A DNA stretch of 64,000 nucleotides, taken from assembly GCA_902622875.1 (NCBI GenBank), contig CACNRW010000003.1:1-64000 (forward strand), written 5' to 3'. Under the pieces are notes generated by a model. The model worked only from the letters and a program-made list of their open reading frames with translations, was not told where the DNA came from and did no database searches. The stretch is from an uncultured SAR116 cluster alpha proteobacterium. GTDB lineage: Bacteria > Pseudomonadota > Alphaproteobacteria > Puniceispirillales > Marisalimonadaceae. The position numbers were made by a program, and so were the translations under genes. Below, piece by piece: positions 1 through 64,000 of the stretch (position 1 is the stretch's first letter; each line of letters begins with the position of its first letter).

Positions 1-92
1 TTTATCATTGACGGACTCACTGTATTTGCTAAGCTATTGATATTATTGGAGTTTAGATAAAACCATTGCTCTGGTTAGGCATCACACCTCAT

Positions 93-148
93 CTCGAGCG
101 CACCAAAAACATCCGTGAACCATGGTTAAGTGTCTGACTTCCTTGAAT
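93..148 (+). repeat. Left 56-bp inverted repeat (att-like, carries tRNA-Arg 3' end)
   Basis: Reverse complement of 1343-1398 with one mismatch. It begins with the 13-base tRNA-Arg 3' end including CCA, followed by 43 bases of downstream sequence. It contains the 10-bp perfect palindrome AACCATGGTT, which could be a recombinase core site. The first 92 bases of the window to its left show no gene. Confidence 0.85.
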
Positions 149-175
149 GACGTTTCACGGACCACTGACCTTTAG

Positions 176-1309
176 TTAAATCTTATTCATCCAATCATAT
201 TTAACTTCTAACGTATATCCAGATCCATAAGATTGGCCTACAGTTTTTGTTGACCAACCTCCAATCGCATCAACAATATCAGAAGGACATTGGACGGCTC
301 TAAGTCTATCTCTTAAGCTATGTCTAAAAGAATGAATTACGCAATCATCTGGTATTCTTGGCTTCAGCCATTTGTTAAGTCCATTACTGGCTGAGTTAGC
401 ATTGCACTTTTCATCGTTTGCGTACCTTGGGAAAGCAAATTGGTTGTTATCACTTATGATTTTTTTTGCTGCCCATAGAGATGCTCCTACAAGAGGAATA
501 GTTCTATTACTCCCTTTCGTCTTAAGTCGTCTCCATGGGTGATTGATAATATTTACATGAGGTATTTCTGTACTTAATATTATATCACTTGTGAGTAAAC
601 CAACTGCTTCTGATAAACGCATGCCAGTGTCACTAATTAAGGCAATTAACCACCTGTTGTCATCGTTTAAGTTTTTACATTCAGTTTGAATATCTCTTAT
701 ATTTTGAATTGGAATAGGGAGTCTAATCTTTTTCTTATTATCGTCTGGAATGAATGTCCCTGAAAATGGATTTTTCATATTAATACCAAATTCATTTACA
801 GTGATGTTGATCACTGCGTTGATAGACGAAAATATACGTTTAACAGAAGAAGTGGATAATCCTTTTTTAAATAAGAAATCTCTGTACCTTGCAGCATCAA
901 TAGACTTTAAGGAGGTGATATCTACGTCACCAAAGCATTCTATTGTATAAGATATATTTCTTAAAGCAGTTCGATGAAAAAGCTCACCTTTACCATTACC
1001 TTTTAACTTGATGTAAGTGTCTAATGCTTTACTTAGTTTTACTGTTTCTGTTTTTGATTTTTGGTTATCAAGAAAACTAAGTTTTAATTCTTTGGTGTGG
1101 AACAATTCTAATCTTAGTGTGTTCCAATAAGTTTCAAGACGATCAGTTAATTTATTAGCAGATTCTATAGCTTTTTGTTTTGACGATGTTCTTAGAGAAA
1201 TTACAACTCTATTCTTATTAAATTTTGTTTTTAAGTCTGATGGCACCTGTCTTGTAAAGTAATAAATACCATTTCTTTGATATAAATAATGTGGTGATCT
1301 TGTATACAT
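176..1309 (-). CDS. Tyrosine recombinase / phage-type integrase
   Basis: A 377-aa site-specific tyrosine recombinase that would catalyse integration, excision or inversion between att sites. The N-terminal ~60 residues (YYFTRQVP, then an RTSSKQKA stretch) resemble the small DNA-binding domain common in proteobacterial integrases. Residues ~100-180 form a SAM-like core-binding domain. The catalytic domain shows Arg231 in GMRLSEA, His326-x-x-Arg329 in HSFRH, Trp352 and a Tyr at 361 (or 365), so it looks intact and active. The gene lies alone between 56-bp inverted repeats beside tRNA-Arg, consistent with tRNA-targeted integration. No excisionase gene is visible in the window. Confidence 0.9.
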   Translation of the reverse strand: MYTRSPHYLYQRNGIYYFTRQVPSDLKTKFNKNRVVISLRTSSKQKAIESANKLTDRLETYWNTLRLELFHTKELKLSFLDNQKSKTETVKLSKALDTYIKLKGNGKGELFHRTALRNISYTIECFGDVDITSLKSIDAARYRDFLFKKGLSTSSVKRIFSSINAVINITVNEFGINMKNPFSGTFIPDDNKKKIRLPIPIQNIRDIQTECKNLNDDNRWLIALISDTGMRLSEAVGLLTSDIILSTEIPHVNIINHPWRRLKTKGSNRTIPLVGASLWAAKKIISDNNQFAFPRYANDEKCNANSASNGLNKWLKPRIPDDCVIHSFRHSLRDRLRAVQCPSDIVDAIGGWSTKTVGQSYGSGYTLEVKYDWMNKI

Positions 1310-1342
1310 CCTTGTCTACAGCCTCCGAGCTCCTAAAAATTA

Positions 1343-1398
1343 ATTCAAGGAATTCAGACACTTAACCATGGTTCACGGATGTTTTTGGTGCGCTCGAG
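1343..1398 (-). repeat. Right 56-bp inverted repeat overlapping the tRNA-Arg 3' end
   Basis: Mate of 93-148. Bases 1386-1398 are the 3' end of the intact tRNA-Arg gene (minus strand); the other 43 bases lie just downstream of the tRNA, between it and the integrase start. This is the normal position of an integrase attachment site in a tRNA gene. Confidence 0.85.
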
Positions 1399-1462
1399 AG
1401 GATTCGAACCCCTGACCCCTAGATTCGTAGTCTAGTGCTCTATCCTGCTGAGCTACGAGCGC
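1386..1462 (-). tRNA. tRNA-Arg (anticodon ACG)
   Basis: The 77-nt cloverleaf reads cleanly on the minus strand: a perfect 7-bp acceptor stem (GCGCTCG / CGAGCGC), a GCTC/GAGC D stem, a CTAGA/TCTAG anticodon stem with loop CTACGAA (anticodon ACG), a T arm with TTCGAAT, and encoded CCA. The ACG anticodon implies A34 to inosine editing by TadA to read CGN codons. The 3' end is shared with the 56-bp repeat of the neighbouring integrase element, and the tRNA stays intact. Confidence 0.97.
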
Positions 1463-1689
1463 ATAAAGTTTATTGACTTTTTTAGATAGTAGGTAGTTTG
1501 TATTTAAAATTGACTAAAAAAAACATTAAACACCCTCTATTTAACACAAATCAATTATACTTCAAACAATCGAATAAATAAACAATCTCTCAACTGTTAT
1601 ACCAAATGGCAATTCTAAAAGTAATCAAATCCAACTTTTATTTATTTTTAATAGTAAATTAAAAAATTTTACTAAATTAAAAATTTATT

Positions 1690-1719
1690 TTGTTCATATG
1701 TTCCTTCGTTTATTATAAA
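1690..1719 (+). promoter_or_regulatory. Candidate sigma70-type promoter for the TPR glycosyltransferase gene
   Basis: A TTGTTC box (1690-1695) and a TATAAA box (1714-1719) are 18 bp apart, about 27 bp before the start codon at 1746. An AGGAG ribosome-binding site lies just before the ATG. In such AT-rich DNA chance matches are common. Confidence 0.35.
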
Positions 1720-1745
1720 TTATTTAATCAAAGATAGGAGAAAAT

Positions 1746-3524
1746 ATGTCTGAAAGTGACACTAATTTACCTTCTAAATCTAAGCTAAAAAAATTGTTAT
1801 CACTCTATCAAGAATCAAAATTTGATGAGGCTTTAAATTTATCAAAATCTATTACTAATCAATTTCCAAATCATCAATTTAGTTGGAAAGTTTTAGGTGC
1901 AGTATATCATCAAAAAGGAAATTTAAAAAAAGCAATATCCGCTAACCAAAAAGCGGTTATTATTAATCCACAAGATCCAGATGCGCATAACAACTTGGGA
2001 GTTGGATTACAAGAAATTGGTAGTTTTAAAAAAGCAGAACTAAGTTTTAGAGAGGCTTTATTTTTGAAACCTGATTATTCTGAAGCTTATACAAACTTGG
2101 GCGTAGTTCTTCAAAAGTTAGGTAAATTTGATGAGGCAGAAAAGCATCATAGAAAAGCAATTTTTTTTAGCCCTAAAAATGTATCTGCTTATATAAATTT
2201 GGGCGTGACTTTAAAGGAATTATACAGATTTGAAGAAGCGGTAGAAAATTATAACATAGCTATAAAGATAAATCCAAATTCTTCAACAGCCTACACAAAT
2301 AAAAACTTTTGCTTAAACTACTCTGCAAACTTTTCTCCAACTTTTATTTACCAACAACATCTTGAATTTGGTAAACAATTTGGAAATAAACAAAACAATA
2401 ATCTCTTTCCTTTAAATAAAAGCATTATTTCTAGAGAAAAATTACGTATTGGCTACGTATCTGGTGATTTTAGACAACATTCAGTGGCATATTTCTTCGA
2501 ACCCCTTTTGAATTATCATGATACTAATATGTTTGAAACATTTTGCTACTATAACAATAATATATTCGACAACTATACTGATATAATAAAAAATAAGACT
2601 AATAATTGGCGTAATATATTTTCTCTCTCAGATGTTGACGTTTCAAAGATTATTAAAAATGATAATATAGATATTCTAATTGATTTATCAGGACACACGG
2701 GACAGAATAGATTAAAATTATTTGCCCTAAAGCCGGCACCTATTCAAATTACTTGGTTAGGATACCCAAATACGACTGGTTTGTCAGAAATTGACTATCG
2801 TTTTACTGACGTAATTGCTGATCCAATTGGTATAACGGATAAATTTCATACTGAGAAACTTTATAGGCTACCATCCGGTTTTCTTTGCTATAAGGGAAAT
2901 AACTCGATTTCCTTGCCGAATGATATTCCTCAAATTGAAAATAGATTTGTGACTTATGGTAGTTTTAACAATTTTTTAAAAGTTACACCTGAGGTAATAA
3001 AAGTGTGGTCAAAGATACTTAAATCTTCACCAACATCTCGATTGATTTTAAAAGGTTCTGATATTAATCAAAATGCATCGCAACAAATTGAAACTTTTGC
3101 AAAAGAGGGTATTTCCGAAGATCGTTTATCAATTTATCAAAGTTTACCAAAAATTAGTGAGCACCTAGATTTATATAACTCTGTTGACATTGCTTTAGAC
3201 ACCTTCCCATATAATGGTGTTACTACAACATGTGAAGCTTTATGGATGGGAGTACCAGTTATTACACTACTAGGTAAACAACATGCTAGCCGCGTTGGTG
3301 CGAGTATTCTGACCAATGTTGGACTTGAGGACTTTATCGCAAATGATATTGATGGTTATATCGAAATGGCTTCTACATTTGCAAAAGAAATAGATTTACT
3401 CGAAAAAATGAGAAAAGAACTTAGAAAGAAAATGCTGAAATCTTCATTATGTAATGGTTCAATATTTGCTAAAGAAATAGAAAGAGCCTATAAAGAAATA
3501 TGGTCTAAACACCTAAATAGTTAA
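1746..3524 (+). CDS. TPR-repeat protein with OGT/SPINDLY-type glycosyltransferase domain (GT41)
   Basis: 592 aa. The N-terminal ~200 residues are tandem tetratricopeptide repeats (NNLGVGLQEIG, TNLGVVLQKLGKF, INLGVTLKEL). From about residue 230 the protein matches the O-GlcNAc transferase catalytic region: IGYVSGDFRQHSV, ILIDLSGHTGQNRL, QITWLGYPNTTG, and GVTTTCEALWMGVPVITL near the nucleotide-sugar pocket. Such enzymes transfer a sugar from a UDP-sugar to Ser/Thr of proteins; bacterial members are poorly characterised. No signal peptide is seen, so it is probably cytosolic. It has an AGGAG ribosome-binding site and appears to be transcribed alone. The family is clear; target proteins and donor sugar are unknown. 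Confidence 0.9.
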   Translation: MSESDTNLPSKSKLKKLLSLYQESKFDEALNLSKSITNQFPNHQFSWKVLGAVYHQKGNLKKAISANQKAVIINPQDPDAHNNLGVGLQEIGSFKKAELSFREALFLKPDYSEAYTNLGVVLQKLGKFDEAEKHHRKAIFFSPKNVSAYINLGVTLKELYRFEEAVENYNIAIKINPNSSTAYTNKNFCLNYSANFSPTFIYQQHLEFGKQFGNKQNNNLFPLNKSIISREKLRIGYVSGDFRQHSVAYFFEPLLNYHDTNMFETFCYYNNNIFDNYTDIIKNKTNNWRNIFSLSDVDVSKIIKNDNIDILIDLSGHTGQNRLKLFALKPAPIQITWLGYPNTTGLSEIDYRFTDVIADPIGITDKFHTEKLYRLPSGFLCYKGNNSISLPNDIPQIENRFVTYGSFNNFLKVTPEVIKVWSKILKSSPTSRLILKGSDINQNASQQIETFAKEGISEDRLSIYQSLPKISEHLDLYNSVDIALDTFPYNGVTTTCEALWMGVPVITLLGKQHASRVGASILTNVGLEDFIANDIDGYIEMASTFAKEIDLLEKMRKELRKKMLKSSLCNGSIFAKEIERAYKEIWSKHLNS

Positions 3525-3586
3525 GTAATAATTATATATTATAATTTTAGTAAATTTGGTGTATTTGATATTAGCCAAAAATTTAG

Positions 3587-4087
3587 ATGAGTAGAATGAG
3601 TAATATGAGTATATATGATAAATCTTTTCCGGTTTCTTGGGAAGAACTGCATCGAAACAGTAAAGCTTTAGCTTGGCGTCTATCCGAGATGAAACCATAT
3701 AAAGGTATTATAGCAGTCACAAGAGGAGGTCTAGTTCCTGCAGCTATTGTTGCCAGAGAATTGGATATAAGGTTAATTGATACAGTTTGTGTATTATCAT
3801 ATAATCAAAAAACAAAAGGTGATGTTAAGGTTTTAAAAGAATCTAATATTGCAAATAACGGAGAAGATTGGTTAATAGTAGATGATCTTGTTGATACGGG
3901 TGAAACCATAAAAGCTATAAGATTAAATCTAAGTAAGGCACATTATGCAACAGTTTATGCTAAGCCTAGTGGAAGACAACAGGTGGATACATTTATAACT
4001 GAAGTTTCACAAGATACTTGGATATATTTTCCTTGGGATATGGAAATGAAGCCAGCACCAACTATTTCTGAACGGACCCAAAAATAA
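3587..4087 (+). CDS. gpt: Xanthine(-guanine) phosphoribosyltransferase
   Basis: 166-aa type I phosphoribosyltransferase that salvages xanthine and guanine with PRPP. It follows E. coli Gpt closely from end to end: [20 protein letters not shown], the PRPP-binding loop [26 protein letters not shown] and the C-terminal [11 protein letters not shown]. Three in-frame ATGs (3587, 3596, 3605) are present and none has a good ribosome-binding site. Alignment with the 152-aa family favours 3605, which would give 160 aa. It is a single gene between the glycosyltransferase and rpmH. Confidence 0.92.
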
Positions 4088-4164
4088 TCATATTGACTAA
4101 AGAAAATAAAGAGTTTAATAGAATATAAATTAACTTTAGAGGCTGTTTAAAATACAGTGTAATA

Positions 4165-4299
4165 ATGAAACGTACTTTCCAACCAAGTAATTTAGTCAGA
4201 AAAAGAAGACATGGATACAGAAGTAGAATGTCCACTGTTGGTGGTAGAAACGTAATTCGTAATAGAAGAGCTAAAGGTAGAAAAAAGCTATCAGCTTAA
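4165..4299 (+). CDS. rpmH: 50S ribosomal protein L34
   Basis: 44-aa basic protein, [18 protein letters not shown] at the start and KGRKKLSA at the end, the full standard length and sequence of bacterial L34, a component of the large ribosomal subunit. It begins the classic rpmH-rnpA-yidD-yidC-engB cluster. A TTGACT hexamer lies about 70 bp upstream but no convincing -10 partner was found. Confidence 0.98.
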
Positions 4300-4361
4300 T
4301 ATTACTTTTTAGGTAACAATTATTTATTTTATTTAGTTAAACTTTTTAAAGAGCTGATAAA

Positions 4362-4703
4362 ATGAAAATCCAAACTTTAAAAAAAAGAAGAGACTTTGTT
4401 TTAGCTAACAAGTTTGGAAAAAAAATTTTTAACAAAAATTTTATTCTCCAAAAATTTAGCTCATCATATAATACTAGTTTAGATCTAAAGTTTGGATTCA
4501 CTGCTACAAAGAAAATTGGAAATGCTGTAAAAAGAAATAGAGCCAAGAGAAGGATGAGATCATTAATATCAATGTTTTTAAAAGAAAATGCAAATTTATT
4601 TGATCCTCCTAATATTTATATTTTAATCGCTAAAAAATCTTTAATTAGTGCCTCTTTCTGTGACCTAAAATTTGAAATGAAAGAGTGTCTTAATAAATTA
4701 TGA
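4362..4703 (+). CDS. rnpA: Ribonuclease P protein component
   Basis: 113-aa basic protein subunit of RNase P, which helps the catalytic RNA bind and cleave precursor tRNAs. It starts LKKRRDFVLANK, then has GFTATKKIGNAVKRNRAKRR, the family's signature RNR motif. Length is typical. It lies 62 bp after rpmH, and its stop codon overlaps the yidD start (ATGA), so it is co-translated with yidD. Confidence 0.96.
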   Translation: MKIQTLKKRRDFVLANKFGKKIFNKNFILQKFSSSYNTSLDLKFGFTATKKIGNAVKRNRAKRRMRSLISMFLKENANLFDPPNIYILIAKKSLISASFCDLKFEMKECLNKL

Positions 4704-4924
4704 TAAAAAAATTTTTAACATTTTCTGTGATTGGGGTAATAAATTTTTATAAATATTTACTCTCACCATTGATAGGAAATAATTGTAGATTTTTACCCAC
4801 TTGTTCAGAGTACACAAAAGATTCTATAATAAAATTTGGATTAATTAAGGGTATTAGTTTAGGTTTTAAGAGAATTATTAAATGTCATCCCTGGGGGAAA
4901 AGCGGTCATGATCCAATTAAATAA
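4700..4924 (+). CDS. yidD: Membrane protein insertion efficiency factor YidD
   Basis: 74 aa, with an N-terminal amphipathic/hydrophobic stretch, then CRFLPTCSEYTKDSI and IIKCHPWGKSGHDPI, the conserved cysteine and HPWG..G.DP motifs of the YidD/DUF37 family. It assists YidC-dependent insertion of membrane proteins. It overlaps rnpA by 4 bp and is followed after about 100 bp by yidC, the standard arrangement. Confidence 0.96.
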   Translation: MIKKFLTFSVIGVINFYKYLLSPLIGNNCRFLPTCSEYTKDSIIKFGLIKGISLGFKRIIKCHPWGKSGHDPIK

Positions 4925-5026
4925 TTTAATTTTTTCATTTCTTTGAATAATATGAACTTTAGGTTAAACAAGTGTAATTGAAATATTTAACCTATTTTAA
5001 ATTGATTATAAATTAAGTGAGATAAA

Positions 5027-6751
5027 ATGAATCCAGAAACTCGAAATTTAGTTGCAGCGATTTCTCTATCTATGGCTGTGTTGATTGGTTATCAACTATT
5101 ATTTGTTGAACCTAAAAAAGACCTATCTCCACAAGAGATTATTGTAAAAGAAAGTGATGATAGTTCCAATATTCCTATACCTCAAAACTTGGATAACGGC
5201 ATCATAGCCTCAGATAACATAGAACCCAAAAGTTCTAATAAGCCTGTGCCAAGAATTTCAATGATAAGTAAAGAAGTTTCAGGATCCATATCTTTAAAAG
5301 GTGCTAGAATAGATGACATAACTCTCACACAGTACAGAGAGACTTTACAACCAGAGAGTGAATTAATAAAATTATTATTAAAATCTAATGGCAATTCGCC
5401 CTATTTTATTGAATTTGGATGGAGTAGCCCTAAAGGTGTTAAAGTTCCAAATGGTAAATCTTTATGGAAGTCATCAAGTAATATTTTATCACCAGATAAA
5501 AATATTACTCTTAAGTGGGATAATGGAGAAAACATTACTTTTTACCAAGACATCAGTGTCGATGACAGTTTTATGATAACAGTAAACCAAAGGGTAGAAA
5601 ATAATTCCAATAATTCTGTAACATTATACCCATATGGATTGATAAGAAGGGCAGGGGAGCCAAAAACAATCGACTTTTTTGTGTTGCATGAAGGACCTCT
5701 TGGGGTGTTTGATGGTACTTTATCTGAAAAAAGTTATGGAGATCTGACGGAGGCAGGAAAAAAAGGAATCAACATTAAACCAAGTGAAACTGGAGGTTGG
5801 ATTGGACTAACTGATAAATATTGGCTGACAGCTCTATTGCCGGATCAAAATGAAAAATATAATTTCACTTACAGAAAATTGAAATCTAATGGAGGTCAAT
5901 ATCAAACTGATTTTCTAGGTAAAGCAGTTACTATTCCATCAAAATCAAAAGGTGAATTTTTATCAAGAACTTTTGCCGGAGCCAAAAGATTGGCTCTATT
6001 TGACGACTATGAAGAAAGATTTAATATAAAGCACTTTGATCTAGCAATTGATTTTGGATGGTTTTATTTCCTTACTAAACCCTTCTTTTATTCTTTGTCT
6101 TGGGCAAATGATTACTTGGGTAATTTTGGTTTAGCAATTTTGGCAATTACGGTAATAGTAAAATTACTATTTTTCCCATTAGCTAATAAATCTTATAAAA
6201 GCATGGCTAAAATGAGGATACTTACTCCACAAATTCAAAAATTGAGAGAAAGAGTTGGAGAAGACCGTCAAAAATTAAATCAAGAGATGATGAATTTATA
6301 TAAAAAAGAGAAGGTTAATCCAGCTGCAGGATGTTTACCCATTTTAGTACAAATACCTGTATTCTTCGCACTTTATAAAGTTTTGTTTGTATCTATTGAA
6401 ATGAGACAAACGCCTTTTTTTGGATGGATTGAAGACTTATCTGTTCAAGACCCAACTAGTATTTTTAATTTATTTGGATTATTACCTTATAGTACATCAA
6501 TACTTCCAGATTTTTTAAATATTGGGATATGGCCTTTGTTAATGGGAGTGACAATGTTCTTACAGCAACGTTTAAATCCAACACCTCCAGATCCAATCCA
6601 AGCAAAAATTTTTGCATGGATGCCAGTTGCTTTTACATTCTTATTAGCTACGTTCCCAGCTGGATTAGTCATATACTGGACATGGAATAATCTACTTTCC
6701 ATATGTCAGCAATGGGTAATAATGAATAAGATGAATAAAGAGTCTAAATAA
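5027..6751 (+). CDS. yidC: Membrane protein insertase YidC
   Basis: 574-aa inner-membrane insertase/chaperone of the Oxa1 family. It has an N-terminal TM segment (LVAAISLSMAVLIGYQLLFV), a large periplasmic beta-domain (~80-330) and the conserved C-terminal core of five TM segments containing GNFGLAILAITVIVKLLFFP, MNLYKKEKVNPAAGCLPILV and PAGLVIYWTWNNLLS. Length is typical of Gram-negative YidC. It inserts respiratory and transport subunits alone or with SecYEG. It follows yidD and is 15 bp upstream of engB. Confidence 0.97.
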   Translation: MNPETRNLVAAISLSMAVLIGYQLLFVEPKKDLSPQEIIVKESDDSSNIPIPQNLDNGIIASDNIEPKSSNKPVPRISMISKEVSGSISLKGARIDDITLTQYRETLQPESELIKLLLKSNGNSPYFIEFGWSSPKGVKVPNGKSLWKSSSNILSPDKNITLKWDNGENITFYQDISVDDSFMITVNQRVENNSNNSVTLYPYGLIRRAGEPKTIDFFVLHEGPLGVFDGTLSEKSYGDLTEAGKKGINIKPSETGGWIGLTDKYWLTALLPDQNEKYNFTYRKLKSNGGQYQTDFLGKAVTIPSKSKGEFLSRTFAGAKRLALFDDYEERFNIKHFDLAIDFGWFYFLTKPFFYSLSWANDYLGNFGLAILAITVIVKLLFFPLANKSYKSMAKMRILTPQIQKLRERVGEDRQKLNQEMMNLYKKEKVNPAAGCLPILVQIPVFFALYKVLFVSIEMRQTPFFGWIEDLSVQDPTSIFNLFGLLPYSTSILPDFLNIGIWPLLMGVTMFLQQRLNPTPPDPIQAKIFAWMPVAFTFLLATFPAGLVIYWTWNNLLSICQQWVIMNKMNKESK

Positions 6752-6766
6752 GAAAGTTTTAAAAAC

Positions 6767-7402
6767 TTGTTGTATGAAGATGCAGAAATTGAAAAAGCTA
6801 GGAAAATTTTTTCTGGTGAATGTAAGTTTATTGCTGCAGCTCTTAATTCTAATGCTATTCCGCCTGAAGAAGGTAATGAAGTCGCTTTTGCAGGAAGATC
6901 TAATGTCGGGAAAAGTTCACTTGTAAATGCATTAACAAATAGAAAGACATTAGCAAGAACTAGTCAAACACCAGGAAGAACAAGACAATTAATATTTTTT
7001 GATCTTATTTACCAAACTAATAGGCTTAGATTAGTAGATTTGCCAGGATATGGTTATGCAAAAGCCCCAAAGAAAGATATACAATCTTGGACATCCTTAA
7101 CAGTAAAATATTTAAAGGGTAGGCCTTCTCTTAGAACAGTATGTTTATTGGTTGATTGTAGAAGAGGAATTGGAGATTTCGACAAATTAATAATGAGTGA
7201 ATTAGATAAGGCTGCAGTTAGTTGGATTTTGGTACTTACTAAAACTGATAAAATGAATATAGAAGAAATTAATAAAATTAAAGATGAATCTAATAAAGTT
7301 ATATCTAAACATCCAGCTGCTTACCCAGAAATTATTATGACTTCTAGTCTTAAAAATGAAGGTGTCGAAATACTTAGGACTTATTTAGCAAGTTTTGCAT
7401 AA
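6767..7402 (+). CDS. engB: Ribosome biogenesis GTP-binding protein EngB/YsxC
   Basis: 211-aa GTPase needed for large ribosomal subunit assembly. It has the G1 P-loop GRSNVGKSS (~43-51), the switch region SQTPGRTRQL, G3 DLPGYGYA and G4 TKTD. The frame opens with TTG at 6767; there is no in-frame ATG nearby and the N-terminal region before the P-loop has normal length, so a TTG start is accepted. It is probably co-transcribed with yidC. Confidence 0.95.
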   Translation: MLYEDAEIEKARKIFSGECKFIAAALNSNAIPPEEGNEVAFAGRSNVGKSSLVNALTNRKTLARTSQTPGRTRQLIFFDLIYQTNRLRLVDLPGYGYAKAPKKDIQSWTSLTVKYLKGRPSLRTVCLLVDCRRGIGDFDKLIMSELDKAAVSWILVLTKTDKMNIEEINKIKDESNKVISKHPAAYPEIIMTSSLKNEGVEILRTYLASFA

Positions 7403-7467
7403 AAAGGATAAAAATAATAATTGAACTAGAAATTTTATGATACTAAGTATAATTATAAATTTAACAA

Positions 7468-8394
7468 ATGGTTAATGCATTGAATAAAAATAAAGTTAAA
7501 ATCCAATCTGAGTGGTTAAAAAAGGCTGATTTCCTTACTGAAACGTTACCTTTTATGAAGCGTTATTCAAATAAGGTAATAGTTGTAAAGTTTGGTGGTA
7601 ATGCAATGGGCAAAAAAGAATATGTTAATAGTTTTGCTAAAGATATTGTTTTATTACAACAAGTTGGCATGTTACCAATTGTTGTTCATGGAGGTGGTCC
7701 ACAAATAGGTGAAATGTTATCTAAGTTAAATATAAAAACCGAGTTCATAAATGGACTAAGAATTACAGATGCAGCAACAATTGATGTGGTTGAAATGGTT
7801 CTTAGCGGAGTAACAAACAAATCAATCGTTACTGCTATCTCAAATTCTGGCGCTAAGTCAGTTGGAATTTCAGGTAAAGATGGGAATTTGATAACAGCTA
7901 AAAGGTTACTAAAAGTAGATGATAAATCTGATTCGAATGTAGTAAAAGCTGTTGACCTTGGTTATGTTGGTGAGCCTGAAAAAATTGATCCTAAGGTTAT
8001 TAATGCTCTTATTAATGAAAAAATGATACCAGTTATTGCTCCTGTCGGTATGGGCTTAGATGGAGAAACTTATAATATAAATGCTGATACTGCTGCAGGA
8101 GCGATATCTGCATCTATGAAAGCGTCTAGAATGATAATGCTAACGGATGTTTCGGGTGTTCTTGATCAAAATGGTAATTTAATATCAGAGCTTACAATTA
8201 GCCAAGCTGAAAATCTTATAAAAAATAAAATTGTTGTTGGAGGTATGATACCTAAACTCAGAACATGTATTGAGGCAGTTCTAGGAGGTGCTGAAGCCTC
8301 AGTAATTATAGATGGAAGAATGTCACATGCATTGTTATTGGAATTATTTACTGAGCAGGGTGTAGGTACTATTATACGAAAAGATTCAAAATAA
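7468..8394 (+). CDS. argB: Acetylglutamate kinase
   Basis: 308-aa amino acid kinase that phosphorylates N-acetylglutamate, the second step of arginine synthesis. Motifs: VVKFGGNAM near residue 41, VVHGGGPQIGEML, NGLRITDAATIDVVEMVL and INADTAAGAIS, with a GGMIPKL motif near the C-terminus. The long N-terminal extension (~30 residues before the kinase core) is typical of arginine-inhibited ArgB. A TATAAT box at 7448-7453 lies close to the start. The next gene begins 4 bp downstream. Confidence 0.96.
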   Translation: MVNALNKNKVKIQSEWLKKADFLTETLPFMKRYSNKVIVVKFGGNAMGKKEYVNSFAKDIVLLQQVGMLPIVVHGGGPQIGEMLSKLNIKTEFINGLRITDAATIDVVEMVLSGVTNKSIVTAISNSGAKSVGISGKDGNLITAKRLLKVDDKSDSNVVKAVDLGYVGEPEKIDPKVINALINEKMIPVIAPVGMGLDGETYNINADTAAGAISASMKASRMIMLTDVSGVLDQNGNLISELTISQAENLIKNKIVVGGMIPKLRTCIEAVLGGAEASVIIDGRMSHALLLELFTEQGVGTIIRKDSK

Positions 8395-8398
8395 ATTA

Positions 8399-9088
8399 AT
8401 GAATAATTCACAGTTTATAAATTTTACAAATAATTATGATAATTGGATTTTTGACCTTGATAATACTATTTATGATTTTAAGTTAGGATTGTTCAGACGA
8501 ATTTCACAAAGGATGACAATTTATATAAAAGAATTTTTTAATCTAAACCATGCTGATGCACTCAACTTACAAAAAAATATGTATAAAAAGTATGGTTTGA
8601 CTTTAAGGGGTTTAATTATAGAAAAAAAAATGGATCCAGAACCATTTCTAGAATTTGTTCATGATGTAGATTTTGATGATTTAAAAAAAGATCACGAATT
8701 AAAGAGATTGCTAAGTAAAATTAATGGTCAAAAGATCATCTATACCAATGCATCATTCAATCATGCTAAGAATATATTGACTTCAATGGGTATATTTGAA
8801 GAATTTAAAATTATTTTTGATATAAAAGATTCTAATTATATAGCAAAACCAGATCACAAGTCTTACGTAATGATGAAAGAAAAACTTGGATTAAATGACA
8901 AAAATATAAATAAAAGTATTTTTTTTGAAGATACCCCAAAAAATTTAAAACCTGCTAGTGAACTAGGTATGATTACAGTTTGGATAGAAAATGATTTCAA
9001 TAGAGAAGAGGCGAACATTTTAAAGGAATATATCAATTTCACTGGATCAGATATAAAATCTATCCTAAGTAATATGCTAGATTCTTAA
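8399..9088 (+). CDS. HAD-family pyrimidine 5'-nucleotidase-like phosphatase
   Basis: 229-aa haloacid-dehalogenase-fold phosphatase. Motif I is WIFDLDNTIYD (nucleophile and acid Asp of DxDxT), motif II is IIYTNAS, and motif III/IV is KPDHKSY followed by FFEDTPKNL. It matches the pyrimidine 5'-nucleotidase (Ppp1/SDT1-like) group often found between argB and dapD in alphaproteobacteria. It would dephosphorylate UMP/CMP-like substrates; the exact substrate is inferred. It starts 4 bp after argB, so translation is probably coupled. Confidence 0.85.
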   Translation: MNNSQFINFTNNYDNWIFDLDNTIYDFKLGLFRRISQRMTIYIKEFFNLNHADALNLQKNMYKKYGLTLRGLIIEKKMDPEPFLEFVHDVDFDDLKKDHELKRLLSKINGQKIIYTNASFNHAKNILTSMGIFEEFKIIFDIKDSNYIAKPDHKSYVMMKEKLGLNDKNINKSIFFEDTPKNLKPASELGMITVWIENDFNREEANILKEYINFTGSDIKSILSNMLDS

Positions 9089-9126
9089 AACTAAAAGCTA
9101 TTTAATCTTAAATTGAGGGACAAGTG

Positions 9127-9987
9127 ATGAACATTGAAAAAATAAAATCAGTAATTGATAGAGTATTTGACAATAATGAGGATGTAAATCCAAAGACATC
9201 TGGAGAAATTAGAGATTCTATTGAAACAGCTTTGGATTGTTTAGATAAAGGTGAGTTAAGAGTAGCTGAACCACTTGGTAATAGTAAATGGCAAGTTAAT
9301 CAGTGGCTTAAGAAGGCTGTTTTATTATCTTTTAAAATAAATGATATGAATGTAATTTCAGGTGGTCCTCAAAGTCTTAATAGAGGCCCAACAAATTGGT
9401 GGGATAAAGTACCTTCTAAATTTTCTGGATGGAATAAAGAAGAATTTAAACAAGCAGGTTTTCGTGCAGTACCAGGAAGTGTTGTAAGACATTCTGCTTA
9501 CATCGCACCCAGTGTTGTATTAATGCCTTCTTTTGTAAACATAGGTGCTTATGTAGATACTGGGAGTATGATTGATACTTGGGCAACTGTTGGGTCTTGT
9601 GCACAAATAGGTAAAAATGTTCATATATCAGGTGGCGCTGGTATTGGTGGTGTATTGGAGCCTATTCAAGCAGGACCAGTCATAATTGAAGATGAATGTT
9701 TTGTGGGTGCAAGATCTGAAGTTGCAGAGGGTGTTGTAATTGAAACTGGCGCAGTTTTATCAATGGGAGTGTTTATTGGAGCTTCAACAAAAGTTGTTGA
9801 TAGGAATACAGGAGAAGTTTTTGTTGGAAGAGTACCAGCATATTCTGTTGTAGTCCCAGGTACGCTCCCAGGAAAATCTTTGTCAGATGGTTCACAAGGG
9901 CCAAGCTTGTATTGTGCTGTTATAGTCAAAAAAGTGGATGCGAAGACACGTTTAAAAACATCTGTTAATGAATTGTTAAGGGATTAG
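9127..9987 (+). CDS. dapD: 2,3,4,5-tetrahydropyridine-2,6-dicarboxylate N-succinyltransferase
   Basis: 286-aa hexapeptide-repeat succinyltransferase of lysine/meso-diaminopimelate synthesis, using succinyl-CoA. It has an N-terminal helical domain, then PRNNLD-region equivalents and the left-handed beta-helix repeats ([31 protein letters not shown]) and the C-terminal [11 protein letters not shown] segment. A GTG at 9124 precedes the ATG at 9127; GAGGGA upstream fits the ATG. dapE follows 12 bp later, the next step after the transaminase. Confidence 0.96.
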
Positions 9988-9999
9988 ATATGGATTTTT

Positions 10000-11166
10000 A
10001 TGTCTAATATAATAAATCCTGTAGAATTAACGTCTGAGTTAATTAAATGTAAAAGTATTACTCCAAAATCTGCTGGATCCATTGATCTTATAATTTCTTT
10101 TTTAGAACCTTTGGGATTTAGTTGTAAAAAAGTTGATTTTGGAGAAGGTACTGAAAAAGTTGAAAATTTATATGCAAGATTTGGTAATTCAGAGCCTAAT
10201 ATTTGTTTTGGTGGACATGTAGATGTGGTTCCAACAGGAGCTATTGAGAACTGGTCTATAAACCCTTTTGGTGGGGAAGTTAAAAAAGGTAAAATATGGG
10301 GTAGGGGTGCTGCTGATATGAAATCTGGAATAGCAGCATTTATAGCTGCTGTTTCAGAGTTTTTAGAAATCAATAAAGATTTTAATGATATGGGAAGCAT
10401 TTCTCTTATCATTACAAGTGATGAAGAAGGGAAAGCAATAAACGGAACAAAAAAAGTAGTTGATTGGCTAATAAATAAAGGAGAATCTATATCAGGATGC
10501 ATCGTTGGAGAACCTACTAACGTTAACAAAATGGGTGACACAGTAAAAATTGGAAGGAGAGGAAGTTATACTGGCTCTTTAGTTGTTAGAGGTATTCAAG
10601 GGCATGTTGGATATCCACATTTAGCAGAAAACCCAATAAATTCATTATTAAAAATGTTACAACCTTTATCAAAAATCTATTTAGACGATGGGACTAAAGA
10701 ATTTCAACCTAGCTCAGCGATGATTACTAGCATTGATGTAAATAATGATGCCAGCAATGTCATTCCAGGAGAAGTTAAAGCCAAATTTAATATAAGGTTT
10801 AACACTTTGCACTCTATTGATACACTCACCGCAATGTTAAAAAAACATTTTGATGCTATTACACCAAAATATGAATTTGAATTTTTTTGTAATGCTGAAC
10901 CATTTCTTACGAGTGATGAATTACTCCGATCAACACTTCAAAAGGCAATTGAAAAAGTTGTAAAACTTAATCCTCAAAACTCCACCTCAGGAGGCACTTC
11001 CGACGCTAGATTTATTACTAAAATATGTCCAGTGATTGAGTTTGGCCTAGTTGGGAAAACAATGCATAAGGTAGATGAAAATGTTGAGGTAAATGACATT
11101 ATAAAACTAACAAATATTTATAATACATTCCTATATAATTATTTTGGAGTAAAAAAAATTGATTAA
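10000..11166 (+). CDS. dapE: Succinyl-diaminopimelate desuccinylase
   Basis: 388-aa M20-family zinc amidohydrolase that removes succinate from N-succinyl-LL-diaminopimelate. Metal and catalytic motifs: CFGGHVDVVPTG, WGRGAADMKSG, TSDEEGKA and CIVGEPT; dimerisation domain at ~185-290; a C-terminal STSGGTSDARF segment with the last metal-binding His (KTMHKVDE). It forms an operon with dapD and overlaps the following membrane protein gene. Confidence 0.96.
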   Translation: MSNIINPVELTSELIKCKSITPKSAGSIDLIISFLEPLGFSCKKVDFGEGTEKVENLYARFGNSEPNICFGGHVDVVPTGAIENWSINPFGGEVKKGKIWGRGAADMKSGIAAFIAAVSEFLEINKDFNDMGSISLIITSDEEGKAINGTKKVVDWLINKGESISGCIVGEPTNVNKMGDTVKIGRRGSYTGSLVVRGIQGHVGYPHLAENPINSLLKMLQPLSKIYLDDGTKEFQPSSAMITSIDVNNDASNVIPGEVKAKFNIRFNTLHSIDTLTAMLKKHFDAITPKYEFEFFCNAEPFLTSDELLRSTLQKAIEKVVKLNPQNSTSGGTSDARFITKICPVIEFGLVGKTMHKVDENVEVNDIIKLTNIYNTFLYNYFGVKKID

Positions 11167-11740
11167 TTCACCTCCTAGTCCTTTTGTTGTAAAAGATGGT
11201 TTTGTATCTGCTTTTAAATTCATGTCAAAGAAAGACAACGTAAGCAATGTTTTTAAATTAAATAATAATGGTTTTTGGGATAGTTGTTGGATTGTTTTTT
11301 TTGTTAATGCAGTTGTTTCTACACTTGCTTCATACGGTATTAAAACTAATCTTGATGGAGATGTTCAAAGTGGAATATTGCCAAGATTACTTTTAATTAC
11401 AGTCATAGATATTTGTTTATTCTCAATAATAGTAAATACAATTTTTGAAAAAATTGGTAAAGGTGAATTCTTTTATAAATTTATTATTCCTTTTAACTGG
11501 ATACAGTCTTTTCAAGCAATTTTAATGCTATCATTTGCTGTTTTAGGATTAATCTTACCGCCATCAATCTTTGTTTTTTTTGGGATTAGTGTTGTAATAT
11601 GGGTAACTTTCTCTCTCTGGAGGATTGGCAAAGAAGAGGTTGGTTTATCAGGATGGGGAGCAACAGGAATGATTTTTTTATCAGTTGTTATTGAAGCAAG
11701 TTTAGGTATGTTTTCTAGATCATTATCAATGACTATGTAA
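11159..11740 (+). CDS. Yip1-like multi-pass membrane protein of unknown function
   Basis: 193-aa hydrophobic protein with about five predicted TM segments (around residues 42-62, 78-98, 105-130, 132-150 and 165-185). The arrangement resembles Yip1-domain membrane proteins, but no catalytic motif is seen. It starts with TTG at 11159, overlapping dapE by 8 bp, so it is likely translationally coupled to dapE. It converges on truA with only a 3-bp gap. The family assignment is tentative. Confidence 0.6.
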   Translation: MINSPPSPFVVKDGFVSAFKFMSKKDNVSNVFKLNNNGFWDSCWIVFFVNAVVSTLASYGIKTNLDGDVQSGILPRLLLITVIDICLFSIIVNTIFEKIGKGEFFYKFIIPFNWIQSFQAILMLSFAVLGLILPPSIFVFFGISVVIWVTFSLWRIGKEEVGLSGWGATGMIFLSVVIEASLGMFSRSLSMTM

Positions 11741-11743
11741 AAG

Positions 11744-12580
11744 CTAATCATATTGTTGGTTGTCATATATAATTGGCCACTTATCATTCAGTAAGTTTTC
11801 AGGATACTTTACTTTTTCTAAATAAAGACCATCTGCTGGTGCAGTAGGACCTGCTAAATTTCTATTTTTACCCTTAAGAATATTCAAAATTTTATCCGGG
11901 TTCCATGTACCGTCTCCAACTTTAACTATAGTCCCAGCAATTATTCTTACCTGACTATGCAAAAAACTTTTGGCAGAAACTTTCATTATTACTTCTTCAT
12001 TCTCCCTAGAAAAGGAAATTTTATCTATAGTTCTTATAGGTGATTTAGCTTGACATTTTATTGTTCTAAAACTTGTGAAATCGTGCTTTCCAATTAAATG
12101 CCTAACACCTTCTTGCATTAAACGGATATTTAATTTTTTTCTAAAATGCCACACTTTCCCTTTTTCAATGCCAGGAGGGGCTGCTCTGCATAAAATTCTG
12201 TATTTGTAAAAACGTTCAATTGCGCTAAATCTAGCATTAAATTCTGGTTTAACAGGTTTAGCGGAAATAACTCTTATATTAGTATCTCTTAACAAAGAGT
12301 TGAAGGCAGAGATAATATAAAAAGGATGCCTTGATGTTAATCTATGCGATTTTGGTAAATTTATATGAGCAATTTGACCAATGGCATGTACCCCAGCATC
12401 GGTGCGGCCGGAACCTTGAATCTCAAGATCTTGATTGAAAATATTTTTTGCTGCTTCTTCAAGACTGCTTTGTACGGATATACCTTCATTTTGTTTCTGC
12501 CACCCGACCAGATCGTTACCATTATACTCAATTAATAATGCATATCTTATGCAATTTTCACTTTCCAAATTTTTCACCAA
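11744..12580 (-). CDS. truA: tRNA pseudouridine(38-40) synthase TruA
   Basis: 278 aa. It isomerises U38-U40 in the anticodon stem-loop of many tRNAs. Motifs: LIEYNGNDLVGWQKQ, the catalytic Asp in GSGRTDAGVHAIGQ, and the C-terminal SFLHSQVRIIAGTIVKVG. Start is GTG at 12580, overlapping the fmt 3' end by 23 bp on the same strand. It forms the def-fmt-truA operon transcribed leftward. Confidence 0.96.
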   Translation of the reverse strand: MVKNLESENCIRYALLIEYNGNDLVGWQKQNEGISVQSSLEEAAKNIFNQDLEIQGSGRTDAGVHAIGQIAHINLPKSHRLTSRHPFYIISAFNSLLRDTNIRVISAKPVKPEFNARFSAIERFYKYRILCRAAPPGIEKGKVWHFRKKLNIRLMQEGVRHLIGKHDFTSFRTIKCQAKSPIRTIDKISFSRENEEVIMKVSAKSFLHSQVRIIAGTIVKVGDGTWNPDKILNILKGKNRNLAGPTAPADGLYLEKVKYPENLLNDKWPIIYDNQQYD

Positions 12581-13487
12581 TATTTATCTTTGTGCCATTT
12601 AAAAAATCATTCGCAGATATCATCTTTTTGCCTGGTTTTTGAAGAAGTTTTATTTCTAAAGCAGATTTATTCCCACAGGCTATAATAATTTTTTGGTTGG
12701 TATTAATTATAGTTCCTGGTTCAGAATTATGAACTATATCACTGAGATTTGTCTTTATAATTTTTATAATTTTATTTGAATATCTAGTAAAAGTTCCTGG
12801 AAAAGGATCAAATGCTCTAACTTTGTTAAATATTTCAATGGAGGTTAATTCCCAATCAATTTCAGCTTCATTTTTATGAATTTTGTTAGCATATTTAATA
12901 CCATCAAGTTTTTGATTTATCAGGGAAACAATCCCTTTTTCGTAATTTTTAATAGCTTGAACCAGCAATTTTGCAGTAGTTTCAGACAATTTATCGTGAA
13001 TTATTTTAGAAGTATCATGTTTTTTTATATTAATAATTTCAGATGATATTATTGGCCCTGTATCCATTCCTTTATCCATTAACATAATGCAAGTTCCTGT
13101 CTTATTATCACCAGCTTCTATAGCTCTTTGAATTGGGGCAGCCCCACGCCATCTAGGTAAAAGGCTAGCGTGGCCATTTATACATCCATATTTTGGAACT
13201 TTAAGATATTTTTCTGGAAGAAGTAATCCATATGCTACAACAACTACCATGTCAGGTTTAAGCAGATTAAATTCAGAAAATATATCTTCTTTTTTTAAAG
13301 TGATAGGAGTTACAACATTTAGATTTAATTCTCTAGCAGCAATCTCTACAGAAGATTTTTTTGATTTCATTCCCCTTCCGTTAGGACGGGCAGGTTGAGA
13401 AAAAACAGTCATGACATTGAAATTAGACGCAACTAATTTTAGACTTGGAACTGCAAAATCTGGTGTCCCCATAAATATTATATTCAA
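12558..13487 (-). CDS. fmt: Methionyl-tRNA formyltransferase
   Basis: 309 aa. It formylates initiator Met-tRNA using 10-formyl-THF. It starts MNIIFMGTPDFAVPSLK and has GCINGHASLLPRWRGAAPI, with the catalytic Asn and His, and DKGMDTGPI. The C-terminal OB-like domain (~205-309) is present. Its length is typical. It is downstream of def and overlaps truA, forming the initiator-methionine maturation operon. Confidence 0.96.
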   Translation of the reverse strand: MNIIFMGTPDFAVPSLKLVASNFNVMTVFSQPARPNGRGMKSKKSSVEIAARELNLNVVTPITLKKEDIFSEFNLLKPDMVVVVAYGLLLPEKYLKVPKYGCINGHASLLPRWRGAAPIQRAIEAGDNKTGTCIMLMDKGMDTGPIISSEIINIKKHDTSKIIHDKLSETTAKLLVQAIKNYEKGIVSLINQKLDGIKYANKIHKNEAEIDWELTSIEIFNKVRAFDPFPGTFTRYSNKIIKIIKTNLSDIVHNSEPGTIINTNQKIIIACGNKSALEIKLLQKPGKKMISANDFLNGTKINIGEKFGK

Positions 13488-13511
13488 TTATTCCTCATAT
13501 TTATAAACTTT

Positions 13512-14078
13512 TTAATTTTTTGCATATTCTTTAATAGCCTTTTTAAGAATTATTTCTCTTTTTAGTTTAGATATATGATCAATAAAAAGAATACCATTCA
13601 AATGGTCTATTTCATGTTGTATACAAGTTGCCAGCAAACCGTAGGCCTCAAGAGTTTTGTTTTTTTTATTTTCATCTGTATAGGTTACCTTTATAGATGA
13701 AGGCCTTTTAACATTTGCGTTGTATCCAGGTATAGATAAGCAACCTTCTTCTCTTTCCTTTAAATTTTTATCAAAAGAAATTATTTCTGGATTAATCATT
13801 TTTATTGGAAAAGGTTCAATTCTTTCATTTTTAATTTTCTTATTATATTCTTCTTCTGACATATCTTTAGGGTCAAAATTTGTTTTGCCACAATCCATTA
13901 CAATTAATCGTTTATCAATTGCTATCTGTGTGGCAGCAAGGCCTATTCCATTTGCGTTGTACATAGTCTCCAACATATCATCTAAAATGCTTATAATGTT
14001 CTTATCAATATCAATTACTGGTTTTGCCGTAATTTTTAAAAAAGGATCAGGTACTTTTATTATTTCCTTGATGCTCAT
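13512..14078 (-). CDS. def: Peptide deformylase
   Basis: 188-aa metalloprotease removing the N-formyl group from nascent proteins. The three signature motifs are present: GIGLAATQ (44-51), EEGCLSIPG with metal-ligand Cys113, and QHEIDHLNG with His155 and His159. Compared with E. coli it has a 15-20 residue insert around position 70-90 rich in charged residues. It is the first gene of def-fmt-truA and is divergent from rmuC. Confidence 0.95.
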   Translation of the reverse strand: MSIKEIIKVPDPFLKITAKPVIDIDKNIISILDDMLETMYNANGIGLAATQIAIDKRLIVMDCGKTNFDPKDMSEEEYNKKIKNERIEPFPIKMINPEIISFDKNLKEREEGCLSIPGYNANVKRPSSIKVTYTDENKKNKTLEAYGLLATCIQHEIDHLNGILFIDHISKLKREIILKKAIKEYAKN

Positions 14079-14165
14079 TTGTAAGATAACCTTTATAAAA
14101 ATTATTTTAAAGTAGTTAATTTATAATCAATTTGTAATATTATACTATTTACAATTGGAGTTAAA

Positions 14166-15212
14166 ATGGATTTCAAATATTTAATAATATTTATTATAAT
14201 TCTTATTACACTTTCAATTATAATTTTTTTTATATGTAAAACTTATTTTCAAAATAAAAAAAACGTTGATGATCAAACTATTTCCCCTAAAGATGAAATG
14301 AGACAAATATCTGAATTGAAAGGGGCAGTCTCTCAATTAAGCAGTACTATAGAAGAAAGATTAGGAAATTTTGGATCGACAATTGGTAATAGCTTAACCC
14401 AGCAAACACAAAATACACAAAAATCTTTGATGGAAATGCACGAAAGACTAGCCGTAATTGACAGAGCTCAAGAGAATATAAATTCTTTATCTAACCAAGT
14501 TAATGATTTGCAGAATATATTATCAAATAAACAATTAAGAGGTGCATTCGGTGAGGTTCAACTTGAAAATATAGTCAAAGATGCACTCCCACAAAACTCT
14601 TACCAATTCCAATATACGCTCATGTCAAATACTAGAGTTGACTGTATAGTTAAAATGCCAGAACCTCCTGGCCCTATTTGTATTGACTCTAAATTTCCAT
14701 TAGAAGATTATAAAAAATTTACCGGCTCTACAAACGACCAAGAAAAAAAAGATAATTTAAAGTTTTTTCACAATGCAGTTCAAAAACATATAAGGGATAT
14801 TTCTGAAAAATATATATTACCTGGTGAAACCGCAGATTCAGCTATTATGTTTTTACCAAGTGAATCTATTTATTCTGAAATAAATATTAGATTTCCTAAA
14901 TTAGTAAACGAAAGTAGAAATAAAAAAGTATATATGGCTGGTCCTGATAATTTAATGCTTCTTCTCCACACTGTTAGGGCAATTTTAAGAGACGCTACTA
15001 TGAGTCAAACAGCTGGAAAAATACAAGTTGAAGTTGATAAATTAGGTAATGATTTAAACTTATTGGCTGATAGAATATTTAAGTTAGATAAACATTTTGA
15101 CTTAGCAAGAAGAGATTTGGATGAAATAAAAATTTCACATAGGAAAATTGAAAATAGAGGGAACGTAATTACTTCAATCGATGTAAATGAAAAAAAGCAA
15201 TTAAGTGATTAA
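14166..15212 (+). CDS. rmuC: DNA recombination protein RmuC homolog
   Basis: 348 aa with an N-terminal TM segment (residues 4-24), a coiled-coil region (~45-130) and the RmuC domain, including GAFGEVQLENIVKD, CIDSKFPLEDYKKF, and AIMFLPSESIYSEI. RmuC limits inversions at short repeats; the domain is related to nuclease folds. A GGAG ribosome-binding site precedes the ATG. It is divergent from def and convergent with recR with a 1-bp gap. Confidence 0.92.
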   Translation: MDFKYLIIFIIILITLSIIIFFICKTYFQNKKNVDDQTISPKDEMRQISELKGAVSQLSSTIEERLGNFGSTIGNSLTQQTQNTQKSLMEMHERLAVIDRAQENINSLSNQVNDLQNILSNKQLRGAFGEVQLENIVKDALPQNSYQFQYTLMSNTRVDCIVKMPEPPGPICIDSKFPLEDYKKFTGSTNDQEKKDNLKFFHNAVQKHIRDISEKYILPGETADSAIMFLPSESIYSEINIRFPKLVNESRNKKVYMAGPDNLMLLLHTVRAILRDATMSQTAGKIQVEVDKLGNDLNLLADRIFKLDKHFDLARRDLDEIKISHRKIENRGNVITSIDVNEKKQLSD

Positions 15213-15213
15213 A

Positions 15214-15807
15214 TTATAATAGGTTTCTAGCTTTTAAAGCTTGTGCAATTGTTCCATCATCAAGAAAGTCCAATTCTCCTCCAACAGGTAAACCATGAGC
15301 GAGTCTTGTTATTTTTATATCTAATTTACCTAATCTTTCTGCAAGATAATGAGCTGTAGTTTGTCCATCAAGTGTAGCTGATATAGCAATAATTACTTCT
15401 GTAAACTTTTTACTCTCAAGTCTTTTTTCTAAAGAATCTATATTTAATTGATTAGGATTAATGCCATCTATAGCCGACAAAACTCCGCCTAGAATATGAT
15501 ATTTTCCATTATAAACGTTAGATCTTTCTAAAGCCCACAAATCTGCAACAGTTTCAACAACGCATAATAGTGTTTCATTTCTAGATGAATTTTTGCATAT
15601 TTGACAAATATCATTTTCATCTAAATTACCACATTCAACGCATTTTTTAATATTATTTGCAACATTATTCATATCTTCTATGAGAGGAAGAAGTAAAGTT
15701 TCTTTATCTTTAAGTAAATGTAGAACTACCCTTCTAGATGATCTAGGTCCTAAGCCAGGAAGCTTGGCTACTTTTTTTATTAATTTTTCAAGGACTTGTT
15801 CTGACAT
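15214..15807 (-). CDS. recR: Recombination protein RecR
   Basis: 197-aa zinc protein of the RecFOR pathway that helps load RecA on gapped DNA. It has LPGLGPRSSRRVVLHLL (helix-hairpin-helix), a C4 zinc finger (CVECGNLDENDICQIC), and a Toprim domain (LLCVVETVADLWALE to LPVGGELDFLD). It lies 21 bp downstream of dnaX. The small ybaB/ebfC gene that usually sits between dnaX and recR is not there. Confidence 0.96.
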   Translation of the reverse strand: MSEQVLEKLIKKVAKLPGLGPRSSRRVVLHLLKDKETLLLPLIEDMNNVANNIKKCVECGNLDENDICQICKNSSRNETLLCVVETVADLWALERSNVYNGKYHILGGVLSAIDGINPNQLNIDSLEKRLESKKFTEVIIAISATLDGQTTAHYLAERLGKLDIKITRLAHGLPVGGELDFLDDGTIAQALKARNLL

Positions 15808-15828
15808 CCGTACTTCCCAAGTATAACC

Positions 15829-17442
15829 TTAGTTAGAATTTTTATCTTCAATTGAAGTAATTTCAGCTTTAGGAAAATGTTTAAATACTTCTGCAAAATG
15901 AGGATTGGATTTTATTTGTTCTTTACTTCTATCTAATTCACTATTTTGTTTTTCTACAATTGTTTTTTCACCTTCTTCTTCAGATTGAGACACAAGCCAT
16001 TTAGTCTTCGTTATATTTTCAAGAGTGGAAGATAATTTTTTTAGTATTTCTGAGTCTGTATTATCCTTTAATCTTATCTTAATAGATCCTTCAGAATAGG
16101 AGATTAAATGCACATTATTTATAATTTGAGCGTGAAGTAATGCCTCTTTATGCACTAATAGTAGATTTAACACTTCTTCAAAAGTTTTTGGAACACCAAT
16201 ATTTTTTGTTTCTTCTTTCTCAGTACTTTCAAAAGGTTTAACCTCTTTCAAGTCATTTTCAATATTAGTATTATTGTTGTTAAAATTATCTTTAGTTTGA
16301 TTTGAAATTTTTTCCAAGAACTCACTAGGGTCTGGCATTAACGATCCATAACACAATTTAATGATTGCCATTGAGCCTGCTTGTTGTTCGTTTGGAGCAT
16401 ATCTTAATTCTTCCACACTCTTGATTAAAATTTGCCAAAATTTAACTATTTTGGGTAGACCATGCGACGAAATTTGAGAAATACTTAATTGTAAAGTTTC
16501 AGTAATATTTGGATCAAACTTAATGATATTTATTCTAGATGCTAAGTGACTAATTTCCAATAAATTTGATATAATTTGGACAGGTTGTATACCATTTTGA
16601 ATAATATCATCATAGACTTTAAGAGCTTCTTCACATTTATTAAGAAGACATAACTCAAACAATTCTAAGTTTTTTTCATAACCATTTAAACCTAGCATAC
16701 TCAATACAATCTCATCTTTAATATTATCTTGGCATAGCGATGCTGCTTGATCTAAAAGAGACAATGCGTCTCTAACAGAGCCTTCACTTGCTTTACATAT
16801 TTGATAAATTGAATCATTTTCATATGAAATATTTTCAGCTTTACAAATTCGGTTTAAATGATTTGTTAAAGTTTCTATATCAACTCTTTGAAGATCAAAT
16901 TTTTGACATCTAGATATTATAGTAGCAGGAATTTTTTTTATTTCTGTAGTTGCAAAAATAAATTTAACATTTTGTGGAGGTTCTTCTAAAGTTTTTAATA
17001 GAGCATTAAAAGCTGCATTAGACAACATATGTACTTCATCTATAATATAGACTTTGTATCTTGCGTTATTTGGTGAATACATAACGGAGTCAATTATTTC
17101 TCTGATACCATCGACCCCTGTTCTACTAGCAGCATCAACTTCAATAACGTCAAGAAAATTTCCATTATTTATTGATTTGCAGGGAGAACATTTATTACAT
17201 ATTTCGAAAGTTGGCTCTTTTTTATTCCCATCTGAGACACAGTTAAGAGCTTTAGCTATGATTCTTGCCGTAGTCGTTTTGCCAACACCTCTTATCCCTG
17301 TTAAAAGAAAAGCATGGGCTAATCTACCGCTATTAAGAGAATTATTAAAAGTTTTTACAAGGGTATCTTGGCCAATGAGTTCGCTAAAATCAATTGGACG
17401 ATACTTACGAGCTAAAACTCTGTAACTTTTTATTTCATTAAT
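15829..17442 (-). CDS. dnaX: DNA polymerase III subunit gamma/tau (non-ATG start)
   Basis: Clamp-loader ATPase of DNA polymerase III. The stretch from the first in-frame ATG (17082) encodes MYSPNNARYKVYIIDEVHML, the Walker B region, and so misses the essential N-terminus. Upstream the same frame stays open and encodes LARKYRP, DFSELIGQDTL, the Walker A GxxGxGKTT and a C4 zinc cluster, all conserved DnaX features. The frame ends at a stop at 17452-17454, and no ATG, GTG or TTG lies between it and 17082. ATT at 17442 (537 aa) or ATA at 17451 must serve as start, unless there is a sequence error. The C-terminal third is tau-like and less conserved. Confidence 0.9.
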   Translation of the reverse strand: MNEIKSYRVLARKYRPIDFSELIGQDTLVKTFNNSLNSGRLAHAFLLTGIRGVGKTTTARIIAKALNCVSDGNKKEPTFEICNKCSPCKSINNGNFLDVIEVDAASRTGVDGIREIIDSVMYSPNNARYKVYIIDEVHMLSNAAFNALLKTLEEPPQNVKFIFATTEIKKIPATIISRCQKFDLQRVDIETLTNHLNRICKAENISYENDSIYQICKASEGSVRDALSLLDQAASLCQDNIKDEIVLSMLGLNGYEKNLELFELCLLNKCEEALKVYDDIIQNGIQPVQIISNLLEISHLASRINIIKFDPNITETLQLSISQISSHGLPKIVKFWQILIKSVEELRYAPNEQQAGSMAIIKLCYGSLMPDPSEFLEKISNQTKDNFNNNNTNIENDLKEVKPFESTEKEETKNIGVPKTFEEVLNLLLVHKEALLHAQIINNVHLISYSEGSIKIRLKDNTDSEILKKLSSTLENITKTKWLVSQSEEEGEKTIVEKQNSELDRSKEQIKSNPHFAEVFKHFPKAEITSIEDKNSN

Positions 17443-17480
17443 ATTAGTTATTTAAAATCTCGTTTTTTAAACTTTCAAAC

Positions 17481-17569
17481 GAAGGGCCTCACAACCCGCT
17501 ATCATTGTTACGGCTGCTTCCTTTCGGACCTGACCGGATTGGCAAGAATTACGTCCGTGTGACCCTTCT
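17481..17569 (-). ncRNA. ffs: Signal recognition particle 4.5S RNA
   Basis: The minus strand contains the near-universal SRP apical stem: GGTCAGGTCCGAAAGGAAGC, then AGCC, with the GGAA tetraloop region that binds Ffh. Flanking arms (AAGGG...CACAC against TTGTGAGGCCCTT) pair to close the hairpin. Length is about 89 nt, typical for the small bacterial form; the ends are estimated from pairing. It sits between pheA and dnaX on the same strand, a common alphaproteobacterial location near dnaX. Confidence 0.93.
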
Positions 17570-17624
17570 TAAATATATATGTTATAAAACATAATAATAT
17601 GCAAGAAAATCTATGTTTCGAGGG

Positions 17625-18476
17625 CTAACTTTTTCTTGTTCGGCTATAAGTTCCAATAATTTTAACTGAATTAGGTTCACTGTAAAAATACATCTCTTCT
17701 AGTGCGTTTTGCATAGCCATTGTTTCTGGATGTCCCTCTGCATCAACATAAAATCTTGCTGCATTCATTTCCTTGCCACCTATATAACTCTCAAGTTTTG
17801 TTAGGTTTATTCCGTTTGTAGCAAATCCTCCCAAAACTTTATATAAAGCTGCTGGCACAGATCTTACTTCGAAAATGATAGTTGTTACTGGTATAGATAT
17901 CTTAATGGATGGTACCTGAGGTTTTTTTGCCATAATCAAAAATCTAGTAGTATTATGTTCTGCATCTTCAATATTACTTTTTAACACCTTTAAGCCATAT
18001 ATTTTTGCTGACATCTTAGAAGCTATTGCAGCAATCAAAGGGTCACCTAATCTTGATATTTCTTCTGCTGCTCCAGCGGTATCTATATGTTGAACAGGTA
18101 ACAAATTTTGTTTCTTAATAAAATTTCTACATTGAGCAAGGCCTTGAGCGTGACTTTTTACATATTTTAGATCTTCTAAATTAGAATTTTTAAGCCCTAA
18201 CAATTGATGGTTAACTTTTTGAAAATGTTCACCTACAATAAACAAACCACTCTCAGGAATTAAATGATGAATATCTGCTACCCTTCCTGCTAAAGAATTT
18301 TCAACAGGAACCATTGAATAATCTGTTGTCCCATTTTTTGTAGAATTCAGCATATCTTCAAATGAATTACAGGCTAAGGTTTTAGAATTTGGGAAGTAAG
18401 CCTCACAAGCCATATTTGAATATGCTCCTGCCATGCCCTGAAAAGCAATTATTAATTTATGGTTTTCCTTATTCAT
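17625..18476 (-). CDS. pheA: Prephenate dehydratase
   Basis: 283 aa. It converts prephenate to phenylpyruvate in phenylalanine synthesis. Catalytic domain at ~8-185: IAFQGMAGAYSNMA, DYSMVPVENSLAGRV, HIDTAGAAEEIS, and the conserved TRFLIMAKK catalytic motif. An ACT regulatory domain follows at ~195-275 (VRSVPAALYKVLGGFATNGI, then LTKLES), which should give allosteric Phe inhibition. No chorismate mutase domain is fused, as usual in alphaproteobacteria. kdsB follows 44 bp upstream on the same strand. Confidence 0.95.
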   Translation of the reverse strand: MNKENHKLIIAFQGMAGAYSNMACEAYFPNSKTLACNSFEDMLNSTKNGTTDYSMVPVENSLAGRVADIHHLIPESGLFIVGEHFQKVNHQLLGLKNSNLEDLKYVKSHAQGLAQCRNFIKKQNLLPVQHIDTAGAAEEISRLGDPLIAAIASKMSAKIYGLKVLKSNIEDAEHNTTRFLIMAKKPQVPSIKISIPVTTIIFEVRSVPAALYKVLGGFATNGINLTKLESYIGGKEMNAARFYVDAEGHPETMAMQNALEEMYFYSEPNSVKIIGTYSRTRKS

Positions 18477-18520
18477 ATTTTATCTCTATTTTCTTTATTC
18501 TTTTTTAATTATATGCATAA

Positions 18521-19279
18521 TTAAGATATGTCTTTAAAATAATTTTCAGCTTTCTTCAAATCTAAATGAGTATCTACACCAATTGGGTGTTCTGACGTGA
18601 TCACAGTATATATATTTATTCCAGCTTCAAGTGCACGAAGTTGTTCAAGCTTTTCTGAAAGTTCTAGCGGTGAAGGTTCTAAACTTATAAATTTCTCTAA
18701 TATATTTCTTTGCCAAGCATAAATACCGATATGATGCCATATATCAGCATATCCAGTAGGTATACAAGCTCTACTAAAATACATAGCCTTTCCAAGATCG
18801 TTTAGCTCAGGTTTATCTTTTGAGAAAGCCGCTGCTACTTTTACAACTGACTGATCATGAAATTCTTCTGGTGTTGCCTTTACTATAACAGTGACAATTT
18901 CTTTTGTTGGATCATTGATTACTTTTGCTAATTTTCTTATCAAATTACCTGAAATATTAGGGAGATCACCTTGGAGATGAATAATTTTTTTATATTTCTT
19001 GTGAGGATCAAATTTTTCAATAGCTTCAAAAATTCTGTCAGATCCACTTACATGTTGATTTGAAGTCATTAAAGCTATACCTCCATGATCTTTAATTATA
19101 TTAGCAATTACGTCATTGTCAGTAGCGACAATAATAGGCACATTTAGATTTGCTTCTTTTGCGCAATTGTATGCATGAATTATTAAGGGGGTACCATTAA
19201 TTTCTAATAAAGGTTTTTTTGGCAATCTCGAGGACCCTAATCTAGCAGGTATCATTATAATAGTATCAGAATAATTCAA
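18521..19279 (-). CDS. kdsB: 3-deoxy-manno-octulosonate cytidylyltransferase
   Basis: 252-aa CMP-Kdo synthetase, activating Kdo for lipopolysaccharide inner core. Motifs: IPARLGSSRLPKKPL, VIVATDN, GIALMTSNQHVSGSDRI, HLQGDLPNI and HIGIYAWQRNIL. Length is typical. It indicates a Gram-negative envelope with Kdo-containing LPS. It lies upstream of pheA on the same strand and may be co-transcribed with it. Confidence 0.95.
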   Translation of the reverse strand: MNYSDTIIMIPARLGSSRLPKKPLLEINGTPLIIHAYNCAKEANLNVPIIVATDNDVIANIIKDHGGIALMTSNQHVSGSDRIFEAIEKFDPHKKYKKIIHLQGDLPNISGNLIRKLAKVINDPTKEIVTVIVKATPEEFHDQSVVKVAAAFSKDKPELNDLGKAMYFSRACIPTGYADIWHHIGIYAWQRNILEKFISLEPSPLELSEKLEQLRALEAGINIYTVITSEHPIGVDTHLDLKKAENYFKDIS

Positions 19280-19419
19280 TTTAATAACTCCCCAAATAGC
19301 TATAATGATGCTTCATTATTTGAAAAACTAAATAATTAACTTTTTCTACTTTTATACTTGATGAAAGCATTTCTTGCATGTAAATAATTAATTTAAACAT
19401 TATTTGCATGGATTAATTA

Positions 19420-19953
19420 ATGGACGCTTTAAGATTTAATAAAATAGCCGCAGCATTACTTTCAGGTGTTTTACTTATTATGGTTTTTGGAAAAATTGGA
19501 AATATTCTTGTTAATCCCAAAACAGATATCTCTAATGCATATCCGATAGAAGTTTCTGAAACAAACGAAATAAAATCGAATGTAGCTGAAGAAGTCATTA
19601 TCGAGCCAATTCTGGCCCTTTTAGCAACTGCTGACTTAGAAAGCGGATTAAAAATTTCAAAAAAATGTGTTGCCTGTCACGGTTTTGATGCTGGTAGTCC
19701 AAATAAAATTGGTCCTAACCTTTATAATATTGTAAATAAAGATCAAGGAAAGGCGGATTATGCTTATTCAAAAGTCCTAGCCTCACTTTCTGGTAAATGG
19801 ACATACGAAGAATTAAATAAATTTTTGTATAAACCCAAATTATACTCTAAAGGAACAAAAATGAATTATGCTGGTTTGTCTAAAACAAAAGATCGGGCTA
19901 ATTTGATAGCCTGGTTAAGAACTAAAAGTGACAACCCAGTTTCTCTTCCTTAG
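19420..19953 (+). CDS. Membrane-anchored cytochrome c (CycM/c552 type)
   Basis: 177 aa. Residues ~10-30 form an uncleaved TM anchor, followed by a linker and one class I cytochrome c domain with heme-binding Cys83-Val-Ala-Cys86-His87 and axial Met148 in GTKMNYAGL. GPNLYNIV matches the mitochondrial-like cytochrome c fold. Such proteins pass electrons between the bc1 complex and the terminal oxidase in alphaproteobacteria. It is divergent from kdsB and lies upstream of the inositol-phosphatase-family gene, as in many alphaproteobacteria. Confidence 0.9.
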   Translation: MDALRFNKIAAALLSGVLLIMVFGKIGNILVNPKTDISNAYPIEVSETNEIKSNVAEEVIIEPILALLATADLESGLKISKKCVACHGFDAGSPNKIGPNLYNIVNKDQGKADYAYSKVLASLSGKWTYEELNKFLYKPKLYSKGTKMNYAGLSKTKDRANLIAWLRTKSDNPVSLP

Positions 19954-19991
19954 ATTATTTAAAAGTACTTAGTCATTGCAAAGGTTAAGTT

Positions 19992-20783
19992 ATGAATGAG
20001 GCTGATTTTAAAGAAATTTCTGATTTTATAAATATGTTAGCCGATGAATCAAAAAAAATAACCCTTAATGGTTTCTTATCACAAAAATCTTTGAATATTA
20101 AAGATGATGGAAGTCCAGTTACTGAATTTGACATAAACGCTGAAAAGATTATGTGTAGACTAATATCAGACAAATTTCCTGATCATAGTATATTAACTGA
20201 AGAAGAAGGGTCAAAAAAATCAGATTCTGATTATACCTGGATTTTAGATCCAATTGATGGCACTAGCAGTTTTATAATAGGAAGACCTTTGTGGGGAACT
20301 TTAGTTTGTCTAGTTTATAAAGATCTTCCTATAATTGGTTTGGCGGACTTTCCGGCTTTAAATGAGAGATGGCTAGGATATAAAAATAATTGTTTTTTAA
20401 ACAACTCTAAATTTAAATCCAATCACATATTTACTAATAAACTATCAGAGGCAACTATCGGTTCTACAGGCCCAAATTTATTTTCTAAAGATGGTAAAAA
20501 AAAATATGAGAGCTTAACTAATGCAACTAGATATCACGTATGGTCAGGTGATTGTCACAATTACTGCTTAATTTTGAAAGGAGGCCTTGATTTAGTTGTA
20601 GAACAAGGGCTCGCAGCTTATGATATTTTTCCCCTTGTTCCAATTCTCAAGTCCCAGGAGATAACTATAACAGATTGGAATGGCGAACAATTATCTTTTG
20701 ACAAAAATTATAAGGGTAAATATTCAACATTAGTTGCAAAGAATACTGAAATATACAAATCTGCAATAGATATTTTAAAGTAG
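19992..20783 (+). CDS. Inositol-monophosphatase-family phosphatase, probably histidinol-phosphatase (HisN)
   Basis: 263 aa. It carries the Li-sensitive Mg-dependent phosphatase motifs: DGSPVTEFDINAE, ILTEEEGS, WILDPIDGTSSFIIGRPLWG (motif with three metal ligands) and a C-terminal AAYDIFPLVPIL. The GRPLWGT sequence after the DPIDGT motif is characteristic of the HisN-type histidinol phosphatases in actinobacteria and alphaproteobacteria. The alternative is a CysQ/SuhB-like role. It starts 38 bp after the cytochrome gene. Confidence 0.82.
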   Translation: MNEADFKEISDFINMLADESKKITLNGFLSQKSLNIKDDGSPVTEFDINAEKIMCRLISDKFPDHSILTEEEGSKKSDSDYTWILDPIDGTSSFIIGRPLWGTLVCLVYKDLPIIGLADFPALNERWLGYKNNCFLNNSKFKSNHIFTNKLSEATIGSTGPNLFSKDGKKKYESLTNATRYHVWSGDCHNYCLILKGGLDLVVEQGLAAYDIFPLVPILKSQEITITDWNGEQLSFDKNYKGKYSTLVAKNTEIYKSAIDILK

Positions 20784-20797
20784 TTTTTATACTATAC

Positions 20798-22255
20798 TCA
20801 TTTCTTCTGTGAATATTTTATTATCATATTTACAATATTTCTTAATCCCATTGCCTCACCTCCGACAGGAAACCCAGGCTTTGATGTTGTATTCCAAGCC
20901 ATTAAATCAACATGAGCCCAATTAGTTTTTTCATTTATAAATTTGTTAAGGAATAATGCTGCTGTTATAGCTCCTCCTGTACCAGAAGATCCTGTACTAC
21001 TTAAAATACCAGAATTTTTTTCAAGTTGCATCTCATAAGATTTAAATAAGGGTAATCTCCACATAGGATCAATCTGCTCTATTCCCTCATTAATAATATC
21101 ATTTCCTAACTTTTCATTATTTGTAAATAAAGCTGGTAATTCTGTACCTAATGCAACTCTTGCTGCACCTGTCAGTGTGGCAAAGTCAATGACAAAATCG
21201 TGTTTTGTTTTACTTTCCTGACTAAAAGTTAGTGCATCAGCAAGTAACAACCTACCTTCTGCATCAGTATTACCAATTTCAACAGGAGTTTTATTTCTTG
21301 AAAAGATAATATCTAATGGCCTCATAGATTTTTCAGAGACTGAATTTTCAGCAAGTGGCAATATAACTCTTAAATTAACAGGACAATTTATGCACATTAA
21401 TGCGTAAGCTATTCCAAGGACGACTGCACTACCACCCATATCTTTTTTCATTAGTAACATACTATTTGAAGGTTTGAGATCTAATCCTCCACTATCAAAA
21501 GTAACCCCTTTTCCTATTAATGTAATATTGGGAAAATTGTTTTTTTTATTTTTACTCCATTCTATATCAATAAGGGTAGGTTTATTTTCTGAAGATCTTC
21601 CAACCACATTTATTAATGGAAAGCCTTTCTCAAGTTGGTTGTCCTTATAAGAAGTTATTTTTGGAGAGAATTCTCTCAAACAACTTTTAATAATTTTTTC
21701 ATAGTTATATGGAGTTAGAATATTAGGAGGTAAATTTATCAAATCTCGTGTTAGAAAAATACTTTTAATTTCTGCAAAACATTTTTCCAATAAAACTTTC
21801 GAAATAATGCTTCTACCTTGATTTGAGCATAAAGTTCTATTTTTAGTATGACTTTCTTTTCTTTTCTCTATAGAAAAATTATAAAATGATAATCCCCATC
21901 CAAGGAAAAAATAATACTTATCATTATCTTCAAACGAAGATATGAAGTTTGTAGCCCACTTCTTAGCAGGTAATTTTTTGGATATTTTAGCTGCCTGGAC
22001 AATAATACTTTTTTTGGGTTCTTTTGAAGCTCTAATTATAGTAATTGCACCAGCAAGAGCCCCATTTTTATCTGGGAAAAATCCTAAATTATCATTTTCC
22101 AAATCAAATGCAGATTTTAGAAAACTTTTTTGTTCAACATTAATCAGATCAGTTGAATTCAATTCGTTTAAATTATTGAAAATATAAAGAGGAAGTGATT
22201 TAATTTTTTTATTTTCGCAAAATCCAAGTAACTTATTATCAAAACTGTATAACAT
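20798..22255 (-). CDS. Leucyl aminopeptidase (M17 family)
   Basis: 485-aa dizinc aminopeptidase that trims N-terminal residues of peptides in the cytosol. The C-terminal catalytic domain has LIGKGVTFDSGGLDLKPS, MKKDMGGSAVVLG and IGNTDAEGRLLLADAL, with the metal ligands and the catalytic Lys and Arg. The AT-rich N-terminal ~150 residues are variable as usual. It is a single gene, convergent with the phosphatase gene and divergent from the glycosyltransferase that follows. Confidence 0.93.
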   Translation of the reverse strand: MLYSFDNKLLGFCENKKIKSLPLYIFNNLNELNSTDLINVEQKSFLKSAFDLENDNLGFFPDKNGALAGAITIIRASKEPKKSIIVQAAKISKKLPAKKWATNFISSFEDNDKYYFFLGWGLSFYNFSIEKRKESHTKNRTLCSNQGRSIISKVLLEKCFAEIKSIFLTRDLINLPPNILTPYNYEKIIKSCLREFSPKITSYKDNQLEKGFPLINVVGRSSENKPTLIDIEWSKNKKNNFPNITLIGKGVTFDSGGLDLKPSNSMLLMKKDMGGSAVVLGIAYALMCINCPVNLRVILPLAENSVSEKSMRPLDIIFSRNKTPVEIGNTDAEGRLLLADALTFSQESKTKHDFVIDFATLTGAARVALGTELPALFTNNEKLGNDIINEGIEQIDPMWRLPLFKSYEMQLEKNSGILSSTGSSGTGGAITAALFLNKFINEKTNWAHVDLMAWNTTSKPGFPVGGEAMGLRNIVNMIIKYSQKK

Positions 22256-22340
22256 AATTAATAACCTTTTTTTATATTATAAAATTATAACATTACTTTA
22301 AAATTATGGTATTTCTAATTAATTAATCAGAGCATGTTAT

Positions 22341-24068
22341 ATGAAAAAATTTTGGAATATTATTTATTATTTTAAAGATTTAACAAAGTTTAATATTTTA
22401 ACTTTTGGAACCTTAATATTTTTAATTCTTGCAGGTATTTTTTCTGGACAGAATTCTATCCCACCAATAGACAGAGACGAAGCTCGTTTTGCTCAAGCTA
22501 GTAGACAGATGGTTCAAAGTAATGATTACGTAAATATAAAATTTCAAGATGAAATCAGGGCAAAAAAACCAATTGGTATTTATTGGCTTCAAGCATTTTC
22601 AACTAAAGTTTTTGGGTCAGAAGAAATAGGATCTTTTAGAGTACCATCTTTATTGAGTTCTTTAATATCTATATTGTTCGTTGGATTTTTGACAAGATTA
22701 ATATTCCCTTTATATCAAACTATAGTAGTCACATTATTGTTTAGTTCGTCTATTACTTTCATGGGTGAAGCACATTTAGCTAAAACTGATGCAACTTTAT
22801 TGTGTCTGATATGTATTCAACAATATTATTTACTTAAGCTGATTTTAGAAAAGCAAACATCTTTTAGAGTTAAATATTTATATCCGGTAATTATATGGTT
22901 TGCTTTCTCATTTGGTGTATTAGTAAAAGGTCCTCTTTCAGTTGCAATTTTAATTCCGACAGTAATATTATTTTGTTGTTTTCAAAAATCTTTAGATTTA
23001 ATTAGAGAATTAAAACCTATTATTGGAATCATCATTTGTTCTTCAGTAATTCTACCCTGGTTATTTGCAATTGAAGAGGCAACCCAGGGAGTATTTTTAC
23101 AAAAAGCTTTTAACGAAGACTTTTTTAGTAAATTACAAAGTGGACAAGAAGGTCATGGTGCGTTACCAGGAACTCATTTGTTAATTTTATCAGTTGCAAT
23201 ATGGCCAGTAGCAACATTTTTACCATGCTTAATTTTATTTTGTATAGAGAATAAAAATAACATAGTTGTTCAATTTCTTATAAGTTGGATAGTTCCATTT
23301 TGGATTATTATTGAAATAATTCCTACCAAACTTTTCCATTATTCATTGCCAGTTTTACCTGCAATTGCAATCCTAGCAATTGGTGGCATGTTTCAATTTA
23401 AATCGAACATTAAAAAAATTCAGAATACTTTATTAAAAAATCTTATATACTTTTCATCAGTTTTATTTGGTTTGGGTGGTATTGTTTTGGGTATAGGACT
23501 TTTCTATACTTGTTTCAAATTCAACATAGACAAGGACTTTAGCATTACATTTTTAACAATTTTAATCATATTAATCACAATAGTAGTTTTCTCATTATCT
23601 CTTTTATTAATTTTTAATCTTAACGCTATTAATAATATAAACCGTAAATATTTAAACAATCTTCCACTTGCTATCATAGCTTTAGGTGCGATGTTTAATA
23701 TAATTAATTTTAATTTTATTCTCCCAAAACTAGACTATCTGTTTCCAAGTAAAATTCTTGCCGATAAGATAGAACTTATTAATCCTGAAACTATAACTTC
23801 TGCAGGCTATCATGAACCGAGTTTAGTTTTCTTATTAAAGGGGAATGTTTTATTATCTAAACCTCACGAAGCAGCAATATTTATGGCTGAGGGTAAAAAA
23901 AATATTAGTTTAATAGAAAAAAGTTTACTTGGTGAATTTTTAGAAGCAACACAAGAATTAAATTTAAAGGTAAAAATAGTTGATACTATAAGAGGATTTA
24001 ATATAGCAAAAGGAAGACATGTAGAAATTAATATTTTTGAAAATCAATTGTTTGACCAATCTAATTAA
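22341..24068 (+). CDS. ArnT-like (PMT-family) lipid A glycosyltransferase
   Basis: 575-aa multi-pass membrane protein of the GT83/PMT type. The first periplasmic loop holds PPIDRDEARFAQASRQMV, including the catalytic Asp-Glu pair, and RAKKPIGIYWLQA; ten or more TM segments follow to residue ~480, then a small periplasmic C-terminal domain. ArnT-type enzymes move a sugar from a polyprenyl-phosphate carrier to lipid A. It precedes a polyprenyl-phosphate-sugar synthase (GT2) and a LAB_N protein, forming a lipid A modification set. The sugar (aminoarabinose, galacturonate or other) cannot be read from sequence. Confidence 0.87.
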   Translation: MKKFWNIIYYFKDLTKFNILTFGTLIFLILAGIFSGQNSIPPIDRDEARFAQASRQMVQSNDYVNIKFQDEIRAKKPIGIYWLQAFSTKVFGSEEIGSFRVPSLLSSLISILFVGFLTRLIFPLYQTIVVTLLFSSSITFMGEAHLAKTDATLLCLICIQQYYLLKLILEKQTSFRVKYLYPVIIWFAFSFGVLVKGPLSVAILIPTVILFCCFQKSLDLIRELKPIIGIIICSSVILPWLFAIEEATQGVFLQKAFNEDFFSKLQSGQEGHGALPGTHLLILSVAIWPVATFLPCLILFCIENKNNIVVQFLISWIVPFWIIIEIIPTKLFHYSLPVLPAIAILAIGGMFQFKSNIKKIQNTLLKNLIYFSSVLFGLGGIVLGIGLFYTCFKFNIDKDFSITFLTILIILITIVVFSLSLLLIFNLNAINNINRKYLNNLPLAIIALGAMFNIINFNFILPKLDYLFPSKILADKIELINPETITSAGYHEPSLVFLLKGNVLLSKPHEAAIFMAEGKKNISLIEKSLLGEFLEATQELNLKVKIVDTIRGFNIAKGRHVEINIFENQLFDQSN

Positions 24069-24112
24069 AGTAGCTATTGATTGCTATTATCTAAATTAGA
24101 ACAAAACTAACA

Positions 24113-24844
24113 ATGACTAATAAAACTGAAATATCTATAGTTATCCCAGTAAGAAATGAAGCTGGTAATATTGATCAGTTAATAATAGAAATTGAAAAAT
24201 CATTAAAATCAAAAAACTATGAAATAATTTATGTAAATGATGGTTCTGTAGATAACACTGAAACAGAATTAAAAAATAATTTAAAAAAAAATAAAAGATT
24301 GAGGATAATTAGTCATAAAATTAGCCAAGGCCAATCTGCTGCATTGCGTTCAGGAGTAATAGCATCTAAGTCACCATTAATAGCAACTTTAGATGGAGAT
24401 GGACAAAATGATCCTTCTGATCTTAAGGAAATGATAGAGAAAATTAAAAAGTATAAAAATGAACTTACTTTAATTGGAGGTGTCAGAGCAAATAGAAAAG
24501 ATAGTAAGCCAAGGTTATGGGCATCATCATTTGCCAAATATTGTCGATTTTTTTTACTTAAGGATAAACACCCAGACTCAGGATGTGGCATCAAAGTATT
24601 TCATAAAGAATTATTCATAAAACTGCCTTACTTTGATCACATGCATAGATTTTTATCTGCTCTTGCATTAAGAGAAGGAGCAAATGTTTTAGAATTTAAC
24701 GTAAATCATAGAGAAAGGACAGTTGGCAGTTCTAACTATACTAATTTAGGAAGACTAATGGTTGGAATTTTTGATGTCTTAGGTGTAATTTGGTTAAGAA
24801 AAAGAATGCCAAAAAACGCCTCTTCTAAAGAAATTTTCAAATGA
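24113..24844 (+). CDS. GT2-family polyprenyl-phosphate sugar synthase
   Basis: 243-aa GT-A fold glycosyltransferase. Motifs: ISIVIPVRNEAGNIDQLI at the N-terminus, IIYVNDGSVDNT, ATLDGDGQNDPSDL (DxD-type metal site) and HRERTVGSSNYTNLGR near the end. This pattern matches dolichol-phosphate-mannose-synthase-like enzymes that load a sugar on undecaprenyl phosphate. No C-terminal TM pair is present. It most likely makes the lipid-linked donor used by the ArnT-like transferase upstream; the LAB_N gene follows 13 bp later. Confidence 0.87.
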   Translation: MTNKTEISIVIPVRNEAGNIDQLIIEIEKSLKSKNYEIIYVNDGSVDNTETELKNNLKKNKRLRIISHKISQGQSAALRSGVIASKSPLIATLDGDGQNDPSDLKEMIEKIKKYKNELTLIGGVRANRKDSKPRLWASSFAKYCRFFLLKDKHPDSGCGIKVFHKELFIKLPYFDHMHRFLSALALREGANVLEFNVNHRERTVGSSNYTNLGRLMVGIFDVLGVIWLRKRMPKNASSKEIFK

Positions 24845-24857
24845 TTAGGGATTTTAA

Positions 24858-25232
24858 ATGAACTTCATTTCTTTCTTGTCAATGCAAATTGAAAAAATTG
24901 CTCTTTATCTAAATGATATTATAATATATTTGTTACCTTTTTTAGAGCCTTATTTAACAAATCATCCTGAAGCTATAATGATAACAATAGGTTTTGGCGG
25001 ACAAGCTTTATTCGCCACTCGTTTTATAATTCAATGGCTAAGTAGTGAAAATGCTGGAAGATCGATTATACCTATTGCCTTTTGGTATTTTTCAATATCT
25101 GGTGGATTAGTGCTATTAACCTATGCGATTTGGAGGCAGGATCCCGTTATAATTGCTGGTCAGTCAGTTGGTGTTTTCATTTATGCAAGAAATCTATATT
25201 TTATTAACAGAGAAAAAAAACTAACTGAGTAA
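24858..25232 (+). CDS. LAB_N-domain membrane protein (lipid-A-disaccharide synthase N-terminal-like)
   Basis: 124 aa with about three TM segments. It has the LAB_N signature: GFGGQALFATRFIIQWLSSE, then IPIAFWYFSISGGLVLLTYA and a terminal GVFIYARNLYFI. Such short proteins are relatives of the N-terminus of some LpxB proteins and accompany GT2 plus PMT pairs. A role in moving the lipid-linked sugar across the membrane is plausible but is inference. It is the last gene of this operon. Confidence 0.85.
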   Translation: MNFISFLSMQIEKIALYLNDIIIYLLPFLEPYLTNHPEAIMITIGFGGQALFATRFIIQWLSSENAGRSIIPIAFWYFSISGGLVLLTYAIWRQDPVIIAGQSVGVFIYARNLYFINREKKLTE

Positions 25233-25252
25233 ATTAGACCTGAAATAAAATA

Positions 25253-25280
25253 AATTAATTAATTAATTAATTAATTAATT
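25253..25280. repeat. AATT tetranucleotide microsatellite (7 copies)
   Basis: Seven perfect tandem AATT units lie between the convergent LAB_N and gpsA genes and include the gpsA stop codon and its last Asn codon. The tract is self-complementary, so it could extrude a weak AT hairpin. Slippage by units of four would change only the gpsA C-terminus. Confidence 0.9.
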
Positions 25281-26255
25281 AAATTCATTTTTAATTGGTC
25301 TTGATAATAGTTTTTTTATTATCTCATCTACATTAGCCTCTTTATTTAGTATTTTTTTAATAGAGCTCATTATAGGTAGCTCCAAGTCTAGTTTTTCAGA
25401 CAATGCAATAGTAGCATTTATTGCGTTTAAACCTTCTACAAGTTCTTTTGGCGGCTCATTGTAATTTGTTACAATTTTCATTCCATATGCCATATTTCTT
25501 GAATGTGGACCGCTGCATGTTAAAGACATATCTCCTATACCTGCTAGACCAAAGGCAGAACTATAATTTCCCCCTGCCTTTTTAATTAATTCGGATGTTT
25601 CAGAAATGCCTCTTGTAATTAGAGCAGCTTTTGCGTTATCACCTAATCTTAAACCTTCAATAATACCGGCCCCAATTGCAATTATATTTTTAACGGCTCC
25701 TGCAATTGACACTCCTTGTGGATCATTACTAGGATATAATCTAAGATTTGAATTATGAAATAATTCACAAATTGAGTTAGCTTGTTCAATAACCTTATTT
25801 GCAATGACAGCTGCAGCAGGTTGATTATTAGCTATCTCATCAGCAAAGGTTGGTCCTGTTAATATAGACAAGTTCATATTTGGAAAATCACTTTCAACAA
25901 CTTCACTAAACGTTTCTCCTGTGTTAGTCGCAAAACCTTTTGATGTTATAACAACGTGAATATTTTCATCTGATAAAAAAGCAATCTGACTAATTGCATC
26001 TAATACCCTTTTACTTTCTGTTGTAATAAAAATTAAATCACATGTTTTGATTATTTGATTTTTATCTATCGATGCTTTTATTAGAGGGCTTAACTTAGCT
26101 TGTGGAAATCTTTTTGATACATGATTATTAATATCTACTTCCCGGATTTTGTCAGAAACTATCAGTGTTGATTTGTTTCCAAGGGAAGCGAGTGTAATAG
26201 CTAAAGCTTGTCCCCATGCCCCACCGCCATAAAAACATATATTTGAATAAGACAT
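25275..26255 (-). CDS. gpsA: Glycerol-3-phosphate dehydrogenase [NAD(P)+]
   Basis: 326 aa. It makes sn-glycerol 3-phosphate from dihydroxyacetone phosphate for phospholipid synthesis. The N-terminal nucleotide-binding motif is slightly unusual: FYGGGAWGQALAITLA. Other motifs: LTGPTFADEIA, GAVKNIIAIGAGI (catalytic Lys), and GLAGIGDMSLTC. It starts directly after tsaD, a conserved alphaproteobacterial pair. The last codons fall in the AATT repeat. Confidence 0.95.
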   Translation of the reverse strand: MSYSNICFYGGGAWGQALAITLASLGNKSTLIVSDKIREVDINNHVSKRFPQAKLSPLIKASIDKNQIIKTCDLIFITTESKRVLDAISQIAFLSDENIHVVITSKGFATNTGETFSEVVESDFPNMNLSILTGPTFADEIANNQPAAAVIANKVIEQANSICELFHNSNLRLYPSNDPQGVSIAGAVKNIIAIGAGIIEGLRLGDNAKAALITRGISETSELIKKAGGNYSSAFGLAGIGDMSLTCSGPHSRNMAYGMKIVTNYNEPPKELVEGLNAINATIALSEKLDLELPIMSSIKKILNKEANVDEIIKKLLSRPIKNEFN

Positions 26256-27353
26256 TTAAGCTTTAACTCCACTTTTACCTATTTTCGATTGTAATGGATT
26301 TACGTAATGTGCCTGTGGATCTAATGGCCACCTTGGTCTGGGTTTGAAATCTAAGTTAGTTTCACCCTCATGATTATACTTTTCATAGCCAGCCCAAGCA
26401 ATCATAGCTCCATTATCGGTACATAAATCAAAAGGTGGTGCAAAAAATATTGCGTTTGCTTCTAAAGACAGTCTTTTTAATTCCTGACGTATGTATAAGT
26501 TGGAAGCAACACCGCCAGCTACAACTAATTGAACATTAGACTTATTATTAATCATTTTTGTAAACTCGCTTATTGCAAATTTAGTTCGATCTACAAGACA
26601 GTCAGATATTGATTTTTGTAAGCTCGCACATAAATTTCTTATTACAGTTTTACTAAGTTTATTACTTGAAACAGATTGATTGAAAGCAGTTTTCAATCCA
26701 GAAAATGAAAAATTAGGATTTTTCGACTTATACATTGGTTTAGGTAAATCAAAGCTCTTAGGATCTCCATCAATTGCCATTTTCTCTATTATAGGCCCCC
26801 CTGGAAATCCTATGTCTAGTATCTTTGCTGCTTTATCAAAAGTTTCTCCTGCAGCATCATCAAGTGTAGAACTTATTCTAACATATTTTCCATATTCTAA
26901 TACCGCTATTATTTGTGTATGTCCTCCAGAAACTAAAAGCAATAGAAATGGATATTTTATATTATTGGTTAAACGTGCAGTTAGAGCATGCCCTTCAAGA
27001 TGGTTAACAGCAACATATGGCCTGTCTAGAGACATTGCTAAAGATTTAGCAAATACAGTTCCTACAATTACTCCTCCAATTAGGCCAGGACCTCCTGTCG
27101 CAGTAATTAAATCTATATCATTTAATTCCAACTTTGCTTCATCCAAAGCTGCTTGAAATGCATAATCTATATTCGATAAATGATCTCTAGCAGCAACTTC
27201 AGGAACAACTCCACCATATTTATTTAGATTTGAATTTTGATTAATCACTATATTAGACAAGATATTTTTTTCAGAAGTCACTATCCCAATAGCCGTATCA
27301 TCACAACTTGTTTCAACACCTAAAATATTTTTATAATTACTCTTTTTCATCAT
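26256..27353 (-). CDS. tsaD: tRNA N6-adenosine threonylcarbamoyltransferase TsaD
   Basis: 365-aa Kae1/TsaD-family ATPase that, with TsaB and TsaE, installs t6A37 on ANN-decoding tRNAs. Motifs: LGVETSCDDTAIGIV, the iron-binding HLEGH (His118, His122), LVSGGHTQI, GETFDKAAKILD and VAGGVASN. Length is slightly over 340, with a short C-terminal extension. It is adjacent to gpsA (1 bp apart) and divergent from hemC. Confidence 0.96.
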   Translation of the reverse strand: MMKKSNYKNILGVETSCDDTAIGIVTSEKNILSNIVINQNSNLNKYGGVVPEVAARDHLSNIDYAFQAALDEAKLELNDIDLITATGGPGLIGGVIVGTVFAKSLAMSLDRPYVAVNHLEGHALTARLTNNIKYPFLLLLVSGGHTQIIAVLEYGKYVRISSTLDDAAGETFDKAAKILDIGFPGGPIIEKMAIDGDPKSFDLPKPMYKSKNPNFSFSGLKTAFNQSVSSNKLSKTVIRNLCASLQKSISDCLVDRTKFAISEFTKMINNKSNVQLVVAGGVASNLYIRQELKRLSLEANAIFFAPPFDLCTDNGAMIAWAGYEKYNHEGETNLDFKPRPRWPLDPQAHYVNPLQSKIGKSGVKA

Positions 27354-27509
27354 ATTTCCAAAGAAACAAAATTTTAATATAAAATAGATTTTAATATAAA
27401 TAACGTAAATATAAATTAATATTGTATCTTTTAATATTTACTATAATTGTATTAAGAATGTTTAAGTCAAATAGTAAGATTTAATTAGTTAAACTTTGAC
27501 AGAATTAAA

Positions 27510-28424
27510 ATGAAATTTAAAATTAGAATTGCTTCACGCAAATCAAAGTTAGCACTATGTCAGGTAGAAATACTTAAAAGTCATTTTGATTTAGGTATAG
27601 AAACGGAAATATTAGAAGTCATTACTTCTGGAGACCAAATTTTAAATAAATCCTTATCAGAAATTGGAGGAAAAGGTCTTTTTGTGAAAGAACTAGAAAA
27701 ATTTATTTTAGATGGTTCTGCGGATATTGCAGTTCATTCTATGAAAGACATGGAAACTGAAATAGCCCAAAATACTGTAATATCAGCCGTTCTTCCAAGA
27801 GGACACAGGAGCGATGTGTTGTTGGGCAAATACTCAACATTAGATGATTTGCCTTATAATGCAGTAATTGGGACTAGTTCTGTTAGAAGAGCTGCTTTTA
27901 CTAAGTCATATAGACCAGATCTAGTTATAAAACTTTTAAGAGGAAATGTAGGAACTCGTATTCAAAAGCTAGAAGATGGATTTTTTGATGCAATCATATT
28001 AGCTAAGGCGGGTTTAGATCGATTAAAAATCAATGTTGGTAAACAAATACCTTTAGATATAATGCCACCTGCGGCCACCCAAGGTGCTATCGCAATCCAA
28101 TCAACTACTAATAGAAATAATAAATATGAAAAAGATTTAAATAATTATTTATTGAATATTAATGACAATGAAACATATTTTGAAACTTTAGCAGAAAGGA
28201 GTCTTTTAAAAACTTTAAATGGTTCATGTCGATCTCCTATTTCCGCAAGTGCATATATAATAGAAAATGACCGTTTAAAATTATATGGAGCAATTGCTAG
28301 GCTAGACGGAACTAAGGTGGTTAAATCAGAAATTGTAGGATTAAAAAAAGACGCAGTTTTGTTGGGTAAAAATTTGGGAATAGAAATATTAAGTAAAGCA
28401 AATGGTGAAATTATTTATAAATAA
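27510..28424 (+). CDS. hemC: Hydroxymethylbilane synthase (porphobilinogen deaminase)
   Basis: 304 aa. It polymerises four porphobilinogens in heme synthesis. Motifs: IRIASRKSKLAL, EIGGKGLFVKELE, AVHSMKDM, GTSSVRRAA and LNGSCRSPI with Cys240 that holds the dipyrromethane cofactor. It leads an operon with hemD, a mitofilin-like gene and hemY, a standard alphaproteobacterial arrangement. A TATAAT box lies at 27442-27447. Confidence 0.96.
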   Translation: MKFKIRIASRKSKLALCQVEILKSHFDLGIETEILEVITSGDQILNKSLSEIGGKGLFVKELEKFILDGSADIAVHSMKDMETEIAQNTVISAVLPRGHRSDVLLGKYSTLDDLPYNAVIGTSSVRRAAFTKSYRPDLVIKLLRGNVGTRIQKLEDGFFDAIILAKAGLDRLKINVGKQIPLDIMPPAATQGAIAIQSTTNRNNKYEKDLNNYLLNINDNETYFETLAERSLLKTLNGSCRSPISASAYIIENDRLKLYGAIARLDGTKVVKSEIVGLKKDAVLLGKNLGIEILSKANGEIIYK

Positions 28425-28428
28425 AAAT

Positions 28429-28434
28429 AAGGAG
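28429..28434 (+). promoter_or_regulatory. Shine-Dalgarno site deciding an ATT start for hemD
   Basis: AAGGAG at 28429-28434 lies 6 nt before ATT at 28441, ideal spacing. No comparable site precedes the first standard codon in the frame, the TTG at 28465. The stop TAG immediately before the ATT rules out a longer frame. Confidence 0.7.
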
Positions 28435-28440
28435 TTTTAG

Positions 28441-29193
28441 ATTACAAAATCCAATACATTAACTTTGATACTGAGAGAAACTAATGATGCAAAAAAAAAT
28501 TCAGAATATCTCAATAAGAAAGGTTTGTTTTCTAAACCATTTCCTATAACCTCAACAAAATACGAAGATTTTAGTAATTCTGAAATAGTTAATAATGAAT
28601 ATAATTATGTAGTTATAACAAGTCCTAAAGCTATAAAAGTTCTTAATAAAATAGTTTCAAACAATAAAACAGTATTTTCAAAATCTTCTAAAATTTTCAC
28701 TATTGGTATAGAAACTAAGAATAAACTTAATAAATTTAATTTTAGTAATGTGTTGCATGCAAACGGCAACTCACAATCTCTAATTGAATTGATATTAAAA
28801 AGTACTTGTCGGAGTGATTTTGGGCTGTGGATTGCAGCTAAAGATAGAAGTATTGACCTTAAAAAAATTTTAACAAAGAGTAACAGAAGAATTGAAATAT
28901 TAGAGGGATATAAAACCTTACCGATTTTAAAATTATGTAAATCAATAAAAAAAGATTTAATGAATTGTAAACACTTAAATTTAATTATTTTATCATCAAG
29001 AAATGTAACAATTACAAAAGATATTTTAAATAACTATAATTTATTTAAAGAAGTTAATAGTAAATCAACATTATTTGTTAATAGTGATAAAGTAGCTCAA
29101 AAAGCTAAAACTCTTGGTTGGCTAAATATTAGAACTATTAAGAAAAATTTTACTAAAGATATCTTAGACTATATATTAGAATTACCTAAATAA
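28441..29193 (+). CDS. hemD: Uroporphyrinogen-III synthase (probable ATT start)
   Basis: 250 aa from ATT at 28441. HemD closes and inverts ring D of hydroxymethylbilane; the family diverges strongly and is recognised by context, length and the weak fold pattern (NTLTLILRETND at the N-terminus, VVITSPKAIKVL, FTIGIETKNKL, LIILSSRNV). The first TTG in the frame (28465) would cut into the first beta-strand. The ATT has an AAGGAG site 6 nt upstream and directly follows a stop codon. It lies between hemC and the mitofilin-like gene. Confidence 0.82.
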   Translation: MTKSNTLTLILRETNDAKKNSEYLNKKGLFSKPFPITSTKYEDFSNSEIVNNEYNYVVITSPKAIKVLNKIVSNNKTVFSKSSKIFTIGIETKNKLNKFNFSNVLHANGNSQSLIELILKSTCRSDFGLWIAAKDRSIDLKKILTKSNRRIEILEGYKTLPILKLCKSIKKDLMNCKHLNLIILSSRNVTITKDILNNYNLFKEVNSKSTLFVNSDKVAQKAKTLGWLNIRTIKKNFTKDILDYILELPK

Positions 29194-29207
29194 TTAGGAA
29201 TGTTAGT

Positions 29208-30086
29208 ATGGTTGACACTAAAACTCAAAGAAATAAGAGTGATAAAGAAACTATCATTGACATGGAACCTGTAAAAGAGCAGCAAAAAATAAGTTTTTTT
29301 AAAACTAAAAATTTTGTTGCACCTCTCATAAGTGTTTTGTTTTTTGTATTGATATCAACTTGGTTAATATTGGATTATTTGCCTAATTTTTTTCAAGAAC
29401 ATACAAACAGAATTAATGACTTAGCAAATACTATTAAAAAAATAGATGAGAAAGAAAATAAAAAAATAAATATTTTAAAACAAGAAATTGAGATATTGAA
29501 AAATGAAATAAAAAATATTGATTTGAATAGAAATGAAGAAGCTAAGATTGAGATAAAAGATCTTCAAAATTCTCTTTTATTAGTGAAAGAAGAACTCAAA
29601 AAAGTTTCGACTAAATTATTTGTTTTAGAAAAAGAATATAAACAAGTTGTTGATAAAAAAGATGAACCAAAAAATAAAATATCTCAGAATAATTTTATTA
29701 GAAATAATGTAGATATTTCTGAAAATAATAAAAATTTCAAAAATATTGAAAATGAGTTAATCATGGAAGGTAAAATTATTATAGAAAAACTCTTAGCTAA
29801 AAAAGATCTAGAATCTTTTTCAAATGAAGAATTAAACTTAATTGAACAAAGTTACTTTGAAAAAATTAAGAATTACCTAGCAGGTTCTTTTATGCTTAGA
29901 CAATATTCTAATGACCAATCACCTCGAGGGTTGATTACTAAAGCAGAATTAGAATTAAAAAGTGGGAATTTATATAATTTTTTATCTTTGATTAAGAAGT
30001 TACCAGATAATTGGAAGGCACCTATAAAAGACTTTATTTTTAAACTTGAGAAATTTTTATTATCAATTGATAAAAAGAGTGGGTAA
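29208..30086 (+). CDS. Mitofilin-like membrane protein (COG4223 type)
   Basis: 292 aa. After a charged N-terminus there is one TM segment (~35-56), then a long coiled coil (~60-160) rich in Lys, Glu and Asn, and a C-terminal helical domain (~185-292). This architecture and the position between hemD and hemY match the alphaproteobacterial relatives of mitochondrial Mic60/mitofilin, which shape inner membranes and contact the outer membrane. The sequence itself is low complexity, so the call rests much on context. Confidence 0.72.
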   Translation: MVDTKTQRNKSDKETIIDMEPVKEQQKISFFKTKNFVAPLISVLFFVLISTWLILDYLPNFFQEHTNRINDLANTIKKIDEKENKKINILKQEIEILKNEIKNIDLNRNEEAKIEIKDLQNSLLLVKEELKKVSTKLFVLEKEYKQVVDKKDEPKNKISQNNFIRNNVDISENNKNFKNIENELIMEGKIIIEKLLAKKDLESFSNEELNLIEQSYFEKIKNYLAGSFMLRQYSNDQSPRGLITKAELELKSGNLYNFLSLIKKLPDNWKAPIKDFIFKLEKFLLSIDKKSG

Positions 30087-31478
30087 GTGATTTTCAAGAT
30101 TATAAAATTAATTTTATTTATTTTACTAATCTGGTACTTGTCAGAATTTTTTGCTAATTCAGAAGGCGAAACTTCTATAAATTGGATGGGATGGGGTATT
30201 CAAATACCTACAGACCGATTTGTTTTAATATTAATATTATTTTCTGTTGTAATAATTTTTATTGATAGAATTTGGCTTGCATTCCTAAATTTTCCAAAGG
30301 CAGCTTTTAGAAGATTCGAAGTTAATAACAATAAAAAAGTAGAACAAAAACTAGTTAAAGCATTTTTACTGGCCAGTCATGGAGAATTTGAGTCTGCTGC
30401 AAAAGAAGCTTCTCTTGTAGCCAAAAACACTAAAGATAAAAATTTAGGTAAATTGTTAAGCACACATTTAGATGTTTTTAAAAACTTAAATGAAAATTCT
30501 ACAAATAAAAAAGAAATATCAAAGAATTACTTTAAGCAACTTACTGCTGAGTCTTCAACAGCATTTGTTGGTCATTTAGCTCTAATGAGACAAGCAATAT
30601 TAGAGAAAAAAGACATAAATGAAATTCTAGAAGAGGCAGAAAAAGCGATTAAATTTGAGCCAAAATCAAAACAAATTTTAGAAGTTTTACTTTTTTCTTA
30701 TGCAAAAATAGGAGATGTCACAAAATCTCTTATTTATCTAAATAAATTAAAAAATATGAAATTTATAAATCATAAAATCTACCAAAATATTGCCTCTGAT
30801 TTAAATTACGTGTGTGCATTAGATTATTTAGAAAAAGGAAATATAAATTCAGCAACAAATCATTTAAAAGAGGCGTTTAAACAAAAACCCAATCATGTCT
30901 TAGTTTCAATAAAATTATCAAATCTGCTAAAAGGGATTGGTTCCAAAACTAAATCAATTAATCAATTAGAAAAAACTTTTTTACTTACATCAAATCATGA
31001 TGTTTTAGATGAGTTGTCAAAAAAGTGGGATTTAAAAACATCTGGTTCGCGTGTAGCTAAAGCAATAAATCTATTAGGTAAAAAATCATCTCAAGATATA
31101 AAAGATGATCTTAAAATTGCTGTAGCTTGTTTTGCAGTTGCAGAAAAAATTTGGGGTGAAGCAGAAAAATTACTAATTGAGGTACCTAAAAGTAAACTTA
31201 CAAACAAGGCTTATCAGGCCTTTGCAGATATAGCTAGTTCACAAAATAATCCTGAAATAGTAAAGGATAATTTGGAAAAAGCTGCAAACGCTGCTGAAGG
31301 TTTTAATTATTTTTGTTCCTCTTGTGGGAATAAAAATAATAAGTGGGAACTTCATTGTCCAAAATGTGATAATTTAAGTACTATCAACTGGATGAAAATG
31401 AATGATATTGAAATGCGAGATAGTATTTCTTTGTCAAACTTAGTTCCGAAAATAGACAAAAATTTAATTAGCTATTAA
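30087..31478 (+). CDS. hemY: HemY-domain TPR membrane protein with C-terminal zinc ribbon
   Basis: 463 aa. Two N-terminal TM segments (~5-22 and ~42-62) are joined by a short loop with WMGWGIQIPTDR. TPR-like helical repeats follow (~85-400), and at the end a treble-Cys ribbon CSSCGN...CPKCDNLSTINW. HemY (the COG3898 type, not protoporphyrinogen oxidase) is an inner-membrane protein linked to late heme synthesis. Start is GTG directly after the previous stop. The 3' end overlaps the convergent LysE-family gene by 15 bp. Confidence 0.85.
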   Translation: MIFKIIKLILFILLIWYLSEFFANSEGETSINWMGWGIQIPTDRFVLILILFSVVIIFIDRIWLAFLNFPKAAFRRFEVNNNKKVEQKLVKAFLLASHGEFESAAKEASLVAKNTKDKNLGKLLSTHLDVFKNLNENSTNKKEISKNYFKQLTAESSTAFVGHLALMRQAILEKKDINEILEEAEKAIKFEPKSKQILEVLLFSYAKIGDVTKSLIYLNKLKNMKFINHKIYQNIASDLNYVCALDYLEKGNINSATNHLKEAFKQKPNHVLVSIKLSNLLKGIGSKTKSINQLEKTFLLTSNHDVLDELSKKWDLKTSGSRVAKAINLLGKKSSQDIKDDLKIAVACFAVAEKIWGEAEKLLIEVPKSKLTNKAYQAFADIASSQNNPEIVKDNLEKAANAAEGFNYFCSSCGNKNNKWELHCPKCDNLSTINWMKMNDIEMRDSISLSNLVPKIDKNLISY

Positions 31479-32108
31479 AATGAAATATTTAATTGCTTTG
31501 AAAGCTAAATAAAAAGAAAAAATTATCAAAATTGTTCCTAAAATAAAAAAAATTAATTTCTGTTTTGACTTTATATAATTTTCAACAACTTTAATACTTA
31601 CTGAATAGCAAACTAAGATATACCAAGTTGAGTCTATTATCCCTGCTAAGAGTGCCATTCCAAACTTTGTGTAAATACTATAATATTGACTAATAAATTG
31701 ACTAAAAATAGATGTAAAAAAAATTAATATTTTTGGATTTATTAGAGAAGTTGTTAATCCAAGTAATATGCTCTCTATGATTGTTTCAGGTATTTTTGTT
31801 TTATTATTATAAACTCTTTTGGAGATTTTTAAAAAAAGTATTTTGTAACCTAAATAAATAAGGAAAGTAGCACCCAATATCTGAATAATGGGTATAGTAG
31901 AGGGTAATAGATTAATTACAAAACTTAAACTGAAAATAGAAATTAATGCATAGATAAATATCCCAAATCCATGCGCTAATGAGGCTGCAAATCCTGAAAC
32001 GAAATTTTTTGAATTAGTTAAATATATAATCACAATTAAACTTGGGCCAGGTGTCATAGCACCTATTAGACAAACAAAAAAAATTGTTAACCATTCAAAA
32101 AAACTCAT
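31464..32108 (-). CDS. LysE/RhtB-family amino acid exporter
   Basis: 214 aa with six predicted TM segments. The N-terminal signature AMTPGPSLIVIIYLT, then SLAHGFGIFIYA and LINPKILIFF are typical of LysE/RhtB exporters of amino acids and related metabolites. It is followed on the same strand, upstream, by trmL with a 14-bp gap. The exported compound is unknown. Confidence 0.87.
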   Translation of the reverse strand: MSFFEWLTIFFVCLIGAMTPGPSLIVIIYLTNSKNFVSGFAASLAHGFGIFIYALISIFSLSFVINLLPSTIPIIQILGATFLIYLGYKILFLKISKRVYNNKTKIPETIIESILLGLTTSLINPKILIFFTSIFSQFISQYYSIYTKFGMALLAGIIDSTWYILVCYSVSIKVVENYIKSKQKLIFFILGTILIIFSFYLAFKAIKYFILIAN

Positions 32109-32122
32109 AAAATATCTTTGCC

Positions 32123-32587
32123 TTACGCCAAATTCTTAAATGCATTTTGTCTTAAAGCTTCGTATATTGTTATAGCTACTGAATTACTTAGATTAAGACT
32201 TCTACTTTTTGCAACCATAGGAATTCTTAATTTATTAGTGTCTTTTATCTGTTTTATAACATCGTCAGGCAATCCACTAGTTTCGCTACCAAATAATAAA
32301 CAGTCATTTTGTTTGAAACTAACTTTACTAAAATTTTTCTTTGCAAATTTTGTAAAAGCATAAATTTCATTGAAATTTATTGATTTCAAGCATAAATCTA
32401 GACTGTCATAAATAAAAAAATCAGCATTCTTTTTGTAATCTAGACTTGCTCTTTTAAGTGTGTTGTCATTAAGATTAAAACCTAACGGTTTTATTAAGTG
32501 TAATGTTGTTCCAGTATTGGCGGCTAATCTCATAATATTTCCTGTATTAGGAGGGATTTCCGGGTTAAATAAAATTATGTGGAACAT
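32123..32587 (-). CDS. trmL: tRNA (cytidine(34)-2'-O)-methyltransferase
   Basis: 154-aa SPOUT-fold methyltransferase that modifies the wobble base of tRNA-Leu isoacceptors. It has the typical start FNPEIPPNTGNIMRLAANTG, the motif LLFGSETSGLP and a C-terminal knot region RIPMVAKSRSLNLSNSVAI. Length matches E. coli TrmL (157 aa). It has the same strand as the LysE exporter and the YtoQ gene. Confidence 0.94.
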   Translation of the reverse strand: MFHIILFNPEIPPNTGNIMRLAANTGTTLHLIKPLGFNLNDNTLKRASLDYKKNADFFIYDSLDLCLKSINFNEIYAFTKFAKKNFSKVSFKQNDCLLFGSETSGLPDDVIKQIKDTNKLRIPMVAKSRSLNLSNSVAITIYEALRQNAFKNLA

Positions 32588-32636
32588 ACACTTTTTCTTT
32601 ATTTTTTATTCATCAACTAACTTTAAAGCGTTTGGG

Positions 32637-33086
32637 CTAATCTAATGATTCTTTGAGTATATATTTGAGAATTCTAACAACCTGATGTTGGTCTTTTGCT
32701 ACAGCAGCTGCAGCAGCATCAACTTCTTTAAGTGCATGTTGGTGTTCCTCATTATGTATTACTATAATTGATTTATTAAGAGCAGCTGCGTACCCTGCAT
32801 CAAATGCAGCATTCCATTGCTTATATTTCTCTCCAAATTTAACAACAACAATGTCACAATCTTTTATTGATTTTCTTGTTTTTATAGAATTTATGTTTGC
32901 ACCTTTGTTATCTTTCCAGAAGTTTTTTTCTTCATTACCTAGAATTTCAACTCCACAATTATCCGACGCTTCGTGATTTGTAATTGGGGAGGAAAAAGAA
33001 ATTTCCAAATTTTCTTTATTACATAACTTTATTATTTCTTGACGCCAGTCACTATGAATTTCACCTGAAAGATATACGTTTAACAT
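32637..33086 (-). CDS. YtoQ-family protein
   Basis: 149 aa. It begins LNVYLSGEIHSDWRQEI and has CDIVVVKFGEKYKQWNAAFD and GYAAALNKSIIVIHNEE, the conserved pattern of YtoQ proteins, related in fold to nucleoside 2-deoxyribosyltransferases. The biochemical role is not established. It starts 11 bp downstream of the MFS gene on the same strand, so the two are probably co-transcribed. Confidence 0.85.
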   Translation of the reverse strand: MLNVYLSGEIHSDWRQEIIKLCNKENLEISFSSPITNHEASDNCGVEILGNEEKNFWKDNKGANINSIKTRKSIKDCDIVVVKFGEKYKQWNAAFDAGYAAALNKSIIVIHNEEHQHALKEVDAAAAAVAKDQHQVVRILKYILKESLD

Positions 33087-33097
33087 TTCTAACTCCT

Positions 33098-34318
33098 TTA
33101 AATTTTATTTTTAGGTAATAGTTTGGGTGCCTGTGTCATTGTAATAGCTAAAGATATACTTGCAACAATAGCAATCACAAACATTCCAAATAAAATTATA
33201 TCATAATTAATATGTAGGTCTAAAAGTTTGCCAACAACGGCAGGGCCAATCGCTGTTCCAAAAACCATTGTAGATGTCGACAAAGATCTTACAGACCCCA
33301 AATTTTTAGTTCCATAATATGTTGGCCAAAAGGTTCCTCCAATCGTCATTGCTAAACCTTGTGTCATTCCTAAACATGCTAGCCCAAAAATGGCGTTTAT
33401 GTAGGTGCTACTATAAGAAAAGATCAGTAGACCTAACGCCATAGGAATAAGGTAGAATGGTAAAATTTTATCAACACCAAATTTGTCAAGTATCCACCCT
33501 GAACTCAAAGTAGTTAAGATTGACATTCCAGTATAGAAGGGAAATAAAGCAGTAAAAGAAATTAAGGACCAGTTTTTTACTTCAGTAAGATGAACCATGT
33601 TAAAAAAGAATGCAGTTGAAAAGATTGGAGGGATTAAAAATGGTACTATCACTGCCCAGAAAACCCAATTATTAAGAACTTCTTTTCTTGTCCAGTGCTT
33701 GTGACACATTCCTAGTTGATTAGTCATATTCTCCTGTTTACTATTAGGTGTTCTTTCATTAGATAGAAGATACAATATGGCTGGAAGTATTAACAACAAT
33801 ATTATCATTCCAATTATCCAGCTGTTTCTCCAACCTATAATTGCAAATAAACTTACAAATATAACTGGAAAAATTGCTTCACCAATTGAAAATCCCATAA
33901 TTGAAATTGACAATGCCTTTCCTTTATTTTTGCCATACCATTTACCTATAGCAACAGCAGGTATATGAATAAGCATTCCCTGTCCAAAAAACCTCAATCC
34001 AAAAATTATAAAAGGAAGAATCCAAACTATATTTATAAATGTCATAGATAGACAAAGAAAACTTAGCGAAATAATGACAATTTTTATGTTCAAAGTGATT
34101 TTATATTTATCGATATATCCACCAAATATTAGCATCGCGATTGCTGAAGCTAAAGTTCCGCCTGAATAGATAAAGCCCCAATCCCCATGAGACAAATCAA
34201 ACGTTAGTCTTATTTCTCCTGCAAATAATGAAATAAAAAATGTTTGTCCAAAACACGAACAAAAATATAGAAAGGCAGTTGCTATTAACCATCTAGCATT
34301 CTGTATTAAGAAATTCAT
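33098..34318 (-). CDS. Major facilitator superfamily transporter (oxalate/formate or monocarboxylate type)
   Basis: 406 aa with 12 predicted TM segments. The first loop motif IFGGYIDKYKI follows TM2, and there is a central cytosolic loop (~190-215) rich in charged residues. The NWVFWAVIVPFLIPPIFSTA region and GWILDKFGVDKILPF are typical of the monocarboxylate/oxalate:formate group of MFS carriers. The substrate is not readable; nearby accessory enzymes (PhyH dioxygenase, DapA-family lyase) suggest an organic acid. Confidence 0.82.
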   Translation of the reverse strand: MNFLIQNARWLIATAFLYFCSCFGQTFFISLFAGEIRLTFDLSHGDWGFIYSGGTLASAIAMLIFGGYIDKYKITLNIKIVIISLSFLCLSMTFINIVWILPFIIFGLRFFGQGMLIHIPAVAIGKWYGKNKGKALSISIMGFSIGEAIFPVIFVSLFAIIGWRNSWIIGMIILLLILPAILYLLSNERTPNSKQENMTNQLGMCHKHWTRKEVLNNWVFWAVIVPFLIPPIFSTAFFFNMVHLTEVKNWSLISFTALFPFYTGMSILTTLSSGWILDKFGVDKILPFYLIPMALGLLIFSYSSTYINAIFGLACLGMTQGLAMTIGGTFWPTYYGTKNLGSVRSLSTSTMVFGTAIGPAVVGKLLDLHINYDIILFGMFVIAIVASISLAITMTQAPKLLPKNKI

Positions 34319-34381
34319 AAGGGTCCATTTACATCATTATTTTATGACTATATGATCCTTAAATAAAATTAAGGCAATATA

Positions 34382-35356
34382 TTAAATTTTTAATTCGCCT
34401 ATCTCTTTATTTTCAAAGCTGAGAAAAGTATCTGTTGGGTTGCCAATTCTTCCATACCCGTTCCATACTTTAAAACCAAATAATTCTTTTTGATAATCAT
34501 TGAGTTGTGAAAAAATTTCTTTTTTTATTCCTAATGTAAAATTCTCTTGAGGTCTAAACTGTGGCCCACAAAAAGTTATTAATATAGCTAATCTTTCTTC
34601 CTTAGAAATATTTGCACCAGTTCCATGCCACACTCTACCATCTGTTATTATTGCGCAGCCTGGAGGTCCTTCTGCAGATATAGTTTCAATATTTTTATCA
34701 ATGTCATTATCAGGATGGCGACCAAATAAGTGGGAACCCGGAACTATCAAAGTGCCTCCGTTTTCTCTAGTCATACCATTCAACATAATTAATACATTTG
34801 AAACTGCAGGCCTAGATATAAGTTCATTATTATTAGAAATATCTTTATTAATTTTTATATTAAATTTTTTTCTGTCAATAGAGCCTGAAGGTAAAAAATC
34901 TTCGTTTCTTCTTACAGGATCGGGCAACCACCATTGGTCAGTATGAAGGTCCATAGCAATGCCTCCTGGCTTAGCTATATTTGCTCCAAAGCTGGATATT
35001 AGATACTCATTACCAACTACTTGTTTAACACAATCTACGTAATTGTGTTGTTTTAAAATCTCTAAAAATACTTTTCCTTTATTAGGCAACATCCATACTC
35101 TTTGGTTGATGCCTGTATTATTTTTGTTTTTATTAAATTCTCCCCATTTATTAGTTTTACTGCCGTCTTCATATGCGATATTTAATTTCTTTTCAGCGGC
35201 TGCCTGCTCTACTAATCTTTCCAAAACCTTTTTGTTAAGATCAGCAGGAATAGCGTTTTCTAAAAGGCAGTACCCCCATTTTTTAAGATCATTTTTGGCA
35301 ACCTCAGTTAATTTTGTGGGTTTAGGATAATGTTTATTCAATTTATAATTCTCCAT
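34382..35356 (-). CDS. Phytanoyl-CoA dioxygenase (PhyH)-family Fe(II)/2-oxoglutarate oxygenase
   Basis: 324 aa. The jelly-roll iron site appears as HTDQWW (His-x-Asp) and a distal His in VWHGTGANISKEERLAI, where the Arg would hold 2-oxoglutarate. NVLIMLNGMTRENGGTLIVP is the conserved strand region before GSH. PhyH-family enzymes hydroxylate many small molecules. It is followed 28 bp away by a DapA-family gene on the same strand, hinting at a shared pathway. Substrate unknown. Confidence 0.85.
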   Translation of the reverse strand: MENYKLNKHYPKPTKLTEVAKNDLKKWGYCLLENAIPADLNKKVLERLVEQAAAEKKLNIAYEDGSKTNKWGEFNKNKNNTGINQRVWMLPNKGKVFLEILKQHNYVDCVKQVVGNEYLISSFGANIAKPGGIAMDLHTDQWWLPDPVRRNEDFLPSGSIDRKKFNIKINKDISNNNELISRPAVSNVLIMLNGMTRENGGTLIVPGSHLFGRHPDNDIDKNIETISAEGPPGCAIITDGRVWHGTGANISKEERLAILITFCGPQFRPQENFTLGIKKEIFSQLNDYQKELFGFKVWNGYGRIGNPTDTFLSFENKEIGELKI

Positions 35357-35384
35357 TGAAAACTAATTAATTAAAATCTCTACA

Positions 35385-36266
35385 TTAAATTAAATTTAAA
35401 TTTGTTAATGCATTTTTAACCAACTGTTTTTGATCATCAGTAGCCGGTGCAGTGGGTCTTCTTGCAAATCCACTCTCAAGACCTTGAAGCTTTTGAGCAT
35501 ATTTACATAAAGAGGGCATATTATCTAAACCAATTGCATCCCATAATGGCATTAATCTTTCATGAAGATCTTTTGCTACGTTCCAATCCTCTGCAATTAC
35601 AGCATCCCATAATTTGACTGATGGTCCAGGGGCTGCAGTCAATATTGCAGCAATAGATCCAGGAGCGCCAAGTTGGTATGAAGAGTATAGGAGTGCGTCA
35701 ACCGCACTAAAAATCATATTTTCAGGTTTTGCTCTTCTTATTAAATCAGCAAAAAGTTTCATATCTCCCGCACTTTGTTTGACCCCTAACACACCAGGAA
35801 CTTCATCCATTATTCTTAAAAGTAAATCAGGAGACAAATAACACCAAGGGACAACGTTATAAATAAGAATAGGAATTTGGCATTCCTCATGTATTTCTTT
35901 GAAATGTCTTATCATAGCGTCATCATCTGGTCTAAATAGATAACTAGGCGGAGTTATTTGAAGCGCAGAGACATTTAAAGATTTCACAGATTGGCCTCTA
36001 GCTATTACTTCAGAAGTTGAATTGGCGATTATTCCAGCGACTAAAGGTACTCTATTGTTTAATGCTTCTGATGTTTTTTTCATGAGAGATACGTATTCGT
36101 CTCTATTTAAAACATGTCCTTCACCTGTGCTCCCTCCAGCAGCTAACCCATGGACACCATTTTCTATTAACCAGTTGACTTGAGGCTTTATCAAGTTCAA
36201 ATTAATCTCTCCATTTTCAGCAAATGGAGTAGTGAAAGGCGCGATAATACCTTTTAGCTTGGTCAT
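35385..36266 (-). CDS. Dihydrodipicolinate synthase/N-acetylneuraminate lyase family aldolase
   Basis: 293-aa class I aldolase of the DapA family. Motifs: GLAAGGSTGEGHVLNRDEY, LVAGIIANST, the catalytic Tyr in ILIYNVVP and the Schiff-base Lys in GVLGVKQSAGD. The GGSTGEG motif differs slightly from the GTTGE of true DapA. It lies outside the lysine genes (dapD-dapE at 9-11 kb) in a catabolic neighbourhood, so it is more likely a sugar-acid or keto-acid lyase/dehydratase. It is divergent from the esterase gene at 36371. Confidence 0.85.
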   Translation of the reverse strand: MTKLKGIIAPFTTPFAENGEINLNLIKPQVNWLIENGVHGLAAGGSTGEGHVLNRDEYVSLMKKTSEALNNRVPLVAGIIANSTSEVIARGQSVKSLNVSALQITPPSYLFRPDDDAMIRHFKEIHEECQIPILIYNVVPWCYLSPDLLLRIMDEVPGVLGVKQSAGDMKLFADLIRRAKPENMIFSAVDALLYSSYQLGAPGSIAAILTAAPGPSVKLWDAVIAEDWNVAKDLHERLMPLWDAIGLDNMPSLCKYAQKLQGLESGFARRPTAPATDDQKQLVKNALTNLNLI

Positions 36267-36370
36267 AATTCTCTTCTCCCTAGAGTTTTATTGTTTTTTA
36301 AATTAGTATAATTTAATAAATTATAAAAATTAAGATAAAAAAACAAAGGAAATAAGTTTAGAAGACTGTC

Positions 36371-37327
36371 ATGATTATAGATAAAGAAACAAAAATTTTC
36401 CTAGAGCAGCGTGTTAAAAACAACTCTAAACTTCATCATTTATTAAAGCCAAAAGAACTTAGAGAAGAACGTTTAAGGCAGTTAAAAGAAGATAATTTGA
36501 TTTCTCCTAAAATATCTACTTTTAAAAATATTAAAATAAAGAGTAGGTTTAATAAGAATATCAATTTGAGGTTCTATTTTCCTAATAATTACAATGATAA
36601 TATTAAAACACCAATTATTATTTTTTTTCATGGTGGTGGGTTTGTAATGGGAAATTTAGAGACACACGATTTTACATGTAGATCTATTTGCAACGAATCA
36701 GAAATGATAGTTGTTGCAGTCGATTATAGTCTTTCTCCAGAGTATAAATTTCCTTATGCCTTGTCTGAATCAAAGGACGTACTCCAATCATTAACTGATT
36801 TTGAAAATGAATTTAATATAGACCTTGATAATTTGTTTGTTTGTGGGGACAGTGCAGGAGGTAATTTAGCTACTGTATTAGCAATTAATTCTTCTAAAAA
36901 AAATATTATACCTATCCAAGGGCAGATACTAATATACCCTTGTGTTGATTTAACCTTAACTATGAAGTCAATGGATATAAATTTGGATGGAATGACTTTG
37001 ACGTATGACACCATGAATTATTTTATTGGTCATTATTTAAAAAGTAAAAAAGAGTCAGTGAATTGGGAAGCTTCACCTTTGTTTAGTAGCAATCTAAAGA
37101 ACATGCCAGAAACGTTCATATTTGCAGCAGGGTTGGATCCACTACTAGATGAGGGAATAGCATATAAAAAGAGGCTGGAATATTTTGGTAATAAAGTGAC
37201 CTATAAATTATACCCAGGCCAAATTCATGGCTTTTTATCAAATTCAAAACATTTTCCAAAGTCAAACGAATGTATAAAAGAAATAGGTCGTGCTGCAAAA
37301 GTAATGTTAAGTAGTAGAAGTGCTTAA
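36371..37327 (+). CDS. Alpha/beta hydrolase, hormone-sensitive-lipase family
   Basis: 318 aa. The oxyanion-hole motif HGGGFVMGN (~88) and nucleophile elbow GDSAGGN identify the HSL-type esterase family. The acid DPLLDEG and the catalytic His in GQIHGF complete the triad. No signal peptide. Its stop codon is followed immediately by the ATG of the epimerase gene, so the two are translationally coupled. Substrate (an ester or lactone) is unknown. Confidence 0.87.
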   Translation: MIIDKETKIFLEQRVKNNSKLHHLLKPKELREERLRQLKEDNLISPKISTFKNIKIKSRFNKNINLRFYFPNNYNDNIKTPIIIFFHGGGFVMGNLETHDFTCRSICNESEMIVVAVDYSLSPEYKFPYALSESKDVLQSLTDFENEFNIDLDNLFVCGDSAGGNLATVLAINSSKKNIIPIQGQILIYPCVDLTLTMKSMDINLDGMTLTYDTMNYFIGHYLKSKKESVNWEASPLFSSNLKNMPETFIFAAGLDPLLDEGIAYKKRLEYFGNKVTYKLYPGQIHGFLSNSKHFPKSNECIKEIGRAAKVMLSSRSA

Positions 37328-38212
37328 ATGAAAAACATACTTATATTTGGTGGATGTGGTTTTCTTGGCAGTTGGATTACAAAATCACTTTTAAAAAAAA
37401 ATCTTAAGATAACTATATTTGATCTTAGAATTAAAACAGAATTACTTAAAAATTTGATAGGTGATGAATTTAATAATATAGACTTTATTGAAGGTGATAT
37501 TACTGATTTTGAAGGAGTTTTAAAAGCAACTAAAGACATGGATTATATTTTAAATTTAGCAGGTTTAATGACACCAGATTGTAGTACTAACCCATCTTTG
37601 GGAGCAGAAGTGAATGTTAAAGGTTCAATTAATGTTTTTGAGGCAATAAAAAGAAATGATATTAATTTTCTTATTTATACTAGTAGTGGTGGAGTTTATG
37701 GTAACGAAGATAAATACAATCCATTCCCTGAAACACATTATGGTGCTTTTAAGTTAGCGGTTGAAGGAATTGCTAGAGCTTATTTTAATGAATCTTTAAT
37801 TTCCAGTGTTGGGTTAAGGCCATTTGTGATTTATGGGCCTGGAAGAGAAATCGGTGGAACTGCAGGTGTCACCTTGGCTTGTAAAGCTGCTAAACAAAAC
37901 CTTAAATACACTGTAGGTTTTTCAGGAAAGGCTGGGTTTGTATATGTTGAAGATGTTACAAATTTAGTTGAAAGATTAATTGACAAATCTCCTGTTGGAG
38001 CATTGACTATTAATGTTAATGGAATAACAGCAAGCGTTGAAGATTTTCTTTCAATAATTAAAAAAAATATTCCAGATGCAAAAGTAACATTAAATGGTAA
38101 ACCAATAAGTGTCGTCGAGGAAATCCTTGGAGGAGAGCCTTCTAAAATTTTTAAGGATTTTAAATACACCTCACTTGACTACGGAATAAATAAAACAATT
38201 AATTTTTATTAA
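37328..38212 (+). CDS. NAD(P)-dependent epimerase/dehydratase family protein
   Basis: 294-aa extended SDR. N-terminal Rossmann motif FGGCGFLGSWI, a conserved NLAGLMTP loop, TSSGGVYG (catalytic Ser/Thr) and HYGAFKLAVEG with the YxxxK-type Tyr and Lys. It has RPFVIYGPG as in sugar-nucleotide epimerases. It directly follows the esterase gene and precedes a DMT transporter and a second epimerase-family gene; the four look like one operon. Confidence 0.85.
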   Translation: MKNILIFGGCGFLGSWITKSLLKKNLKITIFDLRIKTELLKNLIGDEFNNIDFIEGDITDFEGVLKATKDMDYILNLAGLMTPDCSTNPSLGAEVNVKGSINVFEAIKRNDINFLIYTSSGGVYGNEDKYNPFPETHYGAFKLAVEGIARAYFNESLISSVGLRPFVIYGPGREIGGTAGVTLACKAAKQNLKYTVGFSGKAGFVYVEDVTNLVERLIDKSPVGALTINVNGITASVEDFLSIIKKNIPDAKVTLNGKPISVVEEILGGEPSKIFKDFKYTSLDYGINKTINFY

Positions 38213-38234
38213 AATACTGAAAGCTAAAAATAAT

Positions 38235-39116
38235 ATGCCCACAAAATTTTCTTCAAATACTAAGGGCATACTTTTTATTGTGTCAGCAATATTTTGTCTT
38301 TCTTTAATGGATGGTTTTACTAGGTATTTAACTGATTATTATAATGTCATTACTATTAATATGTTTCGATATTTCTTTTTATTTTTATTTGTAATCACAA
38401 TAAATAGTATAGGAAATAAAAGTGTAATTATTGTATCAAAGAGTAAGTATAAAATTATACAAATTATTCGTGGGACTGTATTAGCGGTTGAAATGTGTTT
38501 TGCTCATTATCTTTTTTTAAAAATAGGACTTATTGAAACTCATGCTATTTTTGCAAGTTGTCCGCTCATTGTAGCAGCATTATCCGTATTTTTTTTGGGA
38601 GAAAAAGTTGGGTGGAGAAGATGGTGTGCAATTATAGTAGGTTTTGTAGGTATCTTGATTATGCTTAGGCCTGGTTCTAAAGTTTTTGATCCATTATCTT
38701 TAATTGCACTTGCATGTGCTTTTGCCTTTGCGGTCTATCAAATTTTGACAAGATATGTATCTAGTGAGGATACTCCTGACACTAGTCTTTTCTATACAGC
38801 TATAACGGGTTTCGTTATACTTGGTTTGATAGGCCCATTTTTTTATACTTCAATAGAACACTTGCATTGGTTATGGTTACTAGTTGTTTGTATGCTTGGT
38901 GCTGGAGGACACTTTCTTATGATTAATGCATTCAATCATAGTGAAGCTTCATTGTTGCAACCATTTACCTATCTTCAATTAGTTTTTGTTTCTATTATTG
39001 GTGTTTTAATTTTTAAAGAAAAGTTAGAAACTGAGATTTTAATTGGGGCCTTCATAGTTATAGGAGCGGGATTGTTTACTTTCTGGAGAGAGTATTCAAA
39101 AAATCAACAGATTTAA
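38235..39116 (+). CDS. EamA-family (DMT) transporter
   Basis: 293 aa with ten predicted TM segments in two EamA repeats. Typical features are FCLSLMDGFTRYL in TM1, SCPLIVAALSVFFLGEKVGW at the end of the first repeat and QLVFVSIIGVLIFKEKL in the second. DMT carriers export or import metabolites; direction and substrate cannot be told. It lies within the esterase/epimerase operon. Confidence 0.87.
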   Translation: MPTKFSSNTKGILFIVSAIFCLSLMDGFTRYLTDYYNVITINMFRYFFLFLFVITINSIGNKSVIIVSKSKYKIIQIIRGTVLAVEMCFAHYLFLKIGLIETHAIFASCPLIVAALSVFFLGEKVGWRRWCAIIVGFVGILIMLRPGSKVFDPLSLIALACAFAFAVYQILTRYVSSEDTPDTSLFYTAITGFVILGLIGPFFYTSIEHLHWLWLLVVCMLGAGGHFLMINAFNHSEASLLQPFTYLQLVFVSIIGVLIFKEKLETEILIGAFIVIGAGLFTFWREYSKNQQI

Positions 39117-39127
39117 GGAGAGGTAAA

Positions 39128-39940
39128 TTGTCTAAATTTAAATATAAAAATATTTTATTAACAGGAGCTGCAGGCGCACTTGGAGAACAATTAAGAAAGA
39201 CACTTTCTCAGAAATGTGACTTATTAAGAATTTCAGATAAAACTAATTTAGATAAAAAATTTGATAATGAAGATATACAACAAGCAGACTTATCTTCAGC
39301 AGAAGCTATTTATAAACTTACAAAAAATATTGACTGTGTGGTTCATATGGGAGGGCAAAGCATAGAGGGTTCATGGGACAATGTCCTAAACTCTAATATT
39401 ATCGGGATGTATAATTTATATGAGGGTTGCAGAAAAAATAATGTTAAGAGAGTAATATGGGCTAGCTCAGTTCATGCTGTTGGTTTTTATCCAAGAGCTG
39501 AGATTATTAATAATAGAGTAATGCCAAGGCCAGACAGTAACTATGGATTATCAAAAGTTTTTGGAGAATCATTGGCACAATATTATTGGGACAAATACAA
39601 ATTAGAAACAGTTTCAATTAGAATTTATTCATGTGTTGCCGAACCTAAGGATCATAGAATGTTATCTACATGGTTAAGTTATAATGATTTAAGAAGCCTA
39701 GTGATATCATGCATGAATACTTCAAATGTTCGGCATTCAATAATTTTTGGAGTATCAAACAATGATTCTATATTAGTTGATAACAAATATGCCAAACATA
39801 TTGCCTATAAACCAAAAGATAATGGTGAAGAGTTTAGGAAAAAAATAGAAGATAATGATGGTTTTATTGATTCGAAAGATCCTCTAGTAACTACTCACGG
39901 TGGTTATTTTGTCTCAGCAGGTCATTTTGATGATGATTAA
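39128..39940 (+). CDS. NAD-dependent epimerase/dehydratase, uronate-dehydrogenase-like
   Basis: 270 aa, with TTG start preceded by AAGGAGAGG. Rossmann motif LLTGAAGALGEQL, then VVHMGGQSIEGSWDNVLNSN, ASSVHAVGFYP and NYGLSKVFGES with YxxxK. This pattern resembles uronate dehydrogenase (Udh), which oxidises glucuronate or galacturonate to aldarolactones. With the nearby esterase and DapA-family lyase a sugar-acid route is conceivable but unproven. It is the last gene before the TRAP operon control region. Confidence 0.8.
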   Translation: MSKFKYKNILLTGAAGALGEQLRKTLSQKCDLLRISDKTNLDKKFDNEDIQQADLSSAEAIYKLTKNIDCVVHMGGQSIEGSWDNVLNSNIIGMYNLYEGCRKNNVKRVIWASSVHAVGFYPRAEIINNRVMPRPDSNYGLSKVFGESLAQYYWDKYKLETVSIRIYSCVAEPKDHRMLSTWLSYNDLRSLVISCMNTSNVRHSIIFGVSNNDSILVDNKYAKHIAYKPKDNGEEFRKKIEDNDGFIDSKDPLVTTHGGYFVSAGHFDDD

Positions 39941-40112
39941 ATTTACTTTTTTGATTTATGATTATTTTGTTTTTTATTAACATAAATGTAGAATTTTTTA
40001 ATGCTACGACACTTTAAAATTTTAGCTGAGCCTTTGACTATAAGCACTGTATAGAAATTAATCAGATTTAATAAAACAAAAAATTTTTGTTAACATATTA
40101 ATCATATACATA

Positions 40113-40124
40113 ATACATATGTAT
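40113..40124. promoter_or_regulatory. Palindrome, candidate operator of the TRAP operon
   Basis: ATACATATGTAT is a perfect 12-bp palindrome; it lies inside a longer imperfect dyad running from about 40099 to 40129 (TAATCATA... and ...TGATTA arms). Such a site upstream of a TRAP operon could bind a dimeric regulator, though AT-rich DNA makes chance palindromes common. Confidence 0.3.
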
Positions 40125-40219
40125 GATTACAAAAAAATAATTGAAAATATATCAAATTTTTCTTGCCTTTATCAAAATAATTGAGAAGATACGAATTAAT
40201 TAGAAACAGTATTTGTTTC

Positions 40220-40248
40220 TTGAGTTGGGTTATTTTTGGGGGAATAAT
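40220..40248 (+). promoter_or_regulatory. Candidate promoter for dctP
   Basis: TTGAGT (40220-40225) and AATAAT (40243-40248) are separated by 17 bp, about 50 bp before the start codon of the binding protein gene. The match is moderate. Confidence 0.3.
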
Positions 40249-40297
40249 AAACTTACTCTATTATAACCTTTTATTTTAAAAACTATGGAGGAATTCT

Positions 40298-41365
40298 ATG
40301 AAATTCAAATCAAGCCTATTTGTAGGCGCTGTTGCTTTAGCTGCAACTAGTTTAGTAGCTATTTCAGCTCAAGCTGGTGATAAGGTACGTTGGAAGATGC
40401 AAAGTACTTGGAGCAGTCAAACAGCTATTAACGGAGAAAGTGCTGTTTACTTTTCTAACAAAGTTAAAGATTTATCAGGTGGAGACGTTCAATTAAGGTT
40501 CCATGAGCCTAACGCTCTTGTACCAGCATTAGAAGTTTGGGACGCTGTTAAGAATGGTTCAGTTGATGCAGGTTATACTACTCCTGGTTATCATGCTGGA
40601 AAAATCCCATCAGTTTCTTACTTTACAGCTGTACCATTTGGTCCAGGTGCGAGTGAGTACCACGGTTGGATGGAATATGGTGGAGGTCAGCAGTTAAAAG
40701 ATAGAGAATATGCCAAGTATGGGCTTAAAGCTCTGAACTGTCTAACACATGCTCCAGAGACTTCAGGATGGTTTAGAAAAAAAATAAACTCTGTTGATGA
40801 ATTAAAAGGTATGAAGATGCGTTTCTTTGGCTTAGGTGCCATGGTTATGACAGAGCTTGGAGTGTCAACACAATTATTAGCTGGTGGAGATATTTATCCA
40901 GCTCTTGAAAAAGGTGTTATTGATGCAACAGAATTTTCTATGCCTACTCATGATTTAAGTTTAGGTTTTTATCAGTTAGCTAAATTTAACTACTTTCCAG
41001 GCTGGCATCAACAGACATCAATTGGTGAATTGTTAATGAGTCAAAAAGGTTGGGGTAGCTTAAATAAGCAACAGCAAACTATCATTAATACTGCGTGTCG
41101 TGATACTATGTGGTGGGCTCTTGTTAGATCTGATGCTAAACAAGTTCCAGCTATGAGAGAAATGCAAGACAAGCATGGTGTAGAATTTGTTACTTGGTCT
41201 GATGCTGACATATCTAAGTTTAAAAGAGCTTGGGATACAGTTGTTGAGAAAAAATCTAAGGAAGACCCTTTATTTGCAGAGATCACTAAAAGTTACAATG
41301 AGTTTAGAGCAAATTATAACATTTGGTCATCTAGAGCTTACTTAAAGCAAGGTAAAGTTTACTAA
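40298..41365 (+). CDS. TRAP transporter solute-binding protein (DctP family)
   Basis: 355 aa with a signal peptide (residues 1-26, cleavage after AQA), so periplasmic. The mature part starts with KMQSTWSSQTAINGES and holds GYTTPGYHAGKIPSV, MRFFGLGAMVM (with the conserved substrate-carboxylate Arg) and ALEKGVIDATEFSMP, the DctP signature. This branch (W-rich, TakP/chloroaromatic-like) usually binds carboxylates or keto acids. The ribosome-binding site GGAGG is strong. It begins the operon with dctQ, a 4-TM gene and dctM. A close paralog lies at 46959. Confidence 0.95.
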   Translation: MKFKSSLFVGAVALAATSLVAISAQAGDKVRWKMQSTWSSQTAINGESAVYFSNKVKDLSGGDVQLRFHEPNALVPALEVWDAVKNGSVDAGYTTPGYHAGKIPSVSYFTAVPFGPGASEYHGWMEYGGGQQLKDREYAKYGLKALNCLTHAPETSGWFRKKINSVDELKGMKMRFFGLGAMVMTELGVSTQLLAGGDIYPALEKGVIDATEFSMPTHDLSLGFYQLAKFNYFPGWHQQTSIGELLMSQKGWGSLNKQQQTIINTACRDTMWWALVRSDAKQVPAMREMQDKHGVEFVTWSDADISKFKRAWDTVVEKKSKEDPLFAEITKSYNEFRANYNIWSSRAYLKQGKVY

Positions 41366-41377
41366 TATTTTAAATTT

Positions 41378-41411
41378 AAAGCACACTTGTATTATTGAAC
41401 AAGTGTGCTTT
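41378..41411 (+). promoter_or_regulatory. Perfect 13-bp stem-loop after dctP
   Basis: Arms AAAGCACACTTGT and ACAAGTGTGCTTT pair perfectly around an 8-nt loop, 13 bp after the dctP stop codon and ~75 bp before dctQ. There is no long U tract, so it may act as an mRNA 3' stabiliser or partial attenuator that raises binding-protein levels over the membrane subunits. Confidence 0.75.
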
Positions 41412-41485
41412 ATGTGTATATAAATTTAATTTCTTACTTTACAATCTAAATTTAAGTAACTAGAAAACGAATTAAGGGGAAAACC

Positions 41486-42097
41486 ATGGCACTTTTAGAA
41501 AAAAATGTGGAAGGTTTCATTTCATTAAGTGAGAAACTCCGTAATATTGTAAATAGAGTTGGACGAGCGAGCACATGGCTTTTGGTACCCTTGGTAATAA
41601 TAACAATGTGGGATGTAGTTGCCAGAAAATTAGTTTGGATTCAAATTTTTATGGTTGCTAATTTTGGTTCCTTTTTTGAATCAACATTGATGCAAGAAAT
41701 GGAATGGCATCTCCACACAGTTGTCTTTTGTTTAGTTTTAGGTTATGGATATACTCATAATCGTCATGTGAGAGTTGATTTTCTTCGAGAAAATTTTAAA
41801 TTCGAATCTAAAGCTAAAGTTGAATTTTATGGAAACTTAATGTTTATGTTACCTTTCACTTTGATTTGTGTTTATTTCTCATGGATATATATGGTCGATT
41901 CTTATCAGATAGGAGAAGTGTCAGCATCCCTAGTTGGTTTAAGTAATAGATGGATTATAAAAGCTTTTCTTCCTATTGGATATTTCTTCTTGTTTCTTGG
42001 TGGTTTGTCAGTGATGATGCAGCTTATTGCTGTTATTTGGGGTGAAAATAAAAAGAAACTAGATTTAATGGTTTTGGATTATGATGAAAAGAAATAA
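41486..42097 (+). CDS. TRAP transporter small permease subunit (DctQ)
   Basis: 203 aa with four predicted TM segments. The conserved DctQ pattern is seen around the central helices: QEMEWHLHTVVFCLVLGYGY, then THNRHVRVDFLRENF and a terminal helix pair. It is the small membrane subunit that pairs with DctM. It follows dctP after a stem-loop and is 30 bp before the unknown 4-TM gene. Confidence 0.92.
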   Translation: MALLEKNVEGFISLSEKLRNIVNRVGRASTWLLVPLVIITMWDVVARKLVWIQIFMVANFGSFFESTLMQEMEWHLHTVVFCLVLGYGYTHNRHVRVDFLRENFKFESKAKVEFYGNLMFMLPFTLICVYFSWIYMVDSYQIGEVSASLVGLSNRWIIKAFLPIGYFFLFLGGLSVMMQLIAVIWGENKKKLDLMVLDYDEKK

Positions 42098-42127
42098 ATC
42101 AATTTTATTTAGACCTGTGAGTTAAAT

Positions 42128-42604
42128 ATGTGGTTTTCTAAGATTCCAGGGTATATTTTTGATAAGCAAAAAACACCTTACCTAACAGAAGCAAAAGACC
42201 TTACTTTAGCTCAATCACAATATGAATTGGCAGCTTACGGAGTCTTTACTGGAAGTTTATACGTAATTATAGGCTTAGCAGCTGTTTTGACATTTTTTGA
42301 AAATAATAACCCTATATATTTGGGATGGATGATTTTGTCAGTTGTAGTGATTTACTCAATTTTCTCTGTTATGAGAAAATATGAATTAATTTCTTCCTAT
42401 GTTATATCTTTAGCACCTGCAGTTATAATTGTTTTTTGTATATCTGAAGGACTTAAAAATAACTCTTCTTTATTAACACTTGCAATTTTCATTTGTTTTT
42501 TTCTTTTATCCTTAAAATATGGATGGAGGGTATCAAGAATAGTCGCATGGCAAAGATTTAATGGTGATTTTCAAATTGATAATAATAAGAACAAGAAAGC
42601 ATAG
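42128..42604 (+). CDS. Unknown four-TM protein inserted between dctQ and dctM
   Basis: 158 aa. A soluble N-terminal stretch of ~35 residues (FSKIPGYIFDKQKTPYLTEA) is followed by four predicted TM segments (~36-58, 64-82, 88-106, 112-130) and a basic C-terminus. I do not recognise a family. Its place between the small and large TRAP subunits, 8 bp before dctM, suggests an accessory part of this transporter. Length and TM count differ from DctQ. Confidence 0.75.
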   Translation: MWFSKIPGYIFDKQKTPYLTEAKDLTLAQSQYELAAYGVFTGSLYVIIGLAAVLTFFENNNPIYLGWMILSVVVIYSIFSVMRKYELISSYVISLAPAVIIVFCISEGLKNNSSLLTLAIFICFFLLSLKYGWRVSRIVAWQRFNGDFQIDNNKNKKA

Positions 42605-42612
42605 GAGCAGTT

Positions 42613-44004
42613 ATGGATTTTGTTGATATTATAGTTGAGTACCTGCCAATATTTATGTTTCTGACTATGGGCATACTTTTATTTATAGGTTACCCTGTGG
42701 GCTTTATACTAGGTGGTGTTGCAATTACTTACGGTTTTATTGGCTATTTATTCGGAGTATTCAAATTAGCTGAATTTTTTAACTTTGTTCCAAGAATGTG
42801 GGGCTTTTCTGCTGAAAACCTTATTTTAGTCGCTATACCAAGTTTTGTATTTATGGGTACAATGATGGAAAGAAGTGGTATTGCTAATGACCTGTTAAGA
42901 ACAACTCAAATTTTACTTAAAAAAGTGCCCGGTGGATTAGCAATGTCAGTTACAGTAATGGGTACTGTTCTAGCAGCAATGACAGGAATTATTGGTGCGT
43001 CTGTAACCATGATGACTGCACTAGCACTTCCAACAATGATTAAAAGTAAATATAGCCATGCATTAGCAACAGGAGTTATTGCTGCTTCAGGCACATTAGG
43101 TATATTGATACCTCCAAGTATTATGCTGATTATTATGGCAGATATTATGCAGGTATCTGTTGGTAATTTATTTATGGGAGCAGTTATTCCAGGGTTGTCA
43201 CTAGCGTTGATGTATTTAATATTTATCTTTATATGGTGTTCTTTAGACAGAAAAGTTGCGCCAGCTTTAAAAGATAGTGATTTACAATATGAAAAAGGTA
43301 AACTGCCTCAAATGGTATTAAAAGCTTTTTTACCTCCAGTTGCGTTGATTGTACTTATAAAAGGTTCAATTCTCCTTGGTTGGGCTACTCCAAGTGAAGC
43401 GGGAGCGGTTGGTGCCTTTGGCGCGACCTTTCTCGCTATAATTGGAAACAAGTTTACGTTGCCTATGTTAAGAAGCGTTTTACATTCTTCAGGTCTAACT
43501 ATTTCTATGGTTTTCATGATTATTCTCAGTGCAACTTGTTTTGCATATGTTTTTAGATCACTTGGTGGGGATTATATAGTCGAGGAATTGATTGACAAAG
43601 CTGGTCTTGGTTCATGGGGGTTATTGTTTTTATTAATGGGTATGACCTTTTTTCTTGGCTTTTTTTTAGATTGGGTTGAAATTACGCTAATCATACTTCC
43701 AATATTTGCTCCACTAGTTGTACTTTTAGATTTTGGGGAACATGTCACTGGGCTAACAGGTCTTGACGGCCGTAAAGAGACTATGGTTTGGTTTTTAGTT
43801 TTAATGGCAATTAATCTTCAAACTTCCTTTCTTACACCACCATTTGGTTTTGCCTTGTTTTATTTAAAGGGGGTTGCTCCTCCAGAAGTTGCTACTCTAA
43901 GTATTTATAAGGGTGTAATACCATTTGTTATTATACAGTTGATAGGTCTAAGCTTTGTTATTTATGAGCCAGAAATGGCTTTGTGGTTACCACGGCTAAT
44001 CTAA
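42613..44004 (+). CDS. TRAP transporter large permease subunit (DctM)
   Basis: 463 aa with 12 or more TM segments. Signatures: GYPVGFILGGVAITYG, LVAIPSFVFMGTMMERSGI, ASGTLGILIPPSIMLIIMAD, GWATPSEAGAVGAFGA and NLQTSFLTPPFGFALFYL. It is the sodium-coupled translocating subunit. The extended loop near residue 380 (GLTGLDGRKE) is typical of this branch. It ends the transporter part; the metabolic genes begin 50 bp downstream on the same strand. Confidence 0.95.
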   Translation: MDFVDIIVEYLPIFMFLTMGILLFIGYPVGFILGGVAITYGFIGYLFGVFKLAEFFNFVPRMWGFSAENLILVAIPSFVFMGTMMERSGIANDLLRTTQILLKKVPGGLAMSVTVMGTVLAAMTGIIGASVTMMTALALPTMIKSKYSHALATGVIAASGTLGILIPPSIMLIIMADIMQVSVGNLFMGAVIPGLSLALMYLIFIFIWCSLDRKVAPALKDSDLQYEKGKLPQMVLKAFLPPVALIVLIKGSILLGWATPSEAGAVGAFGATFLAIIGNKFTLPMLRSVLHSSGLTISMVFMIILSATCFAYVFRSLGGDYIVEELIDKAGLGSWGLLFLLMGMTFFLGFFLDWVEITLIILPIFAPLVVLLDFGEHVTGLTGLDGRKETMVWFLVLMAINLQTSFLTPPFGFALFYLKGVAPPEVATLSIYKGVIPFVIIQLIGLSFVIYEPEMALWLPRLI

Positions 44005-44054
44005 ATTAATTATAAAAACTGCAGCAAAGTCACTCGGTTTTTTGAGGCTTAAGA

Positions 44055-44999
44055 ATGAATAATGTTGGTATTTGTGGTGCCGGTTTTATTGGGACAAGCT
44101 GGGCAGTTGGTTTTGCAAATGCAGGATTTAAGTGTTTTGTATATGATTCAAATAACAAAAGTATTAAAAACTTTGAAAAAATATTTAATAAATTACTCCT
44201 CGATTTAAAGATACTAGACCCTGAAATTGACGTAAATCAAATAAAATCAAATATCTTTCTTGATTGTACAATTAATGAAATATGTAAAGACGCTTTATTA
44301 ATCCAAGAAAGCATAATTGAGAATTTAGATGCAAAACAGCAAATATTTAGAGAATTAGACAAATTATCTTCAAAAAATACTATTATTGCATCATCATCAT
44401 CTTATCTTCTCATTTCTAAGATTTCAGAATATGTTGAGCATAAACATAGATGTATTAATGCCCACCCAGCTCTGCCGCCCCATGTTGTTCCTTTTGTTGA
44501 AGTTGCTGGTAGTGATTATACTTCTAAAGAAATAGTTCGAAAAGCAATTAACTTATATAAAAAAGCTAACTACGCAGCAATTGTTGTTAATAAAGAGACT
44601 GAGGGTTTTGTTTTAAATAGGTTACAAGGGGCGCTACTAAACGAAGCTGTTCGTTTACATGAGGGAGGTTATGCTTCAATGGAAGATATAGACATAGCCT
44701 TAAAACATGCATTAGGAATAAGATGGGCATTCATGGGCCCCTTCGAAATAATGGATTTGAATGCCCCAGAAGGCATTAAAGACTCTTTTTCTAGGTATAA
44801 GAGTGGTATACAAAATTTAGCAAAAGAACAAAATAGTGTACCTGAATACTCTGAAGAATATTTGAATAAATTAGAAAATGAGCAAAGAAAGAGATTATCT
44901 TATTCTGAAAGATCAAATAGAATAGAAAAAAGAAATAAGATGATTGCATTAATTAGAAAGTTAAAACTTGAATTAGGAGAGGATATTTACGATGGCTAA
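44055..44999 (+). CDS. 3-hydroxyacyl-CoA dehydrogenase-fold enzyme, lambda-crystallin / L-carnitine-dehydrogenase type
   Basis: 314 aa. NAD-binding start GICGAGFIGTSWAVGFANAG, then IQESIIENLDAKQQIFRELD, INAHPALPPHVVPFVEV (catalytic His) and VNKETEGFVLNRLQGALLNE, the pattern of CRYL1/L-gulonate 3-dehydrogenase and L-carnitine dehydrogenase. It would oxidise a free 3-hydroxy acid to the 3-keto acid. The next gene, overlapping by 8 bp, is a BKACE enzyme that splits 3-keto acids, so the pair makes biochemical sense. Confidence 0.88.
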   Translation: MNNVGICGAGFIGTSWAVGFANAGFKCFVYDSNNKSIKNFEKIFNKLLLDLKILDPEIDVNQIKSNIFLDCTINEICKDALLIQESIIENLDAKQQIFRELDKLSSKNTIIASSSSYLLISKISEYVEHKHRCINAHPALPPHVVPFVEVAGSDYTSKEIVRKAINLYKKANYAAIVVNKETEGFVLNRLQGALLNEAVRLHEGGYASMEDIDIALKHALGIRWAFMGPFEIMDLNAPEGIKDSFSRYKSGIQNLAKEQNSVPEYSEEYLNKLENEQRKRLSYSERSNRIEKRNKMIALIRKLKLELGEDIYDG

Positions 45000-45930
45000 A
45001 AATAAAAAAGTAATTATAAGTTGTGCAGTTACTGGAGCAATACATACACCTTCAATGTCAGAGTATTTGCCAGTGACAGCTGAAGAAGTTATTGAGCATT
45101 CTTTGGCAGCACATGAAGCAGGTGCGGCTGTTCTTCATCTTCATGCAAGAGATGAAGTTGATGGCCATCCAACGCAAGATCCAGAAGAGTTTCAAAAGTT
45201 TCTGCCTACAATCCACAAATCTTGTAATGCAGTTATTAATATTACAACTGGTGGAGGTCCACAGATGACTGTAGAGGAAAGAATGCAACCGGCTATGCAC
45301 TTTAAACCAGAGCTTGCTTCTTTAAATATGGGGTCGATGAATTTTGGTCTTTTCCCAATGCTTAAAAGACATAATCAATTTAAACATAAATGGGAAACAG
45401 AAATGCTTGAAAGAAGTAAGCATACACTTTTTAAAAATACGTTTGAAGATATAGAAAATATTATGACACTTGGTTATGAAAATGGCACTAGATTTGAGTT
45501 TGAATGTTATGATGTTGGTCATTTGTATAATTTACATCATTTCCATAGAGAAGGAATGCTGAATGGGCCTTACTTTATCCAATTTGTAATGGGGATAATG
45601 GGTGGAATAGGCTCAGATGTAGATAATTTATTACATATGAAGAAAACTGCAGATAAGCTTTTTGGCGATGTAGGTTATGAGTGGTCTGTTGTAGGCGCTG
45701 GTGCAACTCAAATGAAGATGAATGCAACAGGAGCTTCACTGGGTTCGCACGTTCGTGTTGGTCTTGAAGATTCTTTATGGGACGGGCCAGGTAACCTTGC
45801 AAAAACAAATGCAGATCAAGTTAAGAGAGTTAGAGATATACTTGAAGGTCTCTCATTAGAAGTTGCCACCTCAGATGAAGCAAGAGAAATGTTAGGACTT
45901 AAAGGTAAAGATAAAACTAACATTAATTAG
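44992..45930 (+). CDS. Beta-keto acid cleavage enzyme (BKACE, 3-keto-5-aminohexanoate cleavage family)
   Basis: 312 aa. Signature VIISCAVTGAIHTPSMSEYL at the N-terminus, the zinc-binding HLHARDEVDGHP (His49, His51), INITTGGGPQMTVEERMQP and ASLNMGSMNFGLF. Members react a beta-keto acid with acetyl-CoA, giving acetoacetate and a CoA ester. The known carnitine route uses this family after L-carnitine dehydrogenase. Here the pairing is preserved but the true substrate is unknown. Overlap with the preceding gene implies coupled translation. Confidence 0.93.
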   Translation: MAKNKKVIISCAVTGAIHTPSMSEYLPVTAEEVIEHSLAAHEAGAAVLHLHARDEVDGHPTQDPEEFQKFLPTIHKSCNAVINITTGGGPQMTVEERMQPAMHFKPELASLNMGSMNFGLFPMLKRHNQFKHKWETEMLERSKHTLFKNTFEDIENIMTLGYENGTRFEFECYDVGHLYNLHHFHREGMLNGPYFIQFVMGIMGGIGSDVDNLLHMKKTADKLFGDVGYEWSVVGAGATQMKMNATGASLGSHVRVGLEDSLWDGPGNLAKTNADQVKRVRDILEGLSLEVATSDEAREMLGLKGKDKTNIN

Positions 45931-45941
45931 AAAGTAAAAAT

Positions 45942-46718
45942 ATGAACTATGAAAGACTGCTTGAAGGCAAGAAGACATTAATAACTGCTGGTGCTGACGG
46001 GATAGGATATGCAATAGCGAAAAGATTTGAGAAGGCTGGTGCGAAAGTATTTGTCTGCGATATCAATGAAGATGCAGTTAATAAAGTAAACGATGTTGAT
46101 GATAATATTAAAGCAGTGCTATGTGACTTAAGGCAAACACAATTAATTGCATCTATGGTTGAGGCAGGTTTTGATTATTTAAAAGAAGTTGACATAATAG
46201 TTAACAATGCAGGAATAGCTGGTGAGACTGCTGGGGTTGGCGATCAAACTTTGGGTGGATGGCAAGAGTGTCTTCAGGTAAATATGACCAGTCACTTTGA
46301 AACCATGAGATTAGTTGTTCCTCGTATGAATGATGAAGGGTCTATACTTTCAGTTTCATCAGTGGCAGGAAGAGTTGGTTTTGCATACAGACTTCCATAT
46401 GCTGCAACGAAATGGGCTGTAATAGGAATGGTTAAAAGCTTAGCTATTGAATTAGGCCCTCGGGGCATTAGGGCTAACGCTCTTTTACCTGGGATTGTAG
46501 AGGGTGAAAGACAAAATCGAGTAATTGAAGCTAAAGCCAAAGTCAAAAATATTTCTTTTGATAATATGAAAGATGAAATTTTATCGGGTTCAGCATTGAA
46601 TAGATTTGTAACTCATGGTGATTTAGCAGAGCAGGCGCATTTTTTGTGTAGTCCTTTGGGAAAAAATATTTCTGGTCAAGCTGTAAGTGTTTGTGGACAT
46701 ATAGAAAAAGCTCTTTGA
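45942..46718 (+). CDS. Short-chain dehydrogenase/reductase
   Basis: 258-aa classical SDR. The cofactor motif is TAGADGIGYAIA, where Ala replaces the usual second Gly; Asp40 after VFVCD suggests NAD(H) preference. NNAGIAG, Ser140, Tyr153 and Lys157 form the active site. It is the last gene of the TRAP/BKACE operon, starting 11 bp after it. It might act on acetoacetate or on the imported compound. A 240-bp AT-rich gap follows before the second dctP. Confidence 0.88.
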   Translation: MNYERLLEGKKTLITAGADGIGYAIAKRFEKAGAKVFVCDINEDAVNKVNDVDDNIKAVLCDLRQTQLIASMVEAGFDYLKEVDIIVNNAGIAGETAGVGDQTLGGWQECLQVNMTSHFETMRLVVPRMNDEGSILSVSSVAGRVGFAYRLPYAATKWAVIGMVKSLAIELGPRGIRANALLPGIVEGERQNRVIEAKAKVKNISFDNMKDEILSGSALNRFVTHGDLAEQAHFLCSPLGKNISGQAVSVCGHIEKAL

Positions 46719-46958
46719 ATTCATTAATTAATTTTATAAACTCTAAAGTTATTTTACTTTTCAAATATAACAAATTAATAAGCCAACAAGTTGTCAAAGT
46801 TTTATTTTAAATTATAATGTAAAAAGTCTAATTTGATTTTTGCTAAATAATAACTTTGTGGGTAAATAAAACTTAATACTTTGTCTCTAGTTTGAAAAGC
46901 TTAAAAATTTAGTTGGAAATGTTATTTTTTAATTAATAATTTTTAAAAAGAGTTAAAA

Positions 46959-48002
46959 ATGTTTTTATATGGTAAACTCCTGATTAATTTAATTTTTGGA
47001 ATATATTTAATTTTTTCTTTATCTTGCTATGCTTCGTCTGTTAACTGGAGAATGCAAAGCGTATGGGGCAGTCAAGTAGCAATTAATGGCGAAGCTGCAG
47101 TTTATTTTTCTAATAAAGTAAGAGAAATATCAAATGATGACGTGCAATTACGATTCCATGAGCCTAATGCTCTTGTACCCTCTTTACAGTTATGGGATGC
47201 TGTAAAGAACGGCCAAGTTGATGCAGGTTATACTACTCCTGGTTATCATGCTGGAAAAATTCCAGCTGTTTCATTTTTTACAGCTGTTCCATTTGGACCA
47301 AATGCAAGTGAATATCTTGGTTGGATGGAATATGGAGGCGGTCAGCAGTTAAAAGATCGAATTTATGGTGATTATGGTCTTATTTCCCTAAATTGTTTAC
47401 TTACTGCTCCAGAAACAGCGGGCTGGTTTAGAAGAAAGTTTAATTCAGTCGATGAATTAAGAGGTATAGATATGCGCTTTTTTGGTCTTGGTGCAATGGT
47501 GATGTGGAAATTAGGAGTAAATACTAAGCTTTTAGCTGGTGGAGATATTTATCCAGCTCTTGAAAAAGGTGTTATTGATGCGACAGAATTTTCTATGCCC
47601 ACTCATGATTTATCATATGGTTTTTATCAAATAGCAAAATATAACTACTTTCCAGGTTGGCATCAACAGACATCAATTAATGAATTGTTATTAAATAAAA
47701 GAAAATGGAATAGATTAAGTAATTATCATCAATCAATAATAAGTACAGCTTGTCGGGATACAATGCTTTGGTCTAAGGTGCGAGCAGATGCAAAACAAGT
47801 TCCAGCTATGCGAGAACTTAAGAAAAAGGGGGTAACATTTGTAAGATGGAGTGATGAAGAACTTGCTAAATTTAAAAGAGCCTGGAACGAAATACTTAAA
47901 GAAAAATCAGCGCAGGACTCGCTTTTCAGAGAAATTGCAACTAGTATGAAAGCATTTAGAAAAGATTATAGTATATGGCAAAAATATGGTTATTTGCATT
48001 AA
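46959..48002 (+). CDS. Second DctP-family TRAP solute-binding protein (orphan)
   Basis: 347 aa, a close paralog of the protein at 40298, with the same blocks (GYTTPGYHAGKIPAV, MRFFGLGAMVM, ALEKGVIDATEFSMP). By eye most aligned residues are identical, and several DNA stretches are almost unchanged. The N-terminal ~25 residues form a signal peptide; a Cys at 23 in SLSCYA could be a weak lipobox. No membrane subunits follow, so it may share the DctQM upstream or act as a sensor. It precedes the caspase gene by 37 bp. Confidence 0.93.
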   Translation: MFLYGKLLINLIFGIYLIFSLSCYASSVNWRMQSVWGSQVAINGEAAVYFSNKVREISNDDVQLRFHEPNALVPSLQLWDAVKNGQVDAGYTTPGYHAGKIPAVSFFTAVPFGPNASEYLGWMEYGGGQQLKDRIYGDYGLISLNCLLTAPETAGWFRRKFNSVDELRGIDMRFFGLGAMVMWKLGVNTKLLAGGDIYPALEKGVIDATEFSMPTHDLSYGFYQIAKYNYFPGWHQQTSINELLLNKRKWNRLSNYHQSIISTACRDTMLWSKVRADAKQVPAMRELKKKGVTFVRWSDEELAKFKRAWNEILKEKSAQDSLFREIATSMKAFRKDYSIWQKYGYLH

Positions 48003-48039
48003 TCTAAAATGAGTATTAATTTATAATTGGGATTTATTA

Positions 48040-49509
48040 ATGAAATTGATAAAAAATTTATTTATTTTGGTCGTTTTATTAGTTTTTTTTCCTAAAATGG
48101 TTTTTTCAAATTATGATAACTTTGTTAATTTATCAAAGTCCAATAAGAATATTTCACTTAAATCTGATAACGAAATTTGCGAAATGATTGATGTTGACGT
48201 TTCTCCAGCAATTACGTTAAAGCATGAGGTTGAAGCTGAGAAACGAAACTTAAATTGCAAAACTAAAACCAATATTTATATTGCATCCAAATCAAAGCTA
48301 CAAACTTATACCAAACCTAAGTCAACTATATCTTCTGCAGAATTAGATGCATCTAGACGAGAAGCAAAATCTGAGAGAGAAAAACGTATAGAATTGGAAC
48401 GTAAGTTAGCAGCTATTGAATCAAAGCAAAAACAAGAACAGCAGAGAATTATCTCTGACAATCAAAGACCAATAATAAATGCTTTCGCAAAACAGGACGG
48501 TTCCAATGCAATTGTCTCTGGTCGTGTTACTGACAACACAGAAGTTGCTGAAGTGTTAATTGACGGACAAACTCAACAACTTAAATCTAATGGAGCATTC
48601 GAAACTAATTTTTACATTCCAAGAACAGGTAAAATTGTTGAGATAGTTGCTTTTGACATTAAGGGAAATAGAGCAAATAAAATATTAAGAATTGAAAGAG
48701 ATAACATCCAACAAGCAAGTGGTCCTTCTTTTGACAGTCTTAACCCTTCTGGTAAACGAGTTAAGCCTAATCCAAATGCTTTTGCATTAATTATAGGTGT
48801 TGCTGATTATGCTAAAACACCTGCAAATGCGTTATATGCTGATAAAGATGCTCAACAATTCTATGACTATGCTACAATGAAGTTAGGAATACCTTCATCA
48901 AATGTAAAAGAACTTGTGAACGATAAGGCGGATTTAGGTGAGATATTAATCAATGTAAAAGAATGGTTACGTAGGTCAGCTAAACCTTATAAATCAGATA
49001 TCTATATTTACTTTGCAGGTCACGGACTAGCATCACAAGATGGTTCTAAGATGTATTTACTTCCATATGACGGAAGACCACAATTACTTGAAAATACTGC
49101 CTTACTTAGAGATGAACTTTTCAAAGATATCAAACAAGCCAACCCACGCAGTGTCACAGTCTTTCTAGATACCTGCTACTCAGGTGTAACACGTAACGAA
49201 GAGATGCTTATAGCTGGAAGACCAATCGTCATCAAAGCAAAAGAACAAGCTATACCAGATGGTTTTACACTCTTCTCTGCAGCATCAAATGAACAGATAT
49301 CTAGACCACTAGAAGAAGCTAAACATGGAATGTTCTCATACTTTTTAATGAAGGGCATGGAAGGTGATGCTGATACTAATGCTGACAATAAGATTACTGC
49401 AAGAGAACTACACGCATATGTAGAACAGAACGTAGTCCAGCAATCAAGTGGCTCACAAACCCCTGAACTACAAGGTGATAAAGACAGTGTGCTTGTAAAG
49501 TTTAACTAG
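48040..49509 (+). CDS. Exported caspase-fold (C14) peptidase-like protein
   Basis: 489 aa. N-terminal signal peptide (1-23), a short Cys-containing segment ending EAEKRNLNC (~47-73), a coiled coil (~100-138), an Ig-like beta domain (~143-220) and a C-terminal caspase domain (~247-489). His328 in YFAGHG and Cys379 in FLDTCYSG form the catalytic dyad. DTNADNKITARE (445-456) matches an EF-hand-type calcium loop. Such bacterial metacaspase-like proteins have unproven roles. The 3' third uses many C-ending codons unlike its neighbours. Location points to the periplasm or outer face. Confidence 0.9.
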   Translation: MKLIKNLFILVVLLVFFPKMVFSNYDNFVNLSKSNKNISLKSDNEICEMIDVDVSPAITLKHEVEAEKRNLNCKTKTNIYIASKSKLQTYTKPKSTISSAELDASRREAKSEREKRIELERKLAAIESKQKQEQQRIISDNQRPIINAFAKQDGSNAIVSGRVTDNTEVAEVLIDGQTQQLKSNGAFETNFYIPRTGKIVEIVAFDIKGNRANKILRIERDNIQQASGPSFDSLNPSGKRVKPNPNAFALIIGVADYAKTPANALYADKDAQQFYDYATMKLGIPSSNVKELVNDKADLGEILINVKEWLRRSAKPYKSDIYIYFAGHGLASQDGSKMYLLPYDGRPQLLENTALLRDELFKDIKQANPRSVTVFLDTCYSGVTRNEEMLIAGRPIVIKAKEQAIPDGFTLFSAASNEQISRPLEEAKHGMFSYFLMKGMEGDADTNADNKITARELHAYVEQNVVQQSSGSQTPELQGDKDSVLVKFN

Positions 49510-49639
49510 GACTATTATTTTTTGATTGCAGTATTTCATAATTAGATATTTCTTATTTTCAAAGTAAATGTGGATTTCTAAACTTAAATGAAATTTTATC
49601 AATCTGTTAGGATTTGTTGACATTAGAGACAGGTTATAA

Positions 49640-50494
49640 TTATTTTAAAATTTCACCTAAAATTGGATAAATATAAGGCTTAAACAATTCTGGGTTTTCA
49701 GACATAGGGAAATGTCCTATACCAGGAATTATAGTCGCTTTAGCCCCTCTTATTCTGCTTGCTGTTGCTAAAGTTCGCTCAGGAGTACAAGAACAATCGT
49801 ATTCACCAGACAATAAATATACAGGACATTTTGATGTATCTATTAAACCTGAACGATTATCAAAATCTCCGTCATGCCAATAAAAATAAAGATCTCCTTT
49901 AAAAATTCCTGGACCACCTTGCATATAATGCCATAATGTCTCATGTCTAAATTGATCAGGGCTTTGCGGGGCTATTTGAGACGAAACGAATGCAGATTGA
50001 ATTAGCCCACCATGAATATCAGGTCTATATAACCAGTCTAAATCATAGTAGGGTTCTAGTTTGTCAGAGCCTTCGAGAGCTATAACAGCTTTAAAATAAT
50101 CACTATGTTCTAGAGCAAGATGTAAAACAACTCTTCCTCCCATGGAACAGCCCATAACAACAGGTTCATTTAACTTATAGTTATCACAGAAAGACATTAT
50201 AATTTGCTTATATAGACTAGTAGTTAGTTTATAATCTTTTAATTCGTAACCTTCTGGAGGATTGGATTTCCCATGCCAAGGTAGATCAAATGCAATAACT
50301 CTAAAATCCTTAGTTATTTCTTTATCATTTAATATATGACGAAATTGACGTCCATCAGATCCTGCTGTATGAAGACATATTAAAGGAATACCTTCACCTG
50401 CTTCTTCAACATAAATTCTGTATTTTGTATCACCTACATTTATATTTAAGTATCTGCCAATTATATCTTCAAATTCTATGTTAATATTTTTCAT
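49640..50494 (-). CDS. Alpha/beta hydrolase
   Basis: 284 aa. LICLHTAGSDGRQF near residue 33 is the oxyanion-hole region; the nucleophile elbow is GCSMGGR; Asp in YLLSGEYDCS and His in PGIGHFPMSE complete the triad. No signal peptide or lid features that fix a substrate. It lies 7 bp downstream of the SCP2-like gene on the same strand, so they are probably co-transcribed. Confidence 0.87.
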   Translation of the reverse strand: MKNINIEFEDIIGRYLNINVGDTKYRIYVEEAGEGIPLICLHTAGSDGRQFRHILNDKEITKDFRVIAFDLPWHGKSNPPEGYELKDYKLTTSLYKQIIMSFCDNYKLNEPVVMGCSMGGRVVLHLALEHSDYFKAVIALEGSDKLEPYYDLDWLYRPDIHGGLIQSAFVSSQIAPQSPDQFRHETLWHYMQGGPGIFKGDLYFYWHDGDFDNRSGLIDTSKCPVYLLSGEYDCSCTPERTLATASRIRGAKATIIPGIGHFPMSENPELFKPYIYPILGEILK

Positions 50495-50501
50495 AGTTAA
50501 C

Positions 50502-50870
50502 CTATTTAATAGAATGTCTATTTGATGAAATAAGATCTTTAAAATACTGAAGGTTTTGCATAAATGGTGTCAAATTACCGTCTATAGTTATTAATTTTTT
50601 GGCAAGCATAGCAAAAATATCGTGATAATCTCTTGGAGGGATATTAAGCCAATGCTTTTCCCAAGCAATTTTTTCCCCATGAATTTTAAAAGTTCCACTT
50701 CTAGTTAAAATCGTTCTTTTAGTTGTGGAGACAACTTTACCTTCAATAATTTCAAATAAATAATCATTCTGTCCAATGCCAAAGGTAAAAGTTAAATTTA
50801 TCCAACGACCTTTTTCAATTAGTCGTTTATTAGAATTAATTTTAATTATCCATTTTTCAATTGAGTGCAT
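50502..50870 (-). CDS. SCP2-like small protein
   Basis: 122 aa. The pattern DYLFEIIEGKV, then a strand with TRSGTFKIHG, a WEKHWLNIPP helix, YHDIFAMLAKKLITIDGN and a final helix resembles sterol-carrier-protein-2-like lipid-binding domains. The match is by eye and moderate. It may carry or bind the substrate of the adjacent hydrolase. It is divergent from the aminotransferase gene. Confidence 0.6.
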   Translation of the reverse strand: MHSIEKWIIKINSNKRLIEKGRWINLTFTFGIGQNDYLFEIIEGKVVSTTKRTILTRSGTFKIHGEKIAWEKHWLNIPPRDYHDIFAMLAKKLITIDGNLTPFMQNLQYFKDLISSNRHSIK

Positions 50871-50965
50871 AACAATACTATTTTAACTTTATTAAATTAT
50901 AAATTTTTATAAATATTTTACAAAAAATTTCTTTATTATAATATTACAATTTATGGGGAGTGAAT

Positions 50966-52174
50966 ATGTTTAATATTAATAATTTTTTACACTCAGATGC
51001 TTTAGGACCAGCGATTGAATGGAAGGGCTATGCAAAATTTAACTTTATTGGGGGGCATAATGATAATGAAAGTATACCAATTATATCCCTAAAAGAAGCT
51101 ATAAATAAAATAATTTTAAAAGAGGGAAAAACATTAGCTAAATATGGATTGGAAAGTGGTCCTCAAGGGTATCTTCCACTCAGGCAATTCATTTCAAAAC
51201 AATTAAAAAAAAGTGCGAATATTAATTGTTCTGAAAAAGAAGTGTTAGTAGTTTCTGGATCGTTGCAGGCATTAGACCTAGTAAATCAAACATTTTTAAG
51301 AAAAGGCGACACAGTCATAATTGAAGAAGAAAATTATGGTGGGACTATTTCAAGGTTTAGAAGAATCGGCGTTAATATGATAGGTATTCCATTGGAAAAA
51401 GATGGAATGAATATTGAGGTTTTAGAACAAACCTTTGAAAGTCTTAAAAAAAAGAAAATCAGACCAAGATTTATTTACACTATTCCAACAATTCAGAATC
51501 CAACAGGCACTATTATGTCTGTGAATAAAAGAAAAGCTCTAATAAAGCTATCTAAAAAATTTGAAACTCCAATTTTTGAAGATGATTGTTATGCTGATCT
51601 TATTTTTGATAAAGAAAGGCCTCCAGCAATAAAATCTTATGATAATGATGGTTATGTAATATATTGTGGCTCTTTTTCAAAATCTATTGCACCGGCGTTA
51701 CGGGTAGGATACTTAACAGCTGATTGGTGTGTTTTATCAAGAATACTCCCTTATAAAACTGATGCTGGAAGTGGATCATTGGAGCAAATGGCACTTGCAG
51801 AGTTTTGTAAAATTAATTTTGATACTCATATAAAAATACTCAGAAATGAACTTAAAAAAAAGTCAGACACCATATGCAATGCGTTAGATAAATACTTTGG
51901 TTCTACGGCAGATTATAATAAACCTGTTGGTGGAATTTTTGTCTGGATTAATTTACCTAATAATGTAGACACGTCACGCTTATACGAACTTGCGTTAAAA
52001 GATGGTGTCGCGATTAATCCTGGAAATGAATGGTCGATTAATTCTAGTGGAAATCATAAAATTCGACTTTGTTTTGGTAATCCGTCAATAGAAGAAATTG
52101 ATGAGGGGGTCAAAATTTTAGCAGAAATATGTAAGAAGGAGTTTGGTATACCTCTTCAAATAGCTAATTCATAA
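50966..52174 (+). CDS. Fold-type I PLP aminotransferase (LysN/2-aminoadipate, MocR-like)
   Basis: 402 aa from ATG at 50966, which has GGGGAG 5 nt upstream; a GTG at 50960 overlaps that site and is unlikely. Motifs: KYGLESGPQGYLPLRQFIS, VVSGSLQALDLVNQ, IPTIQNPTGTIMS, FEDDCYADL and the PLP Lys in GSFSKSIAPALRVGYL (about residue 239), with the substrate Arg in HKIRLCFG. The subgroup acts on 2-aminoadipate, kynurenine or branched/aromatic amino acids. No HTH domain is fused. Confidence 0.9.
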   Translation: MFNINNFLHSDALGPAIEWKGYAKFNFIGGHNDNESIPIISLKEAINKIILKEGKTLAKYGLESGPQGYLPLRQFISKQLKKSANINCSEKEVLVVSGSLQALDLVNQTFLRKGDTVIIEEENYGGTISRFRRIGVNMIGIPLEKDGMNIEVLEQTFESLKKKKIRPRFIYTIPTIQNPTGTIMSVNKRKALIKLSKKFETPIFEDDCYADLIFDKERPPAIKSYDNDGYVIYCGSFSKSIAPALRVGYLTADWCVLSRILPYKTDAGSGSLEQMALAEFCKINFDTHIKILRNELKKKSDTICNALDKYFGSTADYNKPVGGIFVWINLPNNVDTSRLYELALKDGVAINPGNEWSINSSGNHKIRLCFGNPSIEEIDEGVKILAEICKKEFGIPLQIANS

Positions 52175-52177
52175 ATA

Positions 52178-53077
52178 TTAATTAGTAAATGCTAATTCTA
52201 AAATAGCTTTAGAAAAATTTTCAGGATCCTCTTGAGGTACATTATGTCCTGTGTTTGGTAAAATTTGATGTCTAACGTGAGCTGAGAACTTTTCTTTAAT
52301 TTTAGAAATATTAAACAATTCTGAAACACCATCAGTTTCACCTTCAATAGTTATGCTTGGAACTGAAATTGTTGGTTGTTTAGATAAGTTTTTTTCAATT
52401 AAATCAAATTTCGGATCTCCAGTAACCATACCAAATCTATGTTTGTAGCTATGAACAACTACATCTACAAAATCAGAATTATCAAATGAGTTTTTGCTTA
52501 AACCATATATTTCTTCACTAAAATCCCAAGAAGGTGACCATGTTTGCCAGAGATATCTTATAAAATCATGACGCTTGTTTATTAAGCCCAAACGGCCTCT
52601 TTCACTATGAAAAAAGTATTGATACCATAATTTTTGTTCAGTATTTGGATTTGATGGGTTTGAAGAATTTTTTATATCTTGAATATTATAGCCATTACAG
52701 GAGATTAATCCTAGGCATCTTTCTGGATAAAGAGCAGCAACTACACATGCCGCTCTACCTCCCCAATCATAGCCAGCTAAGATACCTTTATCTATTTTAA
52801 TTGAATCCATTAAATTTAATAAATCGTATCCTAGTGCAGCTTGCTGACCGGATCTTAAAGTTTTTTTTGCTAAGAATGAAGTTTTTCCATAACCCCTTAG
52901 ATAAGGCACAATTACTCTACATCCAGAATTTGACAAAAAAGGGACCACTTCAAGGTATGAATGAATATCATAAGGAAAGCCGTGCAGTAGGATAATAGGA
53001 ACACCATCTATTGGACCTGATTCAAAATAGCCTACATCTAGATCTCCAGCGTTTATTTGTTTTAAATCTGCAATCAA
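52178..53077 (-). CDS. Alpha/beta hydrolase, epoxide-hydrolase / dehalogenase type (Asp nucleophile)
   Basis: 299 aa. HGFPYDIHSY holds the oxyanion-hole HGxP motif. The nucleophile elbow is GYDWGGR, with Asp instead of Ser, as in epoxide hydrolases, haloalkane dehalogenases and fluoroacetate dehalogenases. The C-terminal His is in PNTGHNVPQEDPE. It converges on the aminotransferase gene with a 3-bp gap and lies 21 bp from the Lrp gene on the same strand. Substrate unknown. Confidence 0.86.
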   Translation of the reverse strand: MIADLKQINAGDLDVGYFESGPIDGVPIILLHGFPYDIHSYLEVVPFLSNSGCRVIVPYLRGYGKTSFLAKKTLRSGQQAALGYDLLNLMDSIKIDKGILAGYDWGGRAACVVAALYPERCLGLISCNGYNIQDIKNSSNPSNPNTEQKLWYQYFFHSERGRLGLINKRHDFIRYLWQTWSPSWDFSEEIYGLSKNSFDNSDFVDVVVHSYKHRFGMVTGDPKFDLIEKNLSKQPTISVPSITIEGETDGVSELFNISKIKEKFSAHVRHQILPNTGHNVPQEDPENFSKAILELAFTN

Positions 53078-53098
53078 TTTTATTACTTTCTAATTTAA

Positions 53099-53566
53099 TT
53101 ATGAGTTTAAAGGTAAGTTGTTTTTAGTTTTAACTCTTCCAAGAGCAAAGTTTGTTTCGATAGAGTCAATCCCTTTTACTTTGGTCAATTCTTCTCTCAT
53201 AAATATCTCATAATTTTTTAAGTCTGATGCTACAACTCTAAGTAAATAATCCCTATTTCCTGTTACCAACCAACAATCCATAACTGCTTCCAAAGATGTG
53301 ATTTCTTTTTCGAACGACTTCAGGATTTGATCAGTTTGATTTTCAAGCCTTACAGAAACAAATGCTGTTACTGGATAGCCATAAGATACCTCATCAATAA
53401 TTGCAGTATAGCCAGCTATTAAACCTCTTTGTTCTAAATTTTTTACTCTTCTTAAACAAGGTGATGGAGATAGCCCTACTTTTTCAGCCAAATCAAAATT
53501 TGTTAATCGCCCGTCCTTTTGAAGAAAAAATATTATTTTTTGGTCTATTCTATCAATATTGCTCAA
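53099..53566 (-). CDS. Lrp/AsnC-family transcriptional regulator
   Basis: 155 aa. N-terminal winged helix (residues ~4-60): IDQKIIFFLQKDGRLTNFDL, then AEKVGLSPSPCLRRVKNLE and GLIAGYTAIID. The RAM ligand-binding domain follows (~65-145), with GNRDYLLRVVA. It is divergent from the E1/nitrile hydratase operon across a 122-bp gap, the usual setting of a local regulator controlled by an amino acid or its product. Confidence 0.94.
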   Translation of the reverse strand: MSNIDRIDQKIIFFLQKDGRLTNFDLAEKVGLSPSPCLRRVKNLEQRGLIAGYTAIIDEVSYGYPVTAFVSVRLENQTDQILKSFEKEITSLEAVMDCWLVTGNRDYLLRVVASDLKNYEIFMREELTKVKGIDSIETNFALGRVKTKNNLPLNS

Positions 53567-53688
53567 AAGATCATCTTTAAAGTAAAATATTTTATAAAAA
53601 TATAATTATAAGCATATTATGCTAAAATTTAAAGTAAAATTGTTATCTTTAGTCATTTATTTCATTAATAAAGTGCTAGACTTTTTTA

Positions 53689-55968
53689 ATGTTAAATAAA
53701 AACAAATTATTGAAAATTATTGAGAAAAAGGTTTTATGGCTTTCTTGTTGGATGATTCATAATGCTAACCATCTTAGGAATAATGAAGATGGTTTAAAAG
53801 TGGGAGGTCATCAGGCTAGTTCTGCCTCAATTGTTTCAATAATGACAGCATTATATTTTAATATTTTAAGACCGGAAGATAGAGTTGCTGTAAAACCACA
53901 CGCTAGTCCAGTATTTCATGCGATTCAGTATTTGTCTGGGTTACAAACTAAAGAAAATATTCAAAATTTTAGATGCTTTGGAGGTGCTCAGTCTTATCCT
54001 TCTAGAACAAAAGATATTGATGATGTTGACATTTCAACAGGTTCGGTTGGGCTTGGTGTAGCGATGACTAGCTTTGTTTCACTTATCCAGGATTATGTTT
54101 CAAGAAAACAGTTTGGAAAAAAAATACCTCAAGGAAGAATGATTGCATTAGTTGGTGATGCTGAGCTTGACGAAGGTAATGTTTATGAATGTCTTCAAGA
54201 AGGATGGAAACATGACTTAAGAAATGTTTGGTGGATAATAGATTATAATAGACAATCATTAGATGGAGTAGTTCATGAAGGATTATCTGAGCGTTTAGGT
54301 TCTGTTTTTGAAGCTTTTGGCTGGAATCTCATTATTTTAAAATATGGTAAATTGCAAAAAGAGGCATTTGATGAACCAGGTGGTCATTTATTAAAAAAAT
54401 GGATTGATGATTGTCCAAATCAGCTCTATTCAGCCTTAATTTATGAAGGCGGTTCTACTTTTAAGCAAAGAATATTAGATGATATTGGTGATCAGGAAAT
54501 TGTTTCTGAATTAATAAATAAAAGAACAGATAACGAGTTTCTAGACCTAATGGCTAATTTAGGCGGTCATTGTGTTCAAACATTGATAAAAGTTTTTGAA
54601 AAAGTAAAAGATGATAAACCAACGGCTTTTATTGCCTATACAATCAAAGGTTGGGGAACACCTTTGGCTGGCCATAAAGATAATCATGCAGGATTGATGA
54701 CCAAAGCCCAAATGAATAGCTTTAAATTAAAGTATGGTATTTCTGAGGGGAATGAATGGAATAGATTTTCTGATGAAAAAAATAATGTTGAATTAGATAA
54801 ATATATTAAAAATCTCCCATTTCAAAAAGCAAAGCATAGAAAATATAAAAGTAAAAAAGTATTAGTTGATGAAAACGTTTTTATTAAGGAAACAAAAATT
54901 TCAACGCAAAATGCTTTTGGTAAAATTTTAGATCAATATGCAAAAAATAATACTGACTTTAGTCAAAGAATTTTAACAACTTCTCCAGACGTCTCTGTTT
55001 CTACTAACTTAGGTCCTTGGATAAATAGAAAAGGTTTATTTAGTAGAAAGGATAGTTCGGATACTTTTAAAGATAGAAAAATTCCTTCAGCTCAAAAATG
55101 GATATTTTCTTCTCAAGGACAGCATATAGAACTTGGTATTGCTGAGATGAATCTTTTTTTAATGTTAGGTGCGGCTGGACTTTCTCATGAATTTTTTGGA
55201 GAGAGGCTATTTCCAATTGGTACAGTATATGACCCTTTTATATCTAGGGGTTTAGATGCAATGAATTATGCTTGTTATCAGGATGCCAGATTTATAATTG
55301 TTGGGACTCCATCAGGAATTTCTTTAGCTCCGGAGGGAGGAGCTCATCAGTCCATTGGTACACCTTTAATTGGTATAAGTCAGCCAGGGCTTTTAAGTTT
55401 TGAACCCGCTTTTGCAGATGAACTAGCTTTAATTATGAATTATGGTTTTAATTACCTCCAAGACGAGGCTGGTGGATCTATTTATTTGAGATTAACTACC
55501 AGATCTATTGATCAACCTATGAGAGAGATAGATAAAGAGTTGAAAAATAATATTATAAAGGGAGGCTATTGGTTAAAGAAGCCAGGTTCAAATCCAGAAG
55601 TTATTATTGTTTATCAAGGAGCTGTTGCATGTGAAGCAATAGAATCAACAGCTTTATTAGGCGAAAAATTTAAAGATTCAGGTGTGCTTAGCATTACAAG
55701 CTCTGATAAATTATTCCATGAATGGAAAAAACAAAATGGTACAAGTCATATAGAATTACTATTAGAAGGCGTTCCAAGGGATACAAGAATAATAACAGTT
55801 ATCGATGGTCATCCAATGACTTTATCCTGGATAGGTTCTATTTATGGCCATAAAACTATCCCATTAGGGGTTAATTTTTTTGGACAAACTGGAAAAGTTG
55901 ATGATCTCTTTATAGAGTTTGAAATTGACTCTCAAAGTATTTCTAAACTAGGGTTTACTAATAATTAA
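53689..55968 (+). CDS. Homodimeric 2-oxoacid dehydrogenase E1-like (transketolase-fold) enzyme
   Basis: 759 aa thiamine-diphosphate enzyme. VGGHQASSASIVSIMTAL, KPHASPVFHAIQYL, the ThDP motif GDAELDEGN...IIDYN (156-187), the pyrimidine-domain segment GQHIELGIAEMNLFLMLGA and PEGGAHQSIGTPL match the AceE/MdeB group. It is about 130 residues shorter than AceE (~887) and no E2 or E3 gene is nearby. The 2-oxoacid substrate is unknown. It opens the seven-gene operon and is divergent from lrp. Confidence 0.87.
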   Translation: MLNKNKLLKIIEKKVLWLSCWMIHNANHLRNNEDGLKVGGHQASSASIVSIMTALYFNILRPEDRVAVKPHASPVFHAIQYLSGLQTKENIQNFRCFGGAQSYPSRTKDIDDVDISTGSVGLGVAMTSFVSLIQDYVSRKQFGKKIPQGRMIALVGDAELDEGNVYECLQEGWKHDLRNVWWIIDYNRQSLDGVVHEGLSERLGSVFEAFGWNLIILKYGKLQKEAFDEPGGHLLKKWIDDCPNQLYSALIYEGGSTFKQRILDDIGDQEIVSELINKRTDNEFLDLMANLGGHCVQTLIKVFEKVKDDKPTAFIAYTIKGWGTPLAGHKDNHAGLMTKAQMNSFKLKYGISEGNEWNRFSDEKNNVELDKYIKNLPFQKAKHRKYKSKKVLVDENVFIKETKISTQNAFGKILDQYAKNNTDFSQRILTTSPDVSVSTNLGPWINRKGLFSRKDSSDTFKDRKIPSAQKWIFSSQGQHIELGIAEMNLFLMLGAAGLSHEFFGERLFPIGTVYDPFISRGLDAMNYACYQDARFIIVGTPSGISLAPEGGAHQSIGTPLIGISQPGLLSFEPAFADELALIMNYGFNYLQDEAGGSIYLRLTTRSIDQPMREIDKELKNNIIKGGYWLKKPGSNPEVIIVYQGAVACEAIESTALLGEKFKDSGVLSITSSDKLFHEWKKQNGTSHIELLLEGVPRDTRIITVIDGHPMTLSWIGSIYGHKTIPLGVNFFGQTGKVDDLFIEFEIDSQSISKLGFTNN

Positions 55969-55985
55969 ACAATATATGCAAAGTT

Positions 55986-56867
55986 ATGGATTTTAAAATA
56001 AGCCAAACTGATATATTAAGAACACTCATGAATAAAAAAGATTTTATTCCTATTCCTTCATGTTTTGATGCCCTGTCGGCAAAATTGATAGAGCAAGCAA
56101 AATTTGATGTTACTTTCATGTCAGGGTTTGCAGCTTCAGCTTCGAGAATAGGTTCGCCTGATCTTGGACTTATGACTTTTTCTGAAGTTTTTGATCAAGC
56201 AAAAAATATATGTAATGCAATCAATATTCCAATGATTGTTGACGGTGATACTGGTTATGGAAATGCAATGAATGTAAGGAGAACACTAAAAGAATGTTCT
56301 AAAGCTGGGTGCGCAGGTATTCTAATTGAGGATCAATTGGCGCCAAAAAGATGTGGACATACTCCAGGTAAAGATGTTGTTGAAAGAGAAGAAGCCTTTG
56401 ACCGAATTAGAGCTGCAAGTGATATGAGAAGTGAGGGTTATGATATTTTAATAATGGCAAGAACAGATGCCAATCATACTCATGGATTGAAAGAATCTAT
56501 TACAAGAGCCCAGAAATTTTATGAATTAGGCGCAGATATATTATTTGTAGAAGCTCCCAAAAACAAAGATGAAATGAAAACTATTTGTAAGGAAGTTCCA
56601 GGATTTAAAATAGCAAATATAGTAGAAGGCGGTATTACACCAAATTTGCCTATGAAAGACCTTGCAGAAATTGGCTATAAACTTGCAGTTTATCCATTAA
56701 CGGTTATGAGCTCTGCTATGAAAGCTATTACTAATTCATTAGAACTTTTGATGAAAGACGAAGATAGGTCAGAATTTTTATTAGACTTTAAAGATTTAAG
56801 GCAAAGAGTTGGATTTGACGACTATTATGAAATCTCAAGTAAGTATGAAACATCAAGAAGAAGTTAA
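55986..56867 (+). CDS. Isocitrate lyase/PEP mutase superfamily, C-C lyase type
   Basis: 293-aa TIM-barrel protein. PIPSCFDALSAKLIEQA at the N-terminus, metal-binding IVDGDTGYGNAMNV (Asp86, Asp88), IEDQLAPKRCGHTPGK with the catalytic Cys123 in KRCGH, and MARTDA. The Cys in the KxCGH loop is the hallmark of true lyases such as isocitrate, 2-methylisocitrate and dimethylmalate lyases, as opposed to PEP mutases. It sits 17 bp after the E1-like gene. Confidence 0.9.
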   Translation: MDFKISQTDILRTLMNKKDFIPIPSCFDALSAKLIEQAKFDVTFMSGFAASASRIGSPDLGLMTFSEVFDQAKNICNAINIPMIVDGDTGYGNAMNVRRTLKECSKAGCAGILIEDQLAPKRCGHTPGKDVVEREEAFDRIRAASDMRSEGYDILIMARTDANHTHGLKESITRAQKFYELGADILFVEAPKNKDEMKTICKEVPGFKIANIVEGGITPNLPMKDLAEIGYKLAVYPLTVMSSAMKAITNSLELLMKDEDRSEFLLDFKDLRQRVGFDDYYEISSKYETSRRS

Positions 56868-56895
56868 ATATTTTAAAAGGGGGTATTTTAATTTT

Positions 56896-57942
56896 ATGAA
56901 ATGTTATCAAGTTATTAATTTTGGTAAACCACTAGCACTTAGAGTTTATGAAAATCCTAAACCTAAGAGAAAAGAAATTCTAATAAAGATATTAGCGTGT
57001 GGTGTTTGTCACAGTGATCTTCATCTCGCAGATGGATTTTTTGATCTTGGCGATGGCAAAAGAATCACCTTGGCTGACAGAGGAACAAAACTACCATTCA
57101 CACCAGGACATGAAATAACGGGATCAGTTGTTGATAAAGGAGAAGAAGCTCAAGATGTTAACGTTGGAGATAGTGGCATTATTTTCCCTTGGATAGGTTG
57201 TGGAATTTGTCAAGCATGCAAAGAGGGTAATGAAACATTATGTGAAGCTCCCAAATATTTAGGAGCACGCCTTAATGGAGGGTATTCAGATCATATTATT
57301 GTTCCAGATAGTAAATACCTTGTTTCTTACGGAGATATGGATCCAGCTGTTGCTGCTCCATATGCCTGTTCAGGTTTAACAGCTTTTAGCGCACTTAAAA
57401 AAATACCAGACACACTTTCAGAGGATTGGATTATAATTATTGGAGCTGGAGGAGTTGGTATAAATGGTATTTTATTATCATCTGCTGTTCATAAAGCAAA
57501 AATTTTGGTTATAGATAATAATAAAGAAAAAAGAGATAAAGCAATTGAAGCAGGAGCTCATGCAGCATTTTCCCCAGACGAAGAAGATAAAATTAGAAAT
57601 ATAGTAGGAATAGGCGCATCAGCAGCTATTGATTTTGTAGGGATGCCTGAGACTACAGAACTAGCATTGTCTTTGGTCAAAAAAGGAGGCATGGTTATAG
57701 TAATTGGATTATATGGTGGTTCACTTAAATTATCACTGCCATTAGTCCCTATGAGGTCAATTACATTAAGAGGTTCTTATGTAGGTGAACTTAGGGAGTT
57801 AAGAGAGCTTGTAGATATTATAAAATCAGGAAAAATAAAATTAATGCCAGTAAAGAGACAAGATTTATCCACCGCGAACCAAGCAATGTCTGATTTGAGG
57901 GCAGGTAAAGTAAATGGTAGGATAGTTTTAATTCCAAATTAG
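56896..57942 (+). CDS. Zinc-dependent alcohol dehydrogenase (MDR)
   Basis: 348 aa from ATG at 56896, preceded by a G-rich AGGGGG site; an upstream TTG at 56809 would overlap the previous gene by 59 bp and add an unconserved tail. Catalytic zinc region CGVCHSDLHLADG and GHEITG; structural zinc CGICQACKEGNETLC; NAD motif IIIGAGGVGINGI. It has a GARLNGGYSDHI loop. It would oxidise an alcohol or reduce an aldehyde in the nitrile hydratase operon. Confidence 0.92.
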   Translation: MKCYQVINFGKPLALRVYENPKPKRKEILIKILACGVCHSDLHLADGFFDLGDGKRITLADRGTKLPFTPGHEITGSVVDKGEEAQDVNVGDSGIIFPWIGCGICQACKEGNETLCEAPKYLGARLNGGYSDHIIVPDSKYLVSYGDMDPAVAAPYACSGLTAFSALKKIPDTLSEDWIIIIGAGGVGINGILLSSAVHKAKILVIDNNKEKRDKAIEAGAHAAFSPDEEDKIRNIVGIGASAAIDFVGMPETTELALSLVKKGGMVIVIGLYGGSLKLSLPLVPMRSITLRGSYVGELRELRELVDIIKSGKIKLMPVKRQDLSTANQAMSDLRAGKVNGRIVLIPN

Positions 57943-57971
57943 AAATTTAATTAAATAATAAGAGCTTAATA

Positions 57972-58607
57972 ATGGGTATAAACAAAGAAAACAAAAGTGA
58001 ATATAATAATGATCATGCACACTCACATCTTCCGTCTGATCCTGAATTAAGAGTAAAAGCTATTGAAACATTACTTTTAAATAAGGGGCTAATAGACCCA
58101 AAAACCTTAGATGAATTGATAGATACTTACGAAAATAGAATAGGCCCACAAAATGGGGCCAAAGTGATAGCCAAAGCATGGGTAGACGAAAATTATAAAA
58201 AAAGACTCCTTAATGACGCCACATCAGCCATTAGAGAGTTGAGTTATCAGGGTAGGCAAGGCGAAAATATGGTTGTGGTTGAGAATACAACAGATATTCA
58301 TAACGTAGTAGTTTGTACTTTATGTAGTTGTTATCCCTGGCCTGTATTAGGCATTCCGCCAACATGGTATAAGAGTGATGAATATAGATCTAGAACGGTA
58401 AGAGAACCTAGAAAAGTTCTCTCAGAATTTGGATTAAATATTGATTCAAAAATTGAAATTAAAGTTTGGGACTCAACTGCAGAACTTAGATATTTAGTTT
58501 TACCTCTAAGACCAGATGGAACAGAAAATATGAATGAAGAACAGTTATCAGAATTAGTAACGCGCAACTCTATGATTGGAACAGGTTTACCGGAGATCTC
58601 AAAATGA
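57972..58607 (+). CDS. Nitrile hydratase alpha subunit (cobalt type)
   Basis: 211 aa. Metal-binding claw [11 protein letters not shown], Cys115-Thr-Leu-Cys118-Ser-Cys120; Thr at the second place indicates the cobalt form. Other features: [44 protein letters not shown] and LGLNID-like region before IKVWDS. The holoenzyme hydrates nitriles to amides. It overlaps the beta gene by 4 bp. The two middle Cys should be oxidised to sulfinic and sulfenic acids in the mature enzyme. Confidence 0.96.
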
Positions 58608-59341
58608 GTAGACTACATGATATGGGAGGTCGCTATGGAGATGGTCCTATACCGATACCCAGAAATAAAAACAATCAGGTTGAAAATGGTGAGCCAACTT
58701 TCAAACATGACTGGCATGCAAAAGCTTGGGCTATAACACTTGCTTCTGGAGCACTTGGTGAATGGAATCTAGATGTAAGTAGACACTACAGAGAGTGCCT
58801 GCCACCAAAGGATTATATGAACTACTCATATTATGAAAAGTGGTTGGCCGGTCTTACTAATCTTCTGGTTGATAAAAAATTGGTTTCCATAGAAGAGTTA
58901 AAGAAGTTTATAAGTTTAGTTCAAGAAGATAACTCAACTAAAGATTTGAAAGAAAATGTTAAATTAGATGCAAGGACTTGGTTAGCAAAGGACGTTCAAA
59001 AAACTTTGGGGTGGGGTGGACCTTCTCTTAGAAAAACAGATATAACCCCCTTACATAAAATTGGCGATTGTGTGATAACCTTGAAAAATAATCCTAATGA
59101 AAATGTTATAGGTGGTCATACTCGTTTACCTTCGTATGCAATGGGGTGTAAAGGGAAAATATTCTCATATAATGGCACTCACGTTTTTCCTGATAAAAAT
59201 GCGCATGGAATTGGAGAAAATCCTTTGCCTTTATATACGGTAGAGTTTAAAGCATCTGAATTGTGGGGGCTTGCAGCAGAAAATGGTAACGATAAAATTT
59301 ATTTAGATCTATGGGAACCCTATCTGAAAATTAAAGCTTAA
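58604..59341 (+). CDS. Nitrile hydratase beta subunit
   Basis: 245 aa. Start [18 protein letters not shown] is the standard beta-subunit opening (...DxGG..GxGP). The C-terminal SH3-like region contains [39 protein letters not shown] and YLDLWEPYL. It overlaps the alpha gene, so subunits are made in equal amounts. A third gene resembling the beta N-terminus follows. Confidence 0.95.
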
Positions 59342-59360
59342 AGATTTATTTGAGATTAAA

Positions 59361-59723
59361 ATGAAAACACTTGATTATATTTTACCGTTTACAAATGAAA
59401 TAGATGATGGTGTGGTTTTTCAAAATCCCTGGCACAGTCAGTTGTTTGCTATTACAGTCCAATTATCAGAAACAGGGAATTTCTCCTGGAAGGAGTTTGT
59501 TGAATTTTTTGCAAAATCTCTGAGTGAATCAAGGCTTGAACTAAATAGTTTAGATGGTAATGATGATTATTTTAACTGTTGGCTGATCGCACTTGAGGAA
59601 ATTATTATTTCAAAGAAATTAGGAAACTCAAATATTTTGTCACTTTTGAAAAAAGACTGGACTAACGCTTATCTTACAACACCTCATGGTAAGCCGGTAA
59701 AGATTAAACAAAGGAGCATTTAA
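59361..59723 (+). CDS. Nitrile hydratase accessory protein (beta-like activator)
   Basis: 120 aa. FQNPWHSQLFAITVQLSETG, then FSWKEFVEFF and NCWLIALEEIIISK match the small cobalt-insertion activators (NhlE/P14K-type) that are homologous to the N-terminal half of the beta subunit and exchange with it on the alpha subunit. Its last codons touch the start of the next alcohol dehydrogenase gene. Confidence 0.87.
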   Translation: MKTLDYILPFTNEIDDGVVFQNPWHSQLFAITVQLSETGNFSWKEFVEFFAKSLSESRLELNSLDGNDDYFNCWLIALEEIIISKKLGNSNILSLLKKDWTNAYLTTPHGKPVKIKQRSI

Positions 59724-60863
59724 ATGTCAATTACATGCAAAGCTGCAGTTATTAGAGATAATAAATTAAAAGAGCCTTATAAAGAATCAAAACCATTATC
59801 TATTGAGGAAATTAAAATTGCTCCTCCCTTAGAGAATGAAATACTTGTGAAAGTTATGGGAGCAGGGTTGTGCCATTCAGATCTGTCTGTAATTAACGGC
59901 TCAAGAGTTATGCCTTTACCTTTAGTGATTGGCCATGAAGGCTCGGGAGAGGTTGTTGAATTAGGAAGTGCAATCAAAGATGTAAAGGTTGGAGATCACG
60001 TAGCCTTTCAATTTTCTCCATCATGTGGAAGGTGCAGAAGATGCCTTGAGGGTAGACCTCAAGTTTGTGAGCTTGCAGCGGCTACTAAAGGAAAAGGTGA
60101 ATTAATGTCAGGTGGAAGCAGGCTTTCAGACTTGGATGGAAATAAACTTAATCACCATACAGGTATTTCATGTATGTCTCAATATAACGTTGTCGATAGA
60201 GGATCTGTAGTTGTAATAGATAAATCAGTTGATATTCAAGATGCGGCTCTTTTTGGCTGTGCTGTTATGACTGGGGTAGGCGCAGTAATAAACACGGCTA
60301 GAATTAGACCAGGAGATTCTGTAGCTATAATTGGCTTAGGAGGTGTTGGGCTTAATGGAATAATTGGTGCCAAACTTGGGGGAGCAGAAACAATTATTGC
60401 AATTGATATTGATTCTTCAAAATTTAGCAGAGCAGAAGAGCTTGGCGCAACACACTGTTTTGATAGCAGAAACAACGACACCATTGAAAAGATTAGAACA
60501 TTAACAAATGGAGGTGTTGACTATGCAATTGACTTAGCTGGAGTTATCCCGGCTATGAACACAGCATATCAAATTATTAGATATGGAGGATCAATTATCA
60601 CAGCAGGTTTATCTCCAATAAACACTCAATTTAGTTTTAACCACAGTGATCTAGTTGCTCAAGAAAAGTCAATATTAGGAAGTTACATGGGTTCGTGTGT
60701 TCCAGTTAGAGATATCCCTAGATTTTTGAATTTATTTCAACAAGGACGTCTGCCAGTAGATAAATTAATTGATGGGAAAATAACATTTGATGACTTAAAT
60801 GAAGGTTTTGATAAGTTATCAAAGGGAGAGGTGGTTAGACAAATTTTAATGCCTAATGCCTAA
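59724..60863 (+). CDS. Zinc-dependent alcohol dehydrogenase, class III-like
   Basis: 379-aa MDR enzyme. Catalytic zinc GAGLCHSDLSVING and GHEGSGEV; structural zinc CGRCRRCLEGRPQVC; class-III-like long loop before CMSQYNVVDRGSVVVI; NAD motif AIIGLGGVGLNGIIG and IAIDID with the NAD-preferring Asp. It starts directly after the accessory gene and ends the operon. It differs enough from the first dehydrogenase (56896) that a recent duplication is unlikely. Confidence 0.92.
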   Translation: MSITCKAAVIRDNKLKEPYKESKPLSIEEIKIAPPLENEILVKVMGAGLCHSDLSVINGSRVMPLPLVIGHEGSGEVVELGSAIKDVKVGDHVAFQFSPSCGRCRRCLEGRPQVCELAAATKGKGELMSGGSRLSDLDGNKLNHHTGISCMSQYNVVDRGSVVVIDKSVDIQDAALFGCAVMTGVGAVINTARIRPGDSVAIIGLGGVGLNGIIGAKLGGAETIIAIDIDSSKFSRAEELGATHCFDSRNNDTIEKIRTLTNGGVDYAIDLAGVIPAMNTAYQIIRYGGSIITAGLSPINTQFSFNHSDLVAQEKSILGSYMGSCVPVRDIPRFLNLFQQGRLPVDKLIDGKITFDDLNEGFDKLSKGEVVRQILMPNA

Positions 60864-60875
60864 TTCAAAATTTCT

Positions 60876-61673
60876 TTAAATCATTTTCCAGTTTTTATAA
60901 AAAATACTTCTTGTTTTTTTTAATAAAAAACCCACCCCAGTTAAAATTGATTTCATGATATTATCAAAGTGTGAGGGTCTTATAATATCAATGAATGCGC
61001 AATATCTCAAATTTTCTTCTTCGTTAAAACTTTGATGAATAAGAGTATCATCAAAAATAAATAATGGTTCATATTTCCATTTGTTTATTCTACCGTCAGC
61101 TTCTATGTAAGAGCCTTCTTTTTTTACTTTATTAAAATTATACAAAATACGATAAGTCATTCTCAAGGGGCCAAAATGTCTTGAAGTAGAGGTCTTTTGC
61201 CTAAATAAAGACACTCCAATTGTTTTTATATATTTATAATCATTATTAAACTCGTCTATGGACTCATCTAATCTATAGCCATACCATTTGTAAAATAACA
61301 TTGTTCTATTATCATTAATATTTTCCTTAAATCTGTCAGTTATTTTTTTAGAATTCTTATCAAATAAAGAAATAACAGCATTAATTTCATCTTGGTGTCC
61401 TATTGGAAGATCCTCTATCTTAAAGGTATGAAGATTTCTGAATGATAATAAATCAGCAAAAAGGTTTAAGGGGGATAAGATAAACGTTAAAAATCCTTTA
61501 CCTAAAAAATACTCCTTAATTAATTTCAAACTCATTGTTTTATGTCTTGAAACGTCAATTAAGCCGCACAAAAGCCAAATCGGAAAAATTGACAAAATCC
61601 CTATATTTATAAATAAAAAATATGAACTTATTATAACAGGTACAAGAAGTAACAATTTAAATAAAATATCCAT
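60876..61673 (-). CDS. LpxO-like aspartyl/asparaginyl beta-hydroxylase domain protein
   Basis: 265 aa. Two TM segments near the N-terminus (~5-40), an amphipathic LSPLNLFADLLSF region, then the Fe(II)/2-oxoglutarate domain: RHFGPLRMTYRILYNF (first His region), FDDTLIHQSFNEEENLR (second His and the 2-oxoglutarate Arg) and a terminal IDIIRP. The membrane-anchored form matches LpxO, which hydroxylates the secondary acyl chain of lipid A. A role in envelope modification fits the lipid A genes at 22-25 kb. It converges on the dehydrogenase. Confidence 0.8.
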   Translation of the reverse strand: MDILFKLLLLVPVIISSYFLFINIGILSIFPIWLLCGLIDVSRHKTMSLKLIKEYFLGKGFLTFILSPLNLFADLLSFRNLHTFKIEDLPIGHQDEINAVISLFDKNSKKITDRFKENINDNRTMLFYKWYGYRLDESIDEFNNDYKYIKTIGVSLFRQKTSTSRHFGPLRMTYRILYNFNKVKKEGSYIEADGRINKWKYEPLFIFDDTLIHQSFNEEENLRYCAFIDIIRPSHFDNIMKSILTGVGFLLKKTRSIFYKNWKMI

Positions 61674-61808
61674 TCAATTTTCAAATCTTAAGTTCAAATA
61701 TATATAATTTATAATTTAACTTAATATCTATCAACTGTTATTTAGACTGTTTGAGAAATATGAATTTAATATTATACTGTAATAAAACTTTATTAGAGGA
61801 AATAAATT

Positions 61809-62294
61809 ATGCCTAGTTTTGATATAGTAAGTAAGATAGATATGCCTTCAGTTCAAAATGCGCTTGAAGGTGTTAAAAAAGAAATAAATACTAGATATGA
61901 TTTTAAAGGGAGCGTCTGTGAAGTTGAACAACAAGACGATAAGATTATAATTAAAGCAGACGATGACTTGAAAAGAAAACAGGTTGAAGAACTAATCATT
62001 ACTCACTTAACCAGAAAAAAAGTTGATGCAGGAGCATTAGAGTTTGAAAAACCAGAAGCCGCATCTGGAAATTCAATAAGGCAAGTTGTATTAATCAAAC
62101 AAGGTGTTGATAGAGAAATTGCTCAAAAAATTGTGAAAGCTATTAAATCTTCAAAAAGTAAAACTCAAACATCTATACAAGGTGATGAGGTAAGAGTTTC
62201 AGGTAAAAAGAGAGACGATCTTCAAGCGGCAATAAAACTAATTAAAGATTTAAACATTAAACATCCATTGCAATACGAGAATTTTAGAGATTAA
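61809..62294 (+). CDS. yajQ: YajQ-family nucleotide-binding protein
   Basis: 161 aa. It begins MPSFDIVSKIDMPSVQNAL and has INTRYDFKGS, HLTRKKVDAGALEFE and QVVLIKQGVDREIAQKIVK, and ends with LIKDLNIKHPLQYENFRD, the complete family pattern. YajQ proteins bind nucleotides, including cyclic di-GMP in some bacteria. It has an AGAGGA ribosome-binding site and overlaps the convergent hydrolase by 4 bp. Confidence 0.96.
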   Translation: MPSFDIVSKIDMPSVQNALEGVKKEINTRYDFKGSVCEVEQQDDKIIIKADDDLKRKQVEELIITHLTRKKVDAGALEFEKPEAASGNSIRQVVLIKQGVDREIAQKIVKAIKSSKSKTQTSIQGDEVRVSGKKRDDLQAAIKLIKDLNIKHPLQYENFRD

Positions 62295-63178
62295 AATTTT
62301 ACTATTTCTGCTCTTTTGTCCCTTTTGCCCCAAGTAGATGCTTTAATTGAAGAATAAAACTTTAATAATTGGCTATTAAATAAAGCTGGTTCTTCTAAAT
62401 TAATTGTGTGGCCTGTTTTGGGGAAAATCAACAAACCAGAAGTTTTGATTGTTCTTTTTAGAAATAAACCTACTTCAAGACACATATCATCTTCATCACC
62501 GTTTATTATTAAGGTTGGAGTTTCTATATCACTTATTTCTTTCTCTAATGCGTACAAATTGGGTCTTTTGTTTTGCACACCTAAAAGAGTGTTAGCAGAA
62601 CCGATTGCATCATGTTTTATTAACTGATCATTAAATAACTGCCAACCTTTTGGATCTTTATTTTGAAATTGAACTCTGGATGGACCTAAAGCATATTCTG
62701 ATCCTACTTTTTCCATACCCTTATTTAATATATTTTGGGCAGTATCAAGAGAAACATTAGAAAAATCAGCCTCTTTATTAAATAAAGTTTTTTCAATTGG
62801 AATTGCTCCATATCCGCAACCTGCTATTACTAAACTTGACACTCTATCAGGAGCATTGATACCTAAATGAAGAGTTGCAAAACCACCCATAGATAGGCCT
62901 ACAATATTTGCTTTTTTTATATTTAAGTTATCCATCACACTTATTATATCGCGCCAAGCTCTTTCTTGGCTGTATTGTGTTTCATTGTTGGGAATTTCTG
63001 AAGGATAATAGCCTCTTGCACTATAAGTAATACATTTGTTATATCTGGAAAAATAATTAACCTGTGGTTCCCAACTCCTGTAATCACCTGCAAATTCGTG
63101 GACAAATATAATTGGCTCACCTTTACCAACTGTTTCATAATATAATTTAACCTTATCGTCAGTTTTAATAAATGACAT
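62291..63178 (-). CDS. Alpha/beta hydrolase
   Basis: 295 aa. IIFVHEFAGDYRSWE is the oxyanion-hole region; the nucleophile elbow is GLSMGGF; the acid lies in IINGDEDDMC and the His in PKTGHTINLEEP. The fold resembles 3-oxoadipate enol-lactonase and related carboxylesterases. No neighbour gives a substrate. It is divergent from modB. Confidence 0.86.
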   Translation of the reverse strand: MSFIKTDDKVKLYYETVGKGEPIIFVHEFAGDYRSWEPQVNYFSRYNKCITYSARGYYPSEIPNNETQYSQERAWRDIISVMDNLNIKKANIVGLSMGGFATLHLGINAPDRVSSLVIAGCGYGAIPIEKTLFNKEADFSNVSLDTAQNILNKGMEKVGSEYALGPSRVQFQNKDPKGWQLFNDQLIKHDAIGSANTLLGVQNKRPNLYALEKEISDIETPTLIINGDEDDMCLEVGLFLKRTIKTSGLLIFPKTGHTINLEEPALFNSQLLKFYSSIKASTWGKRDKRAEIVKF

Positions 63179-63248
63179 TTGAAGCTCCTATCTATAACTT
63201 GAATAACATAATATTTAAAAATTTTACCAAATACAATTGGTTATAAAA

Positions 63249-63941
63249 ATGGATACTTTTAATTTTTCAAGTTCAGATTTTAATGCAGTTTTAATCACAT
63301 TAAAACTAGCTCTTACAACCTGTTTTTTCTTAGCTTTGATTGGAACACCCTTGGCTTATTTTTTAGCGTTTAAATCCATAAGAGCTAAACCATTTTTAGA
63401 GTCAATTGTTACTTTACCATTAGTTTTACCGCCAACCGTAATTGGTTTTTATCTAATAGTTTTTTTTAGTCCAGACACAGCCTTAGGTAAATTTTTTATC
63501 ATACTAACAGGTGAACAGCTTATTTTTTCATTTTATGGACTTGTTTTAGCATCAATTATTTATTCCCTTCCTTTTTGGGTTCAACCTCTTCAATCATCAT
63601 TAGAAAAAATAGGTAATGATACTCTTGCAACTTCAGAAAGCTTGGGAGCAAGTAAATTTGATACTTTTATTAATGTTATAGTACCGTTATCTAAAAAAGG
63701 GTTCTTAACTTCCTTTATTATTTCATTTGCCCATACAATGGGAGAGTTTGGAATTGTTTTAATGGTGGGGGGTGGAATCCATGGCAAAACAAAAGTTATA
63801 GCCATTTCCATTTATGATCATGTTGAACAACTATCTTTTGGAAAAGCTCATTTTCTTGCAGGAGGCATGTTAATCTTATCATTTATAATTTTATTAACAT
63901 TATTTTATTCAAATAAAAGATCGACCGTGAGAATTAAATAA
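63249..63941 (+). CDS. modB: Molybdate ABC transporter permease
   Basis: 230 aa from ATG at 63249 (a TTG at 63237 would add four residues). Five or six TM segments; TLPLVLPPTVIGFYLIVFF near the start and the EAA loop around ATSESLGASKFDTFINVIVP are typical of ModB. The partner ATPase gene overlaps its stop by 1 bp. A modA gene is not seen upstream in this window. Confidence 0.93.
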   Translation: MDTFNFSSSDFNAVLITLKLALTTCFFLALIGTPLAYFLAFKSIRAKPFLESIVTLPLVLPPTVIGFYLIVFFSPDTALGKFFIILTGEQLIFSFYGLVLASIIYSLPFWVQPLQSSLEKIGNDTLATSESLGASKFDTFINVIVPLSKKGFLTSFIISFAHTMGEFGIVLMVGGGIHGKTKVIAISIYDHVEQLSFGKAHFLAGGMLILSFIILLTLFYSNKRSTVRIK

Positions 63942-64000
63942 TGACTAATTTATTCGTTAAAATAACAGGATATGTTGGAGATTTTTTCTTAGACTTTGAA
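63941..64000 (+). CDS. modC: Molybdate ABC transporter ATP-binding protein, N-terminal fragment
   Basis: An ATG overlaps the modB stop codon and opens a frame MTNLFVKITGYVGDFFLDFE that runs off the window after 20 codons. The pattern is the first beta-strand of an ABC ATPase, before the Walker A motif, and position after modB makes modC the natural call. Truncated by the window end, not by mutation. Confidence 0.75.
   Translation, partial: MTNLFVKITGYVGDFFLDFE

Follow-up and report, generated by a model that had tools for sequence, protein, structure and literature searches.

A large part of the flexible genes in marine bacteria resides on tRNA-targeting islands. In P4-type and other islands of this kind, as well as in phage satellites (classification in PMC8138268), the gene of an arm-binding tyrosine integrase lies at the 3' end of a tRNA gene that is restored upon insertion, and outer direct cores, arm-type sites, cargo and, sometimes, AlpA and a primase-helicase complete the element. 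The locus described here shares these features, but differs in that the whole attachment region is repeated in inverted orientation behind the integrase; therefore, three cores are present in the integrated state, and an excised circle would bear a pair of att sites where a single one is usual. It also resembles the tycheposons of marine bacteria, which, as summarised in PMC10872708, are cargo islands bordered by a tRNA gene, with a tyrosine recombinase, in streamlined hosts. Both the tRNA border and the tyrosine recombinase are present here; the likeness concerns described features and not recombinase lineage, and mirrored attachment sites are not mentioned in that paper.

The geometry of the locus matches that of the yeast 2-micron plasmid with its 599-bp inverted repeats and Flp recombinase (PMC6594588): in both, a tyrosine recombinase gene is accompanied by two head-to-head sites within long identical inverted repeats that halve the circle, the circle being deduced here from the integrated order. 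However, the 2-micron plasmid is a free eukaryotic plasmid that does not integrate into tRNA genes, Flp uses simple FRT sites without the arm sites predicted here, and amplification, shown for the 2-micron plasmid, is only conceivable here. Finally, an integrase adjoining a recombination site, variable gene content and, in some genomes, repeats between cargo modules are reminiscent of integrons; yet the recombinase belongs to another family (DUF6538 and Phage_integrase), the targets are tRNA genes, arm sites occur, the cargo repeats lack a core, and the locus does not fit an integron with an IntI-type integrase and attI/attC cassettes.

The window, that is, the whole stretch of DNA analysed, comprises the first 64 kb of contig C3 from the 76-contig genome of an uncultured SAR116 cluster alphaproteobacterium, and its base 1 is the first base of C3. 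The nearest public relatives of this genome are SAR116 single-cell genomes. The features of the locus are the following:

1386-1462, minus strand: tRNA-Arg (ACG), the target gene (ARAGORN)
1386-1398, minus strand: P1 core (tRNA-side site), CTCGAGCGCACCA, the last 13 bases of the tRNA (exact core search)
1322-1385, minus strand: LE, the arm from the core to the integrase start; 1343-1385 is common to the inner copy
1299-1321, minus strand: predicted arm-type pair CTGTAGACAAGGATGTATACAAG, overlapping the integrase start codon (match in RE of relatives)
176-1309, minus strand: tyrosine integrase, DUF6538 and Phage_integrase, 377 aa
106-148, plus strand: LE', the counterpart of LE in inverted orientation after the integrase stop, with one mismatch
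93-105, plus strand: P2 core (inner inverted site), CTCGAGCGCACCA
1-92, plus strand: RE', the beginning of the cargo-side arm, truncated where the contig ends; contig C5 carries its inverted partner

The initial annotation had described 56-bp inverted repeats around a single integrase gene, and this description holds: the reverse complement of 93-148 is found, with a single mismatch, at 1343-1398, both copies being embedded in a longer pair (89-155 and 1336-1402) of 93% identity, and the intact integrase gene is the only one between the arms. By simple counting, we estimate the chance of such an inverted pair in 3 kb at about 1e-25, which is negligible. It was likewise correct that the left copy holds just 13 bases of the tRNA: the core is the only tRNA portion present there, and its exact matches in the genome number three, two in the window in opposite orientations and one on contig C5. 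The integrase matches DUF6538 and Phage_integrase in Pfam (PF00589, E=7.6e-14) and has the catalytic domain and the R, H-x-x-R and Y residues of phage-type tyrosine recombinases, Arg231, His330, Arg333, Trp352 and Tyr361 each being retained in 60 or 61 of the 61 family members. A second DUF6538 integrase of the same genome (G000:C9:28582-29694) is disrupted by two stop codons. In related genomes, the tRNA-Arg (ACG) loci L067-L095 have at least four different element ends behind the same tRNA gene, namely that of the window's element, ATTCTTTCTTTTTAATATC, TCATTTTTTATAACTCATTG and CAATTTGG, and this gene is therefore an integration hotspot.

Judged from the sequence, positions 93-1398 are the tRNA-side end of a larger element, whose cargo runs past the contig end. 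The suggestion of a minimal element thus has to be dropped, as the window holds just one end of a longer island. Window bases 1-108 recur at 98% identity on C5 (C5:4351-4458), and C5:1-4458 terminates in cargo-RE-core. The flank of C5 is found directly behind tRNA-Arg in the related genome G001, by a similarity of 39 bp at 87% that may belong to another element. Because of this ending and this flank, C3 and C5 most likely represent opposite ends of a single element, a link that is drawn by homology across contigs. C5 also carries a third, direct copy of the core (C5:4443-4455). Such a copy beyond the window had been anticipated as the mark of a conventional island; the copy exists, but the conservation of the inverted copy throughout the family sets the island apart from the conventional type. 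In L049, L059, L060 and L149, a single contig holds the direct core repeats of the two ends, one of which completes the tRNA, and for the window's element they are distributed over C3 and C5. The conventional pattern of a single attP, with one att site and no inverted copy, is seen neither in the window nor in 71 of 85 scorable relatives, and a conventional island with a chance inverted copy was ruled out because the arrangement recurs and its copies evolve in concert.

In the closest relatives, the single-cell genomes L044, L046 and L047 (96-98% identical over the region), the left arm runs on into a conserved RE block, followed by cargo that differs among the genomes. L046 contains a second RE (L046:15181-15795) in the same orientation as the first, which is unexpected under our model; it is preceded by inverted remnants of another copy of the same element and of a second element type.

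An inverted RE and a third, direct core at the far end, both predicted beforehand, were found in complete genomes and long contigs. In L049, RE (3208-3498) recurs inverted at 14954-15244 with 99.7% identity, and a direct core copy lies at 15217-15244; an inverted RE copy was also identified in L050, L051, L052, L054, L056, L057, L058, L059, L060, L063 and L127. The arrangement is seen most clearly in the finished megaplasmid of Ruegeria sp. TM1040 (NC_008043.1, L149), where the target is tRNA-Phe and the element spans L149:13914-26683, corresponding to about 586101-598870 of the megaplasmid. Here, the arms around the integrase gene are 85 bp long and 100% identical, RE of 1148 bp is present with 100% identity at both cargo ends (L149:15240-16387 and 25536-26683), and the third direct core is present. 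Each RE copy contains an identical BRO-family gene, duplicated because it lies inside the inverted RE arms, and a type I restriction-modification system is part of the cargo enclosed by the two copies. The long identical inverted repeats of these elements range from about 200 to 1200 bp. L051 is an entire element of 3.2 kb with approximately 1 kb of cargo, whereas L054 and L127 each contain two elements in tandem, meeting at a core. The integrated order is tRNA-core-LE-int-LE'-core'-RE'-cargo-RE-core-flank, an architecture conserved in the family. The predicted attachment region RE-core-LE is carried twice, head-to-head, separating the integrase from the cargo.

Within the order, 67 of 121 genomes encode at least one DUF6538 integrase of the family. 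Among 289 genomes sampled across the class, nine contained a family integrase (four of them belonging to this order), and the family also occurs in several alphaproteobacterial groups outside the order. Inverted arms were found in 71 of the 94 distinct integrase copies considered; nine copies could not be scored, as their sequences end too soon, and 14 lacked arms of at least 30 bp. Five of these 14 carry direct repeats. L051 falls into this group of 14, since nothing but the 18-bp core is common to its LE arms, although the two copies of its RE are identical and in inverted orientation. A second batch, 20 loci retrieved once the model had been formed, yielded 12 with arms, seven without and one that could not be decided; inverted arms are therefore common, not universal. 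Since arms are absent from 14 of the 85 scorable copies (7 of 19 in the second batch), the inner site is not essential to the family.

Copies with inverted arms are spread over the integrase tree, rooted at the midpoint, including members outside the order. Four neighbouring copies at tRNA-Gly (L126, L144, L169 and L174) have none, which suggests a secondary loss under this midpoint root. Three of them, L126, L169 and L174, have ordinary direct tRNA repeats and no inverted copy, fit the conventional type, and lend themselves to comparison as to what the second site does. A phage origin was considered and rejected: a scan of viral contigs gave no relatives, and phage records gave two partial matches only, at 32% identity.

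The arms are more similar within an element (median 98.9%) than to the nearest other element (82.3%), the within-element identity being higher in 45 of 53 cases (Wilcoxon p=2.6e-8), with the difference somewhat inflated by the choice of arms as matching segments. In the window's own subfamily no such excess is seen, because its elements are near-identical to each other. These comparisons indicate that the arms are homogenised within elements, the two copies evolving together.

Several parts of the element look like an arm-type attP, and arm sites are predicted as follows. A tandem repeat, e.g., GGTAGACCAAATGGTAGACC, contains or adjoins the integrase start codon, and in most elements a family-specific pair matching the one at the integrase start is situated in RE, approximately 89-117 bp from the core. 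For the window's pair, CTGTAGACAAGGATGTATACAAG, the match in the relatives L046, L047 and L061 is 91-115 bp from the core, and C5 carries a copy as well. The cognate pairing of integrase-start and RE pairs performs better than shuffled pairing (permutation p<=1e-4). The inner copy P2 usually stops within or before the arm-type pair, which in the window's subfamily is wholly absent from P2.

A 115-bp part of RE, containing neither core nor arm sites, recurs as direct repeats between cargo modules and elsewhere in some SAR116 genomes (L150 at 1907, 6179, 12397, 14781 and 16538; L151 at 424 and 6508; L047 at 7890 and 10276; C5:4188-4304). An integron-like cassette array, which this recurrence brought to mind, was rejected, as the units have no core and no arm sites.

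Our preferred reading, to which we assign a probability of about 60%, is that of an integrative element that targets tRNA genes and has twin att sites in inverted orientation, where recombination on the circle would invert one half and keep the copies identical. The integrase would be an arm-binding tyrosine recombinase that recombines the complete P1 site, composed of RE arm sites, core and LE arm sites next to its own start codon, with the tRNA gene. Excision would proceed by recombination of the outer direct cores, and the excised circle would carry two inverted att sites, with the integrase in one half and the cargo in the other. If these sites recombined, one half would be inverted against the other, keeping the copies nearly identical, and co-resident elements could swap integrase and cargo halves through them. 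The integrase probably starts at the tRNA because only P1 integrates efficiently, P2 usually lacking the distal arm site.

The twin-site reading agrees with the disagreement between RE and integrase identities: RE is 82-88% identical between elements whose integrases share only 54-66% identity, although RE stretches may be constrained. In addition, the P2 copies of L140 and L029 come from, or are chimeric with, other LE families. On the other hand, with an orientation bias of 71:1, chromosomes seldom show an inverted integrase half. The benefit of the twin sites may consist in amplification of the 2-micron kind, in the exchange of halves, or in the use of LE' as a promoter.

The first of these is a stronger form of the main explanation, in which one half of the circle is inverted during replication, so that the forks chase each other and many copies arise per origin firing. 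We consider it possible but unlikely as the purpose of the twin sites. The recombinase gene with two head-to-head sites inside long identical inverted repeats has the appropriate geometry, and some elements carry replication genes (Prim-Pol, AAA_25 helicase and AlpA, or an AEP/DUF5906 primase-helicase). Furthermore, the Prim-Pol/helicase module has opposite orientations in the cargo of two elements: in L057 it reads inward from the integrase-side RE, in L060 from the far one. However, an obvious replication gene is missing from most elements, the helicase type occurs in only 5 of the 121 genomes of the order, and L051 has about 1 kb of cargo. With replication genes in some elements and the helicase type rare, amplification is therefore no more than a possibility. 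The orientation of the replication module was also considered as a test of cargo inversion and abandoned, as only two elements are informative.

In many elements, an opposite-strand variable gene behind the integrase starts at LE' in the same way as the integrase starts at LE (L050, L052, L064, L116, L119, L124, L127, L141 and L146), as if the attachment arm were a shared leader or promoter. LE' could then be a regulatory leader, serving as a promoter copy for the gene behind the integrase or, where no such gene is left, as an antisense promoter, with ordinary gene conversion homogenising the arms. This explanation seems rather doubtful to us, as it accounts for neither the duplication nor the identity of core and RE, and in some elements LE' abuts the integrase stop with no gene there.

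The inverted arms would also permit a chromosomal integrase cassette to flip as an on/off switch between a tRNA-proximal and a reversed state. The initial annotation had pointed to inverted att-like copies flanking the integrase, recombination of which would invert it and leave the tRNA intact, and the geometry agrees with this. A simple invertible cassette is, however, disfavoured: the start codon faces the tRNA in 71 of the 72 integrases beside a tRNA gene, so that free flipping is not supported, and the window covers no more than one end of a longer element. The single exception is L062, whose integrase is reversed between core copies. Such a switch is accordingly improbable.

In CTX phage and integron cassettes, the att site is recombined by one-strand exchange, and the choice of strand is set by unpaired bases. 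By analogy, the inverted copies could anneal in a single-stranded circle to form a double-stranded att site for a one-strand exchange. The near-perfect complementarity of RE-core-LE to its inverted copy would allow this, and such insertion followed by replication would yield the integrated order. Nevertheless, the part of the cargo checked revealed neither a relaxase gene nor a rolling-circle gene, and perfect duplexes offer no unpaired bases for strand choice, which makes this route very improbable.

An assembly fold-back or amplification (MDA) chimera, a concern that had been raised for the left repeat and that could be prompted by the single-cell origin of the close relatives and by the position of window base 1 at a contig end, has practically no probability and is excluded for the family, as the identical tRNA-arm-int-arm structure recurs in independent assemblies (L044, L046, L047) and finished genomes, including the TM1040 megaplasmid, the two arms are not identical and diverge gradually, and the contigs of L043 and L045 end just behind the integrase, at the arm, as a real inverted repeat would cause, because assemblers stop at inverted repeats.

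No description of mirrored attachment sites around an integrase, or of DUF6538, was found in the literature consulted, which mostly did not include subscription papers and is weak evidence; apparently, this kind of element is widespread but undescribed. Since the inverted arms lie behind the integrase, short-read assemblies often break there. In most members of the integrase lineage, a mirrored copy of the attachment site is retained with near-perfect identity. It is conceivable, though unlikely, that these elements are a bacterial counterpart of the 2-micron plasmid, that is, integrating elements that would amplify the excised circle by means of the integrase and the mirrored att sites before reintegrating or spreading. 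The architecture predicts inversion isomers, circle amplification, and exchange of integrase and cargo halves, and Ruegeria sp. TM1040, a named bacterium with a finished genome, provides a complete copy in which these predictions are testable.
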